From positions 1-53,571 of the forward strand of contig JAUNNJ010000006.1 in assembly GCA_030531495.1 (NCBI GenBank): a DNA stretch of 53,571 nt, written 5' to 3'. Below are positions 1 through 53,571 of the stretch, one piece after another. The notes under the pieces were generated by a model. That model saw only the letters and a list, made by a program, of their open reading frames with translations, did not search any database and had not been told where the DNA came from. Position numbers and translations under genes: made by a program. This DNA comes from Bacteroidales bacterium (GTDB lineage Bacteria > Bacteroidota > Bacteroidia > Bacteroidales > Muribaculaceae). Each line of letters begins with the position of its first letter. The first letter of the stretch is position 1.

Positions 1-348
1 AAAAAATAGCGGATCGGTAAACACAATGCAAACATAATAACTACAATGGCAAATTTGAGGAAAGACAGTGGAGTATATGGTCGGGGGGGGTACTGGCTTC
101 CAGCCAAGGGGGATGGTGATGGTGAGTGTTCCGTGGGGACAATCTCGGCAACGAGATTTTGCCCACGGTTACGCTACTGCTGGCTTCCAGCCAGAACACA
201 TGGCGGCTGCTTACAGATTGTGACTTCTAAGCGCTCATCGCATCAGTTGTCGGACAGGCTGCGGGGAGGAAAAGCCGACTCGCTTGCTGGCAATTTGCCG
301 GCAAGCGAGTCGCATTATGTTTTCGAGATTTATTTCTACCTCTTTCTT
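1..348. repeat. Gene-free structured repeat region
   Basis: No credible gene is present. Two near-identical short palindromes, CTGGCTTCCAGCCA(G), lie at 93-106 and 180-194. Between them is a long nested hairpin: CCGTGGG (131-137) pairs with CCCACGG (162-168), and AATCTCG (141-147) pairs with CGAGATT (152-158) around a GCAA loop. The plan of short hairpin, central large hairpin and short hairpin resembles the element at 11685-11794. Open frames across this stretch are low-complexity and lack homology cues, so I treat it as non-coding repeat DNA of REP/palindromic-unit type. The family assignment is an inference. Confidence 0.55.
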
Positions 349-2418
349 TTATACGAGAACGAGATTAATGAGTGCGGTCACATCGCTCACATCAATTTTT
401 CCGTTACCATCCACATCACATCTCTCGACTGGGAAGTCAGCACTGCCCAACACCTTATTGATGAGTGCAGTAACATCGCTCACATCCACGGTGCCATTAC
501 CATCGACATCGCCAGGAAGTGTTTCAGAGCCCTCGAGGGTGACAGCAACTGGTTCAGAATATGCAGATTCAGTTCCGTCGTTGTAAACAGCCTTCACTTG
601 ATACTTGAATGTGCCGAATTTTGCCAAATTCTTCACCACGTAAGAGGTTTCGGTGATACCAGTGATTTCGCGCTTCACGCTGTCGCCAGTTTCTGCAACA
701 ACCTTGCGAGGCGCATTCTCCAACGTGCTTGCATCGCCAGAATATACTCTTGCGCGAGTGAGCAGGATGCGTTTTTTTGAAGCCAGACTTTCAATCTTCA
801 CCTTATTTGAAGCTTCGGCATCGCCGTGGAGCACAGCCACATAGGTACCGCCAGCGGTTTCCACAGTCACAGTCTTGCTTTCGAGCACTGTGCCTTTGGC
901 GTCGAGCACGCTCATCTTCATCTGTACATCGGTATCGGAACCGTAAGCAGCAGCATCCACGAGTACAGTCATCAAGCCGCCAGTAGCAGAAAGATCAACA
1001 GCAGGGCTGGTGATACTACCGGCCGAGCTACCAGTACCCAAACGGAACGAAGTCTTTTCGCTATAAGTTGCACCGCCAGTGGTCCAATCTGTAGTGCCAT
1101 CTGAGAGGTCTTCATCGAGCAAAAGTTTCACTTCGCCTGATGGTGGTGGAGCCACGCCCTTGCCACTCACGTAGAGGGTGTAGGATTGAACATCCTCAAC
1201 TGGCAACCAGGAAGCCTTAAACGAAGTTGGAGTAACTTCAGTGGCTTCATCAGCTTCCATCATGTCGATGGCGCGAGCCTTGAGCGTAACGGTAGACTTG
1301 AGTGTGCCAGAAGTCACAGAGAGCGTGCCTTGCGCATTGGCATGGCGATTGCTGTTGTAGACCACTGCCACAGTTGCGCCAGCAGTTGCTTCATCCACAG
1401 TGATGGTGGTTGTGGTTGTTGAGAAACCTTCACCGCTCAGAGCGATAGTCAGATTGTCGGTGAGGTTACGCCCCTTCACTTCAATAGTGCGAGTGGCAGT
1501 AGAACCTGTATACACGGTTCCGAAATCCACGATAGAGCCATTGGTTGGCAATGTGATGATTGGGTTGGAGTCGATATAGCCTTCATACCATTCAAGGTCT
1601 TGCTTGTCGCCCCAGATGTATTCCACCAATTCAGGGTGGTCGATGTATGGGTTACGGTTGTTCTGAAGGCCAAAAGCTGCATTGTTGCGCTTGATTTCCT
1701 TTTCGCTCACAGGGTCTTGACGGTGCCACTTGAGCATCAAATTCAGATACCAAGACTTGTAGACAGGATAGCTGGTGCCATCCAAAATCTGACCTGCAGT
1801 GCCATTGCCATTCCAGTTGGCAATCTGGGTATTGTAGCGAGTTGCCATGTAGAAATAGGTGCGTGCGAAGTCGCCCTTGTATTCATCGTCTGGTTCCCAC
1901 ACCTTGCCAGAGTAGCCTGGAGCAGTACAGTTGCCCAAACGTCCCTTGCCATAGTATTCGCCATTGGTAAGACGAGTGCCGCCTTCACATTCGCCATAAG
2001 GATAGCTGCTGCGTTGGTTGTTCACGTAACCATCGGTAGGATACACATGGAAGAGGTCGCTCTTCATTGGTGAGCGTTCGCTAAACCAGCTCTGAGGGAA
2101 CGAGTGTTCGCGGTTCACCGACTGTCCCACCTTGCTATAGCTCTTATTGATACGCGAATCGCCGATAGAATACTTCACATTGCTGTACATGTCGATGAAA
2201 TATCCGTTTTCAGCATCGGTGTATGGATACGCATCATCAAAAAGGTCGTCGTAGGCTATCACTTTAGTGTTAGCCGAAATTATGGTGCAGAGTTGCGAAA
2301 GAAGGGCTTTTTGCTTGTAACCTTCTGCACGTTTGTAATACCCTGCAGGTTGTTCTGCTGCATTCATTGCCATAACGGCCAATAGCAGCAAACTAAGCAT
2401 TAGTTTAATTTTTTTCAT
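349..2418 (-). CDS. Secreted endonuclease I (EndA/NucM) family protein with C-terminal dockerin
   Basis: A 689-residue exported nuclease. The signal peptide is about residues 1-20 (MKKIKLMLSL start). The nuclease domain spans about 24-310, with the family's catalytic signature REHSFPQSWF (H105) followed by DLFHVYPTDG at 121-130 and VNNQR. These match the His-metal site of EndA/NucM/Vvn nucleases, which cut DNA and RNA without sequence specificity. The middle is beta-rich and Ig/Fn3-like. The C-terminus (about 634-689) carries two Ca-binding dockerin repeats, DVDGNGTVDVSDVTALIN and DVDGNGKIDVSDVTALIN. A longer reading from 2499 would overlap rlmN and put 27 polar residues before the signal peptide, so I start at the ATG at 2418. 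It lies 46 bp downstream of rlmN and may be co-transcribed with it. Likely role: nutrient scavenging or eDNA degradation; this is inferred. Confidence 0.88.
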   Translation of the reverse strand: MKKIKLMLSLLLLAVMAMNAAEQPAGYYKRAEGYKQKALLSQLCTIISANTKVIAYDDLFDDAYPYTDAENGYFIDMYSNVKYSIGDSRINKSYSKVGQSVNREHSFPQSWFSERSPMKSDLFHVYPTDGYVNNQRSSYPYGECEGGTRLTNGEYYGKGRLGNCTAPGYSGKVWEPDDEYKGDFARTYFYMATRYNTQIANWNGNGTAGQILDGTSYPVYKSWYLNLMLKWHRQDPVSEKEIKRNNAAFGLQNNRNPYIDHPELVEYIWGDKQDLEWYEGYIDSNPIITLPTNGSIVDFGTVYTGSTATRTIEVKGRNLTDNLTIALSGEGFSTTTTTITVDEATAGATVAVVYNSNRHANAQGTLSVTSGTLKSTVTLKARAIDMMEADEATEVTPTSFKASWLPVEDVQSYTLYVSGKGVAPPPSGEVKLLLDEDLSDGTTDWTTGGATYSEKTSFRLGTGSSAGSITSPAVDLSATGGLMTVLVDAAAYGSDTDVQMKMSVLDAKGTVLESKTVTVETAGGTYVAVLHGDAEASNKVKIESLASKKRILLTRARVYSGDASTLENAPRKVVAETGDSVKREITGITETSYVVKNLAKFGTFKYQVKAVYNDGTESAYSEPVAVTLEGSETLPGDVDGNGTVDVSDVTALINKVLGSADFPVERCDVDGNGKIDVSDVTALINLVLV

Positions 2419-2464
2419 GTTAATGTTAATTCGTGTCTGTGATAAATAGAAAAAATTTAGCTTA

Positions 2465-3535
2465 TTATTTTTTATTTGGTTTTGTTTGAGTTTCGGCATT
2501 TTTCACCTTTCCTGCGAGCATACCACATGCAGCAGAAATGTCTTCGCCACGACTACGTCGAATGGTGCAAGTAATGCCACGGTTGTTCAGATAGTCGCGG
2601 AACTGCGCCATACGTTCATCACTACTGGTACGCAACTTTGGAATTTCAGGAATCAGGTGATAGCGAATGAGATTCACACGCACATGCTCGTCGGGAATGA
2701 TTTCGCGAAGCGCTTCAGCGTGTTTGATGTCGTCGTTAAACCATTGCCACATAATGTATTCCACTGAAAGACGGCGCTGATGCGCAAAGTCGTATTCGCC
2801 CAGCATATCCATGACATCGCGGATTGGATACACCTTTTCTAATGGCATCATCGACTGACGCTCTTCAGCCACAGCATTGTGCACACTCACAGCAATGTGG
2901 ACCTGAGTTTTTTCCACCAACTCTCGAAGCGCTGGCTTCACGCCCACTGTCGACACTGTCACGCGCTTTGGGCTCCATGCGAAGCCCCAGTCTGAAGTAA
3001 GGATTTCTATCACCTTCAATACCGGGTCGATGTTGTCAAGTGGTTCGCCCATGCCCATAAACACAATGTTGGTGAGTGAATGAGTTTCTGGAATACTCAA
3101 CACCTGATTGATGATTTGGTTGGCGGTGAGATTGCCGTGGAAACCTTGGCGGCCAGTCATACAGAAGTAGCAGTTCATGCGGCAACCCTTTTGCGACGAA
3201 ATGCAGAGGGTGGCGCGGTCGTCGTCTGGTATGTAGACGCTTTCCACCTTCTTGCCCTCACCAGCATCGAAAAGATACTTCACAGTACCATCTTCGCTCT
3301 GCTGGGCGCTTTCGGGAGCGTACAGACCCACGCAATATTCTGCTTCAAGGCGCTGACGATTTGCCTTTGAAATGTTGAGCATTTCTTCAAACGAGCCGAC
3401 GCGCTTGCCATATATCCATTGAGCCAACTGAGTAGCAGTGAACTTTGGCATACCCAAAGATGCAGTCACGCGGCGCAATTCGTCGAGTGTCATACCAGCC
3501 AACGGCTTCAACTTTTTAGTTTTCTTGTTTACCAT
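2465..3535 (-). CDS. rlmN: Dual-specificity 23S rRNA A2503 / tRNA A37 C2-methyltransferase RlmN
   Basis: A radical-SAM enzyme that methylates C2 of adenine 2503 in 23S rRNA and adenine 37 in some tRNAs, acting in the cytoplasm. The protein is 356 residues, a normal length. The radical-SAM cluster motif CxxxCxxC is at C118, C122 and C125 (CRMNCYFC), followed by MTGRQGF. The SAM-binding GEP motif is MGMGEPLDN. The methyl-carrying cysteine near the C-terminus is present (SRGEDISAACGM, C337). The ATG at 3535 is preferred over an upstream in-frame TTG at 3547. A TAACTTTG box at 3566-3573 (minus strand) is a plausible -7 element. Confidence 0.96.
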   Translation of the reverse strand: MVNKKTKKLKPLAGMTLDELRRVTASLGMPKFTATQLAQWIYGKRVGSFEEMLNISKANRQRLEAEYCVGLYAPESAQQSEDGTVKYLFDAGEGKKVESVYIPDDDRATLCISSQKGCRMNCYFCMTGRQGFHGNLTANQIINQVLSIPETHSLTNIVFMGMGEPLDNIDPVLKVIEILTSDWGFAWSPKRVTVSTVGVKPALRELVEKTQVHIAVSVHNAVAEERQSMMPLEKVYPIRDVMDMLGEYDFAHQRRLSVEYIMWQWFNDDIKHAEALREIIPDEHVRVNLIRYHLIPEIPKLRTSSDERMAQFRDYLNNRGITCTIRRSRGEDISAACGMLAGKVKNAETQTKPNKK

Positions 3536-3565
3536 ACTGAAATACAATTAGAAAAGTACAGACTG

Positions 3566-3573
3566 CAAAGTTA
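3566..3573 (-). promoter_or_regulatory. Candidate -7 box for rlmN
   Basis: On the minus strand this reads TAACTTTG, matching the Bacteroidetes -7 consensus TAnnTTTG, 31 bases ahead of the rlmN start. No clear TTTG partner is seen at the expected -33 distance, so support is moderate. Confidence 0.45.
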
Positions 3574-3656
3574 ATGATTTTCCCCCACTCCACCACCAAC
3601 ACATCCACTTTTTTTATCACAACCGAAAGTCTTTCTGAACATTTTACAGCCTAAAG

Positions 3657-3712
3657 CAAAAAAATGGCCCCGCCTCAGGATAGAGAAGCGGAGCCAATTT
3701 TGTTTTTTTTAG
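3657..3712 (-). terminator. Intrinsic terminator of the GDPD gene
   Basis: The stem TGGCcCCGC (3665-3673) pairs with GCGGaGCCA (3688-3696). An A-run lies on the left, which becomes a T-run on the minus strand. It sits 23 bases past the GDPD stop codon. The right side also has T-rich sequence, so it could act in both directions. Confidence 0.85.
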
Positions 3713-3734
3713 TTTAACCCAGAAATAAATCTGC

Positions 3735-4526
3735 TTACTTGAGCATACGCTGCAGAAGTTCTGGTTCGTTAGTAGTGATGAAGTCGATACCGTTGTCGAT
3801 GCACCATTGAAGGTCTTCCTTCTTGTTCACTGTCCAAGCGTTGGTCTTCAAACCAAGGTCGTGACATTCCTTAATCCATTCAGGATGTGCCTTGAACACG
3901 CTGTGGTGATAGTCCATACCAGCAGCACCGATTTCTTTCAATTTTGCAGGGGGCATTTCGCCATTCAAGTAGTACACTTCAGTTCCCTTAGGTGCATACT
4001 TGAGAAGTTCGCACATAGCATTTGGAGAGAATGTGATATAGGTCACACGGTTTTCCAATTCATAGTGCTTCACCATAGCGAGCGCTTTCATCACACACAA
4101 AGACTCTTGGATAAGATCGGCATGAGGCTTCACTTCGAGCACCACTTGGATGTTGGGGTGCTTGGTGAATTCCTGGAGATACTGGTCGAGAGTGCTGATA
4201 TACTCACCATTAGGCAACTTCTGCCCAGCAACATCTTTTGCGAGCGACTTTTGGATTTCCACACCATTGACTGTAGGGTCGTGGTTGATAAACACCTGCC
4301 CGTCTTTACTCATCCAGATGTCGAATTCCGACCCCCATGCATGAATTGAGTCAGCCTTACAGAGGCTACGGATAGAGTTTTGGGAAGAGATAGTGGCAGT
4401 TTCGGCCTTGATACCCTTACCATGCTTCCAATAGCCACGGTGAGCCACCACAAGTGGCTTCTGTGCCACTGCAGCAAGGCTAATCATGGCTGCAGCTGCG
4501 CAAACGATTGTTCTTAATACTTTCAT
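3735..4526 (-). CDS. Secreted glycerophosphodiester phosphodiesterase (GDPD family)
   Basis: Hydrolyses glycerophosphodiesters (deacylated phospholipid head groups or glycerophosphate polymers) to glycerol-3-phosphate plus an alcohol. The protein is 263 residues: a cleavable signal peptide (about 1-21, ending AAVAQ) and then one GDPD TIM barrel. Visible catalytic and metal residues are HRG (H29, R30), N50, the E-F-D metal pair (E67, D69) and HD (H82, D83). Later EVKPH and the C-terminal pattern of LKTNAWTVN followed by IDFITTNEPE are family hallmarks. The protein should be periplasmic or surface-facing. It is the last gene of the susC-susD-BACON cluster, but a hairpin with a T-run (4545-4576) separates it from the lipoprotein gene, so its expression may depend on read-through. 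G3P is the substrate of the GlpT/GlpABC genes nearby. Confidence 0.94.
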   Translation of the reverse strand: MKVLRTIVCAAAAMISLAAVAQKPLVVAHRGYWKHGKGIKAETATISSQNSIRSLCKADSIHAWGSEFDIWMSKDGQVFINHDPTVNGVEIQKSLAKDVAGQKLPNGEYISTLDQYLQEFTKHPNIQVVLEVKPHADLIQESLCVMKALAMVKHYELENRVTYITFSPNAMCELLKYAPKGTEVYYLNGEMPPAKLKEIGAAGMDYHHSVFKAHPEWIKECHDLGLKTNAWTVNKKEDLQWCIDNGIDFITTNEPELLQRMLK

Positions 4527-4539
4527 TTTGTTTTAATTT

Positions 4540-4576
4540 AAAAAACTGGCAAAGCCAAATTAGTGACTTTGCCAGT
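4540..4576 (-). terminator. Terminator or attenuator between BACON lipoprotein and GDPD
   Basis: A perfect 10-bp stem, ACTGGCAAAG (4545-4554) with CTTTGCCAGT (4567-4576), followed on the minus strand by a T-run. Fewer than 20 bases separate it from the GDPD start codon, leaving no room for a separate promoter downstream. Confidence 0.8.
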
Positions 4577-4616
4577 CGTCTATTGGTTTAATTCAGACTT
4601 TCAAAAAAAGCTGTAA

Positions 4617-5963
4617 TTAGCGTTCTCTTACCTTGAAGTTGTCGATAAATACGCGGTTCTTACCCTTACCGATAGACTTCACTTGGACGTCGAATGCACC
4701 ACCGAGGATAATCACTTGGGTGTCGCTGGTAGCGCCATCCACATTGACGGTGAAGTTGGTGAGTGCGTAATCCCAAATGAGTAAGCCTTCTGGGTCGATT
4801 ACAGGGTTGAAGTGGTTGTCAGGATCGAGGGCAAATGAAGCTACACCTGTGAGAACGATTTCGTTGTGGTCAACGTCGCAGTAAAGCACACCGTTCACGA
4901 TATCGGTAATGTCTTCACCATTACCATTGAGCACCTTAGTAATCTTACCAGGACCTTGGATAGCAACATACACTTGTCCATCGTCGACTGTACCACCTGC
5001 AGAGCTATAGCCAACAGCCTGGAAGCTGACAGCGATATTCATTCCATCCTTGATTTCTGCAATCTTTGGTGAAACGAGGTCGCCACCGTAGCCAGTCTTA
5101 CCGAGCTTGAGGAAGCCAGGACGGCCGTAGCACAAGTTGTTGCGAGAAGTCCAACCGTGAGAGAGTTCATCTTCGTTCCACTTGTCGAAACGTGAATCAG
5201 ATTCGCCGTCAGTTACCCATCCGAGGATGCTGGTATCAGAGTGGTTCATCCAGCTGAAGTTTTCGAAGAATAGCGCATCGAGCTGTGTTACAGGCACGTC
5301 GATAAAGATACCGGAGTAGTTGCCAGTGCCTTGGATATGGAGAATTACAGAGCGAGCGTCGCCGGTGGTGTTTTCTCCACAAGAAAGAACGACAGTGTTA
5401 GGATCTTCTGCGCTTGGATTAACCTTGAGCCAGCTTGCATCTTCGCCGTCGAGCACTGGACGCACTTCGTAGGTGTAAGGAACGTTGGCAATTACAGAGA
5501 ATTGGTTGTCGCCACCCTTACGGCCAATAGTGATATTGTTAGCCGAAGGCTTGATGTAAGGCTCGCTACCGGTTTGACGGATAGTCAATGGGAGTGGTTG
5601 TTCCACGCCATCGAGATATACCTTGTAAACGATGTCGCGAGTGTCAGGTTTCTTGTTTTCAACCACAGAGAGGCGAACGATACCATCGCCTTCACCTTCG
5701 GTTGGGAACACACGGCACCAGCCGTTTTCAGATTGAGCAACGAGCTTCCAAGGGCGGTTACTACGCACTACCAGCTTCTTAGCCGTAGTGTAGGCAGTAG
5801 TGTCCACTTCCTTATAGTCGAAAGAGTAAACATTACCCTCGCCGATTCCTTCAATAGTGAAGTAAGGATCTCCATCGAAGCTATCGCTCTTACAAGAAGT
5901 GATACCGAGTGCTGCAATAGCTGCAATAGCAACGAGCAGCAAACTTTTCATATAATGCTTCAT
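4617..5963 (-). CDS. BACON-domain surface lipoprotein (SusE/F-like position)
   Basis: A 448-residue lipoprotein. The lipobox GITSC places the lipidated cysteine at C24. Two Ig-like BACON-type domains follow (about 35-130 and 138-230), recognisable from the SNRPWKL segment, then from the GENTTGDARS segment and the VTQLD end. The C-terminal part (about 232-448) is beta-rich, with GFLKLGKTGYGGDLVSPKI and an ending VFIDNFKVRER, like a jelly-roll binding module. It starts only 5 bases after the susD stop, so it is translated as part of the susCD operon. In Sus-type systems this third position usually holds a surface ligand-binding lipoprotein. The ligand here is unknown; the locus context suggests a glycerophosphate-bearing substrate, which is an inference. 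Confidence 0.82.
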   Translation of the reverse strand: MKHYMKSLLLVAIAAIAALGITSCKSDSFDGDPYFTIEGIGEGNVYSFDYKEVDTTAYTTAKKLVVRSNRPWKLVAQSENGWCRVFPTEGEGDGIVRLSVVENKKPDTRDIVYKVYLDGVEQPLPLTIRQTGSEPYIKPSANNITIGRKGGDNQFSVIANVPYTYEVRPVLDGEDASWLKVNPSAEDPNTVVLSCGENTTGDARSVILHIQGTGNYSGIFIDVPVTQLDALFFENFSWMNHSDTSILGWVTDGESDSRFDKWNEDELSHGWTSRNNLCYGRPGFLKLGKTGYGGDLVSPKIAEIKDGMNIAVSFQAVGYSSAGGTVDDGQVYVAIQGPGKITKVLNGNGEDITDIVNGVLYCDVDHNEIVLTGVASFALDPDNHFNPVIDPEGLLIWDYALTNFTVNVDGATSDTQVIILGGAFDVQVKSIGKGKNRVFIDNFKVRER

Positions 5964-5968
5964 ATTGA

Positions 5969-7555
5969 TTAATGTTCTTTATAAGGGAATAATTCTTTAC
6001 CTGTAATAGCAGAATAGCTCCACCAAACAGGAGTCTTCATAGTGTTTTCGCCACCCATGCGAGTGAGAGCTTCGTCGACGTGTTCGCGGTTGTTAGCCAC
6101 TGTGGTGTTAGGATAAGCGAAGCGTTGAGGATACTTGTAGTCGTTGTAGTCAGTACCGTTACCAATCACGAGTTCTGGATAAGCGGTACGACGCACTTCG
6201 TGGTAAGCTTCCATACCCACCCAGAAGAGAGCGAGGTATTTTTGTTCACCAATGAGTTGGAGCTTATTTTCAGCCTTGTCCCAGTTAGCGAGGTCAGAAG
6301 CCAAGAATGTGGTAACGTCGCCTTCGGTGATGTAGCGAGGAGTTTCGCTATAAACACCCCAAGGACCCCACTTCAAGAGAGAAGCCTTAACAGCAGCTTC
6401 GTATAAATCCTTAGACGACAGTTCGCAAGTGATCATACCCTTTTCCGACATTTCAGAAAGGATAAAGAGCACTTCTGCATAGTCCATATAGTAGACAGGA
6501 GCATCGTCGCGCACAAACACTTCATAGTTGAGCTGAGCAGCACCTTGGTTAGATGTAGAGCGTTCGGTTGGTGTACCACCAGCGATAGCGCCCTTCCAAC
6601 CATCGTTACCTTCCTTAAACCAGATAGGGAGACGAGGGTCGTTGTAAGATTGAACACCCTTTTCGTCAATGTAAACCATCATCTTGATAACCTGTTCGGC
6701 AGCGTGATAAGTAGAGCTGGTGAAATCTGTTTTCAATTTGTTGTGGAAGTAGCTGAGATATGGGTCAACGCCAGTGAGCTGTACAGTAGCATTGTCGGCG
6801 TTGCTTTCAATGACAGGATACTTGTCCAAGTTGTTGATAATCGTTTGGATTCGTTCACCGGCTTTCATTTCAGGGCGTCCGCTGACACGGCAGAGCAAAC
6901 GAAGCATGAGAGAGTTGTTGAACTTACGCCATTGCTTGAGGTTGCCGCCATACATTTGGTCGACAGCTGCCAGACTTGGGTCGGTCTTTGCATTCTTTGC
7001 ATAGATATCGTTGGCAGTTTCAAGTTCGGCAAGCATGTCTTCATACACTTCTTTTTGTGATTCAAACACAGGCTTGTTGATACCTTCGCTACGGCCTCTG
7101 AATGCTTCCTTGTAAGGAATATCACCGAAGATAGCGGTGAGGTTTTCCATCAAAGCCACCTTCAAGGTCAAGCCAACAGCTTCGGCTGCAGGGTTTTTGT
7201 ACTTTTGAGCCAATTCAATCATGTGCATGATGTTGGTCACGCGGTTAGCGTAGCCGTTCCACACGCTTGAGAAGTTGGCTTCACCAATTTTGTAGCGGTT
7301 TTCTTCACGAGTAGTACCGCCAGAGAAAGTGGTGTATTGTACGAGTTCATCGTTCCAGAACCAAGTGTAGTTTTGCCACTGGTTGTTGGTCATACCATAG
7401 AATGCAGGGGTGAACATTGCATAAGGGTTTTGCAAGTCGCCAAGCATCATATTGTTAGGGTCGTGATTGATTTCTTCGAAATCGTGGGTGCAAGAAGTGC
7501 CTGCTACAGCTAAACCTAACACCGCCAAACCCATATATAAAAATTTCTTTTTCAT
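5969..7555 (-). CDS. SusD/RagB-family nutrient-binding outer-membrane lipoprotein (SusD-like_2)
   Basis: A 528-residue lipoprotein (lipobox AGTSC, C22) that caps the SusC channel and binds substrate at the cell surface. N-terminal features are typical of the SusD-like_2 branch: NHDPNN near 30, the TPR-like helical core, and FGDIPYKEAF at 143-152 followed by FESQKEVYEDML. The C-terminal region contains YALFWVGMEAYHEVRRT and RFAYPNTT, also family features. It lies 28 bases downstream of susC. The SusD-like_2 branch is found with non-glycan substrates (peptides and others) as well as glycans, so substrate cannot be read from sequence. Confidence 0.95.
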   Translation of the reverse strand: MKKKFLYMGLAVLGLAVAGTSCTHDFEEINHDPNNMMLGDLQNPYAMFTPAFYGMTNNQWQNYTWFWNDELVQYTTFSGGTTREENRYKIGEANFSSVWNGYANRVTNIMHMIELAQKYKNPAAEAVGLTLKVALMENLTAIFGDIPYKEAFRGRSEGINKPVFESQKEVYEDMLAELETANDIYAKNAKTDPSLAAVDQMYGGNLKQWRKFNNSLMLRLLCRVSGRPEMKAGERIQTIINNLDKYPVIESNADNATVQLTGVDPYLSYFHNKLKTDFTSSTYHAAEQVIKMMVYIDEKGVQSYNDPRLPIWFKEGNDGWKGAIAGGTPTERSTSNQGAAQLNYEVFVRDDAPVYYMDYAEVLFILSEMSEKGMITCELSSKDLYEAAVKASLLKWGPWGVYSETPRYITEGDVTTFLASDLANWDKAENKLQLIGEQKYLALFWVGMEAYHEVRRTAYPELVIGNGTDYNDYKYPQRFAYPNTTVANNREHVDEALTRMGGENTMKTPVWWSYSAITGKELFPYKEH

Positions 7556-7583
7556 ATTTTCTTAAAATTTACAGTAGTGTTGA

Positions 7584-10500
7584 TTAGAAGCTGAGTTTAA
7601 CATTCACACCATAGCTGCGAGTCATTGGGAAAGTCATTGTTTCGATACCGCTGGTGATGTTTGTACCGTTCAAAGAACCACCTTCTGGGTCGAATGCAGG
7701 GAAGCTTGTGATGCAGAAGAGGTTGGTTGCATACACACCAAATGATGCGCTTTGGAGCACCTTGGTCTTAGCGCAAATCTTCTTAGGAAGAGCGTAGTCG
7801 AGACGAATTTCCTTACACTTCAAGAAGTCGGTCTTGAAAGTGTTTTCTTCCACGTTGTCGCGAACCCACTTGTAAGCATTGTAGTAGGTGCTGATGTTTT
7901 CAGTCACTGTAGTATTCTTTGTGTAAGTGGTTGTGCCATCGGCATTCTTCACTGCGTTCACACCAGCCACAACGAGACCGTCTTGACGACCTTCGAGAGA
8001 GTTGGTGAGCTTACCTTGGTAAGAGAGAGCGAAGTTGGTTACAGAATAGCTGTGACCACCCATTTGAGCAGAGAAAGTGGCACCGAGGGTGAAGCCCTTA
8101 TAAGTGAAGCGGTGAGTCATACCACCACGCCAAGTTGGAGCCACCTTACCGATTCTGCGGTCAGGGCTTTGGTCGAGCACAGGATAACCATTGGTTGCGT
8201 TCACGAGAATTTGGTTAGAGCAGTCAACGGTGTTGCCCTTTTCGTCAACATAAGTTGCACCTTCAGGAGCGCGTTGGTAACCCTTACCATAAATCACGTT
8301 CATTTGTTCGCCTACGAAAGAGTAGATGTAAACGCGGTTACCGATAGTGGTACCGTTGTTAGCCAACTGAAGTGGAGTGGTTGGATCCCAACCGTCTTGG
8401 TAGCTAACGAGCTTGTTCCAGTTGCGGCTCCAGTTGATGTCCATGTTCCAGCGGAAGTCCTTAGAGCGAACAGGCACGATGTGCAAGCCCACTTCAATAC
8501 CGCGGTTGCGGATTTCACCAGTGTTGATCTTCATAGAAGTAGCACCGATAATAGCGTCAACAGCAGCCGATACGATTTGGTTGGTAGTAGAAGATGTGTA
8601 GAGCGCTACATCAAGACCGAAGCGGTTTTGGAAGAACATGGTTTCGAGACCAAGTTCCCAGCTTTCCACGTTTTCAGGTTTGATACGTGCGTTAGAGATA
8701 GTGCCAGGCACGGTGTAACCACCAGAGTAAGTACCCGAACGATCGTAAGTGTCGTTCAAAGTGTATGGGTTGGTGTCGTTACCCACATTTGCCCAAGAGA
8801 GGCGGAGCTTAAGCATATCCACCCAAGTTGCATGCTTCTTAAGATTGAGTGCCTTGTCGACAAGGATACTTGCACTTACAGATGGATAGAAGAACGACCA
8901 GTGGTCGCGGCCAAGGGCACTTGACCAGTCGTTACGAGCGGTAATATCGAGATAGTAGGTATCAGCCCAGCTCAAAGATGCCATGCCGTAGAAGCTGTTA
9001 ACCACCTTCTTTGCGTGGTAGTTGTAAGGAGTTGGGTTCACGCCTACAGGGCTATTGTTAGCATTGTAAACGCCAGGTTCACCAAGTTCGTTGAGGGTGA
9101 TGTAAGAGCGATACCACTTGCGGGTCATGTTGTTGCCACCAAATGCAACGGTGAAGCCCAATTTCTTGTTCGCCCATTCGTTGTTCACGTAACGGAGCAA
9201 GAAGTCGTGGTTGTATTCATAGTCGCGGATTGTTTGTTCGCGATAGTAACCCTTTTCATAACCAGAAGAGAAGTAAGGACGTTGCAACTGACGGAATTCG
9301 TTGTTGATATCAAGACCTGATCTGAGGTCGAGAGTCAAGCCCTTAACAGGGAGGTTGATGTTCATCGACACATTACCATATACACGGTCCTTGCTGTTGG
9401 CGTTGAGTGCCTCGTAAAGGATACGGTAAGGGTTGTAAGTGTTTGATGGGTTGATGGTGTAACCATTTTCTACGTTTTCGCGAGTGAAGCGACCCAAGAA
9501 GTATTCATCCTTGTAGTTTTGGATAGGGTTGCAAGAGAAGCCCCATGCGAGGAGGTACATTGGGTTTGAAGCGCTATAACCAGCCACTGGCATGTTGTCT
9601 GATGCCTTGTGGGTGTAGGTCACCTTAGCGTTCAATTTCACCCACTTGTTGAGTTGGGTTGTACCAGAGAAGTTCACAGTTTGCTTTTCGTAGCCAGTGT
9701 TAGGCAAAATCCAATCGTTGTGAGTATCGGTCACTGACAAACGTGCGCTTGCGCCCTTGCCGTTACCGCCATCGATAGTGATGGTGTTGTTGAAAGTGGT
9801 ACCGGTTTCAAAAATACCAGTGAACCAGTCGTCTTGGTAAACCCAAGGCTTCTTTTCATACGTACCGTCGTCCCAATTTCTTGAAGAGTAGAGGTAACGC
9901 ATGGTGTTAGGATTGTATTTTTCACCGAATGCGTAACGAGAGTAGTTGCGAGTTACAGCCACACCGTCGGGAGCGTCTTCAGCTGCGATATTCCAGATTG
10001 AGAATGGCTTGTAACCAAGGTCGCTACCAGGACCATATTCCTTTTGGAAATCGGGGAAGTAGCTTGCCTTTTCCCAAACGATAGAAGAGTTGATCGACAC
10101 GCCTACACCTTTTTGTTGACGGCCATTCTTGGTGGTGATGATGATAGCACCGTTAGCAGCACGGCTACCGTAGAGAGCGGTTGCAGCAGGGCCTTTCAGC
10201 ACACTCACGCTTTCAATATCTTCAGGGTTGAGGTCGGAAGCAGCATTACCGAAGTCGACAGGAGCATTGTCATTTGAATAGCTACTACCGCTACCAGATG
10301 ATTCAGTACCAGAAGTAACGGGCACACCGTCGATTACGAAGAGCGCTTCGTTGGCACCATAGTTGAGTGATTGGTCGCCACGGAGCACAACGCGAACAGA
10401 TCCTGTAGGACCAGAGTTTGCAGTTGTAAGACTCAAACCAGCCACCTTACCATCGAGGGAGTTCAACCAGTTACCACTTGAAGTCTTTGTAAGTTCAGAG

Positions 10501-10892
10501 TTGTCAACCTTCGACACAGCATAACCGAGCGACTTTTGTTCGCGGGTAATACCGAGAGCGGTAACAACAACGCCATCAAGCATCTTGCTTGATTCTTCCA
10601 TTGTGAGAGTCACTTTACCATTAGTAGGCTTAACCTCCTTAGTCTTGTAACCCACAGAGTTCACTACAAGCACAGCATTCTTTCCCGATACCTTCAATGA
10701 GAAGTTACCGTCGATGTCGGTGCTTGTTCCATTTTTAGTACCTTTCTCCATGACGGTAGCGCCAATCATAGGCGTCTTACCATCACTTTCAAAAATGGTA
10801 CCAGTCACTCGGTCTTGAGCTGCGACAGAAGTTGACAGCACGAGCATCACGAGTAACCATGCGATTTTCAACGCGCGTTTAAAATGCATCAT
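7584..10892 (-). CDS. SusC/RagA-family TonB-dependent outer-membrane transporter
   Basis: A 1102-residue TonB-linked transporter. The signal peptide is about 1-25 (ending SVAAQ). A carboxypeptidase-regulatory-like beta domain (about 28-103) starts VTGTIFESDGKTPMIGATV. The plug contains FVIDGVP at 185-191 and the conserved stretch DIESVSVLKGPAATALYGS. A large 22-strand-type barrel ends in the C-terminal aromatic NVKLSF. It forms the pair with the SusD 28 bases downstream. A promoter with -7 and -33 boxes lies at 10967-10997, and a 17-mer at 11009-11025 is shared exactly with the porin upstream region. The gene probably imports a ligand too big for porins; a glycerophosphodiester or glycerophosphate polymer is suggested only by context. 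Confidence 0.96.
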   Translation of the reverse strand: MMHFKRALKIAWLLVMLVLSTSVAAQDRVTGTIFESDGKTPMIGATVMEKGTKNGTSTDIDGNFSLKVSGKNAVLVVNSVGYKTKEVKPTNGKVTLTMEESSKMLDGVVVTALGITREQKSLGYAVSKVDNSELTKTSSGNWLNSLDGKVAGLSLTTANSGPTGSVRVVLRGDQSLNYGANEALFVIDGVPVTSGTESSGSGSSYSNDNAPVDFGNAASDLNPEDIESVSVLKGPAATALYGSRAANGAIIITTKNGRQQKGVGVSINSSIVWEKASYFPDFQKEYGPGSDLGYKPFSIWNIAAEDAPDGVAVTRNYSRYAFGEKYNPNTMRYLYSSRNWDDGTYEKKPWVYQDDWFTGIFETGTTFNNTITIDGGNGKGASARLSVTDTHNDWILPNTGYEKQTVNFSGTTQLNKWVKLNAKVTYTHKASDNMPVAGYSASNPMYLLAWGFSCNPIQNYKDEYFLGRFTRENVENGYTINPSNTYNPYRILYEALNANSKDRVYGNVSMNINLPVKGLTLDLRSGLDINNEFRQLQRPYFSSGYEKGYYREQTIRDYEYNHDFLLRYVNNEWANKKLGFTVAFGGNNMTRKWYRSYITLNELGEPGVYNANNSPVGVNPTPYNYHAKKVVNSFYGMASLSWADTYYLDITARNDWSSALGRDHWSFFYPSVSASILVDKALNLKKHATWVDMLKLRLSWANVGNDTNPYTLNDTYDRSGTYSGGYTVPGTISNARIKPENVESWELGLETMFFQNRFGLDVALYTSSTTNQIVSAAVDAIIGATSMKINTGEIRNRGIEVGLHIVPVRSKDFRWNMDINWSRNWNKLVSYQDGWDPTTPLQLANNGTTIGNRVYIYSFVGEQMNVIYGKGYQRAPEGATYVDEKGNTVDCSNQILVNATNGYPVLDQSPDRRIGKVAPTWRGGMTHRFTYKGFTLGATFSAQMGGHSYSVTNFALSYQGKLTNSLEGRQDGLVVAGVNAVKNADGTTTYTKNTTVTENISTYYNAYKWVRDNVEENTFKTDFLKCKEIRLDYALPKKICAKTKVLQSASFGVYATNLFCITSFPAFDPEGGSLNGTNITSGIETMTFPMTRSYGVNVKLSF

Positions 10893-10966
10893 AGAAACTT
10901 GTTGTTAATAAATTAATTATGTTAATAATATTGATTCATACAATTATCCAATGTACAAATAGATTG

Positions 10967-11025
10967 CAAAATTAACTATTATATACAAAAATTCAAAAAA
11001 AAAAGAATGTTTTTTCAAAACGAAA
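10967..11025 (-). promoter_or_regulatory. susC promoter and upstream operator-like 17-mer
   Basis: On the minus strand a TAATTTTG -7 box (10967-10974) is preceded at a 19-base gap by TTTG (-33, 10994-10997). Upstream of that, 11009-11025 (GTTTTTTCAAAACGAAA on the plus strand) is identical to 14501-14517 upstream of the porin gene. It contains the CGAAA/TTTCG element also clustered at glpA/glpR. Confidence 0.6.
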
Positions 11026-11640
11026 CCAAAAGATTTAACATTATTGTTATAAATGAAAAAAATTACCTCTTCGCCATTAACATATTCCACGAGTCTATGG
11101 ATTGAAAAAATCAATCAAATCTAAAAAAAATGGGGAAACCGTCAATCTAAATTCTCTTAAAACAAACAATAACGCCATACAAGACTAACAATACATAAAA
11201 AAAGAAATCTGAAAATCAATTACAACAACAAGATAATGATGCACAGATAAAATATGCACAAAAATATAAATCTCATAAAAAACAGAACAAGATTAACGAC
11301 AATTATTTAGAAAAACCGACTACAGAACAACCATATTAACACAATAAAACGGTATATTTATTCATTTATCGTTAAAAAATGACACAACAAGGTTATCTAA
11401 GCCAATTCCATGTCGACTAATCACCATTGGTATGATATTTAAGATTTTGTGCTACGCAAAAAAGCGACAGACCCGATACGCAAGCTCAAGCGAACGATAA
11501 CCCACATCGGAACTTAGCAAAGACGGGGAACTGACAGGCTACCATATGCGAAGGCTATAAGTCGGCGATAACACGAAAATTCATCCTTCACAAAAAAAAC
11601 TTCATTTATCCTGGCTCTGTTTCCAAGTAGTATGTTTTTT
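11026..11640. other. AT-rich gene-free spacer upstream of susC
   Basis: Very A/T-rich, homopolymer-laden sequence to about 11400, then mixed composition. I find no coding potential, tRNA or convincing terminator. It could hold a long leader or a silent regulatory region, but nothing specific is visible. Confidence 0.5.
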
Positions 11641-11684
11641 CTACTCGCGTAGGCAGGTTCTTCGTCATTTCTTGGCTGCTTATC

Positions 11685-11794
11685 GCGGACTTTCAGCCCG
11701 CATTGATTGGTGGTTACCCCTATCCCCCGGCCTACGCGTTCCGCTACGACCGGGGTTACCGTTCGCTTGCGCTCACATATCGGGCTTTCAGCCC
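11685..11794. repeat. Palindromic repeat element (REP-like)
   Basis: Short hairpins GCGGaCTttcAGcCCGC (11685-11701) and CGGGCTttcAGCCC (11781-11794) flank a central palindrome with CCCCGG near 11726 and CCGGGG near 11752, next to GGTTACC-type sequence. This parallels the layout at 93-194, where short GGCTTCCAGCC hairpins flank a nested stem next to CGGTTACGCT. No transposase gene is present nearby. I interpret it as a dispersed REP-type unit. Confidence 0.5.
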
Positions 11795-11798
11795 TTTT

Positions 11799-11957
11799 GC
11801 GCCTGCTCTTGCCCCATCTACTCTTCGGCCCTTTTGCGTCTGCTCTTGCCACATCTATTTCATTTGACGCTCTTTTGCCATATTGCGCCTGCTCTTGCCC
11901 CCCCCCTATTTCATTTGACGCTCTTCTGTCATGTTGCGCCTGCTCTTGCCGCATCTA
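11799..11957. repeat. Imperfect ~50-bp tandem repeat, four copies
   Basis: The core GCGYCTGCTCTTGCC occurs at 11799-11813, 11836-11850, 11885-11899 and 11936-11950. It is mostly followed by CATCTATTTCATTTGACGCTCTT. Periods are 37, 49 and 51 bases. The copies diverge and the spacers are themselves repeated, so this is a degenerate satellite and not a CRISPR array. Confidence 0.7.
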
Positions 11958-12004
11958 TTTCCAAGAGCTCGGGGCTTTATGGGTTAGCGGTAAGGAATGG
12001 ACAT

Positions 12005-12040
12005 AAAAAAAGCCCCGCGAACGCGTCGCGGGGCCGAAAA
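12005..12040 (-). terminator. Terminator of the porin/beta-propeller unit
   Basis: A very strong 9-bp GC stem, GCCCCGCGA (12012-12020) with TCGCGGGGC (12026-12034). A seven-A run on the left gives a T-run on the minus strand. It sits 37 bases beyond the beta-propeller stop. Confidence 0.92.
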
Positions 12041-12076
12041 ATTATTTAAAATCTGTTAGCTTAATTGTCTAATAGA

Positions 12077-13087
12077 TTATTTAACTTTTTCGTATACATA
12101 TACTTCGTGGATTTCCTTAGTGTAACCTTCGCCAGCGAATGGGCCTTGGCTCATACCGAGGATAATTTGAGTACCACGGTTGTTAAGAACGAGGAGGTCG
12201 TCAGTTACAGGGTCGATGCAAAGACCTTCGATTTCACCTGCACGGCGGAAGTCGGTCATTTCGCGGAGCAATTCTACCTTGCCACCCATAGCGCCACCAG
12301 CGATCTTGCCAGTACGCTTAACGACCTTACCATCCTTGTCAGTCTTTACAGACCAAGGAGTATCCTTAACAGGTTCTGTACCGTCAACGAGGCCAGTGTA
12401 AGGAGCACCAGTGATGTCCATCTTGTAAACGTTGTCGGCGATGTGGTAAGTAGATTCACCATCGTCAGCAGCGAGAAGCATAGTACCATCAACGATGAAG
12501 ATACCTTGGCACCAGTATGGTTCAGGACGGCATTGAACCTTAGTATAGTATTGCTTAGTTTCGAGGCTGTAAGCATATACATAGCGGCTGTCTACCCAGT
12601 CAGAGAGCCATACGAGACCACGTTCGCGGTCAACAGCTACACCTGATACTTCAACTTGACCAGATTCTGGCTTCCAAGGAATACTTTCAACATATTGGAG
12701 AGTCTTAGCATCGTAAACGTCAACAGAGATGTTTACACCACGACCGAGGTTGAAATATTCGTTACCAGTGTAGATTTTGCCATCGAAAACGTCGATGTCA
12801 CCAAAGTGGTTAGCACCACCCTTTGCAGGATCTGGGTTGTTGAACAATGGGTCGATGAATTTACCCTTGTCGTCTTTGGTTTGAACACGCTTTTGCACGA
12901 GGTTCCAGTTGTGGTCGAACTTGTAGAGACCGCGAGTGTCGGATACATAGAAGAAATCCTTGTCGGCAGCGATACCTTGACGTCCAGGAACTTCAACAAC
13001 TTTCTTAAGGCGGTATTCAGTACCGAGATGTTGAGCGTTTGCCAAACCGAAAGAGCAAACAGCCAAGAGAATCATTAATTTTTTCAT
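12077..13087 (-). CDS. Secreted beta-propeller protein of unknown function
   Basis: A 336-residue protein with a signal peptide (about 1-18, ending LANAQ). The rest is a repeated beta pattern of the six/seven-bladed propeller type: QGIAADKDFFYVSD, FGDIDVFDGKIYTG, VSGVAVDRERGLVWLSD, GIFIVDGTMLLAADDG and GEIEGLCIDPVTDDLLVLNN. The blade form with EIEGL recalls the SMP-30/NHL, SdiA-regulated and esterase-like-phytase superfamilies, but no catalytic set can be assigned. It follows the OprP-like porin by 74 bases with no terminator between, so the two are probably co-transcribed. Its position in a G3P locus makes a phosphoester-hydrolase or binding role possible; that is inference only. Confidence 0.72.
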   Translation of the reverse strand: MKKLMILLAVCSFGLANAQHLGTEYRLKKVVEVPGRQGIAADKDFFYVSDTRGLYKFDHNWNLVQKRVQTKDDKGKFIDPLFNNPDPAKGGANHFGDIDVFDGKIYTGNEYFNLGRGVNISVDVYDAKTLQYVESIPWKPESGQVEVSGVAVDRERGLVWLSDWVDSRYVYAYSLETKQYYTKVQCRPEPYWCQGIFIVDGTMLLAADDGESTYHIADNVYKMDITGAPYTGLVDGTEPVKDTPWSVKTDKDGKVVKRTGKIAGGAMGGKVELLREMTDFRRAGEIEGLCIDPVTDDLLVLNNRGTQIILGMSQGPFAGEGYTKEIHEVYVYEKVK

Positions 13088-13161
13088 AATAACTTCTTTT
13101 AGTTTTTGGTTAATGAAATTGTTTTTTAATTATTTTGGTTAAAAGTTAAATCTTGTAGTGA

Positions 13162-14343
13162 TTAGAACTTGAAGAGACCCATGAGTTGAACTTGTTCGCT
13201 CTTTTCAAGACCACCAGCGTTCTTTACAGAGCTGTTGTACATGTAGTGACCATAGTTGAGTTGGATCTTTACATTCTTGAAAAGTTGATAAGTTACACCA
13301 GCGAGGATGCGGTTGTAGTTCTTACCAGCAACTGTTTCAGCTTGTTTGTCCTTGTACATATCCCAACGTACGAGAGGAAGGAACTTACCTGCGTGGTAGC
13401 CGAGGAGAACATAAGCACCTTGTTCGTCTACGTAAGTAGCACCGTCTTTCTTTGACTTCATGAAGCCATATTCAGCGCGGAGGTCGAGACCAGTAGGATC
13501 GTTGTACCACAAACCAGCAACGAAGCGGTTCATTGGCATGTACTTAGAAAGGCCGAGTGCAGGAGCGTTACCACCATTGAGAGCTTGTGGGTTGTATTCA
13601 CCCCAGTTGTAAGTAGCCTTAACGTTGAAGTTCTTGAAAGGCTTGATAGTTACACTTGCATAGATGTCCTTAGTGTTGTTGTTGTCGTCTGCGCAAGGGA
13701 TAGAACCGTTAGTCACAGCGAGGTCGTAGTGGAAGTACTTGTCGATGTCACCCATGAGCATAACGCCGAGGTCACGACCATAGTCTACGAAGTTGTAAGA
13801 ATAAGGGTTGCGGCAAGCGATGTTGTAAACGATGTTAGAGAAGTCTACAGTTTCCAAAGTAGCTGGAGAAATGTCGTAGTTTTCATAGCCAAGTGGAGTG
13901 TAGAATTGACCAGCGCGAACCTTGAATTCAGGGCAGATTTTCCAAGTTGCGAACGCGTCCATAACTTGGATGTTCTTTTGACCATTACCATTCTTAGAAC
14001 CAGCGATACCGTTGAATGCTTCGATTTGCAAACGGAAGTCGATGCTTTCGCTAACCTTACCATCAACGATCAAGCGGAGACGCTTAGCTTGGAAAGAAGA
14101 TGTAGATGCGTTTTTGTTGCTGGTGTAGTTCCAACCAGTTTGAAGATAACCAGAAAGCTTAACTGGCATTTTCTTCAAGAATTCAGCGAAGTCGCTTTGA
14201 GCCTTAGGTTCAGCAACTGGTTCAGCCACAGCTTCAGCAACTGGTTCAGCTGCATTAGCTTCGGTAGCCACTGCATCTTCAGCAAACATAGCTGGAGCAG
14301 TAAGAGCTGCACAGCTAAGAAGAGTAAAAATAGATTTCTTCAT
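13162..14343 (-). CDS. Phosphate-selective porin (OprP/OprO-like) outer-membrane protein
   Basis: A 393-residue beta-barrel. The signal peptide (about 1-21) is followed by an Ala/Glu/Val/Pro-rich linker (about 22-50, repeated AEPVAE). The barrel then starts KLSGYLQTGWNYT and contains AKRLRLIVDGKVSE, FRLQIEA, KVRAGQFYTPLGYEN and PLVRWDMYKD, and ends GLFKF, all typical of the O/P porin family. Members form channels for phosphate or polyphosphate, or are generic. In this locus it could pass small glycerophosphodiesters or G3P. Its promoter (TATATTTG at 14488-14495, minus strand) abuts TTTCG elements that also occur at glpA/glpR. Confidence 0.88.
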   Translation of the reverse strand: MKKSIFTLLSCAALTAPAMFAEDAVATEANAAEPVAEAVAEPVAEPKAQSDFAEFLKKMPVKLSGYLQTGWNYTSNKNASTSSFQAKRLRLIVDGKVSESIDFRLQIEAFNGIAGSKNGNGQKNIQVMDAFATWKICPEFKVRAGQFYTPLGYENYDISPATLETVDFSNIVYNIACRNPYSYNFVDYGRDLGVMLMGDIDKYFHYDLAVTNGSIPCADDNNNTKDIYASVTIKPFKNFNVKATYNWGEYNPQALNGGNAPALGLSKYMPMNRFVAGLWYNDPTGLDLRAEYGFMKSKKDGATYVDEQGAYVLLGYHAGKFLPLVRWDMYKDKQAETVAGKNYNRILAGVTYQLFKNVKIQLNYGHYMYNSSVKNAGGLEKSEQVQLMGLFKF

Positions 14344-14461
14344 AATTGTGAAAATTTAGTTAGTAGAATAATTTGAATTTAGTATATCTAAGTTTTTAAG
14401 CTTATTCAAAAATTATACATTTTGGTATATTATTGCGATATCACAAAAATAATATACGCAA

Positions 14462-14530
14462 ACGAAAAATTTCAGTAATTGTTTTCGCAAATATAGTAAA
14501 GTTTTTTCAAAACGAAAGCAATTTTTCGTT
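14462..14530 (-). promoter_or_regulatory. Porin promoter with TTTCG/CGAAA elements
   Basis: On the minus strand a TATATTTG -7 box (14488-14495) directly follows elements that read TTTCG/CGAAA. These lie at plus coordinates 14463-14467, 14483-14487, 14513-14517 and 14524-14528. AAAACGAAA and TTTCGTTTT flank GCAATT as an inverted repeat. 14501-14517 is identical to the 17-mer at 11009-11025 upstream of susC. The -33 area carries TTTCG instead of TTTG, as at glpR. Confidence 0.55.
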
Positions 14531-14534
14531 TTTT

Positions 14535-15401
14535 TTACTTTTTACGCGATTTTACAAGCAATTCACCCAATACTTCAATGTTTTCCGCAGTGAGATCCGG
14601 GTTAGGATCGTTGGCAATTGCAGTCTCGAGAGTGGTTTCACCACTGAGCACGAGCACGCCAAGCGAACCAGCATTTTGTGCAGTAGCCACGTCGGTGTAG
14701 ATGCGGTCGCCCACCATAGCCAATTCATCGCTCTTGTAGCCGTATTTGTCGCGAATACAGTAGAGCATGTTTGGATTAGGCTTGCCAATCACTACGTCGG
14801 GCTGACGCTTGCAAGCGCCTTCAATAGCCTTGCAGATAGAGCCACAGTCAACCAAAATCACTTCCTGGTCGGTTGGGCAAACCCAATCGGGATTGGTAGC
14901 GATGTAAGGGATATCAGCTTTCGATGCCCACCATGTGGCACGGCAAAGGCGTTCATATTGCAAAGTAGTGTCGAATGCAACAACCAAAAGATCGGGGCGG
15001 TCGTTAGGGTCGTCAGCACAAAGTTCGAAGCCGGCTTTCACGAATTCCTCTTGCATACTTGGAGTGCCGAGGGTGAACAGGCGCTTTGCTTCTGGATGAT
15101 GCTGACGAATGTAATCTATAGTTGCCAACGATGAAGTGTACATCTGCTCATCAGTGGCATGAATACCAAGTTTTTCAAGTTTCAGGAGATAATCCTTATG
15201 ACTCTTGGTAGGATTGTTGGTTAAAAACGAATAGCTGATGCCGTGTTCGGTGAGTGTGTCAAGAAACTTGATGGTGTAAGGAAACAAGGTTGAGCCCATA
15301 TAGATGGTGCCATCCATGTCGAGAGCCACGTGCTTGATTTTAGCAAGCGCTTCCATCAACTTCTCTTCGCCCATTGGCGACATGTATTTATTGAATTCCA
15401 T
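14535..15401 (-). CDS. HAD-IIA family sugar/glycerol-phosphate phosphatase (NagD/PGP-like)
   Basis: A 288-residue cytosolic HAD hydrolase. Motif I is DMDGTIY (D28, D30), motif II is FLTNNPT, motif III lysine is in VIGKPNPNM, and motif IV is MVGDRIYTD. The C2 cap sits between motifs II and III. This is the NagD / phosphoglycolate-glycerol-3-phosphate phosphatase branch; family members include eukaryotic PGP and mycobacterial Rv1692, which act on G3P. Context favours removal of surplus G3P or another small phosphate ester, but substrate is inferred. The ATG at 15401 is chosen; an upstream reading from 15467 would run across the terminator between this gene and the transporter. Confidence 0.87.
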   Translation of the reverse strand: MEFNKYMSPMGEEKLMEALAKIKHVALDMDGTIYMGSTLFPYTIKFLDTLTEHGISYSFLTNNPTKSHKDYLLKLEKLGIHATDEQMYTSSLATIDYIRQHHPEAKRLFTLGTPSMQEEFVKAGFELCADDPNDRPDLLVVAFDTTLQYERLCRATWWASKADIPYIATNPDWVCPTDQEVILVDCGSICKAIEGACKRQPDVVIGKPNPNMLYCIRDKYGYKSDELAMVGDRIYTDVATAQNAGSLGVLVLSGETTLETAIANDPNPDLTAENIEVLGELLVKSRKK

Positions 15402-15435
15402 ATTATATATAATATAATGTGTAATGTGAATAAGA

Positions 15436-15474
15436 AAAAAGGTGATTAGAGCAATTTGCCCTATCACCTTTTTA
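15436..15474 (-). terminator. Terminator between OPA transporter and HAD phosphatase
   Basis: AAAAAGGTGAT pairs with ATCACCTTTTT around a 16-base loop, with A and T runs on either side, so it can act in either direction. It sits 11 bases beyond the transporter stop. Confidence 0.85.
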
Positions 15475-15484
15475 TATCAATTGA

Positions 15485-16978
15485 TTATTCTTCGTCGTAC
15501 TTGATGTTAGCAGCACGTTCATAACCGTCGCGTGGAGCAGCCCACATTGAGATAAGAACGAACATACCTACGATAGCCACAACAATGATTGTTTCGAATA
15601 CGCGAGTCCAACCAAATGCATCAGCTACATAACCAACGAGCAAACCGCTCAAACCAGAACCGAGGTAACCGAGGATACCAGCGATACCATTAGCACGAGC
15701 AGAAGCTTCCTTGGTGGCTTGGTTACCGAGTTCGATACCGATAAGCGCTTGAGGACCGTAGATGCAGAAACCTGCACCAACGAGAACAGCAGCAGTAATG
15801 GTGATACCGCAATCAGCAGGCAAGAAGCGGAAGATGGTCATGAAGATGGCAGCACCAGCCATGCACATTACGCACATACGGTGACCTTTACCCTTGAAGA
15901 TATGGTCGGTAGCCCAACCTGCGAACAATGTACCAACGATACCAGCGATTTCAAACGCTGCAGTGGTCCAAGTTGCGCTCTTAATGTCGAGACCGCGAGC
16001 TTCAGTCAAGAATTTAGGACCCCAGTCGAGCACACCCATACGCACTACATATACGAAGAGGTTAGCGATACAGAATGTCCAAACCCAACGGTTCTTCCAT
16101 ACCATTTCCATTTCGAATTTCTTACGAGCCTTAGCGCTCTTCTTGTTTTCGTTCAAGCCACCGAGACCAGTGTCAGGAAGATCAGGCAGACCCACTTCCT
16201 TAGGTTCGTCGCGAAGACCGATGAACACGAAGATAGCAGTTACCACTGCCAAGCAAGCAGGAGCATAGAAGCACCACTTCCAAGCGCCGATGTGAGCTGC
16301 ATAGGTTGCAGCTTGTTCCAAAGCCTTAGCTTCTTCCACACCATTTGCGGTAAGGTTTTTGATAATAGTATTGGTAACACCACCGTCGGTGCTCATATCA
16401 ACCCCCATAGTGCCCATGATGTAACCACAAGCTACTACTGCGAGAGCTGCACCAATTGAGTGAGAGCAGTTCCAGATACTCATCTTGGTAGCCAACTGAC
16501 TTGGGTGAATCCAGTGAGGAAGGATACGTGCACATGGAGGATAACCAAAACCTTGGAAGTATTGGTTGATGATGATAGTGACACCCATCACCATGATGAA
16601 CATGTTCACGAAGTCGGGACCTTCATTCACACCAGTGAACAAAGCGCTCAAGTTGGCACCATAACCAAAAAGGAAGTTTGACAACGCGCAGAGCAACAAA
16701 CCAGCTGCCATTACGATACGTCCCTTCACACGGTCGACGAGGTAACCATTGATGAAGCGAGAAAAACCATAAACCAGTGAGCCGGCGAAAATAATCCAAC
16801 CGAAGCTCTTGTTAGTAACACCGTATTCAGCAGTGATACCTGGCATGGCTACAGACATGTTCTTGCGAACAAAGTAGAATACAGCATAGCCAATCATCGT
16901 AACGAGGATGATGCGCCATTGCCAATTCAGGAATTTTTTCCTGTCTTTGCCTAAAGAGGCATAAACATCATTTGCCAT
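15485..16978 (-). CDS. OPA-family organophosphate:phosphate antiporter, GlpT/UhpC-like paralogue
   Basis: A 497-residue, 12-helix major-facilitator protein of the organophosphate:Pi antiporter family. Key family segments are YFVRKNMSVAMP (R38, matching the phosphate-binding Arg of TM1), GFGYPPCARILPHW, MSIWNCSHSIGAAL (His of TM5) and RMGVLDWGPKFL (second binding Arg). It is less like GlpT than its neighbour at 17023 and is closer to UhpC/UhpT-type members. It lies 44 bases downstream of that glpT with no terminator between, so it is probably co-transcribed. It might carry an intact glycerophosphodiester, hexose-phosphate or other phosphate ester, or act as a sensor; which one cannot be told from sequence. 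Confidence 0.88.
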   Translation of the reverse strand: MANDVYASLGKDRKKFLNWQWRIILVTMIGYAVFYFVRKNMSVAMPGITAEYGVTNKSFGWIIFAGSLVYGFSRFINGYLVDRVKGRIVMAAGLLLCALSNFLFGYGANLSALFTGVNEGPDFVNMFIMVMGVTIIINQYFQGFGYPPCARILPHWIHPSQLATKMSIWNCSHSIGAALAVVACGYIMGTMGVDMSTDGGVTNTIIKNLTANGVEEAKALEQAATYAAHIGAWKWCFYAPACLAVVTAIFVFIGLRDEPKEVGLPDLPDTGLGGLNENKKSAKARKKFEMEMVWKNRWVWTFCIANLFVYVVRMGVLDWGPKFLTEARGLDIKSATWTTAAFEIAGIVGTLFAGWATDHIFKGKGHRMCVMCMAGAAIFMTIFRFLPADCGITITAAVLVGAGFCIYGPQALIGIELGNQATKEASARANGIAGILGYLGSGLSGLLVGYVADAFGWTRVFETIIVVAIVGMFVLISMWAAPRDGYERAANIKYDEE

Positions 16979-17022
16979 AATTATTAATATTTAGAGTTAT
17001 TATTCCCAGATAAGTGTTGAAA

Positions 17023-18417
17023 TTACTTTTTGTTTTGCTCAGCAAGATATTTCTCTTCCTTATAGGTTAATCCCATGAAGAGAACAGACACGCCACAAGC
17101 AATGAGCAGCATGATGAATACCCAGTCGAGACCAATAGTGCTCATCACATAACCTACTACGATGTTTGCAAGCACCGCTGTACCAAGCACGTAGCCCATG
17201 AATCCTGTCAAACCAGCAGCAGTTCCGGCTGCATTCTTTGGAGCAAGGTCGAGAGCCTGAACACCAATGAGCATAACTGGACCATAGATGAAGAAACCAA
17301 TTGCGATAAGGCAACCGATTACCACAGCCACATTGTCGAGGTTCTGCCAATAGACTACGATAGCCACTGCTACGAGTGCCATGAAAAGGATTGTAGGCAA
17401 AGCGCGACGGCCCTTGAACACCTTGTCGCTCAACCATCCACAAATAATTGTGCCAGGAATAGCGGCAGCTTCGTATGCGAAGTAAGCCCAACCAGTGCTC
17501 TTGATATCGATACCCTTTTCGGTGAGAATCTTTGGAGCCCAGTCAAGACATCCATAGCGAACCATATACACAAATGCATTAGCAAATGCGATGTACCACA
17601 AAAACTTGTTGCTAAGCACGGTTTTGAAGATTTCTTTCACCGTAATGGCCTTCTCATCGGCTTTGCTATAATTTTTGGCAGCATGACCACTCCATTCTTC
17701 AATTGATTGAAGGCCACAAGATTGTGGGGTGTCGCGAATCATGCAATATGCGAGAATAGCAACCAAGATAGCGACAGCTGCAGGGAAAGCAAACGTACCA
17801 ATCAAGAAGTAGTAACTTTCATTTGTTTGATAGAACCATGAGCCAAACCACACAGCACCATAAGTAGCCATAGGGCCAACGAGAGCACCACCCACATTGT
17901 GAGCGCAGTTCCAGAAACTCATCCATGTACCACGTTCCTTGATAGAGAACCAGTGGGTCATCACACGACCACATGGAGGCCATCCCATACCGTTGAACCA
18001 ACCTACAAGGAAGTTGAGCACACACATTAAAGTGATGGCTGCTGACTTATGCTCCACACCGAGCCACTGAACTGGCACAATCATGAAGAGCATGGAAATA
18101 GCTGCAAGGACCAAACCAAGAGGCAAGAAACGCTGCGCATTACTGCGGTCGGAAATACTTGCCATAATAAATTTAGAGAATCCATACGCAATAGCATTCA
18201 TTGAAAGAACGATACCAAGTTCGGTTTCTGTAAAGCCGAACGCAGGATCGGTAAGCATTGGAATAGCCATTGAGAAATTCTTTCTCACAATGTAGAAACC
18301 AGCATATCCGATAAAGATGCCGATAAATACTTGCCAACGCAGTTTCCTGTACTTAGAATCAGCTTCAGGACCTGTCTGAGCTGGTTTATGAGCTGGAGGA
18401 GCTAAAAAACTTGCCAT
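17023..18417 (-). CDS. glpT: Glycerol-3-phosphate:phosphate antiporter GlpT
   Basis: A 464-residue inner-membrane antiporter importing sn-glycerol-3-phosphate in exchange for Pi. Alignment by eye with E. coli GlpT is continuous: GYAGFYIVRKNFSMAIP with R45 at the same number as the E. coli substrate-binding Arg, GMGWPPCGRVMTHWFS, FWNCAHNVGG (binding His near 165), MRDTPQSCGL, VYMVRYGCLDWAPK (second binding Arg), CGWLSDKVFKGRR and YGPVMLIGVQALDLAPK. It lies downstream of the glpABC terminator, so it probably has its own promoter in the AT-rich 18418-18515 stretch, though I see no good -7 box there. It supplies substrate to GlpABC. Confidence 0.95.
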   Translation of the reverse strand: MASFLAPPAHKPAQTGPEADSKYRKLRWQVFIGIFIGYAGFYIVRKNFSMAIPMLTDPAFGFTETELGIVLSMNAIAYGFSKFIMASISDRSNAQRFLPLGLVLAAISMLFMIVPVQWLGVEHKSAAITLMCVLNFLVGWFNGMGWPPCGRVMTHWFSIKERGTWMSFWNCAHNVGGALVGPMATYGAVWFGSWFYQTNESYYFLIGTFAFPAAVAILVAILAYCMIRDTPQSCGLQSIEEWSGHAAKNYSKADEKAITVKEIFKTVLSNKFLWYIAFANAFVYMVRYGCLDWAPKILTEKGIDIKSTGWAYFAYEAAAIPGTIICGWLSDKVFKGRRALPTILFMALVAVAIVVYWQNLDNVAVVIGCLIAIGFFIYGPVMLIGVQALDLAPKNAAGTAAGLTGFMGYVLGTAVLANIVVGYVMSTIGLDWVFIMLLIACGVSVLFMGLTYKEEKYLAEQNKK

Positions 18418-18514
18418 AATTAATTGTATTATTATCTTAATTATTATTTAATGTAATTTTTATTCTATAGTATTAACCAAGCGAATTCATCAACCTTGAT
18501 TTTGTAATATGAAA

Positions 18515-18560
18515 AAAATAAAAAAGTCGGCACTACAGCATCACGCGCGATGCCGACCTT
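18515..18560 (-). terminator. glpABC operon terminator
   Basis: The stem GTCGGCA (18526-18532) pairs with TGCCGAC (18551-18557). Runs of A on the left give Ts on the minus strand. It sits about 20 bases past the glpC stop. Confidence 0.85.
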
Positions 18561-18579
18561 GTATTACAAAATTAATTAA

Positions 18580-19827
18580 TTATGAATTCAATTTGATTGT
18601 TTCTTCCACATCGAGTGCATCAGCGATAATGCAAATTGGATTTTCCACTGGCACGCCTGTAGACATTTCAATTTGCCACTTGCAAGTTTCGCAGTCGGTC
18701 GACACGCAATCAGGAGCCAATTCCTTGATTTGCTTGAACAAACCTGCACCGATAGCTTGCGAAGTTTCGTAGTTTTCACGCTTGAAGCCGTAGGTGCCAG
18801 AGATACCGCAGCATTGCGAATCGAGCATAGTGAATTCCACACCAGGAATCATCTTCAGCAACTCAGTGCTGTAGAACACCCAACCCATGCGTTCCATGTG
18901 GCAAGCGCTGTGGTAAGCCACACGCTTCTTGTAGTCGCTGCGGAATGCAAGCTTGATTTTACCTTCGTCGAGCAAGTGGTAGAGGAAACGAGTGGCGAGA
19001 GTCATGCTTTCGCGCACATCAGCAGCCTCCAAGCCGAGAATGTGTTCATATTCGTCGCGGATAGTGAAGCAGCAGGTTGAACTTGTGGCAAGTGTCACTC
19101 TGCCCTCTTCCTTCGCCTTGCGGATAGATTCGATGTTGATGTTGCCATGCTTCTTAGCTTGGTCGTACAGACCGTTTGCAATCTTAGCCACGCCACAGCA
19201 TTTTTCCTTTTCAAGAAGTTGCACGCCATAGCCCACAGCATTCATAATCTTCACGAGGTCTTGACCAAGTTTTGGGAAGTTGTAGTTCACATAGCAGCCG
19301 TGGAAGTAGCTCACTTGCTTGTCGTATTGCGCCTGTTGAGCCTTTGCATTGCGCTTATACCAAGTTTCGAAACGCTTTGAGCTGTAAGCTGGGAATTGGC
19401 GATGCTTGTCTACGCCGATGGTAGAGTGCATCACACTCTTGGTGAGCCCCATTGCCAAAGTCATGTTTACGATTGGGGCAAAGCGGTTTGCCATAGTACC
19501 CACGAAGTCGGTGCTCGCAAGAATGCGGTCGCGAAGACTTGGCTTGTGGGTGCTGTATTTCATGCGGGCAGCTTGAATAATGTCGCCCACTTTCACATTT
19601 TGAGGACAAGCCACCTCACAGCGCTTGCAATTCAAGCACTTTTTGAGGTTTTCATCGAAGAACACAGGATTCTTCAGGCGATAACGCTCGCCATCAGGAC
19701 CAGCTTGCTTAGGTCCGGGATATGCTGGATTTACTGCCGACACTGGGCAATATACAGTACAAACAGAGCACTTCAAACATTGCTCAAAATTGAAAACGCT
19801 TTCGCTATTGATTTGTAAGTCTGCCAT
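18580..19827 (-). CDS. glpC: Anaerobic glycerol-3-phosphate dehydrogenase subunit C
   Basis: A 415-residue iron-sulfur membrane-anchoring subunit that passes electrons from GlpA to the quinone pool. Two ferredoxin-type [4Fe-4S] sets are visible: C17/C20/C23/C27 with P, and C64/C67/C70/C74 with P. Two cysteine-rich CCG domains follow (KCCGVAKIANGLY and QCCGISGTYGFK, each with a distal CHxxR-type partner), as in heterodisulfide-reductase-like proteins. It is the last gene of glpA-glpB-glpC and starts 9 bases after the glpB stop. Length and order match E. coli glpC. Confidence 0.95.
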   Translation of the reverse strand: MADLQINSESVFNFEQCLKCSVCTVYCPVSAVNPAYPGPKQAGPDGERYRLKNPVFFDENLKKCLNCKRCEVACPQNVKVGDIIQAARMKYSTHKPSLRDRILASTDFVGTMANRFAPIVNMTLAMGLTKSVMHSTIGVDKHRQFPAYSSKRFETWYKRNAKAQQAQYDKQVSYFHGCYVNYNFPKLGQDLVKIMNAVGYGVQLLEKEKCCGVAKIANGLYDQAKKHGNINIESIRKAKEEGRVTLATSSTCCFTIRDEYEHILGLEAADVRESMTLATRFLYHLLDEGKIKLAFRSDYKKRVAYHSACHMERMGWVFYSTELLKMIPGVEFTMLDSQCCGISGTYGFKRENYETSQAIGAGLFKQIKELAPDCVSTDCETCKWQIEMSTGVPVENPICIIADALDVEETIKLNS

Positions 19828-19836
19828 ATCGGTTGA

Positions 19837-21081
19837 TTATTTTAAAATGTTTTTCACTGCCTGTAATGCGGTAAGCATCGAAACGCCTGTTCCGTCGGCC
19901 ATCTTCACGCGGTTGTGACCGCTGAGCACCGAACCCACTGCATAGCAGTTGTTAATTACTTTACCATCTTTCTTTACATGGAGCTGCTGGTCGGTAGCTA
20001 CACCGAATTCCATATAAGGTTGGGCTTCAAACACATTGTATTTCACCCATTGACCATGATTATCGGCAGCTTCAACATCAAGGCCAAACACTGCTTCGGT
20101 CACCGCTTCATAGTTGCTGGTGAGACCACCGCTCACGAAAGAGCCACTGGCAAGGATGAAGTTGTCGGCTTTGAGGCAAGTTTCGGTCAGATTTTCAGTT
20201 GTGATACACTTGAGTGTGCCATTCTCAATCACACCACCAGTAGCCTTGTCGCCAGTGAGGTGCACGCCACCACCTGCAATAAAGCGCTTGCGAAGCAAGT
20301 TCTGCACACGAACTCCAGGGACCGATGGTGGAAGGGTGGCAATGAACTGCACTTGGCAATTCACGTTGGCCTTCAATTGCTGACTGAGAACAGAATCTGC
20401 GATACCGAGCACTGCAGGAAGGAGAACTACATCGTAGTTGCCACCTTCAGTCTGTTCGTTCACGGCAGTAGCCATACGCTTCACGATATCTTCGTTTCCA
20501 AGCACCTTGGCGATGTTGGCAGCACGCATTTCTGTAGGGCTCTTGCGGGCAGTTTCCAGTTCTGGAAGAGTGAAAGCCTTCACATCTACCTCAGCACCAA
20601 GACGGCGCAGACCTGCGGCAATAAACTTGGTTGGGAAGTCGAGATAGCCCATCACATTCACGAGTGCCACCTTCTTCCATGGAAGTTTGTCGGCTTGAGC
20701 AAGGGTTGCATAGTCGTTGATGGTGAGCCATGCAGGTTTTACAGCGCCCATTGGAGTGATGCGATAGTGGTTGGCCTTAGCATCGCCGTTCACTTTCACA
20801 CCTGCTTCGGTGAGCAGCGCCTTTGCTTCTTCAGCGAGTGCTTCCACATCACCACATTTTTTATAAGGGTGCTTATCTTCCAATGTAGCAATCACTTCGA
20901 GAGGATTGTTCACTGCTGCACCTTGTGCATCATAACCGAGCAAATCAAATGAGCCCGAATTGAAGTGCAGTGTGCTTTGGCCCATGCTCACGATAGCCAC
21001 ACGCTTACCGGCTTTTTGAAGAGCCAAACCGGCAGTAAGGCCACTAAGGCCTCCACCTATTATAATAGTGTCGAATTTCAT
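19837..21081 (-). CDS. glpB: Anaerobic glycerol-3-phosphate dehydrogenase subunit B
   Basis: A 414-residue FMN/FAD-binding subunit of anaerobic G3P dehydrogenase. The N-terminal dinucleotide fold is TIIIGGGLSGLTAGLAL, with GGGLSG at 9-14 and a downstream MGQSTLHFNSGSFDLLG segment characteristic of GlpB. A C-terminal FAD-type motif, AVGSVLSGHN, is also present. Its ATG overlaps the glpA stop by 4 bases, which indicates translational coupling. Confidence 0.94.
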   Translation of the reverse strand: MKFDTIIIGGGLSGLTAGLALQKAGKRVAIVSMGQSTLHFNSGSFDLLGYDAQGAAVNNPLEVIATLEDKHPYKKCGDVEALAEEAKALLTEAGVKVNGDAKANHYRITPMGAVKPAWLTINDYATLAQADKLPWKKVALVNVMGYLDFPTKFIAAGLRRLGAEVDVKAFTLPELETARKSPTEMRAANIAKVLGNEDIVKRMATAVNEQTEGGNYDVVLLPAVLGIADSVLSQQLKANVNCQVQFIATLPPSVPGVRVQNLLRKRFIAGGGVHLTGDKATGGVIENGTLKCITTENLTETCLKADNFILASGSFVSGGLTSNYEAVTEAVFGLDVEAADNHGQWVKYNVFEAQPYMEFGVATDQQLHVKKDGKVINNCYAVGSVLSGHNRVKMADGTGVSMLTALQAVKNILK

Positions 21082-22697
21082 TTCTTACCTCCTTCCTTTA
21101 CAAACTGGTTCAATCCGCAAAGGTCTTCGTAGACCATGGCGGTGAGCTGAGCTTCGTTGAGGGTTGCGCCCCAAGCCACTGGTTTCATACCTTTCCAGCG
21201 TTCGTTCACGAAATCAGCCAAGTCGGCAGCAGCCTCTTCGGCATGGTTGCCTTGGCAAAGCTGGCCAGCAGCGCGGCATGCACAGAGTTGACCTTGGCAA
21301 GTACCCATACCCATACGGGTGCGTCGGCGCAGGTCGATTAAGTTGGTCACATTCTGTTCGTTCACAGCGTAATCAACTTCTGCTACCGAAACACCTTCAC
21401 ATTCACAAACCAGCGATGATTCGAGAGTGTCGGCAGGCTTGATGTCTTTAGTGTAAGTGCCGTGACGGCCATCGGCAGTCTTTTGGGCAAAATTATATGT
21501 GCGGAGAGTTTCTTCCGATTTCTTCGATTCTGAGCCAGGAAGTGGAGTGGTTGCAGTTTCGCAAGCCTTGTTCACACCAAGCTTCTTACAAGCAAGGTCG
21601 GTCACCATTTCTGCCATCAGGCGGTAGGTCATCATCTTACCGCCAGTGATGGTCACGAAGCCTTCCATACCGTCGCGAGTAGCGTGGTCGAGAGTCACGA
21701 TACCGCGGCTGATGCTACGTCCGCTTGGGTCGTTATCGCTTGCCACCAATGGGCGAACACCTGCATAAGCGCGGAGAATGCGAGTGGTTGCAAGTGCTGG
21801 AGCGAGTTGGGCACCTTCGGTGAGAAGAACCTTCACTTCTTCATCGGTCACCTTCATGTCGTCGCAAGTCTCGATAGGCACACGGTCGCTTGTGGTACCG
21901 ATTACGCAGACTGCATCGTCAGGAACAAGGATGTCGGCGTTGGCTGGCTTGCGGCAGCGGTTGATAACCATGTTGTTGACGCGGTGGCCGAAAATGAGGA
22001 GAGCGCCCTTTGCGGGGAACATGTTCACTGTGATGCCAGCCATCTTGGCCACAAGCATACCCCATATACCAGCCGCATTGATGGTGAGGTCGGCATAGGC
22101 TTCACGCATTTCGCCAGTAAGTTGGTCGCGCATCTTCACGCCCACCACGCGAGTTTGGTCGATAATCAATTCTGTCACCTCGTGATATGTAAGAGTGTCG
22201 GCCCCATGGAGGCGAGCATCCACCACATTAGCCACTGTCAAGCGGAATGGGTCGATAGAAGCATCTGGAATTCTAACAGCACCAATAAGCGTTGGATTCA
22301 CCGATGGCTCGAGAATTTTTGCTTCAGCAGGGTCGATAATATCTGCACGGATACCTGCACGTTGGCACGATTCCACGAAAGTGGCTTGATAGCCGAGGTC
22401 ATCCTCTGGGAGGGTGATAAACAGACCGTCGGTTTCCTCCACGCAATGACTTGCAACTTTGCGCAAAATCATGTTTTCTTGAATACACTCAGTAGCAGAT
22501 TCCTGATCCGTTACAGCATAGCGAGCACCACTGTGCAACAAACCGTGATTTCGGCCCGTAGCACCTTGGGCATAGTCGAATCGCTCGATAAGCAGAACAC
22601 TGAGTCCACGCATAGCGCAGTCGCGAGCCGTACCCGCACCAGTGATACCGCCACCGATAACGATGACATCATACTTATTTTTCAATTTCACATCCAT
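21078..22697 (-). CDS. glpA: Anaerobic glycerol-3-phosphate dehydrogenase subunit A
   Basis: The 539-residue catalytic flavoprotein that oxidises sn-G3P to dihydroxyacetone phosphate. The FAD fold is IVIGGGITGAGTARDCA (GGGITG 15-20), with the GlpA/GlpD hallmark ATGRNHGLLHSGARYAV, then NAAGIWG and ITGGKMMTYRLMAE. The C-terminal BFD-type [2Fe-2S] domain has CECEGV and GTCQGQLCACR cysteines. That domain separates anaerobic GlpA from aerobic GlpD. It is the first gene of glpABC and is divergent from the DeoR-type regulator. A minus-strand promoter (TATATTTG 22827-22834, TTTG 22855-22858 at a 20-base gap) lies upstream and is embedded in TTTCG elements. Confidence 0.96.
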   Translation of the reverse strand: MDVKLKNKYDVIVIGGGITGAGTARDCAMRGLSVLLIERFDYAQGATGRNHGLLHSGARYAVTDQESATECIQENMILRKVASHCVEETDGLFITLPEDDLGYQATFVESCQRAGIRADIIDPAEAKILEPSVNPTLIGAVRIPDASIDPFRLTVANVVDARLHGADTLTYHEVTELIIDQTRVVGVKMRDQLTGEMREAYADLTINAAGIWGMLVAKMAGITVNMFPAKGALLIFGHRVNNMVINRCRKPANADILVPDDAVCVIGTTSDRVPIETCDDMKVTDEEVKVLLTEGAQLAPALATTRILRAYAGVRPLVASDNDPSGRSISRGIVTLDHATRDGMEGFVTITGGKMMTYRLMAEMVTDLACKKLGVNKACETATTPLPGSESKKSEETLRTYNFAQKTADGRHGTYTKDIKPADTLESSLVCECEGVSVAEVDYAVNEQNVTNLIDLRRRTRMGMGTCQGQLCACRAAGQLCQGNHAEEAAADLADFVNERWKGMKPVAWGATLNEAQLTAMVYEDLCGLNQFVKEGGKK

Positions 22698-22764
22698 TAC
22701 CCTTAAAACGTTTTTGAAGGTTGAAAGTATTTAGTTATAATATTTACGAGCAGTTGTTGAAGGC

Positions 22765-22915
22765 AAACGAAACTAAAAATTAGGGGTATAATTTTGTTTC
22801 GCAACCTTTTTGGTTTTTTTTCGCAACAAATATACCAACTTTTTCGTAACAAAACAAATTTTTACATATATTTCTCTTTATAATTTCGTAATAACGAAAC
22901 TCTTTCGTATATTTG
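22765..22915. promoter_or_regulatory. Divergent glpA/glpR promoters with clustered TTTCG operator elements
   Basis: For glpA (minus) the -7 box TATATTTG is at 22827-22834 and the -33 TTTG at 22855-22858. For glpR (plus) the -7 box TATATTTG is at 22908-22915. TTTCG elements start at 22797 and 22819 (both TTTCGCAAC), 22842 (TTTCGTAAC), 22884 (TTTCGTAAT) and 22903 (TTTCGTATA). Steps are 22, 23, 42 and 19 bases, close to multiples of two helical turns. TTTCGT-AATA-ACGAAA at 22884-22899 is a perfect palindrome lying where a -33 box would be. This is what a DeoR-family operator array looks like. Binding by the adjacent regulator is inferred. Confidence 0.68.
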
Positions 22916-22977
22916 TACTGAAAAGTACATATTAATCAAAAGTGAATTAATTTTTACTCAACAAAAGGTATTTAAGA

Positions 22978-23742
22978 ATGACGAAAGAGAAGCGACATCA
23001 AATCATAATGAACACCCTGCTGAAGAAGGGGTCGGCGCAAGTGACAGAGCTTGCCGACATCCTGCAGGTGTCGTCGGTGACTATCAGAAAAGACCTGACA
23101 GAACTTGAAAAGGAAAACAAGCTCTATCGCAGCCATGGCCGAGCTATCATGCTCAACCCTTTTACAAACAATCGTTCGGTCAACGAAAAGGAGAAGCTTT
23201 ACACCGAACAAAAAACGCTCATTGGCCGTGAAGCGGCAAAACTGATCACCGCCAACGACTCTATCATACTTGCCTCAGGCACAACAGTTCATGCCTTGGC
23301 TCGCAACATTGTTCCGATAGGTAGCCTGACAGCTGTTTCGGCATCGATTCAGGTGAGTGAAATACTATCGGAGCACGACAATATCGACATTCTTCAACTT
23401 GGCGGTATGCTTCGCCACAGTTCGCTTTCTGTGGTGGGCGAATATAGCGAAAACATATTGAAGAATTGTGCTTTCAGCAAGCTCTACCTGGGTGTGGATG
23501 GCATTGATTTTGAATTCGGATTCTCAACCACCGATATGCGCGAGGCCAACCTCAACCAGAAGATGATGAAAACCGCGCAAAAAACCATCGTTTTGGCCGA
23601 CTCAAGCAAATTCGGCAAACGCGGTTTTGCCAAAATCGGCGATACAGAAGAGATTGACGTCATCATCACTGATGCCGGGATTTCGTCGAAAGACCGCGCT
23701 GCGATAGAAGACCTTGGCATCGACTTGATTATCGCGAAATAA
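22978..23742 (+). CDS. glpR: DeoR-family transcriptional regulator, GlpR-like
   Basis: A 254-residue repressor of usual DeoR length. The N-terminal winged helix-turn-helix (about 5-57) contains ELADILQVSSVTIRKDL. The C-terminal DeoRC effector domain (about 75-235) has GREAAKLI, LASGTTV, LQLGGMLR, GVDGIDFEFGFST and LADSSKFGKRGFAKI. DeoR proteins sense phosphorylated sugars or polyols; E. coli GlpR senses G3P. It is divergent from glpABC and controls its own promoter region, judging from the operator array. The symbol rests on the neighbourhood, since DeoR specificity cannot be read from sequence alone. Confidence 0.85.
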   Translation: MTKEKRHQIIMNTLLKKGSAQVTELADILQVSSVTIRKDLTELEKENKLYRSHGRAIMLNPFTNNRSVNEKEKLYTEQKTLIGREAAKLITANDSIILASGTTVHALARNIVPIGSLTAVSASIQVSEILSEHDNIDILQLGGMLRHSSLSVVGEYSENILKNCAFSKLYLGVDGIDFEFGFSTTDMREANLNQKMMKTAQKTIVLADSSKFGKRGFAKIGDTEEIDVIITDAGISSKDRAAIEDLGIDLIIAK

Positions 23743-23756
23743 GCATACTCTTTTGC

Positions 23757-23779
23757 GGCAGTGAAAGGCTGCCTTTTTT
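23757..23779 (+). terminator. Terminator of glpR
   Basis: GGCAG (23757-23761) pairs with CTGCC (23769-23773), followed by six Ts. It sits 14 bases past the regulator stop. Confidence 0.75.
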
Positions 23780-23865
23780 CTAAATAAAACAAAAAAGTTT
23801 TCTTTTAAGTAGCAAAGGCTCCAGAATTCAATCTGAAGCCTTTGTTTTTCTATCAGTGAGCACCA
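23774..23865. repeat. 91-bp direct repeat copy A (carries a bidirectional terminator)
   Basis: Nearly identical to 25380-25470, with about four differences over the length. It includes a hairpin AAAGGCT...AGCCTTT (about 23814-23842) with a following T-run. Together the two copies bracket the broken ATPase gene. Confidence 0.85.
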
Positions 23866-23914
23866 CAGGATCATCTCACAAAAAATTGTTCAAGCAACAC
23901 CTTGAATAGATGTG

Positions 23915-25261
23915 CTAAATAATACCACTCAGGTCGATTTTATATTCTGTGGGTGCAGATTCGTCACGATGCATAAACATTGTCATGTAAATGGGCATAT
24001 AAACCACAGAATCATCTATGAAAAGATTGTCGTTGCACAAAACAATTGCTTTCCTCAAATCATAATCTTTGCATTGCATAATGTTGGCCAACGCGCGATG
24101 GCGTGCATAGTCTTTTCCTGATTTGACTTCTATAGGAAGAACACCACCATCCAAAGATACAACGAAATCCACTTCACCTCTTTTCTTGCTGTTGTAGTAA
24201 TATGGGACTATACCATGGGCTATCAATTCCTGCGCTACAAGATTCTCATAGATAGAACCGTGGTTAATACCACTGTCGCCCCGCAAAACACGCATTTGGA
24301 TTCCCTCGGCATACATTGCCGCCAACAGCCCCACATCGCACAAGAACAATTTGAGCAGATTTCTTGAGCGAGCGAGCAACAGCGGTTGCTTGAGTTCTTC
24401 CACATTATAAACAAGTATTGCAACACCAGCATTTTTCAGCCAGAGGAAAGAATTGTGGAATCGCTCGTATTTGGCGTTTTCGTTGAGGTTTTTAAGGATA
24501 AAACGCTTGTTTTTCGCATCCAATTCAGGCGGAATCAAATCAAATATTTCGTTGATAGCCAATTTATTACTTGGGGCATATTTAGCAATATCTCTCTTGT
24601 ACATTGCAATGATTCCCTTCTGAACATCCATTACACGCTTGATGTTGTTTGTCTCCATGTATTTCACGACAGCCGCAGGCATACCACCAACAATGAGGTA
24701 AAGGCGAAACAATTCCATCATTTTTTTATGAATGAACTCGTCCACGGGGTGGAGATTTTCCCAAGATTTCCTCAAATGGTTAATAACATTGTCGCCAATA
24801 CCAACAGCCTTAACAAACTCCTCAATATCAAGTGGAAACATTTCCTTAACATCCATATACCCAACCGGCTCGGAGCGCAAGTCCTTCAACTCTACCCCAA
24901 GCAACGAACCGCTCAAAATATACCTGTATGACCCATCCTCTACCAAGAACTTGATAGCAGTCACAATCTCTGGGCAAGATTGAACTTCATCAAAGAAAAT
25001 GAGAGTCTTTCCTTTTTCCAACTTTTTGTCTGTAATTGTGGACAAACGCAGCAATAATTCGTCGGTGCTTTTTGCCGACTTAAACAGCAATGCGGCATCC
25101 TCGTCTTCGATAAAGTTGATTTAAACAAAACATTTCCATTTCTCTCCAAATTTTCGAATGGAATAAGTCTTACCAATTTGCCTTGCACCAGTAATAAGTA
25201 AGGCATTATTTGAAGTTTTGTAGTAGTCTTCAATATACGCATCAATATGTCTACCTATCAT
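23915..25261 (-). pseudogene. DUF4143-type AAA ATPase, interrupted by an in-frame stop
   Basis: Reading from ATG at 25261, codons 1-46 give MIGRHIDAYIE and a Walker A motif GARQIGKT (residues 25-32). Codon 47 is TAA (25121-25123), and the same frame then continues unbroken for about 400 codons to 23915. The downstream part has Walker B (LIFFDEVQ), a lid/DUF4143 region (YLIVGGMPAAV, VGLLAA) and a C-terminal PD-(D/E)XK-like segment (GEVDFVV...IEVKSGKDY). The whole would be about 448 residues, the usual size for this family of ATPases of uncertain role, often linked to mobile or toxin-like contexts. Downstream translation from a TTG at 25090 would lack Walker A. The gene is flanked by direct repeats, which suggests a recent insertion. 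Confidence 0.85.
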
Positions 25262-25379
25262 AAAGCACTGATATTTAAATCAAAACAATACACAATTTCC
25301 ATTTTTCCAATGCAAAATTAATCAAAATTTCCACTTTTCCAATAATTCTTTCCTGCTTTTTTGCAGCTATGATGCACCC

Positions 25380-25470
25380 TTTTTCTAAATAAAACAAAAA
25401 AGTTTTCTTTTAAGTAACAAAGGCTCCAGAACTCAATCTGAAGCCTTTGTTTTTCCATCAGTGAGCACCA
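25380..25470. repeat. 91-bp direct repeat copy B (carries a bidirectional terminator)
   Basis: Matches 23774-23865. The internal hairpin (about 25419-25447) lies 57 bases beyond the last gene of the 29979-25504 operon and can terminate it. A shorter relative (AGCAAAGGCTCCAGAA then GAAGCC) lies at 30374-30404. Confidence 0.85.
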
Positions 25471-25503
25471 GGGGCGGTGCTATTAATATACGCGATTATC
25501 CAG

Positions 25504-25965
25504 TCAGAGTTCGGCGAGGGTGAATGTCTGCGCATTGCCGTCCTGGTCTTTACACTGCAAGCGAGCAGGTTTTCCTTCCTCTTGAAGAATCACGAGGTCG
25601 GTATAGAAGCCTTTCAGCAATGGCTTCCACACATCGTCCACACGCACCCAGGCATTCCACAAATAGCCAAAAGCGGGATTCCAAGATGCTGCAGCAATGA
25701 ATGGCTTTCCGTCGAGCACAAATGTGTCGAGATATTTCTCGAATTTGGTATCAAACGCCAATTGAAGCGTGGCGCGATGGCGAACGGAGAACACATTGCG
25801 TCGGCCTTCATCGTTGCGCACGATGCAGTAGTTGCTATCCACTGCACACACCACCTTTTCCATCGGGTTGAGCCCTGCGGTAGCGGCCGGTGCGTTTTGA
25901 GCACTAACGGTGTGCCCGCATAAACAAGCAAGGCACACCAGTGCAAATGATATGATTTTTTTCAT
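25504..25965 (-). CDS. Small secreted protein of unknown function
   Basis: A 153-residue exported protein. The signal peptide is about 1-22 (MKKIISFALVC start, cleavage near VSAQ). The mature part contains VVCAVDSNYCIVRNDEGRRNVFSVRH and a C-terminal LQCKDQDGNAQTFTLAEL, with no motif I recognise. An ATG two codons upstream (25971) is an alternative start. It is the last gene of the 29979-25504 unit, 7 bases after the preceding stop, and ends just before the terminator in repeat copy B. Confidence 0.7.
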   Translation of the reverse strand: MKKIISFALVCLACLCGHTVSAQNAPAATAGLNPMEKVVCAVDSNYCIVRNDEGRRNVFSVRHRATLQLAFDTKFEKYLDTFVLDGKPFIAAASWNPAFGYLWNAWVRVDDVWKPLLKGFYTDLVILQEEGKPARLQCKDQDGNAQTFTLAEL

Positions 25966-25972
25966 TGCCAAA

Positions 25973-26671
25973 TTATTTCACGCCAGCATCCTTCAAAGCC
26001 TTATCCACGATGGCCTTCTTGTTTGGATCCTTGTCGATTTCTTCAATAGCTTTTTCTGCATCATCGAGGGTTTCGTCCATGCTCTTCTGCAAAGCAACGC
26101 TCACGCGAACATAGCAGCCTTCCTTGTCGCTCAATCTGTTGATATCAACGATCATCAGCTGACCATCAACCATATAGGTCCACGACACAGCATCGGTGTG
26201 GAAACCAGCAACAGGACTGTCGCCCTTCATCACAGCGTCGAGAGTCTGCTCTGCCATAGCCTCATCCTTTTTACTTTTTTTCTCGAAGCCATACATGCAG
26301 ATGTGGTTTTCAGAAACGGCCTTTGTGGCATTGTAAACCTTTGTTACGAATTCTTTATATTCCTCTGCCGAGAGTTCCTTATCGCCCTTTGTTGGGAAAC
26401 CAGCAATCACATCACGAGCCTCACCCTTAAAGTTTTTAGAGTCGGAATCGTCGTAGGCAAAGCCTGGCTCAACATCAGAGAATTTCAACTTGAAGTTCTT
26501 GAGATAGAACTCAACTGCATCCTTCGAATAAGTATCTCCAGAAAACTCTGCTGCTTCTGCAGTTTCTTCACTCGCGGCTGCACCTTCTGCGCTACCCGAT
26601 TTGCTACCGCCACACGATACCATTAATACGGCAAATGCAGCACAAATAATTGTTAGAAATTGCTTTTTCAT
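25973..26671 (-). CDS. Lipoprotein of unknown function
   Basis: A 232-residue lipoprotein. The lipobox VLMVSC gives C20, followed by a Gly/Ser and then Ala/Glu-rich tether (about 21-45). The mature domain contains YLKNFKLKFSDVEPGFAYDD and an acidic helical C-terminus (DETLDDAEKAIEEIDKDPNK). No family is recognised. It is the fourth gene of an operon of exported proteins. Confidence 0.72.
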   Translation of the reverse strand: MKKQFLTIICAAFAVLMVSCGGSKSGSAEGAAASEETAEAAEFSGDTYSKDAVEFYLKNFKLKFSDVEPGFAYDDSDSKNFKGEARDVIAGFPTKGDKELSAEEYKEFVTKVYNATKAVSENHICMYGFEKKSKKDEAMAEQTLDAVMKGDSPVAGFHTDAVSWTYMVDGQLMIVDINRLSDKEGCYVRVSVALQKSMDETLDDAEKAIEEIDKDPNKKAIVDKALKDAGVK

Positions 26672-26711
26672 AATCGTTGTAATTTGTTTATGTTAATAGA
26701 CTTAATCAAAT

Positions 26712-27581
26712 TTAGTCACCCCAATAGATGTCCCATGAGCCAGGTGGCGCAGGCAGGAAATCGGGGGTCCACTGATGATAGTGCAAGTCGTAGACTTTCA
26801 CCTCGTGCCCACTTCCATTTTCCTGGTCCACAAGCTTCAGGCAGCATCCATTAGCCGGGTCAATCCACATTTTATAGTAGGTTGCCAAAGTGCCTTTTGT
26901 GTCAAACACCCAACATTTCACACCACACACTTCTTCCGTACCCACATACAAGCGGCCGAGTTTTCGTTGAAAATCGTCCTCGTCCGACGACGCAGCCCTC
27001 ATGTGTGGCATAAATTCCATTTCATGGGCGCCATATCCCAGCGGAGCTTTTTCTGGCTCACCTGTCATATCTTCATCGTGGCAGCCATCCACCTTGGGGA
27101 ATGCTCCAAATAGCGACCTGTAGCTCGCTCCTTTGCTGGTGCCCTCAAAAAAGTCGTTACGAAAATCCACTTGATAGTGGTCGATATTACCCGTTTTATA
27201 ATAGTCGCCCGATTTCAAATCCACATATTCGATATGGAATTCCGTTTGTGGCGGATTATACACATAATGGCCTTTCCAAGGGGTAAGCATAGCCACCACT
27301 TTCACCTTTATCTTCACCGTTTTCTTCCCTTGATGGGCAGTAATGGTCACCTCACCCTCCTTCTTGCCGGAAATCACCACAGTGCGAGGTTTTTTCACAC
27401 TCACAGAGGCCATAGTCTCGTTGCCGGAGGTAACATTGTCAACTGTTCCCGAAGTGAAAGGTGTCCAGCTGTACTGCTCGCCCACAGTCACGGTGATGCT
27501 GGCAGCCTTCCCTTGAGCCAATGCCCCAAAGGAAAAGCATGCAACGCACAGGGCTATGATTGCAAATAAATATTTTTTCAT
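26712..27581 (-). CDS. Secreted protein with N-terminal Ig-like (BIG2-type) domain, unknown function
   Basis: A 289-residue exported protein with a signal peptide (about 1-22, ending ALAQ). Residues about 25-95 resemble a bacterial Ig-like BIG2 fold (ITVTVGEQYSWTP, KKEGEVTITAHQGKKTVKIKVKV). The remainder (about 100-289) includes a DKSGDYYKTG-like patch, paired cysteines (VCGVKCWV, GCCLKLV) and YYKMWIDPANG, reminiscent of outer-membrane lipoprotein-sorting or DUF4412-like folds, but I cannot assign a family. It lies 40 bases upstream of the lipoprotein gene. Confidence 0.68.
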   Translation of the reverse strand: MKKYLFAIIALCVACFSFGALAQGKAASITVTVGEQYSWTPFTSGTVDNVTSGNETMASVSVKKPRTVVISGKKEGEVTITAHQGKKTVKIKVKVVAMLTPWKGHYVYNPPQTEFHIEYVDLKSGDYYKTGNIDHYQVDFRNDFFEGTSKGASYRSLFGAFPKVDGCHDEDMTGEPEKAPLGYGAHEMEFMPHMRAASSDEDDFQRKLGRLYVGTEEVCGVKCWVFDTKGTLATYYKMWIDPANGCCLKLVDQENGSGHEVKVYDLHYHQWTPDFLPAPPGSWDIYWGD

Positions 27582-27705
27582 TTTTGTAATTGGTTGAATG
27601 TTTAGGGCTTAATTGCAATGTTTCTCACCATTCGGCAAGCCTTTGCAGGTTTCGTAGCAAGGACTTCGAGGCTCACTTAGGCATGTATTTGAATTAGTGA
27701 GAGAC

Positions 27706-28701
27706 TTACTTCATGGAGTTGATTTCCTGGGTGCGATCTTCCATCAGTTCCTGTGGAGAAGGATTGCCTTCGATGCCTTCGGTAATGTTTCCTCCAGGCA
27801 GAATCTTGCTGGCTGCACTCAGATAAAGGGATGCAGAAGAATAGGCAGCGCTCTCAAGGGCAGAGAGTTTGTTTTGGCCAGTCATCTTGCGGCGTGCATT
27901 CTGCTGGTCGTCATACATCTTCATCACAGGGATGGTGTTCTTAATGGCCAGCATATAGTCTTGCAGCAATTTCTTCCACTTTTTAGCCTCATCCATATAG
28001 AAAGCCGTCATCGCCTCTTTTACAGCATCAATATCCCATGCGCCACCCATCCCGGGGCCATCGCTGTTGGCTTTGATGGCTTCGTTATTGGCATTAGCCG
28101 CACGTTCATTGAAGCCGGCTGCAAATTCATTCAACTTAGTCTCAGCCTTAAAGACCTCCTCGTTGACAACAGCCATCTCGGCAGTGAGGTCGCGCCCCAT
28201 CTCCTCCATCTGTTCAGGGCTTACAATCTGATCATCGGCGTCGGCACCTTCCAAACCACGCATGAGGTCGGCCAGTTCGTCCATCTTGCCAATGCTGGCG
28301 AGATACTGCATGGCATCGGCTTCGTTGCGGAACGACTCAAACTTCTTGCGCTGTGCAGGGGTCAGTGTCTGGAGGAACTTCATCATCTTTTGGCCAGCCG
28401 CCTGACGAGCCGCAGCCTTGTTGAGCATCTGCTTCTGCTTTTTTTCCATATTGCGCTGCTCAGCCTTAAAGTTCTTGTTCTCATATTGCTGCGCTGCAGC
28501 CTTACTTGCCATTCTTCCAGCTTCGCCGAGTAGACGGAAATATTTCTCTACCTGATCATTCTTGCCGGTTACACAAAATTGAGCGATATTGCCATCTGAT
28601 GGCATGTCTGGGCACATGCTCACTACAGCCTCTGGTGTGACCTGGGCCAGTGCTGCGGTCGACAGCAGGGCAACGAATAATGATGCGATTATTTTCTTCA
28701 T
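27706..28701 (-). CDS. Secreted helical protein of unknown function
   Basis: A 331-residue exported protein. The signal peptide is about 1-19 (ending ALAQ). A long charged helical region follows (about 60-130: AAAQQYENKNFKAEQRNMEKKQKQM), then acidic stretches and a C-terminal helical part. No catalytic motif is seen. It starts 9 bases after the stop of the OmpA-type gene, so the two are coupled. A 124-base gap without a visible terminator separates it from the next gene. Confidence 0.7.
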   Translation of the reverse strand: MKKIIASLFVALLSTAALAQVTPEAVVSMCPDMPSDGNIAQFCVTGKNDQVEKYFRLLGEAGRMASKAAAQQYENKNFKAEQRNMEKKQKQMLNKAAARQAAGQKMMKFLQTLTPAQRKKFESFRNEADAMQYLASIGKMDELADLMRGLEGADADDQIVSPEQMEEMGRDLTAEMAVVNEEVFKAETKLNEFAAGFNERAANANNEAIKANSDGPGMGGAWDIDAVKEAMTAFYMDEAKKWKKLLQDYMLAIKNTIPVMKMYDDQQNARRKMTGQNKLSALESAAYSSASLYLSAASKILPGGNITEGIEGNPSPQELMEDRTQEINSMK

Positions 28702-28710
28702 GAGTGTATC

Positions 28711-29979
28711 TTATTTCTTGATGAATTCAACACGGCGGTTCTTTGCGCGGCCTGCATCGGTTTTGTTGTCGGCCACCGGTTCAGATGCGCCACGGCCTTC
28801 AGCCTTGAGGTTGAAGTCGTCAACACCGAGCTTAGCCAACGCTGCAACTACCGATTTAGCGCGATTCTCTGAGAGGGTTTGGTTGCTGGCATCCTTACCC
28901 ACATTGTCGGTATGACCAACGACGAGGAAACGAGCTGAAGGGTTCTTCTTCATATATTCTGCCACCTTCTGAATTTCGGCCATTGATTCAGCCTTGAGTT
29001 CGGCCTTGCCGGTTTCGAAAAGGATGTTGTTGGTCACGAACTTGCCAGTTTCGGCAATAGCCTTTTCGATGGCAGCAGCTGAAGCATCGGTGGCGTTGCG
29101 GCCATAGAGTTCGCCAGCGCCGCGTGCGATGCGCACGTTTTTCATATAGGCAGGCTTGTCACCACGATAGAAGAATGTCATCCATCCTGCACCAGCCTTT
29201 GCTCCCGGCACGTTGATGTAGCGCACACCGTCGACATACACTTTGATAACGCGCTTGTTGAACGAAATGGCATAATGGTGCCAACGGTTGTTATTCAACT
29301 TCGTCTTCTGATCTTATCGGCTTTCACCTTCCTTATCGGTGTTGCTATTCGAACCAGAGCGCACATAAGAAAGGCAGAGGTTGTAGTTGTGTCCCCAAGT
29401 GAGTGTAAAAATTTCATTATCTCGCTCTGCATCTGGATGCATAAAGTCAATTTCGAATTCACCTTCTGTGTACATGAGATCAAATTCTACAGAAAACTCA
29501 TCGCCAAAGTAGTTCTTTGGATTTTTGCTGATGAGAGGCTTAATCCAGCTATCTTCTTTCGCAAACTCAATCACCTGTTCGCCATTCACTTTCGCAATTT
29601 CGGCATTACCGCGTTCGAGGTCCCACTTACTTGGGAATTCGCCCACTTTCTCGCCCTTCACCACGTCTTCAAACACGACGACAGAACCAGGCACAAAGTC
29701 GCTCTTCACATTGGAAGTTGACACTTCAGCTTCGCCTTCTTCTACATCTTCCACATCGGCAGCGTCGTTATTCTTGTTTCCCTTTTTGCCATTGAGCACA
29801 GCATCGGCAGCGCCTTCCACTGCACCCTCAACAGCATTTTCCACTTTTTGTTCCACCTTTTGTTTTACTTTCTCTTTCGCCTTGTTAACGAGACCTTTAA
29901 GGAACTGCGCTTCAGCATCGGGAAGGAATGCAGCCGACAAGAGGAGGCCAACTGCAACAATTGAGATTCGCTTCATCAT
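28711..29979 (-). pseudogene. OmpA-family protein with LamG-like domain, interrupted by an in-frame TAA
   Basis: A single frame of about 422 codons carries one TAA at 29314-29316. Part 1 (221 residues from 29979) has a signal peptide, a helical VNKAKEKVKQKVEQKVENAVEGAVEG segment and the first half of a concanavalin/LamG-like fold. After the TAA the frame continues DQKTKL NNNRWHHYAI, completing that fold (KVYVDGVRYINVPG). A full OmpA peptidoglycan-binding domain follows, with FETGKAEL, GHTDN, LSENRAKSV and GRAKNRRVEF. The intact protein would be an outer-membrane/peptidoglycan linker. As read, the first product lacks the OmpA domain. A real nonsense mutation, phase-variant state, readthrough or a base error are all possible. 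Confidence 0.85.
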
Positions 29980-30435
29980 AATTTATTATTATATAGCTGC
30001 CCCTGAAACCCAACGAGGCGGTTCTTCTACTCAGTTACATTTACTGTTATAACTTGCTATACAATGCATTGGCGCGGGTTTCCACTTTAGCGATTGCCCC
30101 TGATTTTTCATCCAAAAGTTTTTAAAGCAGTAATTTATCTACTGGCAACGCTTCTATGACGCCATTACATTCATATAGAGTCCATGCATATCAATCAATG
30201 CCCACACAGCAGGCCTTCAATATTGAACGCATCAAATTTACGCATTTTCTATGAAAACTCACAAGAAAACAGTCAAAAAAAACTGCATACCCTCATAAAT
30301 ATTAATTTATTGATACCTAAGAGCCCCCACCCACCCCACATCTACACAATCAGAAAACTCCCACTAAAAAAACAGCAAAGGCTCCAGAAACCGAATCCGA
30401 AGCCCCACCATTATATCAAAACAAGCGATGAATTA
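29980..30435. other. Gene-free spacer
   Basis: No coding sequence is supported. The only structure seen is a terminator for the 30436-30843 gene at 30370-30404 (GGCT...AGCC with a T-run on the minus strand). I see no good -7 box for the 29979 operon in the first 200 bases. Confidence 0.5.
30366..30404 (-). terminator. Terminator related to the 91-bp repeat
   Basis: GGCT...AGCC stem with the same AGCAAAGGCTCCAGAA left arm as repeat copies A and B. A seven-base T-run follows on the minus strand. It sits 32 bases beyond the stop of the 30436 gene. Confidence 0.65.
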
Positions 30436-30843
30436 TCAATCCTTATTCACCACATTGTATACAAACGACACATCATTGTAGTCGACATACACCTGTTGTT
30501 CGCCTTCATTGTCAACACGCCAACGCACATTGCAACGCAAACCTTCTGCATCAACACACTGAATTTCCATCACCTTACCACCTTTTCCATCAGATTCCCA
30601 GTCATCGCAACTGATAATGTCATACTCTTGGGTTTCCTTGCTATAAATAGTCAAGCGTTCCTTGTCAGTGTTCAACACCACCAAAATATTGCAGTCGCTC
30701 CAGTCTGACCAGTCAGTCCAACTACCGTTTTCCACAGCCTTGTAAGCAAAATTATAAGCCTTAAGCTTAATCACATCCGCATACACCTTTGATACCGCCA
30801 TCGACGATACCAACAACAAAGTCAATGCTAAAAACTTCTTCAT
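30436..30843 (-). CDS. Small secreted protein of unknown function
   Basis: A 135-residue exported protein with a signal peptide (about 1-22, ending KVYA). The mature part is acidic and Trp-rich (GSWTDWSDWSDCNILVVLN), with a pair of cysteines and a DVSFVYNVVNKD end. The beta pattern resembles a small binding domain, but no family is recognised. Its promoter is well formed: TACTTTTG (30895-30902, minus) with TTTG at 30922-30925 (19-base gap). It is a stand-alone unit with its own terminator. Confidence 0.7.
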   Translation of the reverse strand: MKKFLALTLLLVSSMAVSKVYADVIKLKAYNFAYKAVENGSWTDWSDWSDCNILVVLNTDKERLTIYSKETQEYDIISCDDWESDGKGGKVMEIQCVDAEGLRCNVRWRVDNEGEQQVYVDYNDVSFVYNVVNKD

Positions 30844-30894
30844 AGTAATTTAATAAAAAATGTTATTCTATAGTTATTCATTAATTCATCACTA

Positions 30895-30925
30895 CAAAAG
30901 TAAAACATTTTCCATACAAATCAAA
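30895..30925 (-). promoter_or_regulatory. Promoter of the small secreted protein gene
   Basis: Minus-strand -33 TTTG (30922-30925), a 19-base gap, then -7 TACTTTTG (30895-30902), about 52 bases ahead of the start codon. Confidence 0.6.
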
Positions 30926-30997
30926 ATTTTCGCACCATGCTCCGCACTGAAGCGAAAAAGCAGTCGACTCATTCATTATGAGCCAACTGCCATCGAG

Positions 30998-31069
30998 AGC
31001 GGGTAACGGGTGTCGAACCCGCCACCTTCAGTTTGGGAAACTGACGCTCTACCGCTGAGCTACACCCGC
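30998..31069 (-). tRNA. tRNA-Gly (anticodon CCC)
   Basis: A 72-nt cloverleaf without encoded CCA. The acceptor GCGGGTG pairs with TACCCGC. The D arm has GCTC/GAGC. The anticodon stem TCAGT/ACTGA holds loop TTCCCAA (anticodon CCC at 31035-31037). The T arm has TTCGACA. The discriminator base is U, as expected for bacterial tRNA-Gly. A promoter with -7 TAACTTTG (31090-31097) and -33 TTTG (31118-31121, 20-base gap) precedes it on the minus strand. Confidence 0.96.
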
Positions 31070-31089
31070 ATTTGTCTGTTCTTTTAGTG

Positions 31090-31121
31090 CAAAGTTACGA
31101 AAACAATTCTCAAATAGCAAA
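31090..31121 (-). promoter_or_regulatory. tRNA-Gly promoter
   Basis: -33 TTTG (31118-31121) and -7 TAACTTTG (31090-31097) on the minus strand, with a 20-base gap. This is close to the Bacteroidetes consensus. Confidence 0.7.
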
Positions 31122-31186
31122 TAAATTTAGTCTTTCTTACTTGTTGGAGGTGTCAATAAATATGCACAATAATAACTTGATATACT

Positions 31187-31339
31187 ATGGCTAAACAGAA
31201 ATATAACCTACACCTGAAGGGCTATGTCGGAGGCTGTGACTTCGACCGCGACTACGTCGATTACATCCTCGCCCAGAACAGCGAAAAGCCTGTGTCGGTG
31301 CTCATTGACTCCCTCATCAAGAACTATCGCATTCTTTGA
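31187..31339 (+). pseudogene. Truncated ClpP-like protease fragment from a mobile element or prophage
   Basis: Fifty codons starting MAKQKYNLHLKGYVGG, then FDRDYVDYIL and PVSVLIDSL. This is the N-terminus of the ClpP/SppA-type (head-maturation-like) protease found in Bacteroidales prophages and mobile elements. After LIDSL the homology stops and the frame ends at TGA, so the Ser/His/Asp catalytic parts are absent. It lies 117 bases from the tRNA-Gly gene. Codon use is more GC-rich than the flanks. It is a relic, not an active gene. Confidence 0.7.
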
Positions 31340-31352
31340 AGAATTGGCATCA

Positions 31353-31643
31353 ATGAACCGACTAGCAAAAGAGGTGCGTTTTACATTCTGTCATGTCTGC
31401 GGTCTCGAAGGATTTGAGGATGCATTGGATACCGTGCGAGAGTTGTTCCGCCTGTTTATGAGTGCGCTCATATAGGAGCGTGCGAAGCTGGAACAACGCT
31501 GCATCTACCTTGACTCTCGCATCACTTTCAACGAGATTGACCGTTACTTCTTCAGCGGCTGTGCCTGCGTCTATTTCAAACTCGCTGTCGATGTCTACAC
31601 CGGGCTCCGCTATAACAAGGACGAATGGGAACGAATGGCATGA
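31353..31643 (+). pseudogene. Decayed mobile-element ORF with internal TAG
   Basis: One frame, ATG at 31353 to TGA at 31643. It reads MNRLAKEVRFTFCHVCGLEG, continues DALDTVRELFRLFMSALI, stops at TAG (31473-31475), then resumes ERAKLEQRCIYLDSRITFNE and ends GLRYNKDEWERMA. The continued plausible protein sequence on both sides of the stop argues for a decayed gene. The family is not recognised. Its position beside the ClpP-like fragment suggests a common mobile origin. Confidence 0.5.
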
Positions 31644-31784
31644 TTAAGGTGTTGCACTATTGAGGCAACTATCACAATCCGTTACTGGATTTAGTTCAAC
31701 CCAGATACAAAGTGCAATAAAGAGGAGGAATAATATCAATAAGACTATTCCAATATATCCAAAGTATTTAAGATGTTTCTTCAT
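31644..31784 (-). CDS. Possible 46-residue membrane peptide
   Basis: Starts MKKHLKYFGY, followed by a single strongly hydrophobic helix (about 10-32, IGIVLLILFLLFIALCIWV) and a polar tail with two cysteines (CDSC). A longer in-frame start at 31853 would read through the ino1 terminator and is unlikely. Its stop codon abuts the end of the decayed mobile ORF on the other strand. It could be a real small membrane protein or a relic; no family is recognised. Confidence 0.4.
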   Translation of the reverse strand: MKKHLKYFGYIGIVLLILFLLFIALCIWVELNPVTDCDSCLNSATP

Positions 31785-31824
31785 ATTATTGTACATCAAC
31801 ATTGCGAGAAGTTTGACAAGATGA

Positions 31825-31862
31825 AAATCGGGACTGCCGCTTTTGGTTGGCAATCCCGATTT
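31825..31862 (-). terminator. ino1 terminator
   Basis: A 14-bp stem with one mismatch: AAATCGGGACTGCC (31825-31838) against GGCAATCCCGATTT (31849-31862), with Ts on the minus strand. It sits 47 bases past the ino1 stop. Confidence 0.8.
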
Positions 31863-31909
31863 CTGTATTTAAGGAAATGTGTTTTCGTTTACATCGATGA
31901 GGAATCGGA

Positions 31910-33217
31910 TTAATCGATTTCTTCGTCGGCTTCGTAGCCACCCATTTCGCGGATAGCATTCTTGAGCATCACGTACTGTTGGAAGAGGTGGTTTACAGGC
32001 ACTTCGTCGACAGTGTAGTCGTGTTGTGGGCTCTTCAAGAAGAAGCTCAAGAAGCGTTGAGTGCCCCAAAGGCCTGCACGGTGTGCGAGGTCGATGAGCA
32101 AGCAGAGGTCAAGACAGAGAGGAGCTGCGAGGATAGAGTCGCGGCAGAGGAAGTTAATCTTAATCTGCATTGGATAACCCATCCAGCCGAAGATATCAAT
32201 GTTGTCCCAACCTTCCTTGTTGTCGTCGCGAGGTGGGTAGTAGTTGATACGTACTTTGTGGTAGTAGTCGCTGTAGAGGTCTGGTTGGTTTTCTGGAACG
32301 AGAATAGATTCCAAAGTAGAGAGCTTAGAAACTTCTTTTGTGCGGAAGTTTGCTGGCTCGTCGAGCACGAGACCGTCGCGGTTACCGAGAATGTTGGTAG
32401 AGAACCAACCGTTCAAACCGAGCATACGAGTGCCGATGATTGGAGCGAAACCACTCTTAACCAGGGTTTGACCAGTCTTAAAGTCCTTACCTGCGATAGG
32501 CAATTTCTTTTCTTCTGCGAGTTCCCACATTGCAGGAATATCAACTGTGGTGTTAGGAGCACCCATGACGAATGGGCAGTCTTCCATCAGCGCTGCATAA
32601 GCGTAGCACATAGATGGAGCGATGTGTTCTACATCGTTGGCCTTCATTGCAGCTTCAAGAGCAGCTACAGTGCCGTGATACTTCATGTCGGGAGCAACGA
32701 AGATTTCGGTAGAAGCAGCCCAAAGAACGACTACGCGTTCCACGCCACTTTCAGCCTTGAAGTTGCGGATATCTTCGCGGATTTGTTCAGCCATATCCCA
32801 ACGGTCCTTGCATTGCTTCACGTTGTCGCCATCGAGACGCTTTGCATAGTTCTTGTCGAAAGCAGCCTTAAGAGGCTTGATAGCGAGAAGTTCGTCCTTA
32901 ACAGGTTCGATATCCTTTTCCTTGAGAACTTGAGCGTTAACAGCGCTTTCATATGCGTTAGCTGGATAAACGTCCCAAGCAGCGAACACGATATCGTTCA
33001 AAGAAGGCATTGATACGATTTCGTTATATTTCAAATACTTCTTGTCTGCGCCACGGCCAACACGAATCTTATCGTATTGAGTCATAGAACCCACAGGCTT
33101 TGCGAGACCCTTGCGAGTCATCATCACACCAGTGATAAAAGTGGTGCTTACTGCACCAAGACCAACTACCATGATACCAAGTTTGCCAGTAGCTGGTTTA
33201 GCTTTAGCTGTTGCCAT
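31910..33217 (-). CDS. ino1: Inositol-3-phosphate synthase
   Basis: Converts glucose-6-phosphate to 1L-myo-inositol-1-phosphate with NAD, the first step of inositol-lipid synthesis in Bacteroidales. The protein is 435 residues, the usual size. The N-terminal NAD fold is KLGIMVVGLGAVSTTF. Later there are SMCYAYAALME, the signature SGFAPIIGTRMLGLNGWFS then NILGNRDGLVL, and YPMQIKINFLCRDSILAAPL with catalytic lysines. It is a single-gene unit here: no phosphatidyl-inositol-phosphate synthase or phosphatase gene lies next to it, unlike the clustered arrangement known in Bacteroides thetaiotaomicron. A TAATTTTG box (33295-33302, minus) may be its -7. Confidence 0.94.
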   Translation of the reverse strand: MATAKAKPATGKLGIMVVGLGAVSTTFITGVMMTRKGLAKPVGSMTQYDKIRVGRGADKKYLKYNEIVSMPSLNDIVFAAWDVYPANAYESAVNAQVLKEKDIEPVKDELLAIKPLKAAFDKNYAKRLDGDNVKQCKDRWDMAEQIREDIRNFKAESGVERVVVLWAASTEIFVAPDMKYHGTVAALEAAMKANDVEHIAPSMCYAYAALMEDCPFVMGAPNTTVDIPAMWELAEEKKLPIAGKDFKTGQTLVKSGFAPIIGTRMLGLNGWFSTNILGNRDGLVLDEPANFRTKEVSKLSTLESILVPENQPDLYSDYYHKVRINYYPPRDDNKEGWDNIDIFGWMGYPMQIKINFLCRDSILAAPLCLDLCLLIDLAHRAGLWGTQRFLSFFLKSPQHDYTVDEVPVNHLFQQYVMLKNAIREMGGYEADEEID

Positions 33218-33708
33218 AATAAATTAATGTTTATTATAAAATAAGTTTATATTCATTTTTTGCATGATTCGCTATATAAAAATAGAAAATCACACAAAAT
33301 TAATGCCTTTTTCCGAACTGAAAAACATATTAATGTGAATTTATAGTTAAGTATTGTTGAAATTTATACGCGATATATAATTTTTGTTAAACCATATTGT
33401 TTTGAAGGAAAAATTGTTAATAAACCAAAATTACACCCCTAACAAAAAAGAAGATTTTCCCATAAAATTGAGCTAAAAAACACGACTTTACCCCTTAAAA
33501 AACATTTTTTCACATCCCAACCATTTTATTTCTCTTTTCGACCAAAACACATCATTGCATATCATTACGCTTTCCACAAATTTATACACGAAATTGAGGT
33601 GGCCACATTAAAGTCACGCGCATAAAAGCGCGCACATAGACGCGAGGTTCAAAGTTTTTTTGTACCTTTGTAGGTTGAAAGAAAATATACTAAATTTTGT
33701 TACACAAT
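33218..33708. other. Divergent ino1/valS intergenic region
   Basis: An AT-rich 491-base spacer. It contains a candidate ino1 -7 box TAATTTTG (minus, 33295-33302) and a strong valS -7 box TACCTTTG (plus, 33663-33670), 39 bases before the valS ATG. A short CG-rich patch (CACGCGCATAAAAGCGCGCAC, about 33615-33635) precedes the valS promoter. I see no T-box-like leader and no gene. Confidence 0.6.
33663..33670 (+). promoter_or_regulatory. valS -7 box
   Basis: TACCTTTG matches TAnnTTTG, 39 bases before the start codon. A canonical -33 TTTG is not obvious. Confidence 0.55.
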
Positions 33709-36402
33709 ATGAACACTTTAGCAACAAAGTACGACCCAAAAGAGGTTGAAGATAAATGGTACAAATTTTGGATGGACCACGATCTATTCAAATCTGTCCC
33801 AGACGAACGCGAGCCTTACACCATCGTTATTCCTCCACCAAATGTGACTGGTGTGCTCCACATGGGCCACATGCTCAACGAAACTATCCAAGACATCCTC
33901 GTGCGCCGCGCCCGCATGGAAGGCAAGAATGCTTGCTGGGTGCCAGGTACCGACCACGCTTCTATCGCTACTGAAGCGAAGGTTGTGAACCGCTTGGCTC
34001 AACAGGGCATCCGCAAAAGCGACCTTACCCGCGACGAATTCTTGAAGCACGCCTGGGACTGGACACACGAACACGGTGGCATCATCCTGAAGCAACTTCG
34101 TCGCCTCGGTGCAAGTTGCGACTGGAGCCGCACTTCTTTCACTATGGATGAGAAGCGCAGCGAGAGCGTTATCAAAGTGTTCTGCGACCTTTACGACAAA
34201 GGCCTCATCTACCGCGGTCTGCGCATGGTGAACTGGGATCCAAAGGCACAGACAGCATTGAGCAACGAGGAAGTTATCTACCGCGATGAAAAATCGAAGC
34301 TCTATCATCTGAAATACTATTTAGCCGACCAGGAAAACGTTGACACCAGCGCTGAAGGCAATGTGGTTCACAAAGATGAGAAGGGCTATTATGCAGTGGT
34401 TGCAACCACTCGCCCCGAAACCATCATGGGCGACACCGCAATGTGTATCAATCCTAAAGACCCTAAAAACCAATGGTTGAAGGGTCACAAAGTGATTGTG
34501 CCACTCGTGGGTCGCGTAATCAACGTGATTGAAGACCGCTATGTGGAAATCGAATTCGGTACTGGCTGCTTGAAGGTTACCCCTGCCCACGACACCAACG
34601 ACTACATGCTCGGCAAGACTCACAACTTGGAAACCATCGACATTTTCAATGCCGATGGCACCATTTCTGAAGAATCGCCACTCTATGTGGGCATGGACCG
34701 CATGGACTGCCGCAAACAAATTGCAAAGGATTTGGAAGCAGCAAGCTTGCTCGACCATGTGGAAGACTACGATAACAAGGTAGGTTATTCAGAACGCAAC
34801 AGCGACACCGCTGTAGAGCCACGACTCTGCATGCAGTGGTTCTTGAAGATGCAACACTTTGCTGACATCGCTCTCCCACCAGTAATGGAAGATGCTCTGA
34901 AGTTCTACCCCGAAAAATACAAAAACACCTATAAAAACTGGCTTGAAAATATTCAAGACTGGTGTATCAGCCGCCAACTCTGGTGGGGTCATCGCATCCC
35001 AGCCTATTTCTTGCCAACAGAGGAAGGCGCTGACGAAAAGTTCGTGGTGGCTCCATCAAGAGAAGAAGCTCTTGAAAAGGCACGTAAGATGGAAGGCTAT
35101 GAAAACATCACCGCTGAAGAACTCAAGCACGACGAAGACGCTCTCGACACCTGGTTCTCAAGCTGGTTGTGGCCTATTTCCCTCTTCGACGGAATCAACA
35201 ACCCTGGAAACGAAGAAATAAAATACTACTATCCAACTGCAGACCTCGTGACAGGTCCAGACATCATCTTCTTCTGGGTTGCCCGCATGATTATGGCTGG
35301 CTACGAATATATGGGCGAAATGCCATTCCGCCATGTTTACTTCACCGGTATCGTGCGCGACAAACTTGGCCGCAAGATGAGCAAGAGCCTCGGCAACTCT
35401 CCCGACCCAATCGAACTGATAGAAAAATACGGCGCCGACGGTGTGCGCATGGGCTTGATGCTGGCAGCACCTGCTGGCAACGACATCCTTTACGATGACA
35501 CCCTCTGCGAACAAGGACGCAACTTCAACAACAAGATTTGGAACGCATTCCGCCTTGTAAAGGGTTGGGAAGTGGCCGACATCGAGCAACCCGAACACAG
35601 CCGCTTGGCAGTGGAATGGTTCGACAATGTGCTCCGTAGCACAGAAGCTGAAGTGAAGGACCTCTTCTCTAAGTTCCGCCTCAACGAAGCACTGATGGCC
35701 ATCTATCGCCTTTTCTGGGAAGAATTCTCTGCATGGTACCTCGAAGCTGTTAAGCCTGCTTACCAAAAGCCAATCGACCGCGCCACTTTGGACGCAACAC
35801 TTCGCTTCTTTGACAGCCTGCTCCGCCTACTCCACCCATTTATGCCATTCATTACCGAAGAATTGTGGCAACACATCGACGAGCGCGCTGAAGGCGAAAG
35901 CATTATGTACGCTCCTGTAGAAAAGAACCCTGCTGCAGCCGACGCCGACTTGCTCAAGGCAATGGAAGAGGCAAAGAACATCATTTCTGGTGTGCGTAGC
36001 GTTCGTTTGAGCAAGAACATCCCTCAAAAGCAACCAATGAACTTGATGATTGTGGGCAAATGGAACAATCCATTCAAGAGCGTGGTTTTGAAACTTGCCG
36101 GACTTGAAACCATCTCCGATGCCGATGCTAAAGACCCTGCAGCAGCAAGTTTCATGGTAGGGACTACAGAATACTGCGTTCCACTGGAAGGCTCTATCAA
36201 TGTGGAAGAAGAAGTCAAGAAACTTCAAGCCGAGCTCGACTACACTATCGGATTCTTGAAGAGCGTTGAAAAGAAACTTGGTAACGAACGCTTTGTGGCC
36301 AACGCTCCAGAAGCAGTGGTTGCTGCCGAACGCAAGAAGCAATCTGATGCTCAATCAAAAATTAAGACACTTGAAGAAAGCATCGCAGCACTCAAAAAGT
36401 AA
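33709..36402 (+). CDS. valS: Valyl-tRNA synthetase
   Basis: An 897-residue class I synthetase that charges tRNA-Val and edits Thr. The HIGH motif is HMGH at 51-54 within [15 protein letters not shown]. The CP1 editing domain has [12 protein letters not shown] and [12 protein letters not shown]. The KMSKS motif is in [14 protein letters not shown] (near 558-562). An anticodon-binding helical domain and the C-terminal ValS coiled coil (about 825-897, [13 protein letters not shown]) complete it. An upstream in-frame TTG at 33697 is rejected in favour of the ATG at 33709. Confidence 0.97.
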
Positions 36403-36481
36403 TTATCCGCCAACTCTACGGCTCCACTGGTCCTTCAGGCTGGTGGAACGAATAGGGATTAGTAAATAAAACACCATCTCA

Positions 36482-36519
36482 ACGGGGAACTGTCGTCAAA
36501 TGGCAGTTCTCCGTTTTTT
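36482..36519 (+). terminator. valS terminator
   Basis: ACGGgGAACTG (36482-36492) pairs with CAGTTCtCCGT (36504-36514), followed by six Ts. Confidence 0.88.
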
Positions 36520-36604
36520 GTTGGTTTCACACTTTTTTTGCAGAAATACGCTTATCACCCAACAATTTGCACATTAATAATAAAAAAATTCCGAAAAATA
36601 TAAT

Positions 36605-36612
36605 TAACTTTG
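36605..36612 (+). promoter_or_regulatory. Candidate -7 box for the tyrosine-kinase gene
   Basis: TAACTTTG, 95 bases before the start codon, so a leader of roughly 90 bases would follow. No clear -33 at the usual distance. Confidence 0.45.
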
Positions 36613-36707
36613 CATGTTGTAATTTATGCAAACTGCAAATTAGCAACAATTATCAAACCCAATAGATTTTTCAAAGACACTATACTGCAATAAACAACCC
36701 CAACAAT

Positions 36708-39104
36708 ATGCAAGACATTATTGAAGAAAACGGAAAAAAAGAAAGGACAGAAAAAAAAGCACAAGAATCTGGCTTTCAGCTCAAACCATTCTTGACCGCA
36801 TGCATGCGCAGCTGGTACTGGTTTGTGCTATCTGTAGTGGCATTCGGCTGCCTCGCGTTCCTCTATGCGAAATCCCAAACCAAGATGTATAGTTCGAACG
36901 CTAAAATTCTGATTACGACCAAAGACAGCAAATCGGCCGGAAGTCAGGCAGCAGTGTTCAGCGACCTTGGTGTTGCTGGTTCAAACAATGTGATTTCAAA
37001 TGAAATCTACAAGTTGAAGTCTACCACACTGATGGAGACTGTGGTCAATCAATTAGGTTTGAACATCCGCTACTATGGTCACGTGTTCTTGCGCGACGTA
37101 AATAGCTACAAAACCAGCCCTGTTCAAATCACTCCTCTCCAAGAAGTGAAAGGTGGATTTTCTATGACTGTGGTACCAAAAGGTGGCAACAACCTTGAAT
37201 TCAAAATCAATGACGGAGAATGGAAGAAGGCTCATTTCGGCAACAAAGTGAACACCGAATTTGGCCCAATCGCCATCACCAAGACTCAACATTATACAGA
37301 GCAGTATGTTGACTACAAAATCATCGCCCGTGTAGGTTCTGTTAAAAGTGTCGCAAAAGCATTTGAAGCGAACCTCAAGGCAGAAAGCGCTGATAAATTT
37401 AGCGATGTTGTTCTGCTCACATTCACTTGCGACAATGAGCAATTAAGTGTCGACGTACTGAACGCACTTGTTGCCGTTTACAATCAAGAAGCAATTGACG
37501 ACAAGAACACTGTAGCTCGAAACACAGAAGACTTTATCGCTGAGCGTATCAACTCTCTGGCGCAAGACCTTAGCGGTGTCGACAGCCGTATCGCACAGCT
37601 CAAAGTGAGCAGCATGAACTCGCAAATGTTCAGCGATCCATCCACCAGCCTTGAATTTGTCAAGGGCGCTAACGATGCCGACCTGCAAGTGTCACTTGCC
37701 AATCAAATCGTAGAATACATTCGCCGCATGAACGGCCAAGAGCTCATTCCAAGCAACACTGGTATCTCCGACGCTGGTATCCAAGGTCAAATCGCAAGTT
37801 ATAACGAAACAATGCTCCAATACCAAAAGATTGAAGCAACTTCTGGCAAGGAAAACCCTGTGATGATTGAGCTCACCAATTCGCTGAGTTCGATGAAAAG
37901 CACCATTCTCCAATCGCTTGGCACTTACGTGAACTCGCTTCGTCTCAAGCAATCGAATGCACATGCACAAGAAGGCAAAGCAACTGGTGGCATGTCGGCT
38001 ATTCCTTCACAAGAAAAAGCCATCACTGAAGTAGCTCGTCAACAACAAATCAAGGAACAACTCTACCTCTATTTGCTTAATAAACGCGAAGAGAATGCAC
38101 TCCAGCTTGCCATTACAGAGCCTAATGCAAAAGTGATTGAAAAAACTTCAAGCATCGGTCAAGTGGCTCCTGCACAAACAAAAATTGTGGGCGCAGGCAT
38201 CCTGCTCGGTTTGGCACTCCCTGCAGCCATTCTCTATCTCATCTTCTGGATTCGCTCACTCGACACGCTCATCCACACCCGTCGCGACATTGAAGACAAT
38301 TGCGACATTCCAATCATCGGCGATATTCCTGAAAAGCGCGCCGACCAAGAAAACAAGGAAGTGGTGGTTACCGAAACCGGACGCGACCGCATCAGCGAAG
38401 CGCTCCGCATCGTGAGGAGCAATCTTGATTTTGTACTTCCAAAGAAAGAGAACGAAGGTGTTGTTATCCAAATGACATCTACCACTTCTGGTGAAGGTAA
38501 GAGTTTCGTGGCACTCAACCTCGCGCTCACAGCAGCACACGCAGGCAAGAAGGTAATCTGTATTGACCTTGACTTGCGTAAAGGCCGTTTCTCCGAATAT
38601 GTCAACATTAAGGGCACAGGCCTCGGCATCAGCGCTTATCTTTCTGAAAATGTTGAGAATATTGACGACATCATCATCAGCGGACACCTTCACAGCAACT
38701 TAGACTTCATCAGCATCGGTGCGATTCCTCCAAATCCAACAAGCCTTCTGATGAGCGACCGCCTTGAAACGGTAATCAACAAATTGAAAACTCAATATGA
38801 CTATATCATCCTCGACACCGTGCCATTCGGTATGATTGCCGATGCATCGCTGATTAACCGTTACGTTGACCTCACACTTTATGTGATTCGTGAAGGTAAA
38901 ATCGACAAGCGATTCCTTGATGACCTGCAGAAGATGTTCGACAACAAGAAGATTAAGAACATTACAATTCTTCTCAACGGCATCAAGCTCAAAGCCAAGA
39001 AATATGGTTATGGCTATGGTTACGGTTATGGCGACGAAGATGAAGAACAGGGCAAGAAGAAAGGCCTGTTTAAATCAAGAAAAAAGAACAACGACAAGAA
39101 TTAA
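36708..39104 (+). CDS. Wzc-like polysaccharide co-polymerase / bacterial tyrosine kinase
   Basis: A 798-residue inner-membrane protein controlling capsule or exopolysaccharide polymerisation. TM1 is about 36-53 (Wzz domain), then a large periplasmic region with coiled coil (about 280-460), then TM2 about 490-512. The cytoplasmic BY-kinase domain has Walker A TTSGEGKS (near 592-599), Walker A' CIDLDLRKG and Walker B YIILDTVPFGM. The C-terminal autophosphorylation cluster alternates Tyr and Gly (KKYGYGYGYGYG, near 764-775), followed by an acidic/basic tail. It is followed by ugd, a known class of BY-kinase substrate. No glycosyltransferase cluster is adjacent, so this is an orphan regulatory pair. 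Confidence 0.93.
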   Translation: MQDIIEENGKKERTEKKAQESGFQLKPFLTACMRSWYWFVLSVVAFGCLAFLYAKSQTKMYSSNAKILITTKDSKSAGSQAAVFSDLGVAGSNNVISNEIYKLKSTTLMETVVNQLGLNIRYYGHVFLRDVNSYKTSPVQITPLQEVKGGFSMTVVPKGGNNLEFKINDGEWKKAHFGNKVNTEFGPIAITKTQHYTEQYVDYKIIARVGSVKSVAKAFEANLKAESADKFSDVVLLTFTCDNEQLSVDVLNALVAVYNQEAIDDKNTVARNTEDFIAERINSLAQDLSGVDSRIAQLKVSSMNSQMFSDPSTSLEFVKGANDADLQVSLANQIVEYIRRMNGQELIPSNTGISDAGIQGQIASYNETMLQYQKIEATSGKENPVMIELTNSLSSMKSTILQSLGTYVNSLRLKQSNAHAQEGKATGGMSAIPSQEKAITEVARQQQIKEQLYLYLLNKREENALQLAITEPNAKVIEKTSSIGQVAPAQTKIVGAGILLGLALPAAILYLIFWIRSLDTLIHTRRDIEDNCDIPIIGDIPEKRADQENKEVVVTETGRDRISEALRIVRSNLDFVLPKKENEGVVIQMTSTTSGEGKSFVALNLALTAAHAGKKVICIDLDLRKGRFSEYVNIKGTGLGISAYLSENVENIDDIIISGHLHSNLDFISIGAIPPNPTSLLMSDRLETVINKLKTQYDYIILDTVPFGMIADASLINRYVDLTLYVIREGKIDKRFLDDLQKMFDNKKIKNITILLNGIKLKAKKYGYGYGYGYGDEDEEQGKKKGLFKSRKKNNDKN

Positions 39105-39126
39105 TTTTTTAAGCGAAAATTGATAT

Positions 39127-39165
39127 CACATAGGTGGTCGGCCAATTCGCTGAGCACCTATTGTG
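39127..39165 (+). terminator. Hairpin between BY-kinase gene and ugd
   Basis: ATAGGTG (39130-39136) pairs with CACCTAT (39155-39161), extending to CAC...GTG. It is followed by only a mixed T-rich stretch, so it may be a weak terminator or attenuator. Confidence 0.45.
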
Positions 39166-39191
39166 TTTAAAATAGCAACAATTTTTCAACT

Positions 39192-40532
39192 ATGAAAATA
39201 GCAATTGTAGGAACCGGCTATGTAGGCCTTGTGAGTGGTACTTGCTTCGCAGAATGCGGGGTTGATGTAACTTGTATCGACATCAACGAAGAGAAGATCA
39301 ACAAGTTGCGCCAATGCATCATGCCAATCTACGAACCAGGGCTTGAAGAAATGGTGCAACGCAACATCAACGATGGCCGACTCCATTTCAGTACCGATCT
39401 CACAGAAGTGCTCGATGATGTAGAAATCGTTTTCACTGCAGTAGGAACCCCTTCCGACGAAGACGGCAGCGCCGATTTGAGTTATGTACTTGAAGTGGCA
39501 CGCACTATTGGCAAGAATATGAACAACTATGTGCTTGTTGTCACCAAGAGCACAGTGCCCGTAGGCACAGCACAAAAAGTTCGCGAAACAATTGAATCCG
39601 AGCAACAGAAAAGAGGCGTCAACATTGAATTTGACGTAGCCAGCAATCCCGAATTCTTGAAAGAAGGCGCAGCACTGAAAGATTTCATGAGTCCAGACCG
39701 CGTGGTAGTGGGCACAGATTCAACCAGAGCGCGAAAATTGATGGAACGCCTCTACAAGCCATTTATGCTCAACAGTTTCCGAGTCATATTCATGGACATT
39801 CCATCGGCAGAAATGACCAAATATGCTGCTAATGCAATGCTTGCAACACGCATCAGCTTCATGAACGACATTGCCAACCTATGCGAAAAGGTTGGAGCCG
39901 ATGTTCGTTCGGTTCGTGCAGGTATCACCAGCGATGCACGCATTGGTAGCAAATTCATGTATCCTGGTTGCGGTTATGGTGGCAGTTGCTTCCCAAAAGA
40001 TGTGAAGGCATTGATTCATACAGGCCACGAAAACGACTGCCCTATGAAGGTAGTGGAAGCAGTGGAAGCAGTAAACGAAAGCCAGAAGCACACCCTCTTC
40101 AACAAACTCTGTGAACACTTCGGTTCGAGCGAGGCTCTTGCTGGAAAAACGATTGCCCTTTGGGGACTTTCATTCAAACCCGAAACCGACGATATGCGTG
40201 AGGCGCCAGCGTTGATTCTCATCAACGAACTGCTGGCAGCTGGGGCAAAAATTCAGACCTTCGACCCCATTGCTATGAATGAGGCTAAGCGAAGGCTGGG
40301 CGAAAATCCAGCTATTACCTATGGCAAAGACAAATATGCCGTTACAGAAAAAGCCGATGCACTGGTCATCGCCACTGAATGGAAAACTTTCCGTGTTCCA
40401 TCATGGGAACGTGTAGTGGAAAACATGAAGGGAAACACAGTGATTGATGGGCGCAATATCTACGACCCTGCAGAGCTAAATCGCTACGGCTTAAACTACT
40501 ATTGCATTGGACATCGTCCATATAGAGTTTAA
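39192..40532 (+). CDS. ugd: UDP-glucose 6-dehydrogenase
   Basis: A 446-residue NAD-dependent enzyme that oxidises UDP-glucose to UDP-glucuronate, a precursor for surface polysaccharides. The N-terminal NAD fold is IAIVGTGYVGLVSG, with STVPVGT and NPEFLKEGAA. The catalytic cysteine is in GYGGSCFPKD (about C265). The C-terminal UDP-binding domain has WGLSFKPETDDMREAPA. Co-location with a Wzc-type kinase matches the phosphorylation control of Ugd known in E. coli. Regulation here is inferred. Confidence 0.95.
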   Translation: MKIAIVGTGYVGLVSGTCFAECGVDVTCIDINEEKINKLRQCIMPIYEPGLEEMVQRNINDGRLHFSTDLTEVLDDVEIVFTAVGTPSDEDGSADLSYVLEVARTIGKNMNNYVLVVTKSTVPVGTAQKVRETIESEQQKRGVNIEFDVASNPEFLKEGAALKDFMSPDRVVVGTDSTRARKLMERLYKPFMLNSFRVIFMDIPSAEMTKYAANAMLATRISFMNDIANLCEKVGADVRSVRAGITSDARIGSKFMYPGCGYGGSCFPKDVKALIHTGHENDCPMKVVEAVEAVNESQKHTLFNKLCEHFGSSEALAGKTIALWGLSFKPETDDMREAPALILINELLAAGAKIQTFDPIAMNEAKRRLGENPAITYGKDKYAVTEKADALVIATEWKTFRVPSWERVVENMKGNTVIDGRNIYDPAELNRYGLNYYCIGHRPYRV

Positions 40533-40901
40533 GTAGCTAAGCATATAATAAACAATATCATTTAGCGGCCAATATGTTAAAACATTTAACATCTTGACCG
40601 CTTTATTTACCACACACTTCCTTCAAATCAATTCCCCGCCGAAAAACTAAAATGCAAGACTCAGCGCCTTAAAAACGACACAAAAACTTAAATTTTGTGC
40701 AAGCCTTGTGTTGAAACACATTTTAACAGCAAAGTTAAATATTTATTAAACATATTGATTTTCAACCAAATACCATACCTTTGCAAAAGTAGCATGAGCG
40801 TATTTCTATTATTTACGCCGATTTTAAAACAAATTTGCCCTAAATTTTTGAGCAAATTAATCATGTAGAACCAGGTGATTTTCACCCTAAAAAAGAATTA
40901 A
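40533..40901. promoter_or_regulatory. ugd terminator and promoter of the RlpA-like gene
   Basis: The long hairpin AGCGG...TATGTTAAA / TTTAACAT...CCGCT (40564-40604) ends the ugd unit. A promoter follows: TTG at 40755-40757, then TACCTTTG (40776-40783) at an 18-base gap. A leader of about 118 bases precedes the ATG at 40902. No gene is supported in this stretch. Confidence 0.6.
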
Positions 40902-41318
40902 ATGAAACGACTATTTTCTATCGTTCTAATTATTTTATGCTTTTCCTCCATTGCATTTGCACAAAAGGAATTTTCTGTAAAATCAACAATGTATTACGCA
41001 GGTGGTAAATACGGCAAAGGCACAGCAAGTGGCGATCGCATTAATGCTTCAAAAGTGCTTTCAGGCGAAGACCGCTGGGTGGCTCTTTCACCTGACCTCT
41101 ACCGCGAAGGCTTCAGATTCAATGACACCATCGTAGTAACCGGACACAAGACCCCTTGGGTCAATGGCCTTTGGATTGTGAAGGACAAGATGGCTCACAG
41201 CAGAAAAATCGATTTTCTCGTACACCGCGAAAAAGCCAAAACATTCCGCAATAGTCCTTGCACCATCCGCAAAAAGCTTCCAGGAGAAAACATCCCAAGA
41301 ATGGGTGGCGAATATTAA
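40902..41318 (+). CDS. Secreted RlpA/3D-type double-psi beta-barrel protein
   Basis: A 138-residue exported protein with a signal peptide (about 1-20, ending AFAQ). The core follows the 3D/RlpA pattern: MYYAGGKYGKGTASGDRIN, then WVALSPDLY, FNDTIVVTG and WIVKDKM...KIDFLV. Such folds occur in lytic transglycosylases and septal-ring lipoprotein RlpA. There is no SPOR domain and the barrel is minimal, so activity is uncertain. A strong bidirectional terminator (41354-41390) separates it from the convergent ftsH. Confidence 0.75.
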   Translation: MKRLFSIVLIILCFSSIAFAQKEFSVKSTMYYAGGKYGKGTASGDRINASKVLSGEDRWVALSPDLYREGFRFNDTIVVTGHKTPWVNGLWIVKDKMAHSRKIDFLVHREKAKTFRNSPCTIRKKLPGENIPRMGGEY

Positions 41319-41353
41319 TCGCAAACAAGTGTAAAAACAAACTCCCGAATACA

Positions 41354-41390
41354 ATGAGGGCACGTCGGTGAATTTCTGACGTGCCCTCAT
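41354..41390. terminator. Bidirectional terminator between convergent genes
   Basis: A perfect 13-bp stem: ATGAGGGCACGTC (41354-41366) with GACGTGCCCTCAT (41378-41390). It lies between the RlpA-like gene and ftsH. Confidence 0.9.
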
Positions 41391-41421
41391 TTGTTATTTA
41401 CAATTTCGCCACTGGCGACTG

Positions 41422-44400
41422 TCAAGCATCTTCGGAAGAGAATGGTGGAGGTGTTTGAGCATCGGCGGGAGCATCATTTTGCTCTGAAGATTGCTGAGCT
41501 TCCTTCTCGGCTTCCATTGCAGCCTCTTCTGCTTCCTTCGCTACATTCTCTGCTTCCGCTGCAGCCTTTGCATCTTCTTCTGCCTTTCTTGCAGTCTCTT
41601 CTGCTTCTTTCGCAGCCTTTTCTGCTTCGGCTTTGCGCTTACGCTCTTCTGCCACTTCCTGCAATTGCTCGGTGCGGCTCTTCCAAGGGCGCTTGCCAAA
41701 GATAGCTTCTACATCGTCGGCGAAGATTACTTCCTTCTCCATCAATGCATCTACCACCTTGTGGTGCTCATCGGTGTGCGAAGCAATCAGTTGTTTAGCA
41801 CGCTCGTATTGCTCGTTGACGATGCGCGATGTTTCTTCATCAATCAATCGGGCACGCTCGTCGCTATATGGGCGTTGTCCGAGTTGACCTTGAGGATCGT
41901 AATATGAGATGTTTGGCATCTTTTCACTCATACCATAATACATCACCATGTTGCGGGCAATGCGTGTGGCCTGCTGCATATCATTGAGGGCACCAGTGCC
42001 GATAGTACCCAGGAATAATTCCTCGGCAGCACGGCCGCCCATAAAGGTACAAATCTTGTCGAGGAACGCCTGCTTGGTGTACCCTACCCTTTCCTCAGGG
42101 AGCAGGATATTCACACCCAATGCATGACCGCGAGGCACAACAGAAATCTTCACCAATGGCTCGGCATGCTCAAGCAGCCAGATGGCAGTGGTGTGGCCAG
42201 CTTCGTGAACGGCAGTTTCGTATACATCCTGACGAGTCATCAGCATCGACTTGTTTTCCAATCCCATGGTCACCTTATCGATAGCCTCATTGAAGTCAGC
42301 CATCGTCACAGCATCATGATTTTGGCGAGCTGCGATAATAGCAGCCTCATTACAAACATTGGCAATTTCCGCACCGCTCATGCCAGTGGTCTGGCGCGCA
42401 AGTTGGTTCAAGTCGACAGACTCATCCACTTTTACCTTCTTCAAATGCACCTTAAAGATGGCTTCGCGGTCGGAGAGTGCTGGAAGAGTGACATGCACCT
42501 TACGGTCGAATCGACCTGGACGAAGCAGCGCATCGTCGAGAATGTCTTCGCGGTTGGTGGCAGCCAATACGATTACGCCACTTGCACCGTCGATGCCATC
42601 CATTTCTGTGAGCAGCTGGTTGAGCGTCTGGTCGTGTTCGCTATTGAAACCTTCATTGCTACGCTTTGTGCCAACGGCATCAATTTCGTCGATAAACACC
42701 ACACATGGAGCCTTTTCCTTGGCTTCAGCAAAAAGCTCACGGACACGAGAAGCACCCACACCCACAAACTTCTCAACAAACTGAGAACCAGAGCGGGAGA
42801 AGAATGGAACATTAGCTTCGCCAGCCACAGCCCTTGCGAGCATGGTCTTACCCGTTCCTGGAGGACCCACGAGCAAAGCGCCCTTAGGCACTCTACCGCC
42901 AAGACGACTATATTTATCTGGGTTTTTGAGGAAGTCGACAATTTCAGTCACTTCCTGCTTGGCTTCTTCCATGCCAGCCACATCATCGAACTTGATAGAG
43001 CCCACTTCGCTTTGCTTGTCTTCCAATCCCTTGCGGATGTTGTCGATAGCCATCACAAAATATTGGCGAGTGACGGTTTCCTCATCCTTGGTAGTGGCAT
43101 TGAGAGTGGCATCGTTGCACACCTTGGCAATGTCGGCACCACTGAAGCCCGAAGTGATTTGTGCCAAGTCGGTCACATCAATGTCTTCGCCCACCTTCAC
43201 ATCTTTCAGGTAAAGACGGAAGATTTCGGCTCTTTCTTCTGGATTTGGCTGAGCCACATAAATATGGCGATCGAGACGACCTGGGCGCAAAAGCGACTTG
43301 TCGAGCGAATCCTGGTTGTTGCAAGCAGCGAGCACAATCACACCGCTGTTGTTGCCCATGCCATCCATCTCCACAAGCAATTGCGACAAAGCAGGCGTGC
43401 GACTCTGGTCGGCCATCACCTCGCTACGCTTAGCGCCAATGGCCTCAATCTCATCGATAAACACCACACATGGCGACTTTTCGCGAGCCTCCTTGAAGAT
43501 GGCATGGAGGCGAGCGATTGGGTCGGCATACGGATTAGCCAAATCAGGGCCTGTAACCGACACGAATGGCACATCAGCGCCGTTTGCCACAGCCTTTGCG
43601 AGCAGCGTCTTACCAGTGCCGGTAGGACCCGACAACAGAACGCCACGAGGTATTTTAGCGCCAAGGCGAGTATAGTAGTCGGGGCGCTTCAAGAAATCAA
43701 CGATTTCAAGCATCTTACCCTTCGATTTCTTCACGCCAGCCACGTCATCGAAAGTGACAGTATTGGCCAACTTGGTTTCGAAATCAAGCCCTTTACGCAC
43801 CTTCTCAATCGAATTCATCAGGTGCTCTTGGGTGACGATATCGCTATATTGCGAAGCAGCCTGAAGTGCTGCATCGTTGCACACATTGGCGATTTCTGCG
43901 GCACTGAAGCCCGACGACCTGCGCGCCAGTTCCTCCACATCCACCTTTTCGATATCAATAGAGATGCGGTTGAGATAGAGGTTATAGAGTTCAATTCGGT
44001 CGTCCTTCTCAGGGAAGCCAACATAGATTTGGCGGTCGAAACGACCTGGACGAATCAGCGCAGAGTCGATGAGCTCGACACGGTTGGTAGCACCCATCAC
44101 AATCACGCCATTGTTAGTTCCGTAGCCATCCATTTCAGCCAGCAACTGATTGAGTGTGATTTCACGCTCACCATTACGGTTGGAGCGGCTACCGATAGCA
44201 TCAATTTCATCGATAAAGATAATGCAAGGCGACTTTTCCTTCGCATTGCGGAAAAGTTCACGCACACGGCTCACACCCGATCCCATGAATTCGCCTTGGA
44301 ATTCAGCTGCGCTGGTCGAGAAGAAAGGCACATTGGCTTCGCCAGCCACAGCCTTTGCGAGCATCGTCTTACCCGAACCTGGAGGTCCCACAAGGAGCAC

Positions 44401-45840
44401 ACCACGAGGAATCACACCGCCTAAACGGGTGAATTGCTCAGGATTATGGAGGAAGTTGATAATTTCACGCACTTCACGCTTAGGGCGCTTCATGCCAGCG
44501 ATATCATCGAATGTTACGGTATCGGTCATGCGTGTAGGCTTGTCGAGCTGACGAGTCACGCGGTCGATTGCAGCCACGAAATCGGGCTGTTGCACAGCCT
44601 TCTTACCTTGACGGGCAGCCAAGAGCGAAGCCTCATTGCATATGTTGGCAATATCCGCCCCCGAAAGACCGGCAGTCATGCGTGCCAATTTGTCAAGGTC
44701 GACACTGCCGTCGCACTTCACCTTCTTCAAATGCACCTTGAAGATGCCCACGCGGTCGTCGAGCGAAGGGTTGCCCATATAGATTTGGCGGTCGAAACGA
44801 CCTGCACGCAAGAGCGCCTTGTCGAGCACATCTGCACGGTTGGTGGCAGCCAGCACGATGATGCCGCTATTGTTGCCAAAGCCGTCCATCTCAGTGAGCA
44901 ACTGATTGAGTGTGTTTTCGCGCTCATCGTTGCGAGAGAATTCGTTTTTCACGCTACGAGCACGGCCAATAGCATCAATTTCATCAATAAAAATGATGCA
45001 AGGCGACTTGTCTTTGGCCTGTTGGAAAAGGTCGCGAACACGAGATGCGCCAACGCCTACAAACATTTCCACAAAGTCGCTACCGGACATAGAGAAGAAA
45101 GGCACATTGGCTTCGCCAGCCACAGCCTTTGCGAGGAGCGTCTTACCTGTTCCTGGAGGGCCCACAAGGAGCACACCTTTTGGTATGGTACCGCCGAGTT
45201 CGGTGTAGCGCTTTGGATTCTTAAGGAATTCCACTACTTCGCTCACCTCCTTCTTTTCGCGTTCCATACCTGCCACATCGGCAAATGTCACATCTTTATC
45301 CTTGTCCTTGTTGTGGAGTTTCGCACGCGATTTGCCCACGCTGAACACACCGCCGCCACCACCGCCGCCCATACGGCGCATGATGAATATCCAGAACATC
45401 ACAATAAGCAACAGTGGGCCAAACGACCAGAAGATGCTTGAGAACGAGCTATGACGGTCGTATTCCACCTTGCCATTGAACACGCCAGCCTTACGCCAAG
45501 CATCGACGCGGTCTTCAAACTTGTCGGCACTTGGGATTGTGGCAGTGATTACAGCTTTGTTGCCGGGTGTTGGTTGGAAGTCCTTTCCCATCACCTGCTT
45601 AGCGTAGGCATCGGTAACTTCCGCTTCAGCCTCGCCTTGGTTGGCGTGCACCACGATGTGGCTAACCGCCTTTTTCTGTACCCACCCTTCAAAGTCGGTC
45701 CATGTCATTTCCTTCTTAGAAGAGCCTTCACCGGTGTAGTAAATGCCGATGAGCACCATAAAAATAAGTGCATACAGCCAGTAGATGTTGAATTTTAATC
45801 CCCCACCCGACTTGTTATCTTTGTTTCCGAATAATTTCAT
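41422..45840 (-). CDS. ftsH: Giant FtsH-type membrane protease with four tandem AAA+ modules
   Basis: 1472 residues in one frame; ordinary FtsH is about 650-700. Order: TM1 about 17-36; periplasmic domain about 37-130; TM2 about 131-154; Gly-rich linker; four AAA modules; M41 protease; tail. Walker A sits at 227-234 (GPPGTGKT), 485-492 (GPPGSGKT), 738-745 (GPTGTGKT) and 992-999 (GPPGTGKT), a period of about 255. Walker B acids are E287, E545, E797 (DEIEA) and E1052. Arg fingers (RxGR[FL]DR) are present in all four. Pore loops are FVG in modules 1 and 4 and FMG in module 2; module 3 has PYAD instead. The zinc site is HEAGH (1212-1216) with D1287. The Ala/Glu/Lys coiled coil is about 1391-1455. 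It follows rsfS by 44 bases, the usual genomic neighbour. The modules differ from one another, so this is not a recent duplication or a simple assembly repeat. Confidence 0.95.
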
Positions 45841-45884
45841 TTACTTAAAGATATCAGATTTATTATGTTGCTTACTGTAAGTGA

Positions 45885-46244
45885 TTAGTAAATATCCTCA
45901 ATTTCATTGAGCACTGCATCGGCCCACAGTTCTTCCAATCGATAGCGTTCACGGTATTCAGGAAGGAACACATGCACATACACATTGCCATAGTCGAGCA
46001 CAATCCATTGTGAATTTTGGTAACCATCGTAGTTGAAAGGTCGAGTGCCGAGTTTCTCTTCCACATACTCCCGAATACTGTCGGCAACGGCATCGACCTG
46101 CATAGTGCTATTGCCCGTGCAAATCACGAAATCGCCCGTAGATGCACTTTCAATATCACTCATGTCGACATGTACGATTTGGTGCGCCTTCTTCTCTTGG
46201 GCACCTTCAATAATGGCTTGTATTAATTCTTTGTTTTCAGTCAT
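45885..46244 (-). CDS. rsfS: Ribosome silencing factor RsfS
   Basis: A 119-residue RsfS/Iojap protein that binds ribosomal protein uL14 and blocks 50S-30S joining. Hallmarks are DMSDIESASTGDFVICTGNS, VDAVADSI and NSQWIVLDYGNVYVHVF with an acidic LEELWADA end. It is the first gene of the rsfS-ftsH unit. A TAACTTTG box (46346-46353, minus) may be its -7. Confidence 0.95.
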   Translation of the reverse strand: MTENKELIQAIIEGAQEKKAHQIVHVDMSDIESASTGDFVICTGNSTMQVDAVADSIREYVEEKLGTRPFNYDGYQNSQWIVLDYGNVYVHVFLPEYRERYRLEELWADAVLNEIEDIY

Positions 46245-47076
46245 TTATTTATTTTTTGTAATTTCTAATGTTTAAAATATTGTAACTGCAAAAAATGTGC
46301 CAAAAGTGTTTGCTCCGAATATGGCAGATTTTCCACATTAAGATACAAAGTTACTCCAAATTGCTCGCAGTGAAAAATTCTAACCCAAAAAAGTGATTAA
46401 ACCAGACATTTATTAAGCCTATTAAGCCTTGACCGATTCATTTCCCCGCCCCAAGGCAACATGTAGCGAAGACGAGGAAAAGTGGTCGTCAAAAATCACG
46501 AGAGCATATGCCCACTATTTGCAGGTATTGACTGATAACCCCTACCAAAAGGGTCGACAGCGATGTTGACTCTTTTTTGTTTCTACCTCTCCTTCTCATC
46601 GCGATCACCAAAAACACCCGAAACACCCGAAACACCATTTTTTAGTTCTGTTTTGGACCAAAAACCGCCATTTTCTTGGTCCATATCGGAAGTAGAAGCA
46701 ATTGCTCGGGGGTTAAGGAAGTTAAGAAGTTATCGCCTGCGTCGCTCAGAAGTTAAGACGATACCAATAGGTCAATACGTAAAAGAACTCTGGTGCGAAG
46801 ATAGAACATCTTCCATCGGTGAACAATGACAAAAAGGTGTGTTAGATGTTGGATACAGGGGGTTAGCCTTCCGAGGGGCGGGGCTCGGGAATTATCGTGA
46901 TGTACTTTCTGTGTACAACTTTTTTCTACAATTGTATTATTTTACTCGCGCGCACAAAAAACAGGGCATCCGCCTCATCGCTTGGGATGATAGCGGATGC
47001 CTATTGCTTTATTGGCAGCCTTCATGGGGCTTATTATAACTCGCGATGAAGGCGTGGAATTTCTGAATTGACAAGA
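46245..47076. other. 832-base gene-free region with short tandem repeats
   Basis: No credible gene. It holds a candidate rsfS -7 box (46346-46353, minus); two adjacent copies of ATTAAGCCT (46412-46429); 2.8 copies of a 9-mer AAACACCCG (46612-46636); an inverted pair GGACCAA/TTGGTCC (about 46655-46682); and GAAGTTAAG repeats (about 46717-46756). The pepD terminator is at 46953-47001. Open frames across it are low-complexity. Confidence 0.55.
46953..47001 (-). terminator. pepD terminator
   Basis: GGCATCCGC (46965-46973) pairs with GCGGATGCC (46993-47001), with an inner TCATC/GATGA pair. An A-run on the left gives Ts on the minus strand. It sits 76 bases past the stop. Confidence 0.8.
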
Positions 47077-48537
47077 TTACTTGTCGGCTGCGATAGCGTT
47101 GAGGAGGGCTACAGTGAAATCCCAACCCTTTTGAACAGCAGGGATGTGGCAGCGTTCGCGTGGAGAGTGAACATCTTGCAAAGTTGGACCGAATGAAATC
47201 ATTTCCATATCTGGGCGAACTTTCAAGAACAAACCACATTCGAGGCCAGCGTGGATAGCTTCAACCTTAGGTTCTACACCGTAGAGTCCCTTCCATTGAG
47301 CTACAGCAAGCTTAAGGAGTTGGCTTTCTGCGTTAGGAGCCCAACCTTGGTAGCTACCTTCGCTCTTCACTTCCTTAGCACCTGCGAGGGTGAAGAGAGC
47401 TTCGATTTGGAGAGCGAGTTCGTCCTTAGCGCTTTCAGTAGATGAGCGGCTGAAGAATTCGAGGTAGATATCGTTTTCGTTGGTCTTCACGCTTGCAAAG
47501 TTGGTAGAAGTTTCTACGAGTCCTTCCACTTCTTGGCTCATGTAGTAAACACCGTGTTGAGCTGCGAAGCAAGCAGCCACGAGGCGCTTAGCAGTGCAAG
47601 CATCGATAACAGTTGCAGGAGCGTCGACGCTTTCTACAGTGATTTCCACATTAGGCTCTGGGCGCTTGTATTCAAACTTGATGTCGGCAGCGAGAGTGTT
47701 AACCACTGTTGCGAGAGTTTCCTTGTCTTCTGCCTTTACACCTACCACAGCCACTGCGTCGCGAGCGATTGCATTGTGAAGGTTACCAGCGTTGAAGCTT
47801 GCGAGTTTGTATTCAATCTTGCCGCCGAGCACGTAGAGGATACGGGCCATTTGCTTGGTAGCGCTTGCCAAACCCTTGTGGATGTCGCAGCCAGAGTGAC
47901 CACCCATCATCTTACCAATCTTGATAGCGAAGTAAGTGAGGTCGGCAGGAGCAGCTTCAGGCTTGTAGTCGAACACTACAGGAGTAACCACACCACCAGC
48001 GCAACCGATAGTGATAACACCGTCGTCTTCGCTGTCGAGGTTGAACAAGTAGTCGCCCACGAGCATATCTGCTTGAATGTTGCTTGCACCGGTAAGACCT
48101 GTTTCTTCGTCAACGGTTGCGAGGGCTTCCATAGCGCCGCACTTGATATCAGGGTCGGTGAGCGCAGCCAGAGCGATAGCCAAACCGATACCGTCGTCGG
48201 CACCGAGCGTGGTGTCGTTGGCGTAAACCCATTCACCTTCCACGCGAGTTTCGAGTGGATCGGTGTCGAAGTTATGATTAGATGTAGGAAGTTTTTCAGC
48301 TACCATATCCATGTGACCTTGGAGCACTACCCCTTTTGCATTTTCAAAACCAGGAGCAGCTGGACGGAACATAGCCACATTACCAACCTCGTCGACCTTG
48401 TATTCAAGGTTGTTTTCCTTTGCGAAATCAACGAGCCAAGCACGAATTTTATCAAGGTTGCCAGAAGGACGTGGCACCTTAGTCATCGCGTCGAAAATTT
48501 GCCATACGCGAGCGGGTTTTAAATCTTTTACTTCCAT
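47077..48537 (-). CDS. pepD: Aminoacyl-histidine dipeptidase (peptidase D, M20C)
   Basis: A 486-residue cytosolic Zn dipeptidase. Zinc and catalytic residues visible: GHMDMV (H75, D77), LGADDGIG (D114/D115), DEETGLTGA (E144/E145) and the later C-terminal metal His in HAGLECG. The lid domain lies between about 210 and 385. Length is typical. It is divergent from the small membrane peptide gene at 48706. Confidence 0.94.
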   Translation of the reverse strand: MEVKDLKPARVWQIFDAMTKVPRPSGNLDKIRAWLVDFAKENNLEYKVDEVGNVAMFRPAAPGFENAKGVVLQGHMDMVAEKLPTSNHNFDTDPLETRVEGEWVYANDTTLGADDGIGLAIALAALTDPDIKCGAMEALATVDEETGLTGASNIQADMLVGDYLFNLDSEDDGVITIGCAGGVVTPVVFDYKPEAAPADLTYFAIKIGKMMGGHSGCDIHKGLASATKQMARILYVLGGKIEYKLASFNAGNLHNAIARDAVAVVGVKAEDKETLATVVNTLAADIKFEYKRPEPNVEITVESVDAPATVIDACTAKRLVAACFAAQHGVYYMSQEVEGLVETSTNFASVKTNENDIYLEFFSRSSTESAKDELALQIEALFTLAGAKEVKSEGSYQGWAPNAESQLLKLAVAQWKGLYGVEPKVEAIHAGLECGLFLKVRPDMEMISFGPTLQDVHSPRERCHIPAVQKGWDFTVALLNAIAADK

Positions 48538-48673
48538 AATAATGTTTAATCGTTTATATAAAAAAATGTTAGTTATCGTTTCTTGTAGAAAATTTTTGTT
48601 AAAACGGTAGGATTACACTCGTAAAGTTACAAAATTTATTTGAAATATGGGTCAAAATGTCGCAAACCTTTTC

Positions 48674-48681
48674 TATATTTG
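48674..48681 (+). promoter_or_regulatory. Promoter of the small peptide / OmpH unit
   Basis: TATATTTG (-7 type), 24 bases before the GTG start at 48706. Confidence 0.5.
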
Positions 48682-48705
48682 CACATAATTTAGAAAAAAG
48701 CAAAA

Positions 48706-48876
48706 GTGAAGCTCGTTTTAGTGATTATTGCATTGGTAGGCATCGCCGTGATGCTGCTGGGGGTGAGAATCTTTTTCGTGAAAGGAGGAAAGTTTCCCAA
48801 CACCCATATCCACAGCAATAAGCACATGAGAGAACGCGGCATCACTTGCGCGCAAGACAAGGAATTTTATAAATAA
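48706..48876 (+). CDS. Conserved 56-residue membrane peptide, GTG start
   Basis: Reads (M)KLVLVIIALVGIAVMLLGVR, then FFVKGGKFPNTHIHSN and RERGITCAQDKEFYK. One N-terminal membrane helix (about 3-22) is followed by a short basic/His tail with the GKFPNTHI and RGITCA motifs. I recall this as a recurrent small conserved Bacteroidales protein of unknown function. No ATG is available, so GTG is the start. It ends 16 bases before the OmpH-like lipoprotein gene and is probably co-transcribed with it. Confidence 0.75.
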   Translation: MKLVLVIIALVGIAVMLLGVRIFFVKGGKFPNTHIHSNKHMRERGITCAQDKEFYK

Positions 48877-48892
48877 TTACTCATACAAGAAA

Positions 48893-49525
48893 ATGAACTT
48901 TTTAAACAAAATCTCTAAATTCGCTTTAGTAGCATTGGCGATGGTGGCTATAGTGGCTTGCCAAAAGAGCGAAGAAAAGGCACCAGCATCTGCCAACATG
49001 CCAAAACAAGCAAATGAAAACATGACTATCCGTTATGTTGATGCCGACACACTTTTGAAATTCTACAACCTCGCAAAGGATTTTAACGAATCTGCAACTC
49101 GTATGCAAAACCAACTTGACGCTCTGCAAAAGACTCAAGAAGACAAGATTCGCAACTTGCAAGCAAGTTTTGCACAGAAGGAAAAGAACAATGTGTATGC
49201 CACAAATCCTCAACAAGCGCAAGCCGACCAAGCTGCTTACCAAAATGCAATGAACGCTGCACAAAAGGCAATTGCCGAAAAGCAAGAAGAAATTGCTAAG
49301 GTATTGGAAGACAACCAAAAGGAGCTCAACGACAAAATCAGCAAATTCCTTGAAGAATATGCAAAAGAAAAGGGTTACGACATGATTTTGAACAAGGCTG
49401 CTACATTCTATGTGGATCCTAAATTTGACGTGACCAGCGACGTGGTTGAACAACTCAACAAGCAATACACCAAGGTGGCTAAGCCAAAGGACACCAAGGA
49501 AGAAGCTCCTAAAAAAGACAAATAA
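48893..49525 (+). CDS. OmpH/Skp-like lipoprotein
   Basis: A 210-residue lipoprotein (lipobox VAIVAC, C23). After an Ala-rich linker, IRYVDADTLLKFYNLA starts the Skp/OmpH fold. A long Gln/Lys/Ala-rich coiled coil (about 70-150) and AKEKGYDMILNKAATFYVDP follow, typical of the family's C-terminal strand. OmpH-like proteins are periplasmic chaperones for outer-membrane proteins. Here it is lipid-anchored, with a charged tail (EEAPKKDK). Confidence 0.87.
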   Translation: MNFLNKISKFALVALAMVAIVACQKSEEKAPASANMPKQANENMTIRYVDADTLLKFYNLAKDFNESATRMQNQLDALQKTQEDKIRNLQASFAQKEKNNVYATNPQQAQADQAAYQNAMNAAQKAIAEKQEEIAKVLEDNQKELNDKISKFLEEYAKEKGYDMILNKAATFYVDPKFDVTSDVVEQLNKQYTKVAKPKDTKEEAPKKDK

Positions 49526-49547
49526 TCATTCACATAAGTGATGAATT

Positions 49548-49580
49548 AAGCGCGGCCTCTGCAGGTCGCGCTTATTATTT
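49548..49580 (+). terminator. Terminator of the OmpH-like gene
   Basis: AAGCGCGgCC (49548-49557) pairs with GGtCGCGCTT (49564-49573), followed by a T-rich tract. Confidence 0.82.
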
Positions 49581-49755
49581 TCAGATTCTGCTGGCCACAT
49601 ACCTGTGCTCATTTGGTTTTTGTCTTTTCTTAGAGGCAACAGATCTACGAGTCAACGAGTTTATTTCGGGTTTTGTATTGCAAATACGGGGATTTGCGAG
49701 TTTAACCTGGCTGGGGCATTTCCCTTGATAGGGAAATACGGGTGAGCAATAAGAG

Positions 49756-50688
49756 TTAGCGGGTGTAGTCGGTGCGGTATTTGTCGGTTTCGATGTAGAT
49801 GAAGATGTTGTAGGCAGGGAAAGATGCACGCATATTGCGCTCAATGTCGTTGATTAATTCTGCCGACTGCAGTTCAAATTCGCTCTTCACATCAATCTTT
49901 GCCGTAACGAGAATGTCGGTAGGACTTAGATGAATGGTTTTGATATTGATTAGTTGTGAAATCTCTTTGCGGTCGAACGATTGCTTGATGATGGTTAAAT
50001 CCTTTTCAGTGACGCTCTCGCCTATCAGCAATCCATAGAATTCGCGCGCAAGGAACAAGGCTGCCACACAAAGCAACAAGCCGATGCACACGCCAGAGAG
50101 GGCATCGAAGAACGGATTGCCAGTGATATAGCTGATTATAGTGCCTGCCAAAGCTATCAGCAAACCTACTACAGCGCAACTGTCTTCAGCAAAAATGATG
50201 ATAATCTCGCTGTGACGACTGTCGCGAAGGAAGTGGAACAATGGTTGATGGTCGGTGTTCAGTTCGCGGATTTCCTTGAAAGCAACACTAAGGCTGAAGC
50301 ATTCCACCACCAGACCAAACAGCAATATGCCTACCACAAGCCAGATGCTCCCCACTTCGTGCTCGGGATGGAAAAGCTTTTCAGTGGCTTCCATGATACC
50401 CAATGCACCGCCGGCGAAAAACAGCATCATCGCCACCACCAGACTATAGAAATACTTTGCACGAGCCTGCCCAAACGGGTGGCGTTCTGTAATTTCTTTG
50501 CCGGCTTGCTTATCGCCAACGAGCAGCAGCAACTCATTGCCGCAGTCGACCACGCTGTGGATGGATTCGTTGAGCATAGCCACTGAGCCCGAAATCGCAA
50601 AGCCCACAAACTTTGATATCGCTACAAGAATATTTGCGCCTAAAGCAGCGATTACGCTCATCATGCCGCCTTTGTTCTCTTTTTCCAT
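49756..50688 (-). CDS. Cation diffusion facilitator (CDF) metal transporter
   Basis: A 310-residue inner-membrane antiporter exporting divalent metals. Six hydrophobic helices fill about 1-215. The TM2 metal motif HxxxD is ESIHSVVDCGNE (H44, D48). TM5 carries FAEDSCAVVG, the ED-containing variant of the ZnT9-like branch. A cytosolic C-terminal domain (about 220-310) is present. RHPFGQARAKYFYSLV between TM2 and TM3 is family-typical. Metal specificity cannot be read from sequence. The gene shares no operon with its neighbours; a terminator (50706-50742) lies between it and hflX. Confidence 0.9.
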   Translation of the reverse strand: MEKENKGGMMSVIAALGANILVAISKFVGFAISGSVAMLNESIHSVVDCGNELLLLVGDKQAGKEITERHPFGQARAKYFYSLVVAMMLFFAGGALGIMEATEKLFHPEHEVGSIWLVVGILLFGLVVECFSLSVAFKEIRELNTDHQPLFHFLRDSRHSEIIIIFAEDSCAVVGLLIALAGTIISYITGNPFFDALSGVCIGLLLCVAALFLAREFYGLLIGESVTEKDLTIIKQSFDRKEISQLINIKTIHLSPTDILVTAKIDVKSEFELQSAELINDIERNMRASFPAYNIFIYIETDKYRTDYTR

Positions 50689-50705
50689 ATATCTTTTTGG
50701 GGAGA

Positions 50706-50742
50706 AAATTGGCTAAAAAGAACCGTCCCCTTTAGCCAATTT
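50706..50742 (-). terminator. hflX terminator
   Basis: A perfect 12-bp stem, AAATTGGCTAAA (50706-50717) with TTTAGCCAATTT (50731-50742), T-rich on both strands. It lies past the hflX stop. Confidence 0.85.
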
Positions 50743-50776
50743 ATTTTTTATTTGGTTGAATTTCATGCTTTTACCA

Positions 50777-52012
50777 CTACTCTTCTGTGAGGTGGTCGTA
50801 GGTTTGATAGAGGAAGTCGTTGTAAGGGAATCGCTGCAAGTGCACTTGCTTTGCTTTTTCATAGAGCATGCGCTTGAGTTCTTCCACATTATCGCCTTTC
50901 TTGGCGGAGATGAACACGCAATTACCAGCCATGCGCGCCATCCAGGTTTCTTTGAGTTCTTCCAATGGAATGTTTTCGCGAAGGCGTGGGGTGAGGTCGT
51001 CTTCGTCTTTCTGCACATACGAGAACTGGTCAATTTTGTTAAACACCATAATCATCTCCTTGTCGCCAGCGCCACACACTTCATGCAATGTCTTGTTCAC
51101 CACTTCCACCTGTTCTTCAAACTGTGGGTGCGAAATGTCGACCACATGCACCATGATATCGCTGTCGCGCACCTCGTCGAGTGTGGTCTTGAATGAATCC
51201 ACCAAGTGGTGTGGCAATTTGCGAATGAATCCTACGGTGTCGGTGAGAAGGAAAGGCAAATTTTCAATCACCACTTTGCGAACAGTGGTGTCGAGCGTTG
51301 CAAAAAGTTTGTTTTCGGCAAACACATCACTTTTGCTGAGCACGTTCATCAAGGTAGACTTACCCACATTGGTATAGCCCACAAGGGCGATGCGGGTGAG
51401 TTTTCCGCGATTTTTGCGCTGAATCACCTTCTGCTTGTCCCAATCTGCCAATTTCTGCTTGAGGAGCGAAATCTTGGTCTTGATGATACGGCGGTCGGTT
51501 TCGATCTGTGTTTCACCCGGACCACGCATACCGATACCACCACGCTGACGCTCCAAGTGGGTCCACATACCGGTCAATCTGGGCAGCAGATACTGATATT
51601 GGGCGAGTTCCACCTGCATTTTGGCATTGGCTGTCTGTGCGCGTCGTGCAAAGATGTCGAGGATAAGGCTGGTGCGGTCGAGCACTTTCACCTTAGTTTC
51701 CTTCTGGATATGTGCAATTTGCTTTGGCGAAAGGTCGTCGTCGAAAATGATGAGATTCACCTCATGCTCTTCCACATACGCTCTGATTTCCTCCAACTTA
51801 CCTTTACCCACATAGGAAGTGCTATTGGGAGAATCGCATCGCTGGAGAAACTTTTTCACAGTACTGGCGCCTGCCGTATCGGCAAGAAACTCAAGTTCGT
51901 CGAGGTATTCATTGGCCTTGGCCTCGTTTTGCTGAGGCGTAATCAAACCCACGAGCACTGCGGTTTCGTCGACCAGCTCATTGATTATATTTTTGTCGTC
52001 GATTAAGCTCAT
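50777..52012 (-). CDS. hflX: Ribosome-associated GTPase HflX
   Basis: A 411-residue GTPase that splits stalled or hibernating ribosomes. The N-terminal HflX domain (about 15-200) has SYVGKGKLEEI, LDRTSLILDIFARRAQT and GIGMRGPGETQIETDRR. The G domain has G1 GYTNVGKST (212-220), LFATLDTT, DTVGFIRKLPHHLV and NKID. Length is typical. It stands alone as a unit. Confidence 0.96.
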   Translation of the reverse strand: MSLIDDKNIINELVDETAVLVGLITPQQNEAKANEYLDELEFLADTAGASTVKKFLQRCDSPNSTSYVGKGKLEEIRAYVEEHEVNLIIFDDDLSPKQIAHIQKETKVKVLDRTSLILDIFARRAQTANAKMQVELAQYQYLLPRLTGMWTHLERQRGGIGMRGPGETQIETDRRIIKTKISLLKQKLADWDKQKVIQRKNRGKLTRIALVGYTNVGKSTLMNVLSKSDVFAENKLFATLDTTVRKVVIENLPFLLTDTVGFIRKLPHHLVDSFKTTLDEVRDSDIMVHVVDISHPQFEEQVEVVNKTLHEVCGAGDKEMIMVFNKIDQFSYVQKDEDDLTPRLRENIPLEELKETWMARMAGNCVFISAKKGDNVEELKRMLYEKAKQVHLQRFPYNDFLYQTYDHLTEE

Positions 52013-52064
52013 ATCGTCACATTATTTATAATTAGATGCAAAAGTAGCAATTATTTCGGTGATA

Positions 52065-52101
52065 CACAAAAAATGCTCCCCACACGTGATGTGCAGGGAG
52101 C
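52065..52101 (-). terminator. Terminator of the OmpA porin gene
   Basis: GCTCCC (52075-52080) pairs with GGGAGC (52096-52101), with an inner CACAC/GTG pair. An A-run on the left gives Ts on the minus strand. Confidence 0.82.
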
Positions 52102-52146
52102 CGATATATTTAATCAGTTACGGTTTTCGAAAAATCCGAGAGATGA

Positions 52147-53391
52147 TTATTTTTCGTTAGTGTTGATGTAGCAAACAGAAACGCGGTTCCAGTCAGGTTC
52201 AGAGAACATATCGCCGATACCTTGACCTTCAGCTTGGATGCGCTTTTCGCTCACCTTGTAAGTCTTAACGAGCATATTCTTCACTGCAGCTGCACGAGCG
52301 TTAGCGAGGCGGATGTTAAGATCTTGAGGACCTTCTGGAGAAGCATAACCCTTGATAGAAACGGTAGCTTCTGGGTGGTTCTTCAAGAATGTAGCAACGC
52401 GTTCTACGTTAGGTTGTTGAGCGCGTTCGATAGTGCTCTTACCTTGTTGGAAGAATACGTTAGTTTCGAGAGAAGCGCTCTTTACTTCAGTTTCTTTAAC
52501 CTTAACTACTTCAGTAACTTTGTTCTTTTGAGCCTTGCAAGCTTCGAGGTCGCGAGCGAGTTGAGCAGCGCGAGCGTTGCAAGCGTCGAGGTCAGCTTGA
52601 GCGTTGTTGAGGTTGTTGCGGAGAGCGTTGATTTGACCATTGAGAGCGTCTACGTCAGCTTGAGTGTATTGCTTTGGGCATACAGTGAAGTAGTGAGCGC
52701 CGTTGTGGTTTTGGAAGTGGTAAGTAACACCTGCTTGCAATTCAACGACAGCGTTGTTTGCGTTGTAGCGGCTTTCTTGACCATTGAGACCACCATGTTC
52801 CTTGCGGACAACCTTCTTAACATCTCCGTTCATGTCCCAGAGAACAGCTGGCTTCAAAGAAATAGTCCAAGCTTTGCTTTCACCGAGGTTGAAGTTGAAG
52901 TTAACACCGTACTTAGTGTACCAAGAATTTTCGTCGGTTACGTCAGCACCAGCTTGATAAGCGTGAAGCCAACCAGCACCAGCAACAGCTTCTACTTCCA
53001 CTGCGCGAGGAGCGCCCTTGTAGCCGCCGAAGAGGTTAGAGAGGTTGATAGCAGCGAAACCGCCAACGAATTGGTGGTCGAGCATGTTTTTGCTCTTAAC
53101 GCCGAGGGCTGATTGCCATACATTTGCAGGAGCCTTACCCCAGCTTGATGTGTTGATTGTCCATTCACCTTCAACACCCAAACCGAGTACTGGAGTTACT
53201 TGCTTGCGGAGTTCAGCACCAAACATGCCACGAGCGTTCTTGAAGAATGCATAGTGTTGGAATGGAGATACTGCACCACCCTTAAGTGTGAAAGAAATGT
53301 TGTCAGTTGCCTTAGAACCTTCCAAGGTAACTTGAGCTTGCGCTGCGGTGAAACCGAGAGCAGCGACTGCTAACAGAATAATCTTTTTCAT
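52147..53391 (-). CDS. Major OmpA-family outer-membrane porin
   Basis: A 414-residue protein with a signal peptide (about 1-19, ending AQAQ). An eight-strand-type beta-barrel (about 20-235) is followed by a coiled coil (about 245-285, QINALRNNLNNAQADLDACN). The C-terminal OmpA domain has FFQQGKSTIE, VSIKGYASPEG, RLANARAAAVKNML and an R-V-S end. It matches the abundant Bacteroidales OmpA porins. It anchors the outer membrane to peptidoglycan. Its strong promoter (53447-53478) fits high expression. Confidence 0.93.
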   Translation of the reverse strand: MKKIILLAVAALGFTAAQAQVTLEGSKATDNISFTLKGGAVSPFQHYAFFKNARGMFGAELRKQVTPVLGLGVEGEWTINTSSWGKAPANVWQSALGVKSKNMLDHQFVGGFAAINLSNLFGGYKGAPRAVEVEAVAGAGWLHAYQAGADVTDENSWYTKYGVNFNFNLGESKAWTISLKPAVLWDMNGDVKKVVRKEHGGLNGQESRYNANNAVVELQAGVTYHFQNHNGAHYFTVCPKQYTQADVDALNGQINALRNNLNNAQADLDACNARAAQLARDLEACKAQKNKVTEVVKVKETEVKSASLETNVFFQQGKSTIERAQQPNVERVATFLKNHPEATVSIKGYASPEGPQDLNIRLANARAAAVKNMLVKTYKVSEKRIQAEGQGIGDMFSEPDWNRVSVCYINTNEK

Positions 53392-53446
53392 AGTTCTAAA
53401 AATTAAATCTTAAAAAACTTAATACTCTATTTTTTGAAAAACTCAA

Positions 53447-53478
53447 CAAAGATACCATTTTTCCGCCACAATGCCAAA
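53447..53478 (-). promoter_or_regulatory. Promoter of the OmpA porin gene
   Basis: -7 TATCTTTG (53447-53454) and -33 TTTG (53475-53478) on the minus strand, with a 20-base gap, about 56 bases ahead of the start. Confidence 0.65.
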
Positions 53479-53571
53479 AATCACTGCAATTTTGACCACT
53501 TTTCCTCCCATTCTAAACACGGCTCTTTCATTTAAGATTTCGTTGCTCACTTAAAAATGTTGTTATTTTAT

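Follow-up and report, generated by a model that had tools for sequence, protein, structure and literature searches.

An FtsH-family membrane protease with AAA+ modules multiplied in tandem

Introduction

FtsH is among the most conserved proteases of bacteria. Several AAA modules per chain are found in other proteins: Cdc48/p97, VAT, NSF and AFG2 carry two, without a membrane anchor and without a protease of their own, while dynein and Rea1/midasin carry six, which are specialised and form a pseudo-hexameric single ring, again without a protease. To our knowledge, no AAA+ machine forms more than two rings from one chain. ClpA and ClpC feed a protease (PMC7226402). In the same article, FtsH-like proteases are given an AAA+ ATPase domain and the AAA+ proteins of the Fig. 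1 legend have one or two modules each (PMC7226402).

The window analysed here, a stretch of 53,571 nucleotides, encodes a true membrane protease of the FtsH family that carries its AAA+ module in several tandem copies. A first-pass annotation made from the letters alone had pointed to the gene and had taken known FtsH proteins to carry one AAA module. Among titles and abstract openings, in a body of literature holding few subscription journals and no preprints, no FtsH with more than one AAA module was found, the four-module form included.

Architecture of the gene and its product

The reading frame starts with ATG and runs through 1472 codons with no internal stop (Table 1). Pfam assigns to its product four AAA domains, four AAA_lid_3 domains and one Peptidase_M41 domain (PF01434, 182 bits). 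FtsH_ext lies between the two hydrophobic segments and reached 43.0 bits against a cut-off of 25.5 when residues 1-180 were scanned alone; the scan of the whole protein, for which 25 of 48 families were listed, did not show it. The best NCBIfam model was TIGR01241 (FtsH), which matched four stretches of the protein and by which its AAA type is that of FtsH as opposed to that of Clp or Lon. The first-pass annotation had described two membrane segments, four complete AAA cassettes with Walker A at 227, 485, 738 and 992, each with its Walker B Glu and Arg fingers, one HEAGH zinc-protease domain and an rsfS-ftsH context, and every one of these features was recovered by hydropathy, Pfam and motif inspection. 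Judged by descent and by all domains tested, the protein is an FtsH, with an architecture outside the norm of the family.

Table 1. Positions in the window of the multi-AAA ftsH gene, its domains and the preceding gene
Feature	Position	Strand	Product or residues	Basis or motif
multi-AAA ftsH	41422..45840	(-)	1472 aa, 161.7 kDa	ORF + Pfam
Membrane segment 1	45730..45798	(-)	residues ~15-37	Kyte-Doolittle
FtsH_ext (PF06480)	45502..45783	(-)	residues 20-113	Pfam
Membrane segment 2	45376..45444	(-)	residues ~133-155	Kyte-Doolittle
AAA module M1	44545..45288	(-)	residues ~185-432	Walker A 227, pore loop FVG
AAA module M2	43777..44514	(-)	residues ~443-688	Walker A 485, pore loop FMG
AAA module M3	43015..43755	(-)	residues ~696-942	Walker A 738, pore loop Y-A-D
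AAA module M4, adjoins protease	42253..42993	(-)	residues ~950-1196	Walker A 992, pore loop FVG
Peptidase_M41	41701..42240	(-)	residues 1201-1380	HEAGH 1212-1216, GALND (D1287)
C-terminal tail, Ala/Glu/Lys-rich, weakly conserved	41425..41658	(-)	residues ~1395-1472	
rsfS (RsfS, PF02410)	45885..46244	(-)	directly upstream of ftsH	Pfam

A frame of 117-119 aa starting with MTEN, MTDN or MTKQ, a putative rsfS, precedes ftsH in seven of eight neighbourhoods; in the eighth (L035) the place is covered by another frame. On the other side, beyond the 3' end of ftsH and on the opposite strand, a frame of 138 aa (40902-41318, +) was observed. Its N-terminus looks signal-like by eye and it had no Pfam match at 0.001.

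Occurrence in the genus and beyond

An M41 match was found in 91 of the 101 genomes of the genus. Frames of four-module size (1452-1487 aa) were present in five of the 101, source genome included, and frames of three-module size (1178-1200 aa) in another five; the remaining M41 frames were of single-module size or cut. Walker A counts in the nine relatives gave four in four proteins and three in five, GPSGSGKT being the Walker A of M2 in the three-module relatives. The nine are 94, 99, 78, 77, 73, 73, 73, 72 and 66% identical to the window protein, some of the ten genomes being close kin.

Outside the genus, searches were performed with a profile of these ten proteins, by which a distant tandem FtsH of independent origin could be missed. 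In the family, nine of 397 genomes scored above 1200 bits, all of them in the window's genus, and the next best score was 709 bits among the matches listed, from which G041, a four-module genome, is absent. At a threshold of E <= 1e-220, the source genome alone passed in the order (1/393) and one of 296 genomes in the phylum, again among the matches listed. The family was also surveyed with M41 (best ~150 matches listed), and the junction between M1 and M2 served as a query of 106 aa against 365 genomes of the phylum. It had a match in 356 of them; among the best ~150 matches listed, none outside the source genome (G000) was full-length and the longest partial one covered residues 30-106. Thus, among the matches listed, no multi-module FtsH was found outside the genus in the sampled genomes of family, order and phylum.

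In a scan of named loci, 68 FtsH frames from several phyla were recovered by motif from the best 80 of 587 matches (67 under a stricter rule), and a second Walker A was absent from all 68. These best 80 matches were ordinary FtsH, the highest identity being 66%, to M2. In viral contigs, the best 80 of 112 matches were all at 55-60%.

Motifs and spacing of the modules

The ten multi-module proteins contain 35 modules. Both the D-E of Walker B and the two Arg-finger arginines were kept in all 35; Walker A is also present in 35 of 35, a count that is not independent, as the modules were picked by it. The sensor-1 Asn was found in 34 modules and the pore-loop aromatic likewise in 34, the exception being in both cases M2 of L040, which has Asp and Leu, respectively. 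By position, M1 and M2 carry F as the aromatic, M3 carries Y, and the last module has F (W in L040). The M3 pore loop reads Y-[ASG]-D, is one residue shorter and lacks the Gly of FVG, and calling its aromatic depends on where the aligner places a one-residue gap. For Walker B, sensor-1, Arg fingers and pore loop, the names and roles are those in general use for AAA+ proteins. In the protease domain, HEAGH and GALND were kept in all ten proteins, and the protease motif is intact; the Asp of GALND is presumably the third zinc ligand. The L040 protein, from the three-module genome G068, is a candidate for module decay or gene transfer in view of its M2 and of the separate place of its species in the ClpB tree.

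The spacer that separates a lid motif from the following Walker A measures 80 residues in 23 of the 25 junctions and 81 in the other two. Such constancy would fit a fixed geometry between neighbouring modules.

Integrity of the gene and selection on its modules

The source genome is a draft of 144 contigs and 78% completeness, a state in which an assembly chimera or a collapsed repeat might be suspected. Pairwise, however, the modules of the window protein are 47-65% identical, and their repeated DNA stretches (families D1-D4) are 61-87% identical, which indicates diverged duplicates rather than a misassembled recent repeat. Multi-module forms were moreover observed in ten genomes, and the same four-module architecture lies in G004, an assembly made of a single contig of 3.34 Mb. 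A gene of normal length, which by the first-pass annotation would have pointed to a collapsed or chimeric assembly, did not turn up in its place in other assemblies of the kind where searched. Together with the purifying selection described below, these findings led to rejection of an assembly artefact, to which we give practically no credence.

Rates at the codon level were estimated by the Nei-Gojobori method on 11 species pairs, in which dS was often >1 and saturated in some cells. Where dS was unsaturated, dN/dS was 0.008-0.159 for M1, 0.014-0.224 for M2 and 0.010-0.209 for M4; for M3, compared between four-module forms, it was 0.048-0.164. The rows labelled M3 in comparisons with three-module proteins consist of 18 stray codons, one of them giving a dN/dS of 1.18, and were left unused. 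Selection on the modules is purifying, and the multi-module FtsH, which is conserved, is probably functional.

Origin and descent of the tandem

A module tree was built from 91 AAA modules, 35 from multi-module and 56 from single-module proteins. Clades specific for position were obtained with starred support for M1, M2 and the last module (10 rows each) and for M3 (five rows). Since each position forms its own clade, the modules are orthologous by position and the tandem predates the split of the ten species. M3 is confined to the five four-module proteins; the three-module relatives lack an equivalent. For M2 and M3, the tree flags long branches meeting; these long branches are compatible with a partial relaxation.

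The M41 domains of the ten multi-module FtsH fall into one clade (100/100) on a long stem, and next to this clade lie 34 of the genus's 35 remaining rows (94/85). The stem branch measures 1.22, so the protease domain also changed fast around the time of the extra modules. In the M1 and last-module branches, the three-module L040 branches off before the remaining nine (99/78 and 94/88, neither of them starred), a position that would suit three modules before four. In the M2 and M41 branches, the three-module and four-module forms are sister groups. M3 may be a gain of the four-module line, or the three-module line may have lost it.

The species were related by a tree of 17 rows, drawn from the ClpB-type genes of 19 genomes; G000 and G017 were left out by hand, and G033 was not among the 19; in a first tree, the ClpB rows of G000, G017 and G044 look wrong by their long branches and frames. 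In the 17 genomes, seven of the eight multi-AAA species formed one clade (100/98), and the three-module G068 fell among nine single-module species. A single clade for all eight was not rejected, with a p-AU of 0.248; in a tree of 15 rows, which also left out G004 and G044, p-AU was 0.159. Vertical descent is likely for most of the multi-AAA species; for G068, transfer or loss may have played a part.

Another genome assigned to the genus (G005, 59% complete) has at locus L042 a single-AAA ftsH of 721 aa that groups with FtsH of Prevotellaceae; the next frame resembles cdsA by eye. This is perhaps a contaminant contig or a misplaced genome.

FtsH and other AAA+ proteases in the same genomes

In each of the ten multi-module genomes, one M41 gene was found. 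Four of these genomes (G004, G063, G068 and G092) are 97-99% complete; in the source genome the count was likewise one, and at its completeness a second M41 gene could have been missed there, taking that genome on its own. The first-pass annotation had proposed that the gene takes the place of the housekeeping FtsH. Because it is the sole M41 gene found in ten genomes, it very probably does so, and as far as gene content goes the multi-AAA FtsH is very probably the FtsH of the cell.

In 20 genomes, ten multi-module and ten single-module, no loss of other AAA+ proteases or disaggregases was seen for which the long FtsH might compensate. ClpB_D2-small had four matches in 18 of the 20, the others being G000 (two) and G041 (three), both incomplete. 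True Lon (E < 1e-80) was present in 17 of the 20 genomes and in seven of the ten with a multi-module FtsH; it was not found in G000, G041 and G043, all of them four-module drafts that are 67-88% complete; the other two genomes with four modules, G044 and G004, possess a true Lon.

Possible arrangement of the modules

A rather probable picture is that of an FtsH with tandem AAA modules that now serves as the FtsH of its cell and in which six chains place four co-axial rings on one M41. Six chains amount to 970 kDa and would make up one particle of about that mass, M1, M2, M3 and M4 each forming a homohexameric ring above a single M41 chamber. Entering at M1, close to the membrane, a substrate would pass through the successive grip of the pore-loop aromatics F, F, Y and F before being pushed into the protease by M4. 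More speculatively, the extra rings could hold stable or membrane-embedded substrates more firmly, let them slip less often and unfold them with greater force, and M2 and M3 could perhaps be tuned as clutch or selectivity rings. As for all four homohexameric rings being active, with 24 ATP sites in a co-axial stack above the single protease chamber, the chances seem about evenly balanced. The first-pass annotation had also mentioned a chaperone role without proteolysis, which is conjectural; the motif of the protease is intact. Some of the rings may not thread, because the pore loops of M2 and especially of M3 deviate from FVG and M2 of L040 lacks both the aromatic and the sensor-1 Asn.

This touches on a different division of labour, in which M2 and M3 would be regulatory or structural rings, dedicated to ATP binding, assembly, gating or substrate selection, and M1 and/or M4 alone would translocate. 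In comparisons of less closely related species, M2 and M3 do show greater divergence than M1 and M4 (window against L034, dN of 0.139 for M2 and 0.165 for M3, as opposed to 0.091 for M1 and 0.097 for M4) and have the longer branches in the module tree, to which the short M3 loop without the FVG Gly and the two substitutions in L040 may be added. Nevertheless, all five four-module proteins retain Walker B, sensor-1 Asn and Arg fingers in both M2 and M3, and the aromatic in M3. The modules are under purifying selection, and in closely related three-module species M2 does not evolve faster than M1 (L036-L037, dN of 0.014 against 0.025). On balance we hold it to be fairly unlikely that M2 and M3 do not thread.

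Alternatively, a smaller number of chains could place their modules next to one another in a single pseudo-hexameric ring, for which dynein is a precedent. The length of the linker alone does not rule out lateral packing, and two chains of the three-module form would fill six places. Six is however not divisible by four, and the genus harbours relatives of both kinds, with three and with four modules, every one of them having a single M41, which makes such a ring very unlikely. A stack is favoured because homologues with one, three and four modules each carry one protease domain; it takes any number of modules, whereas four do not fit into a six-place ring. The preference for stacked rings is thus inferred from the constancy of the spacer, the module numbers and the conservation of the motifs. 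A yet smaller probability attaches to a cut of the long product after synthesis into an FtsH of normal size (M4 and M41) and separate AAA pieces. Self-processing is known at FtsH C-termini, but here the anchor is at the far N-terminus only, so a cut would free M4 and M41 from the membrane, and the fixed length of the junctions (80-81 residues) also speaks against it.

If the stack of rings is real, the series of one, three and four modules within one genus would show how ring stacks grow. The lineage with three- and four-module FtsH under purifying selection offers a natural experiment on what limits AAA+ machines to one or two rings, with the single-module species of the genus as controls. 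It could be used to find out whether additional rings increase unfolding force or processivity, in what way stacked rings couple their ATP cycles and how duplication builds up a ring stack within a gene that other bacteria cannot do without.

Comparison with known systems

The multi-AAA FtsH resembles the FtsH of bacteria, the m- and i-AAA proteases of mitochondria and the chloroplast FtsH in its FtsH_ext domain between two membrane segments, its Gly-rich linker, its AAA domains with lid, its M41 domain with HEAGH, TIGR01241 as best model and its rsfS neighbour. Ordinary FtsH has one AAA module, whereas the window form and four relatives have four and five more relatives have three.

Tandem modules are shared with Cdc48/p97, VAT, NSF and AFG2, the type II AAA proteins with two stacked rings, and the window protein has four. 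The segment made of M1, linker and M2 aligned in one stretch to D1, linker and D2 of AFG2B (query 26-394, chain 244-622); p97 aligned module by module only, both times to M1. The comparable spacer between lid motif and Walker A has 99 residues in p97 and 89 in AFG2B, against 80 in the multi-AAA FtsH. Since the spacer is shorter than in both and p97 aligned module by module, the ring contacts of p97 are not transferable.

In the same way, ClpA, ClpC, ClpB and Hsp104 have more than one AAA module per chain, but theirs are two and belong to different AAA clades, and their protease is a separate subunit, whereas the multi-AAA FtsH carries M41 on the same chain. Clp-type genes are also present in the genomes with a multi-AAA FtsH. 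Finally, with dynein and Rea1/midasin the protein shares the presence of many AAA modules on one chain.
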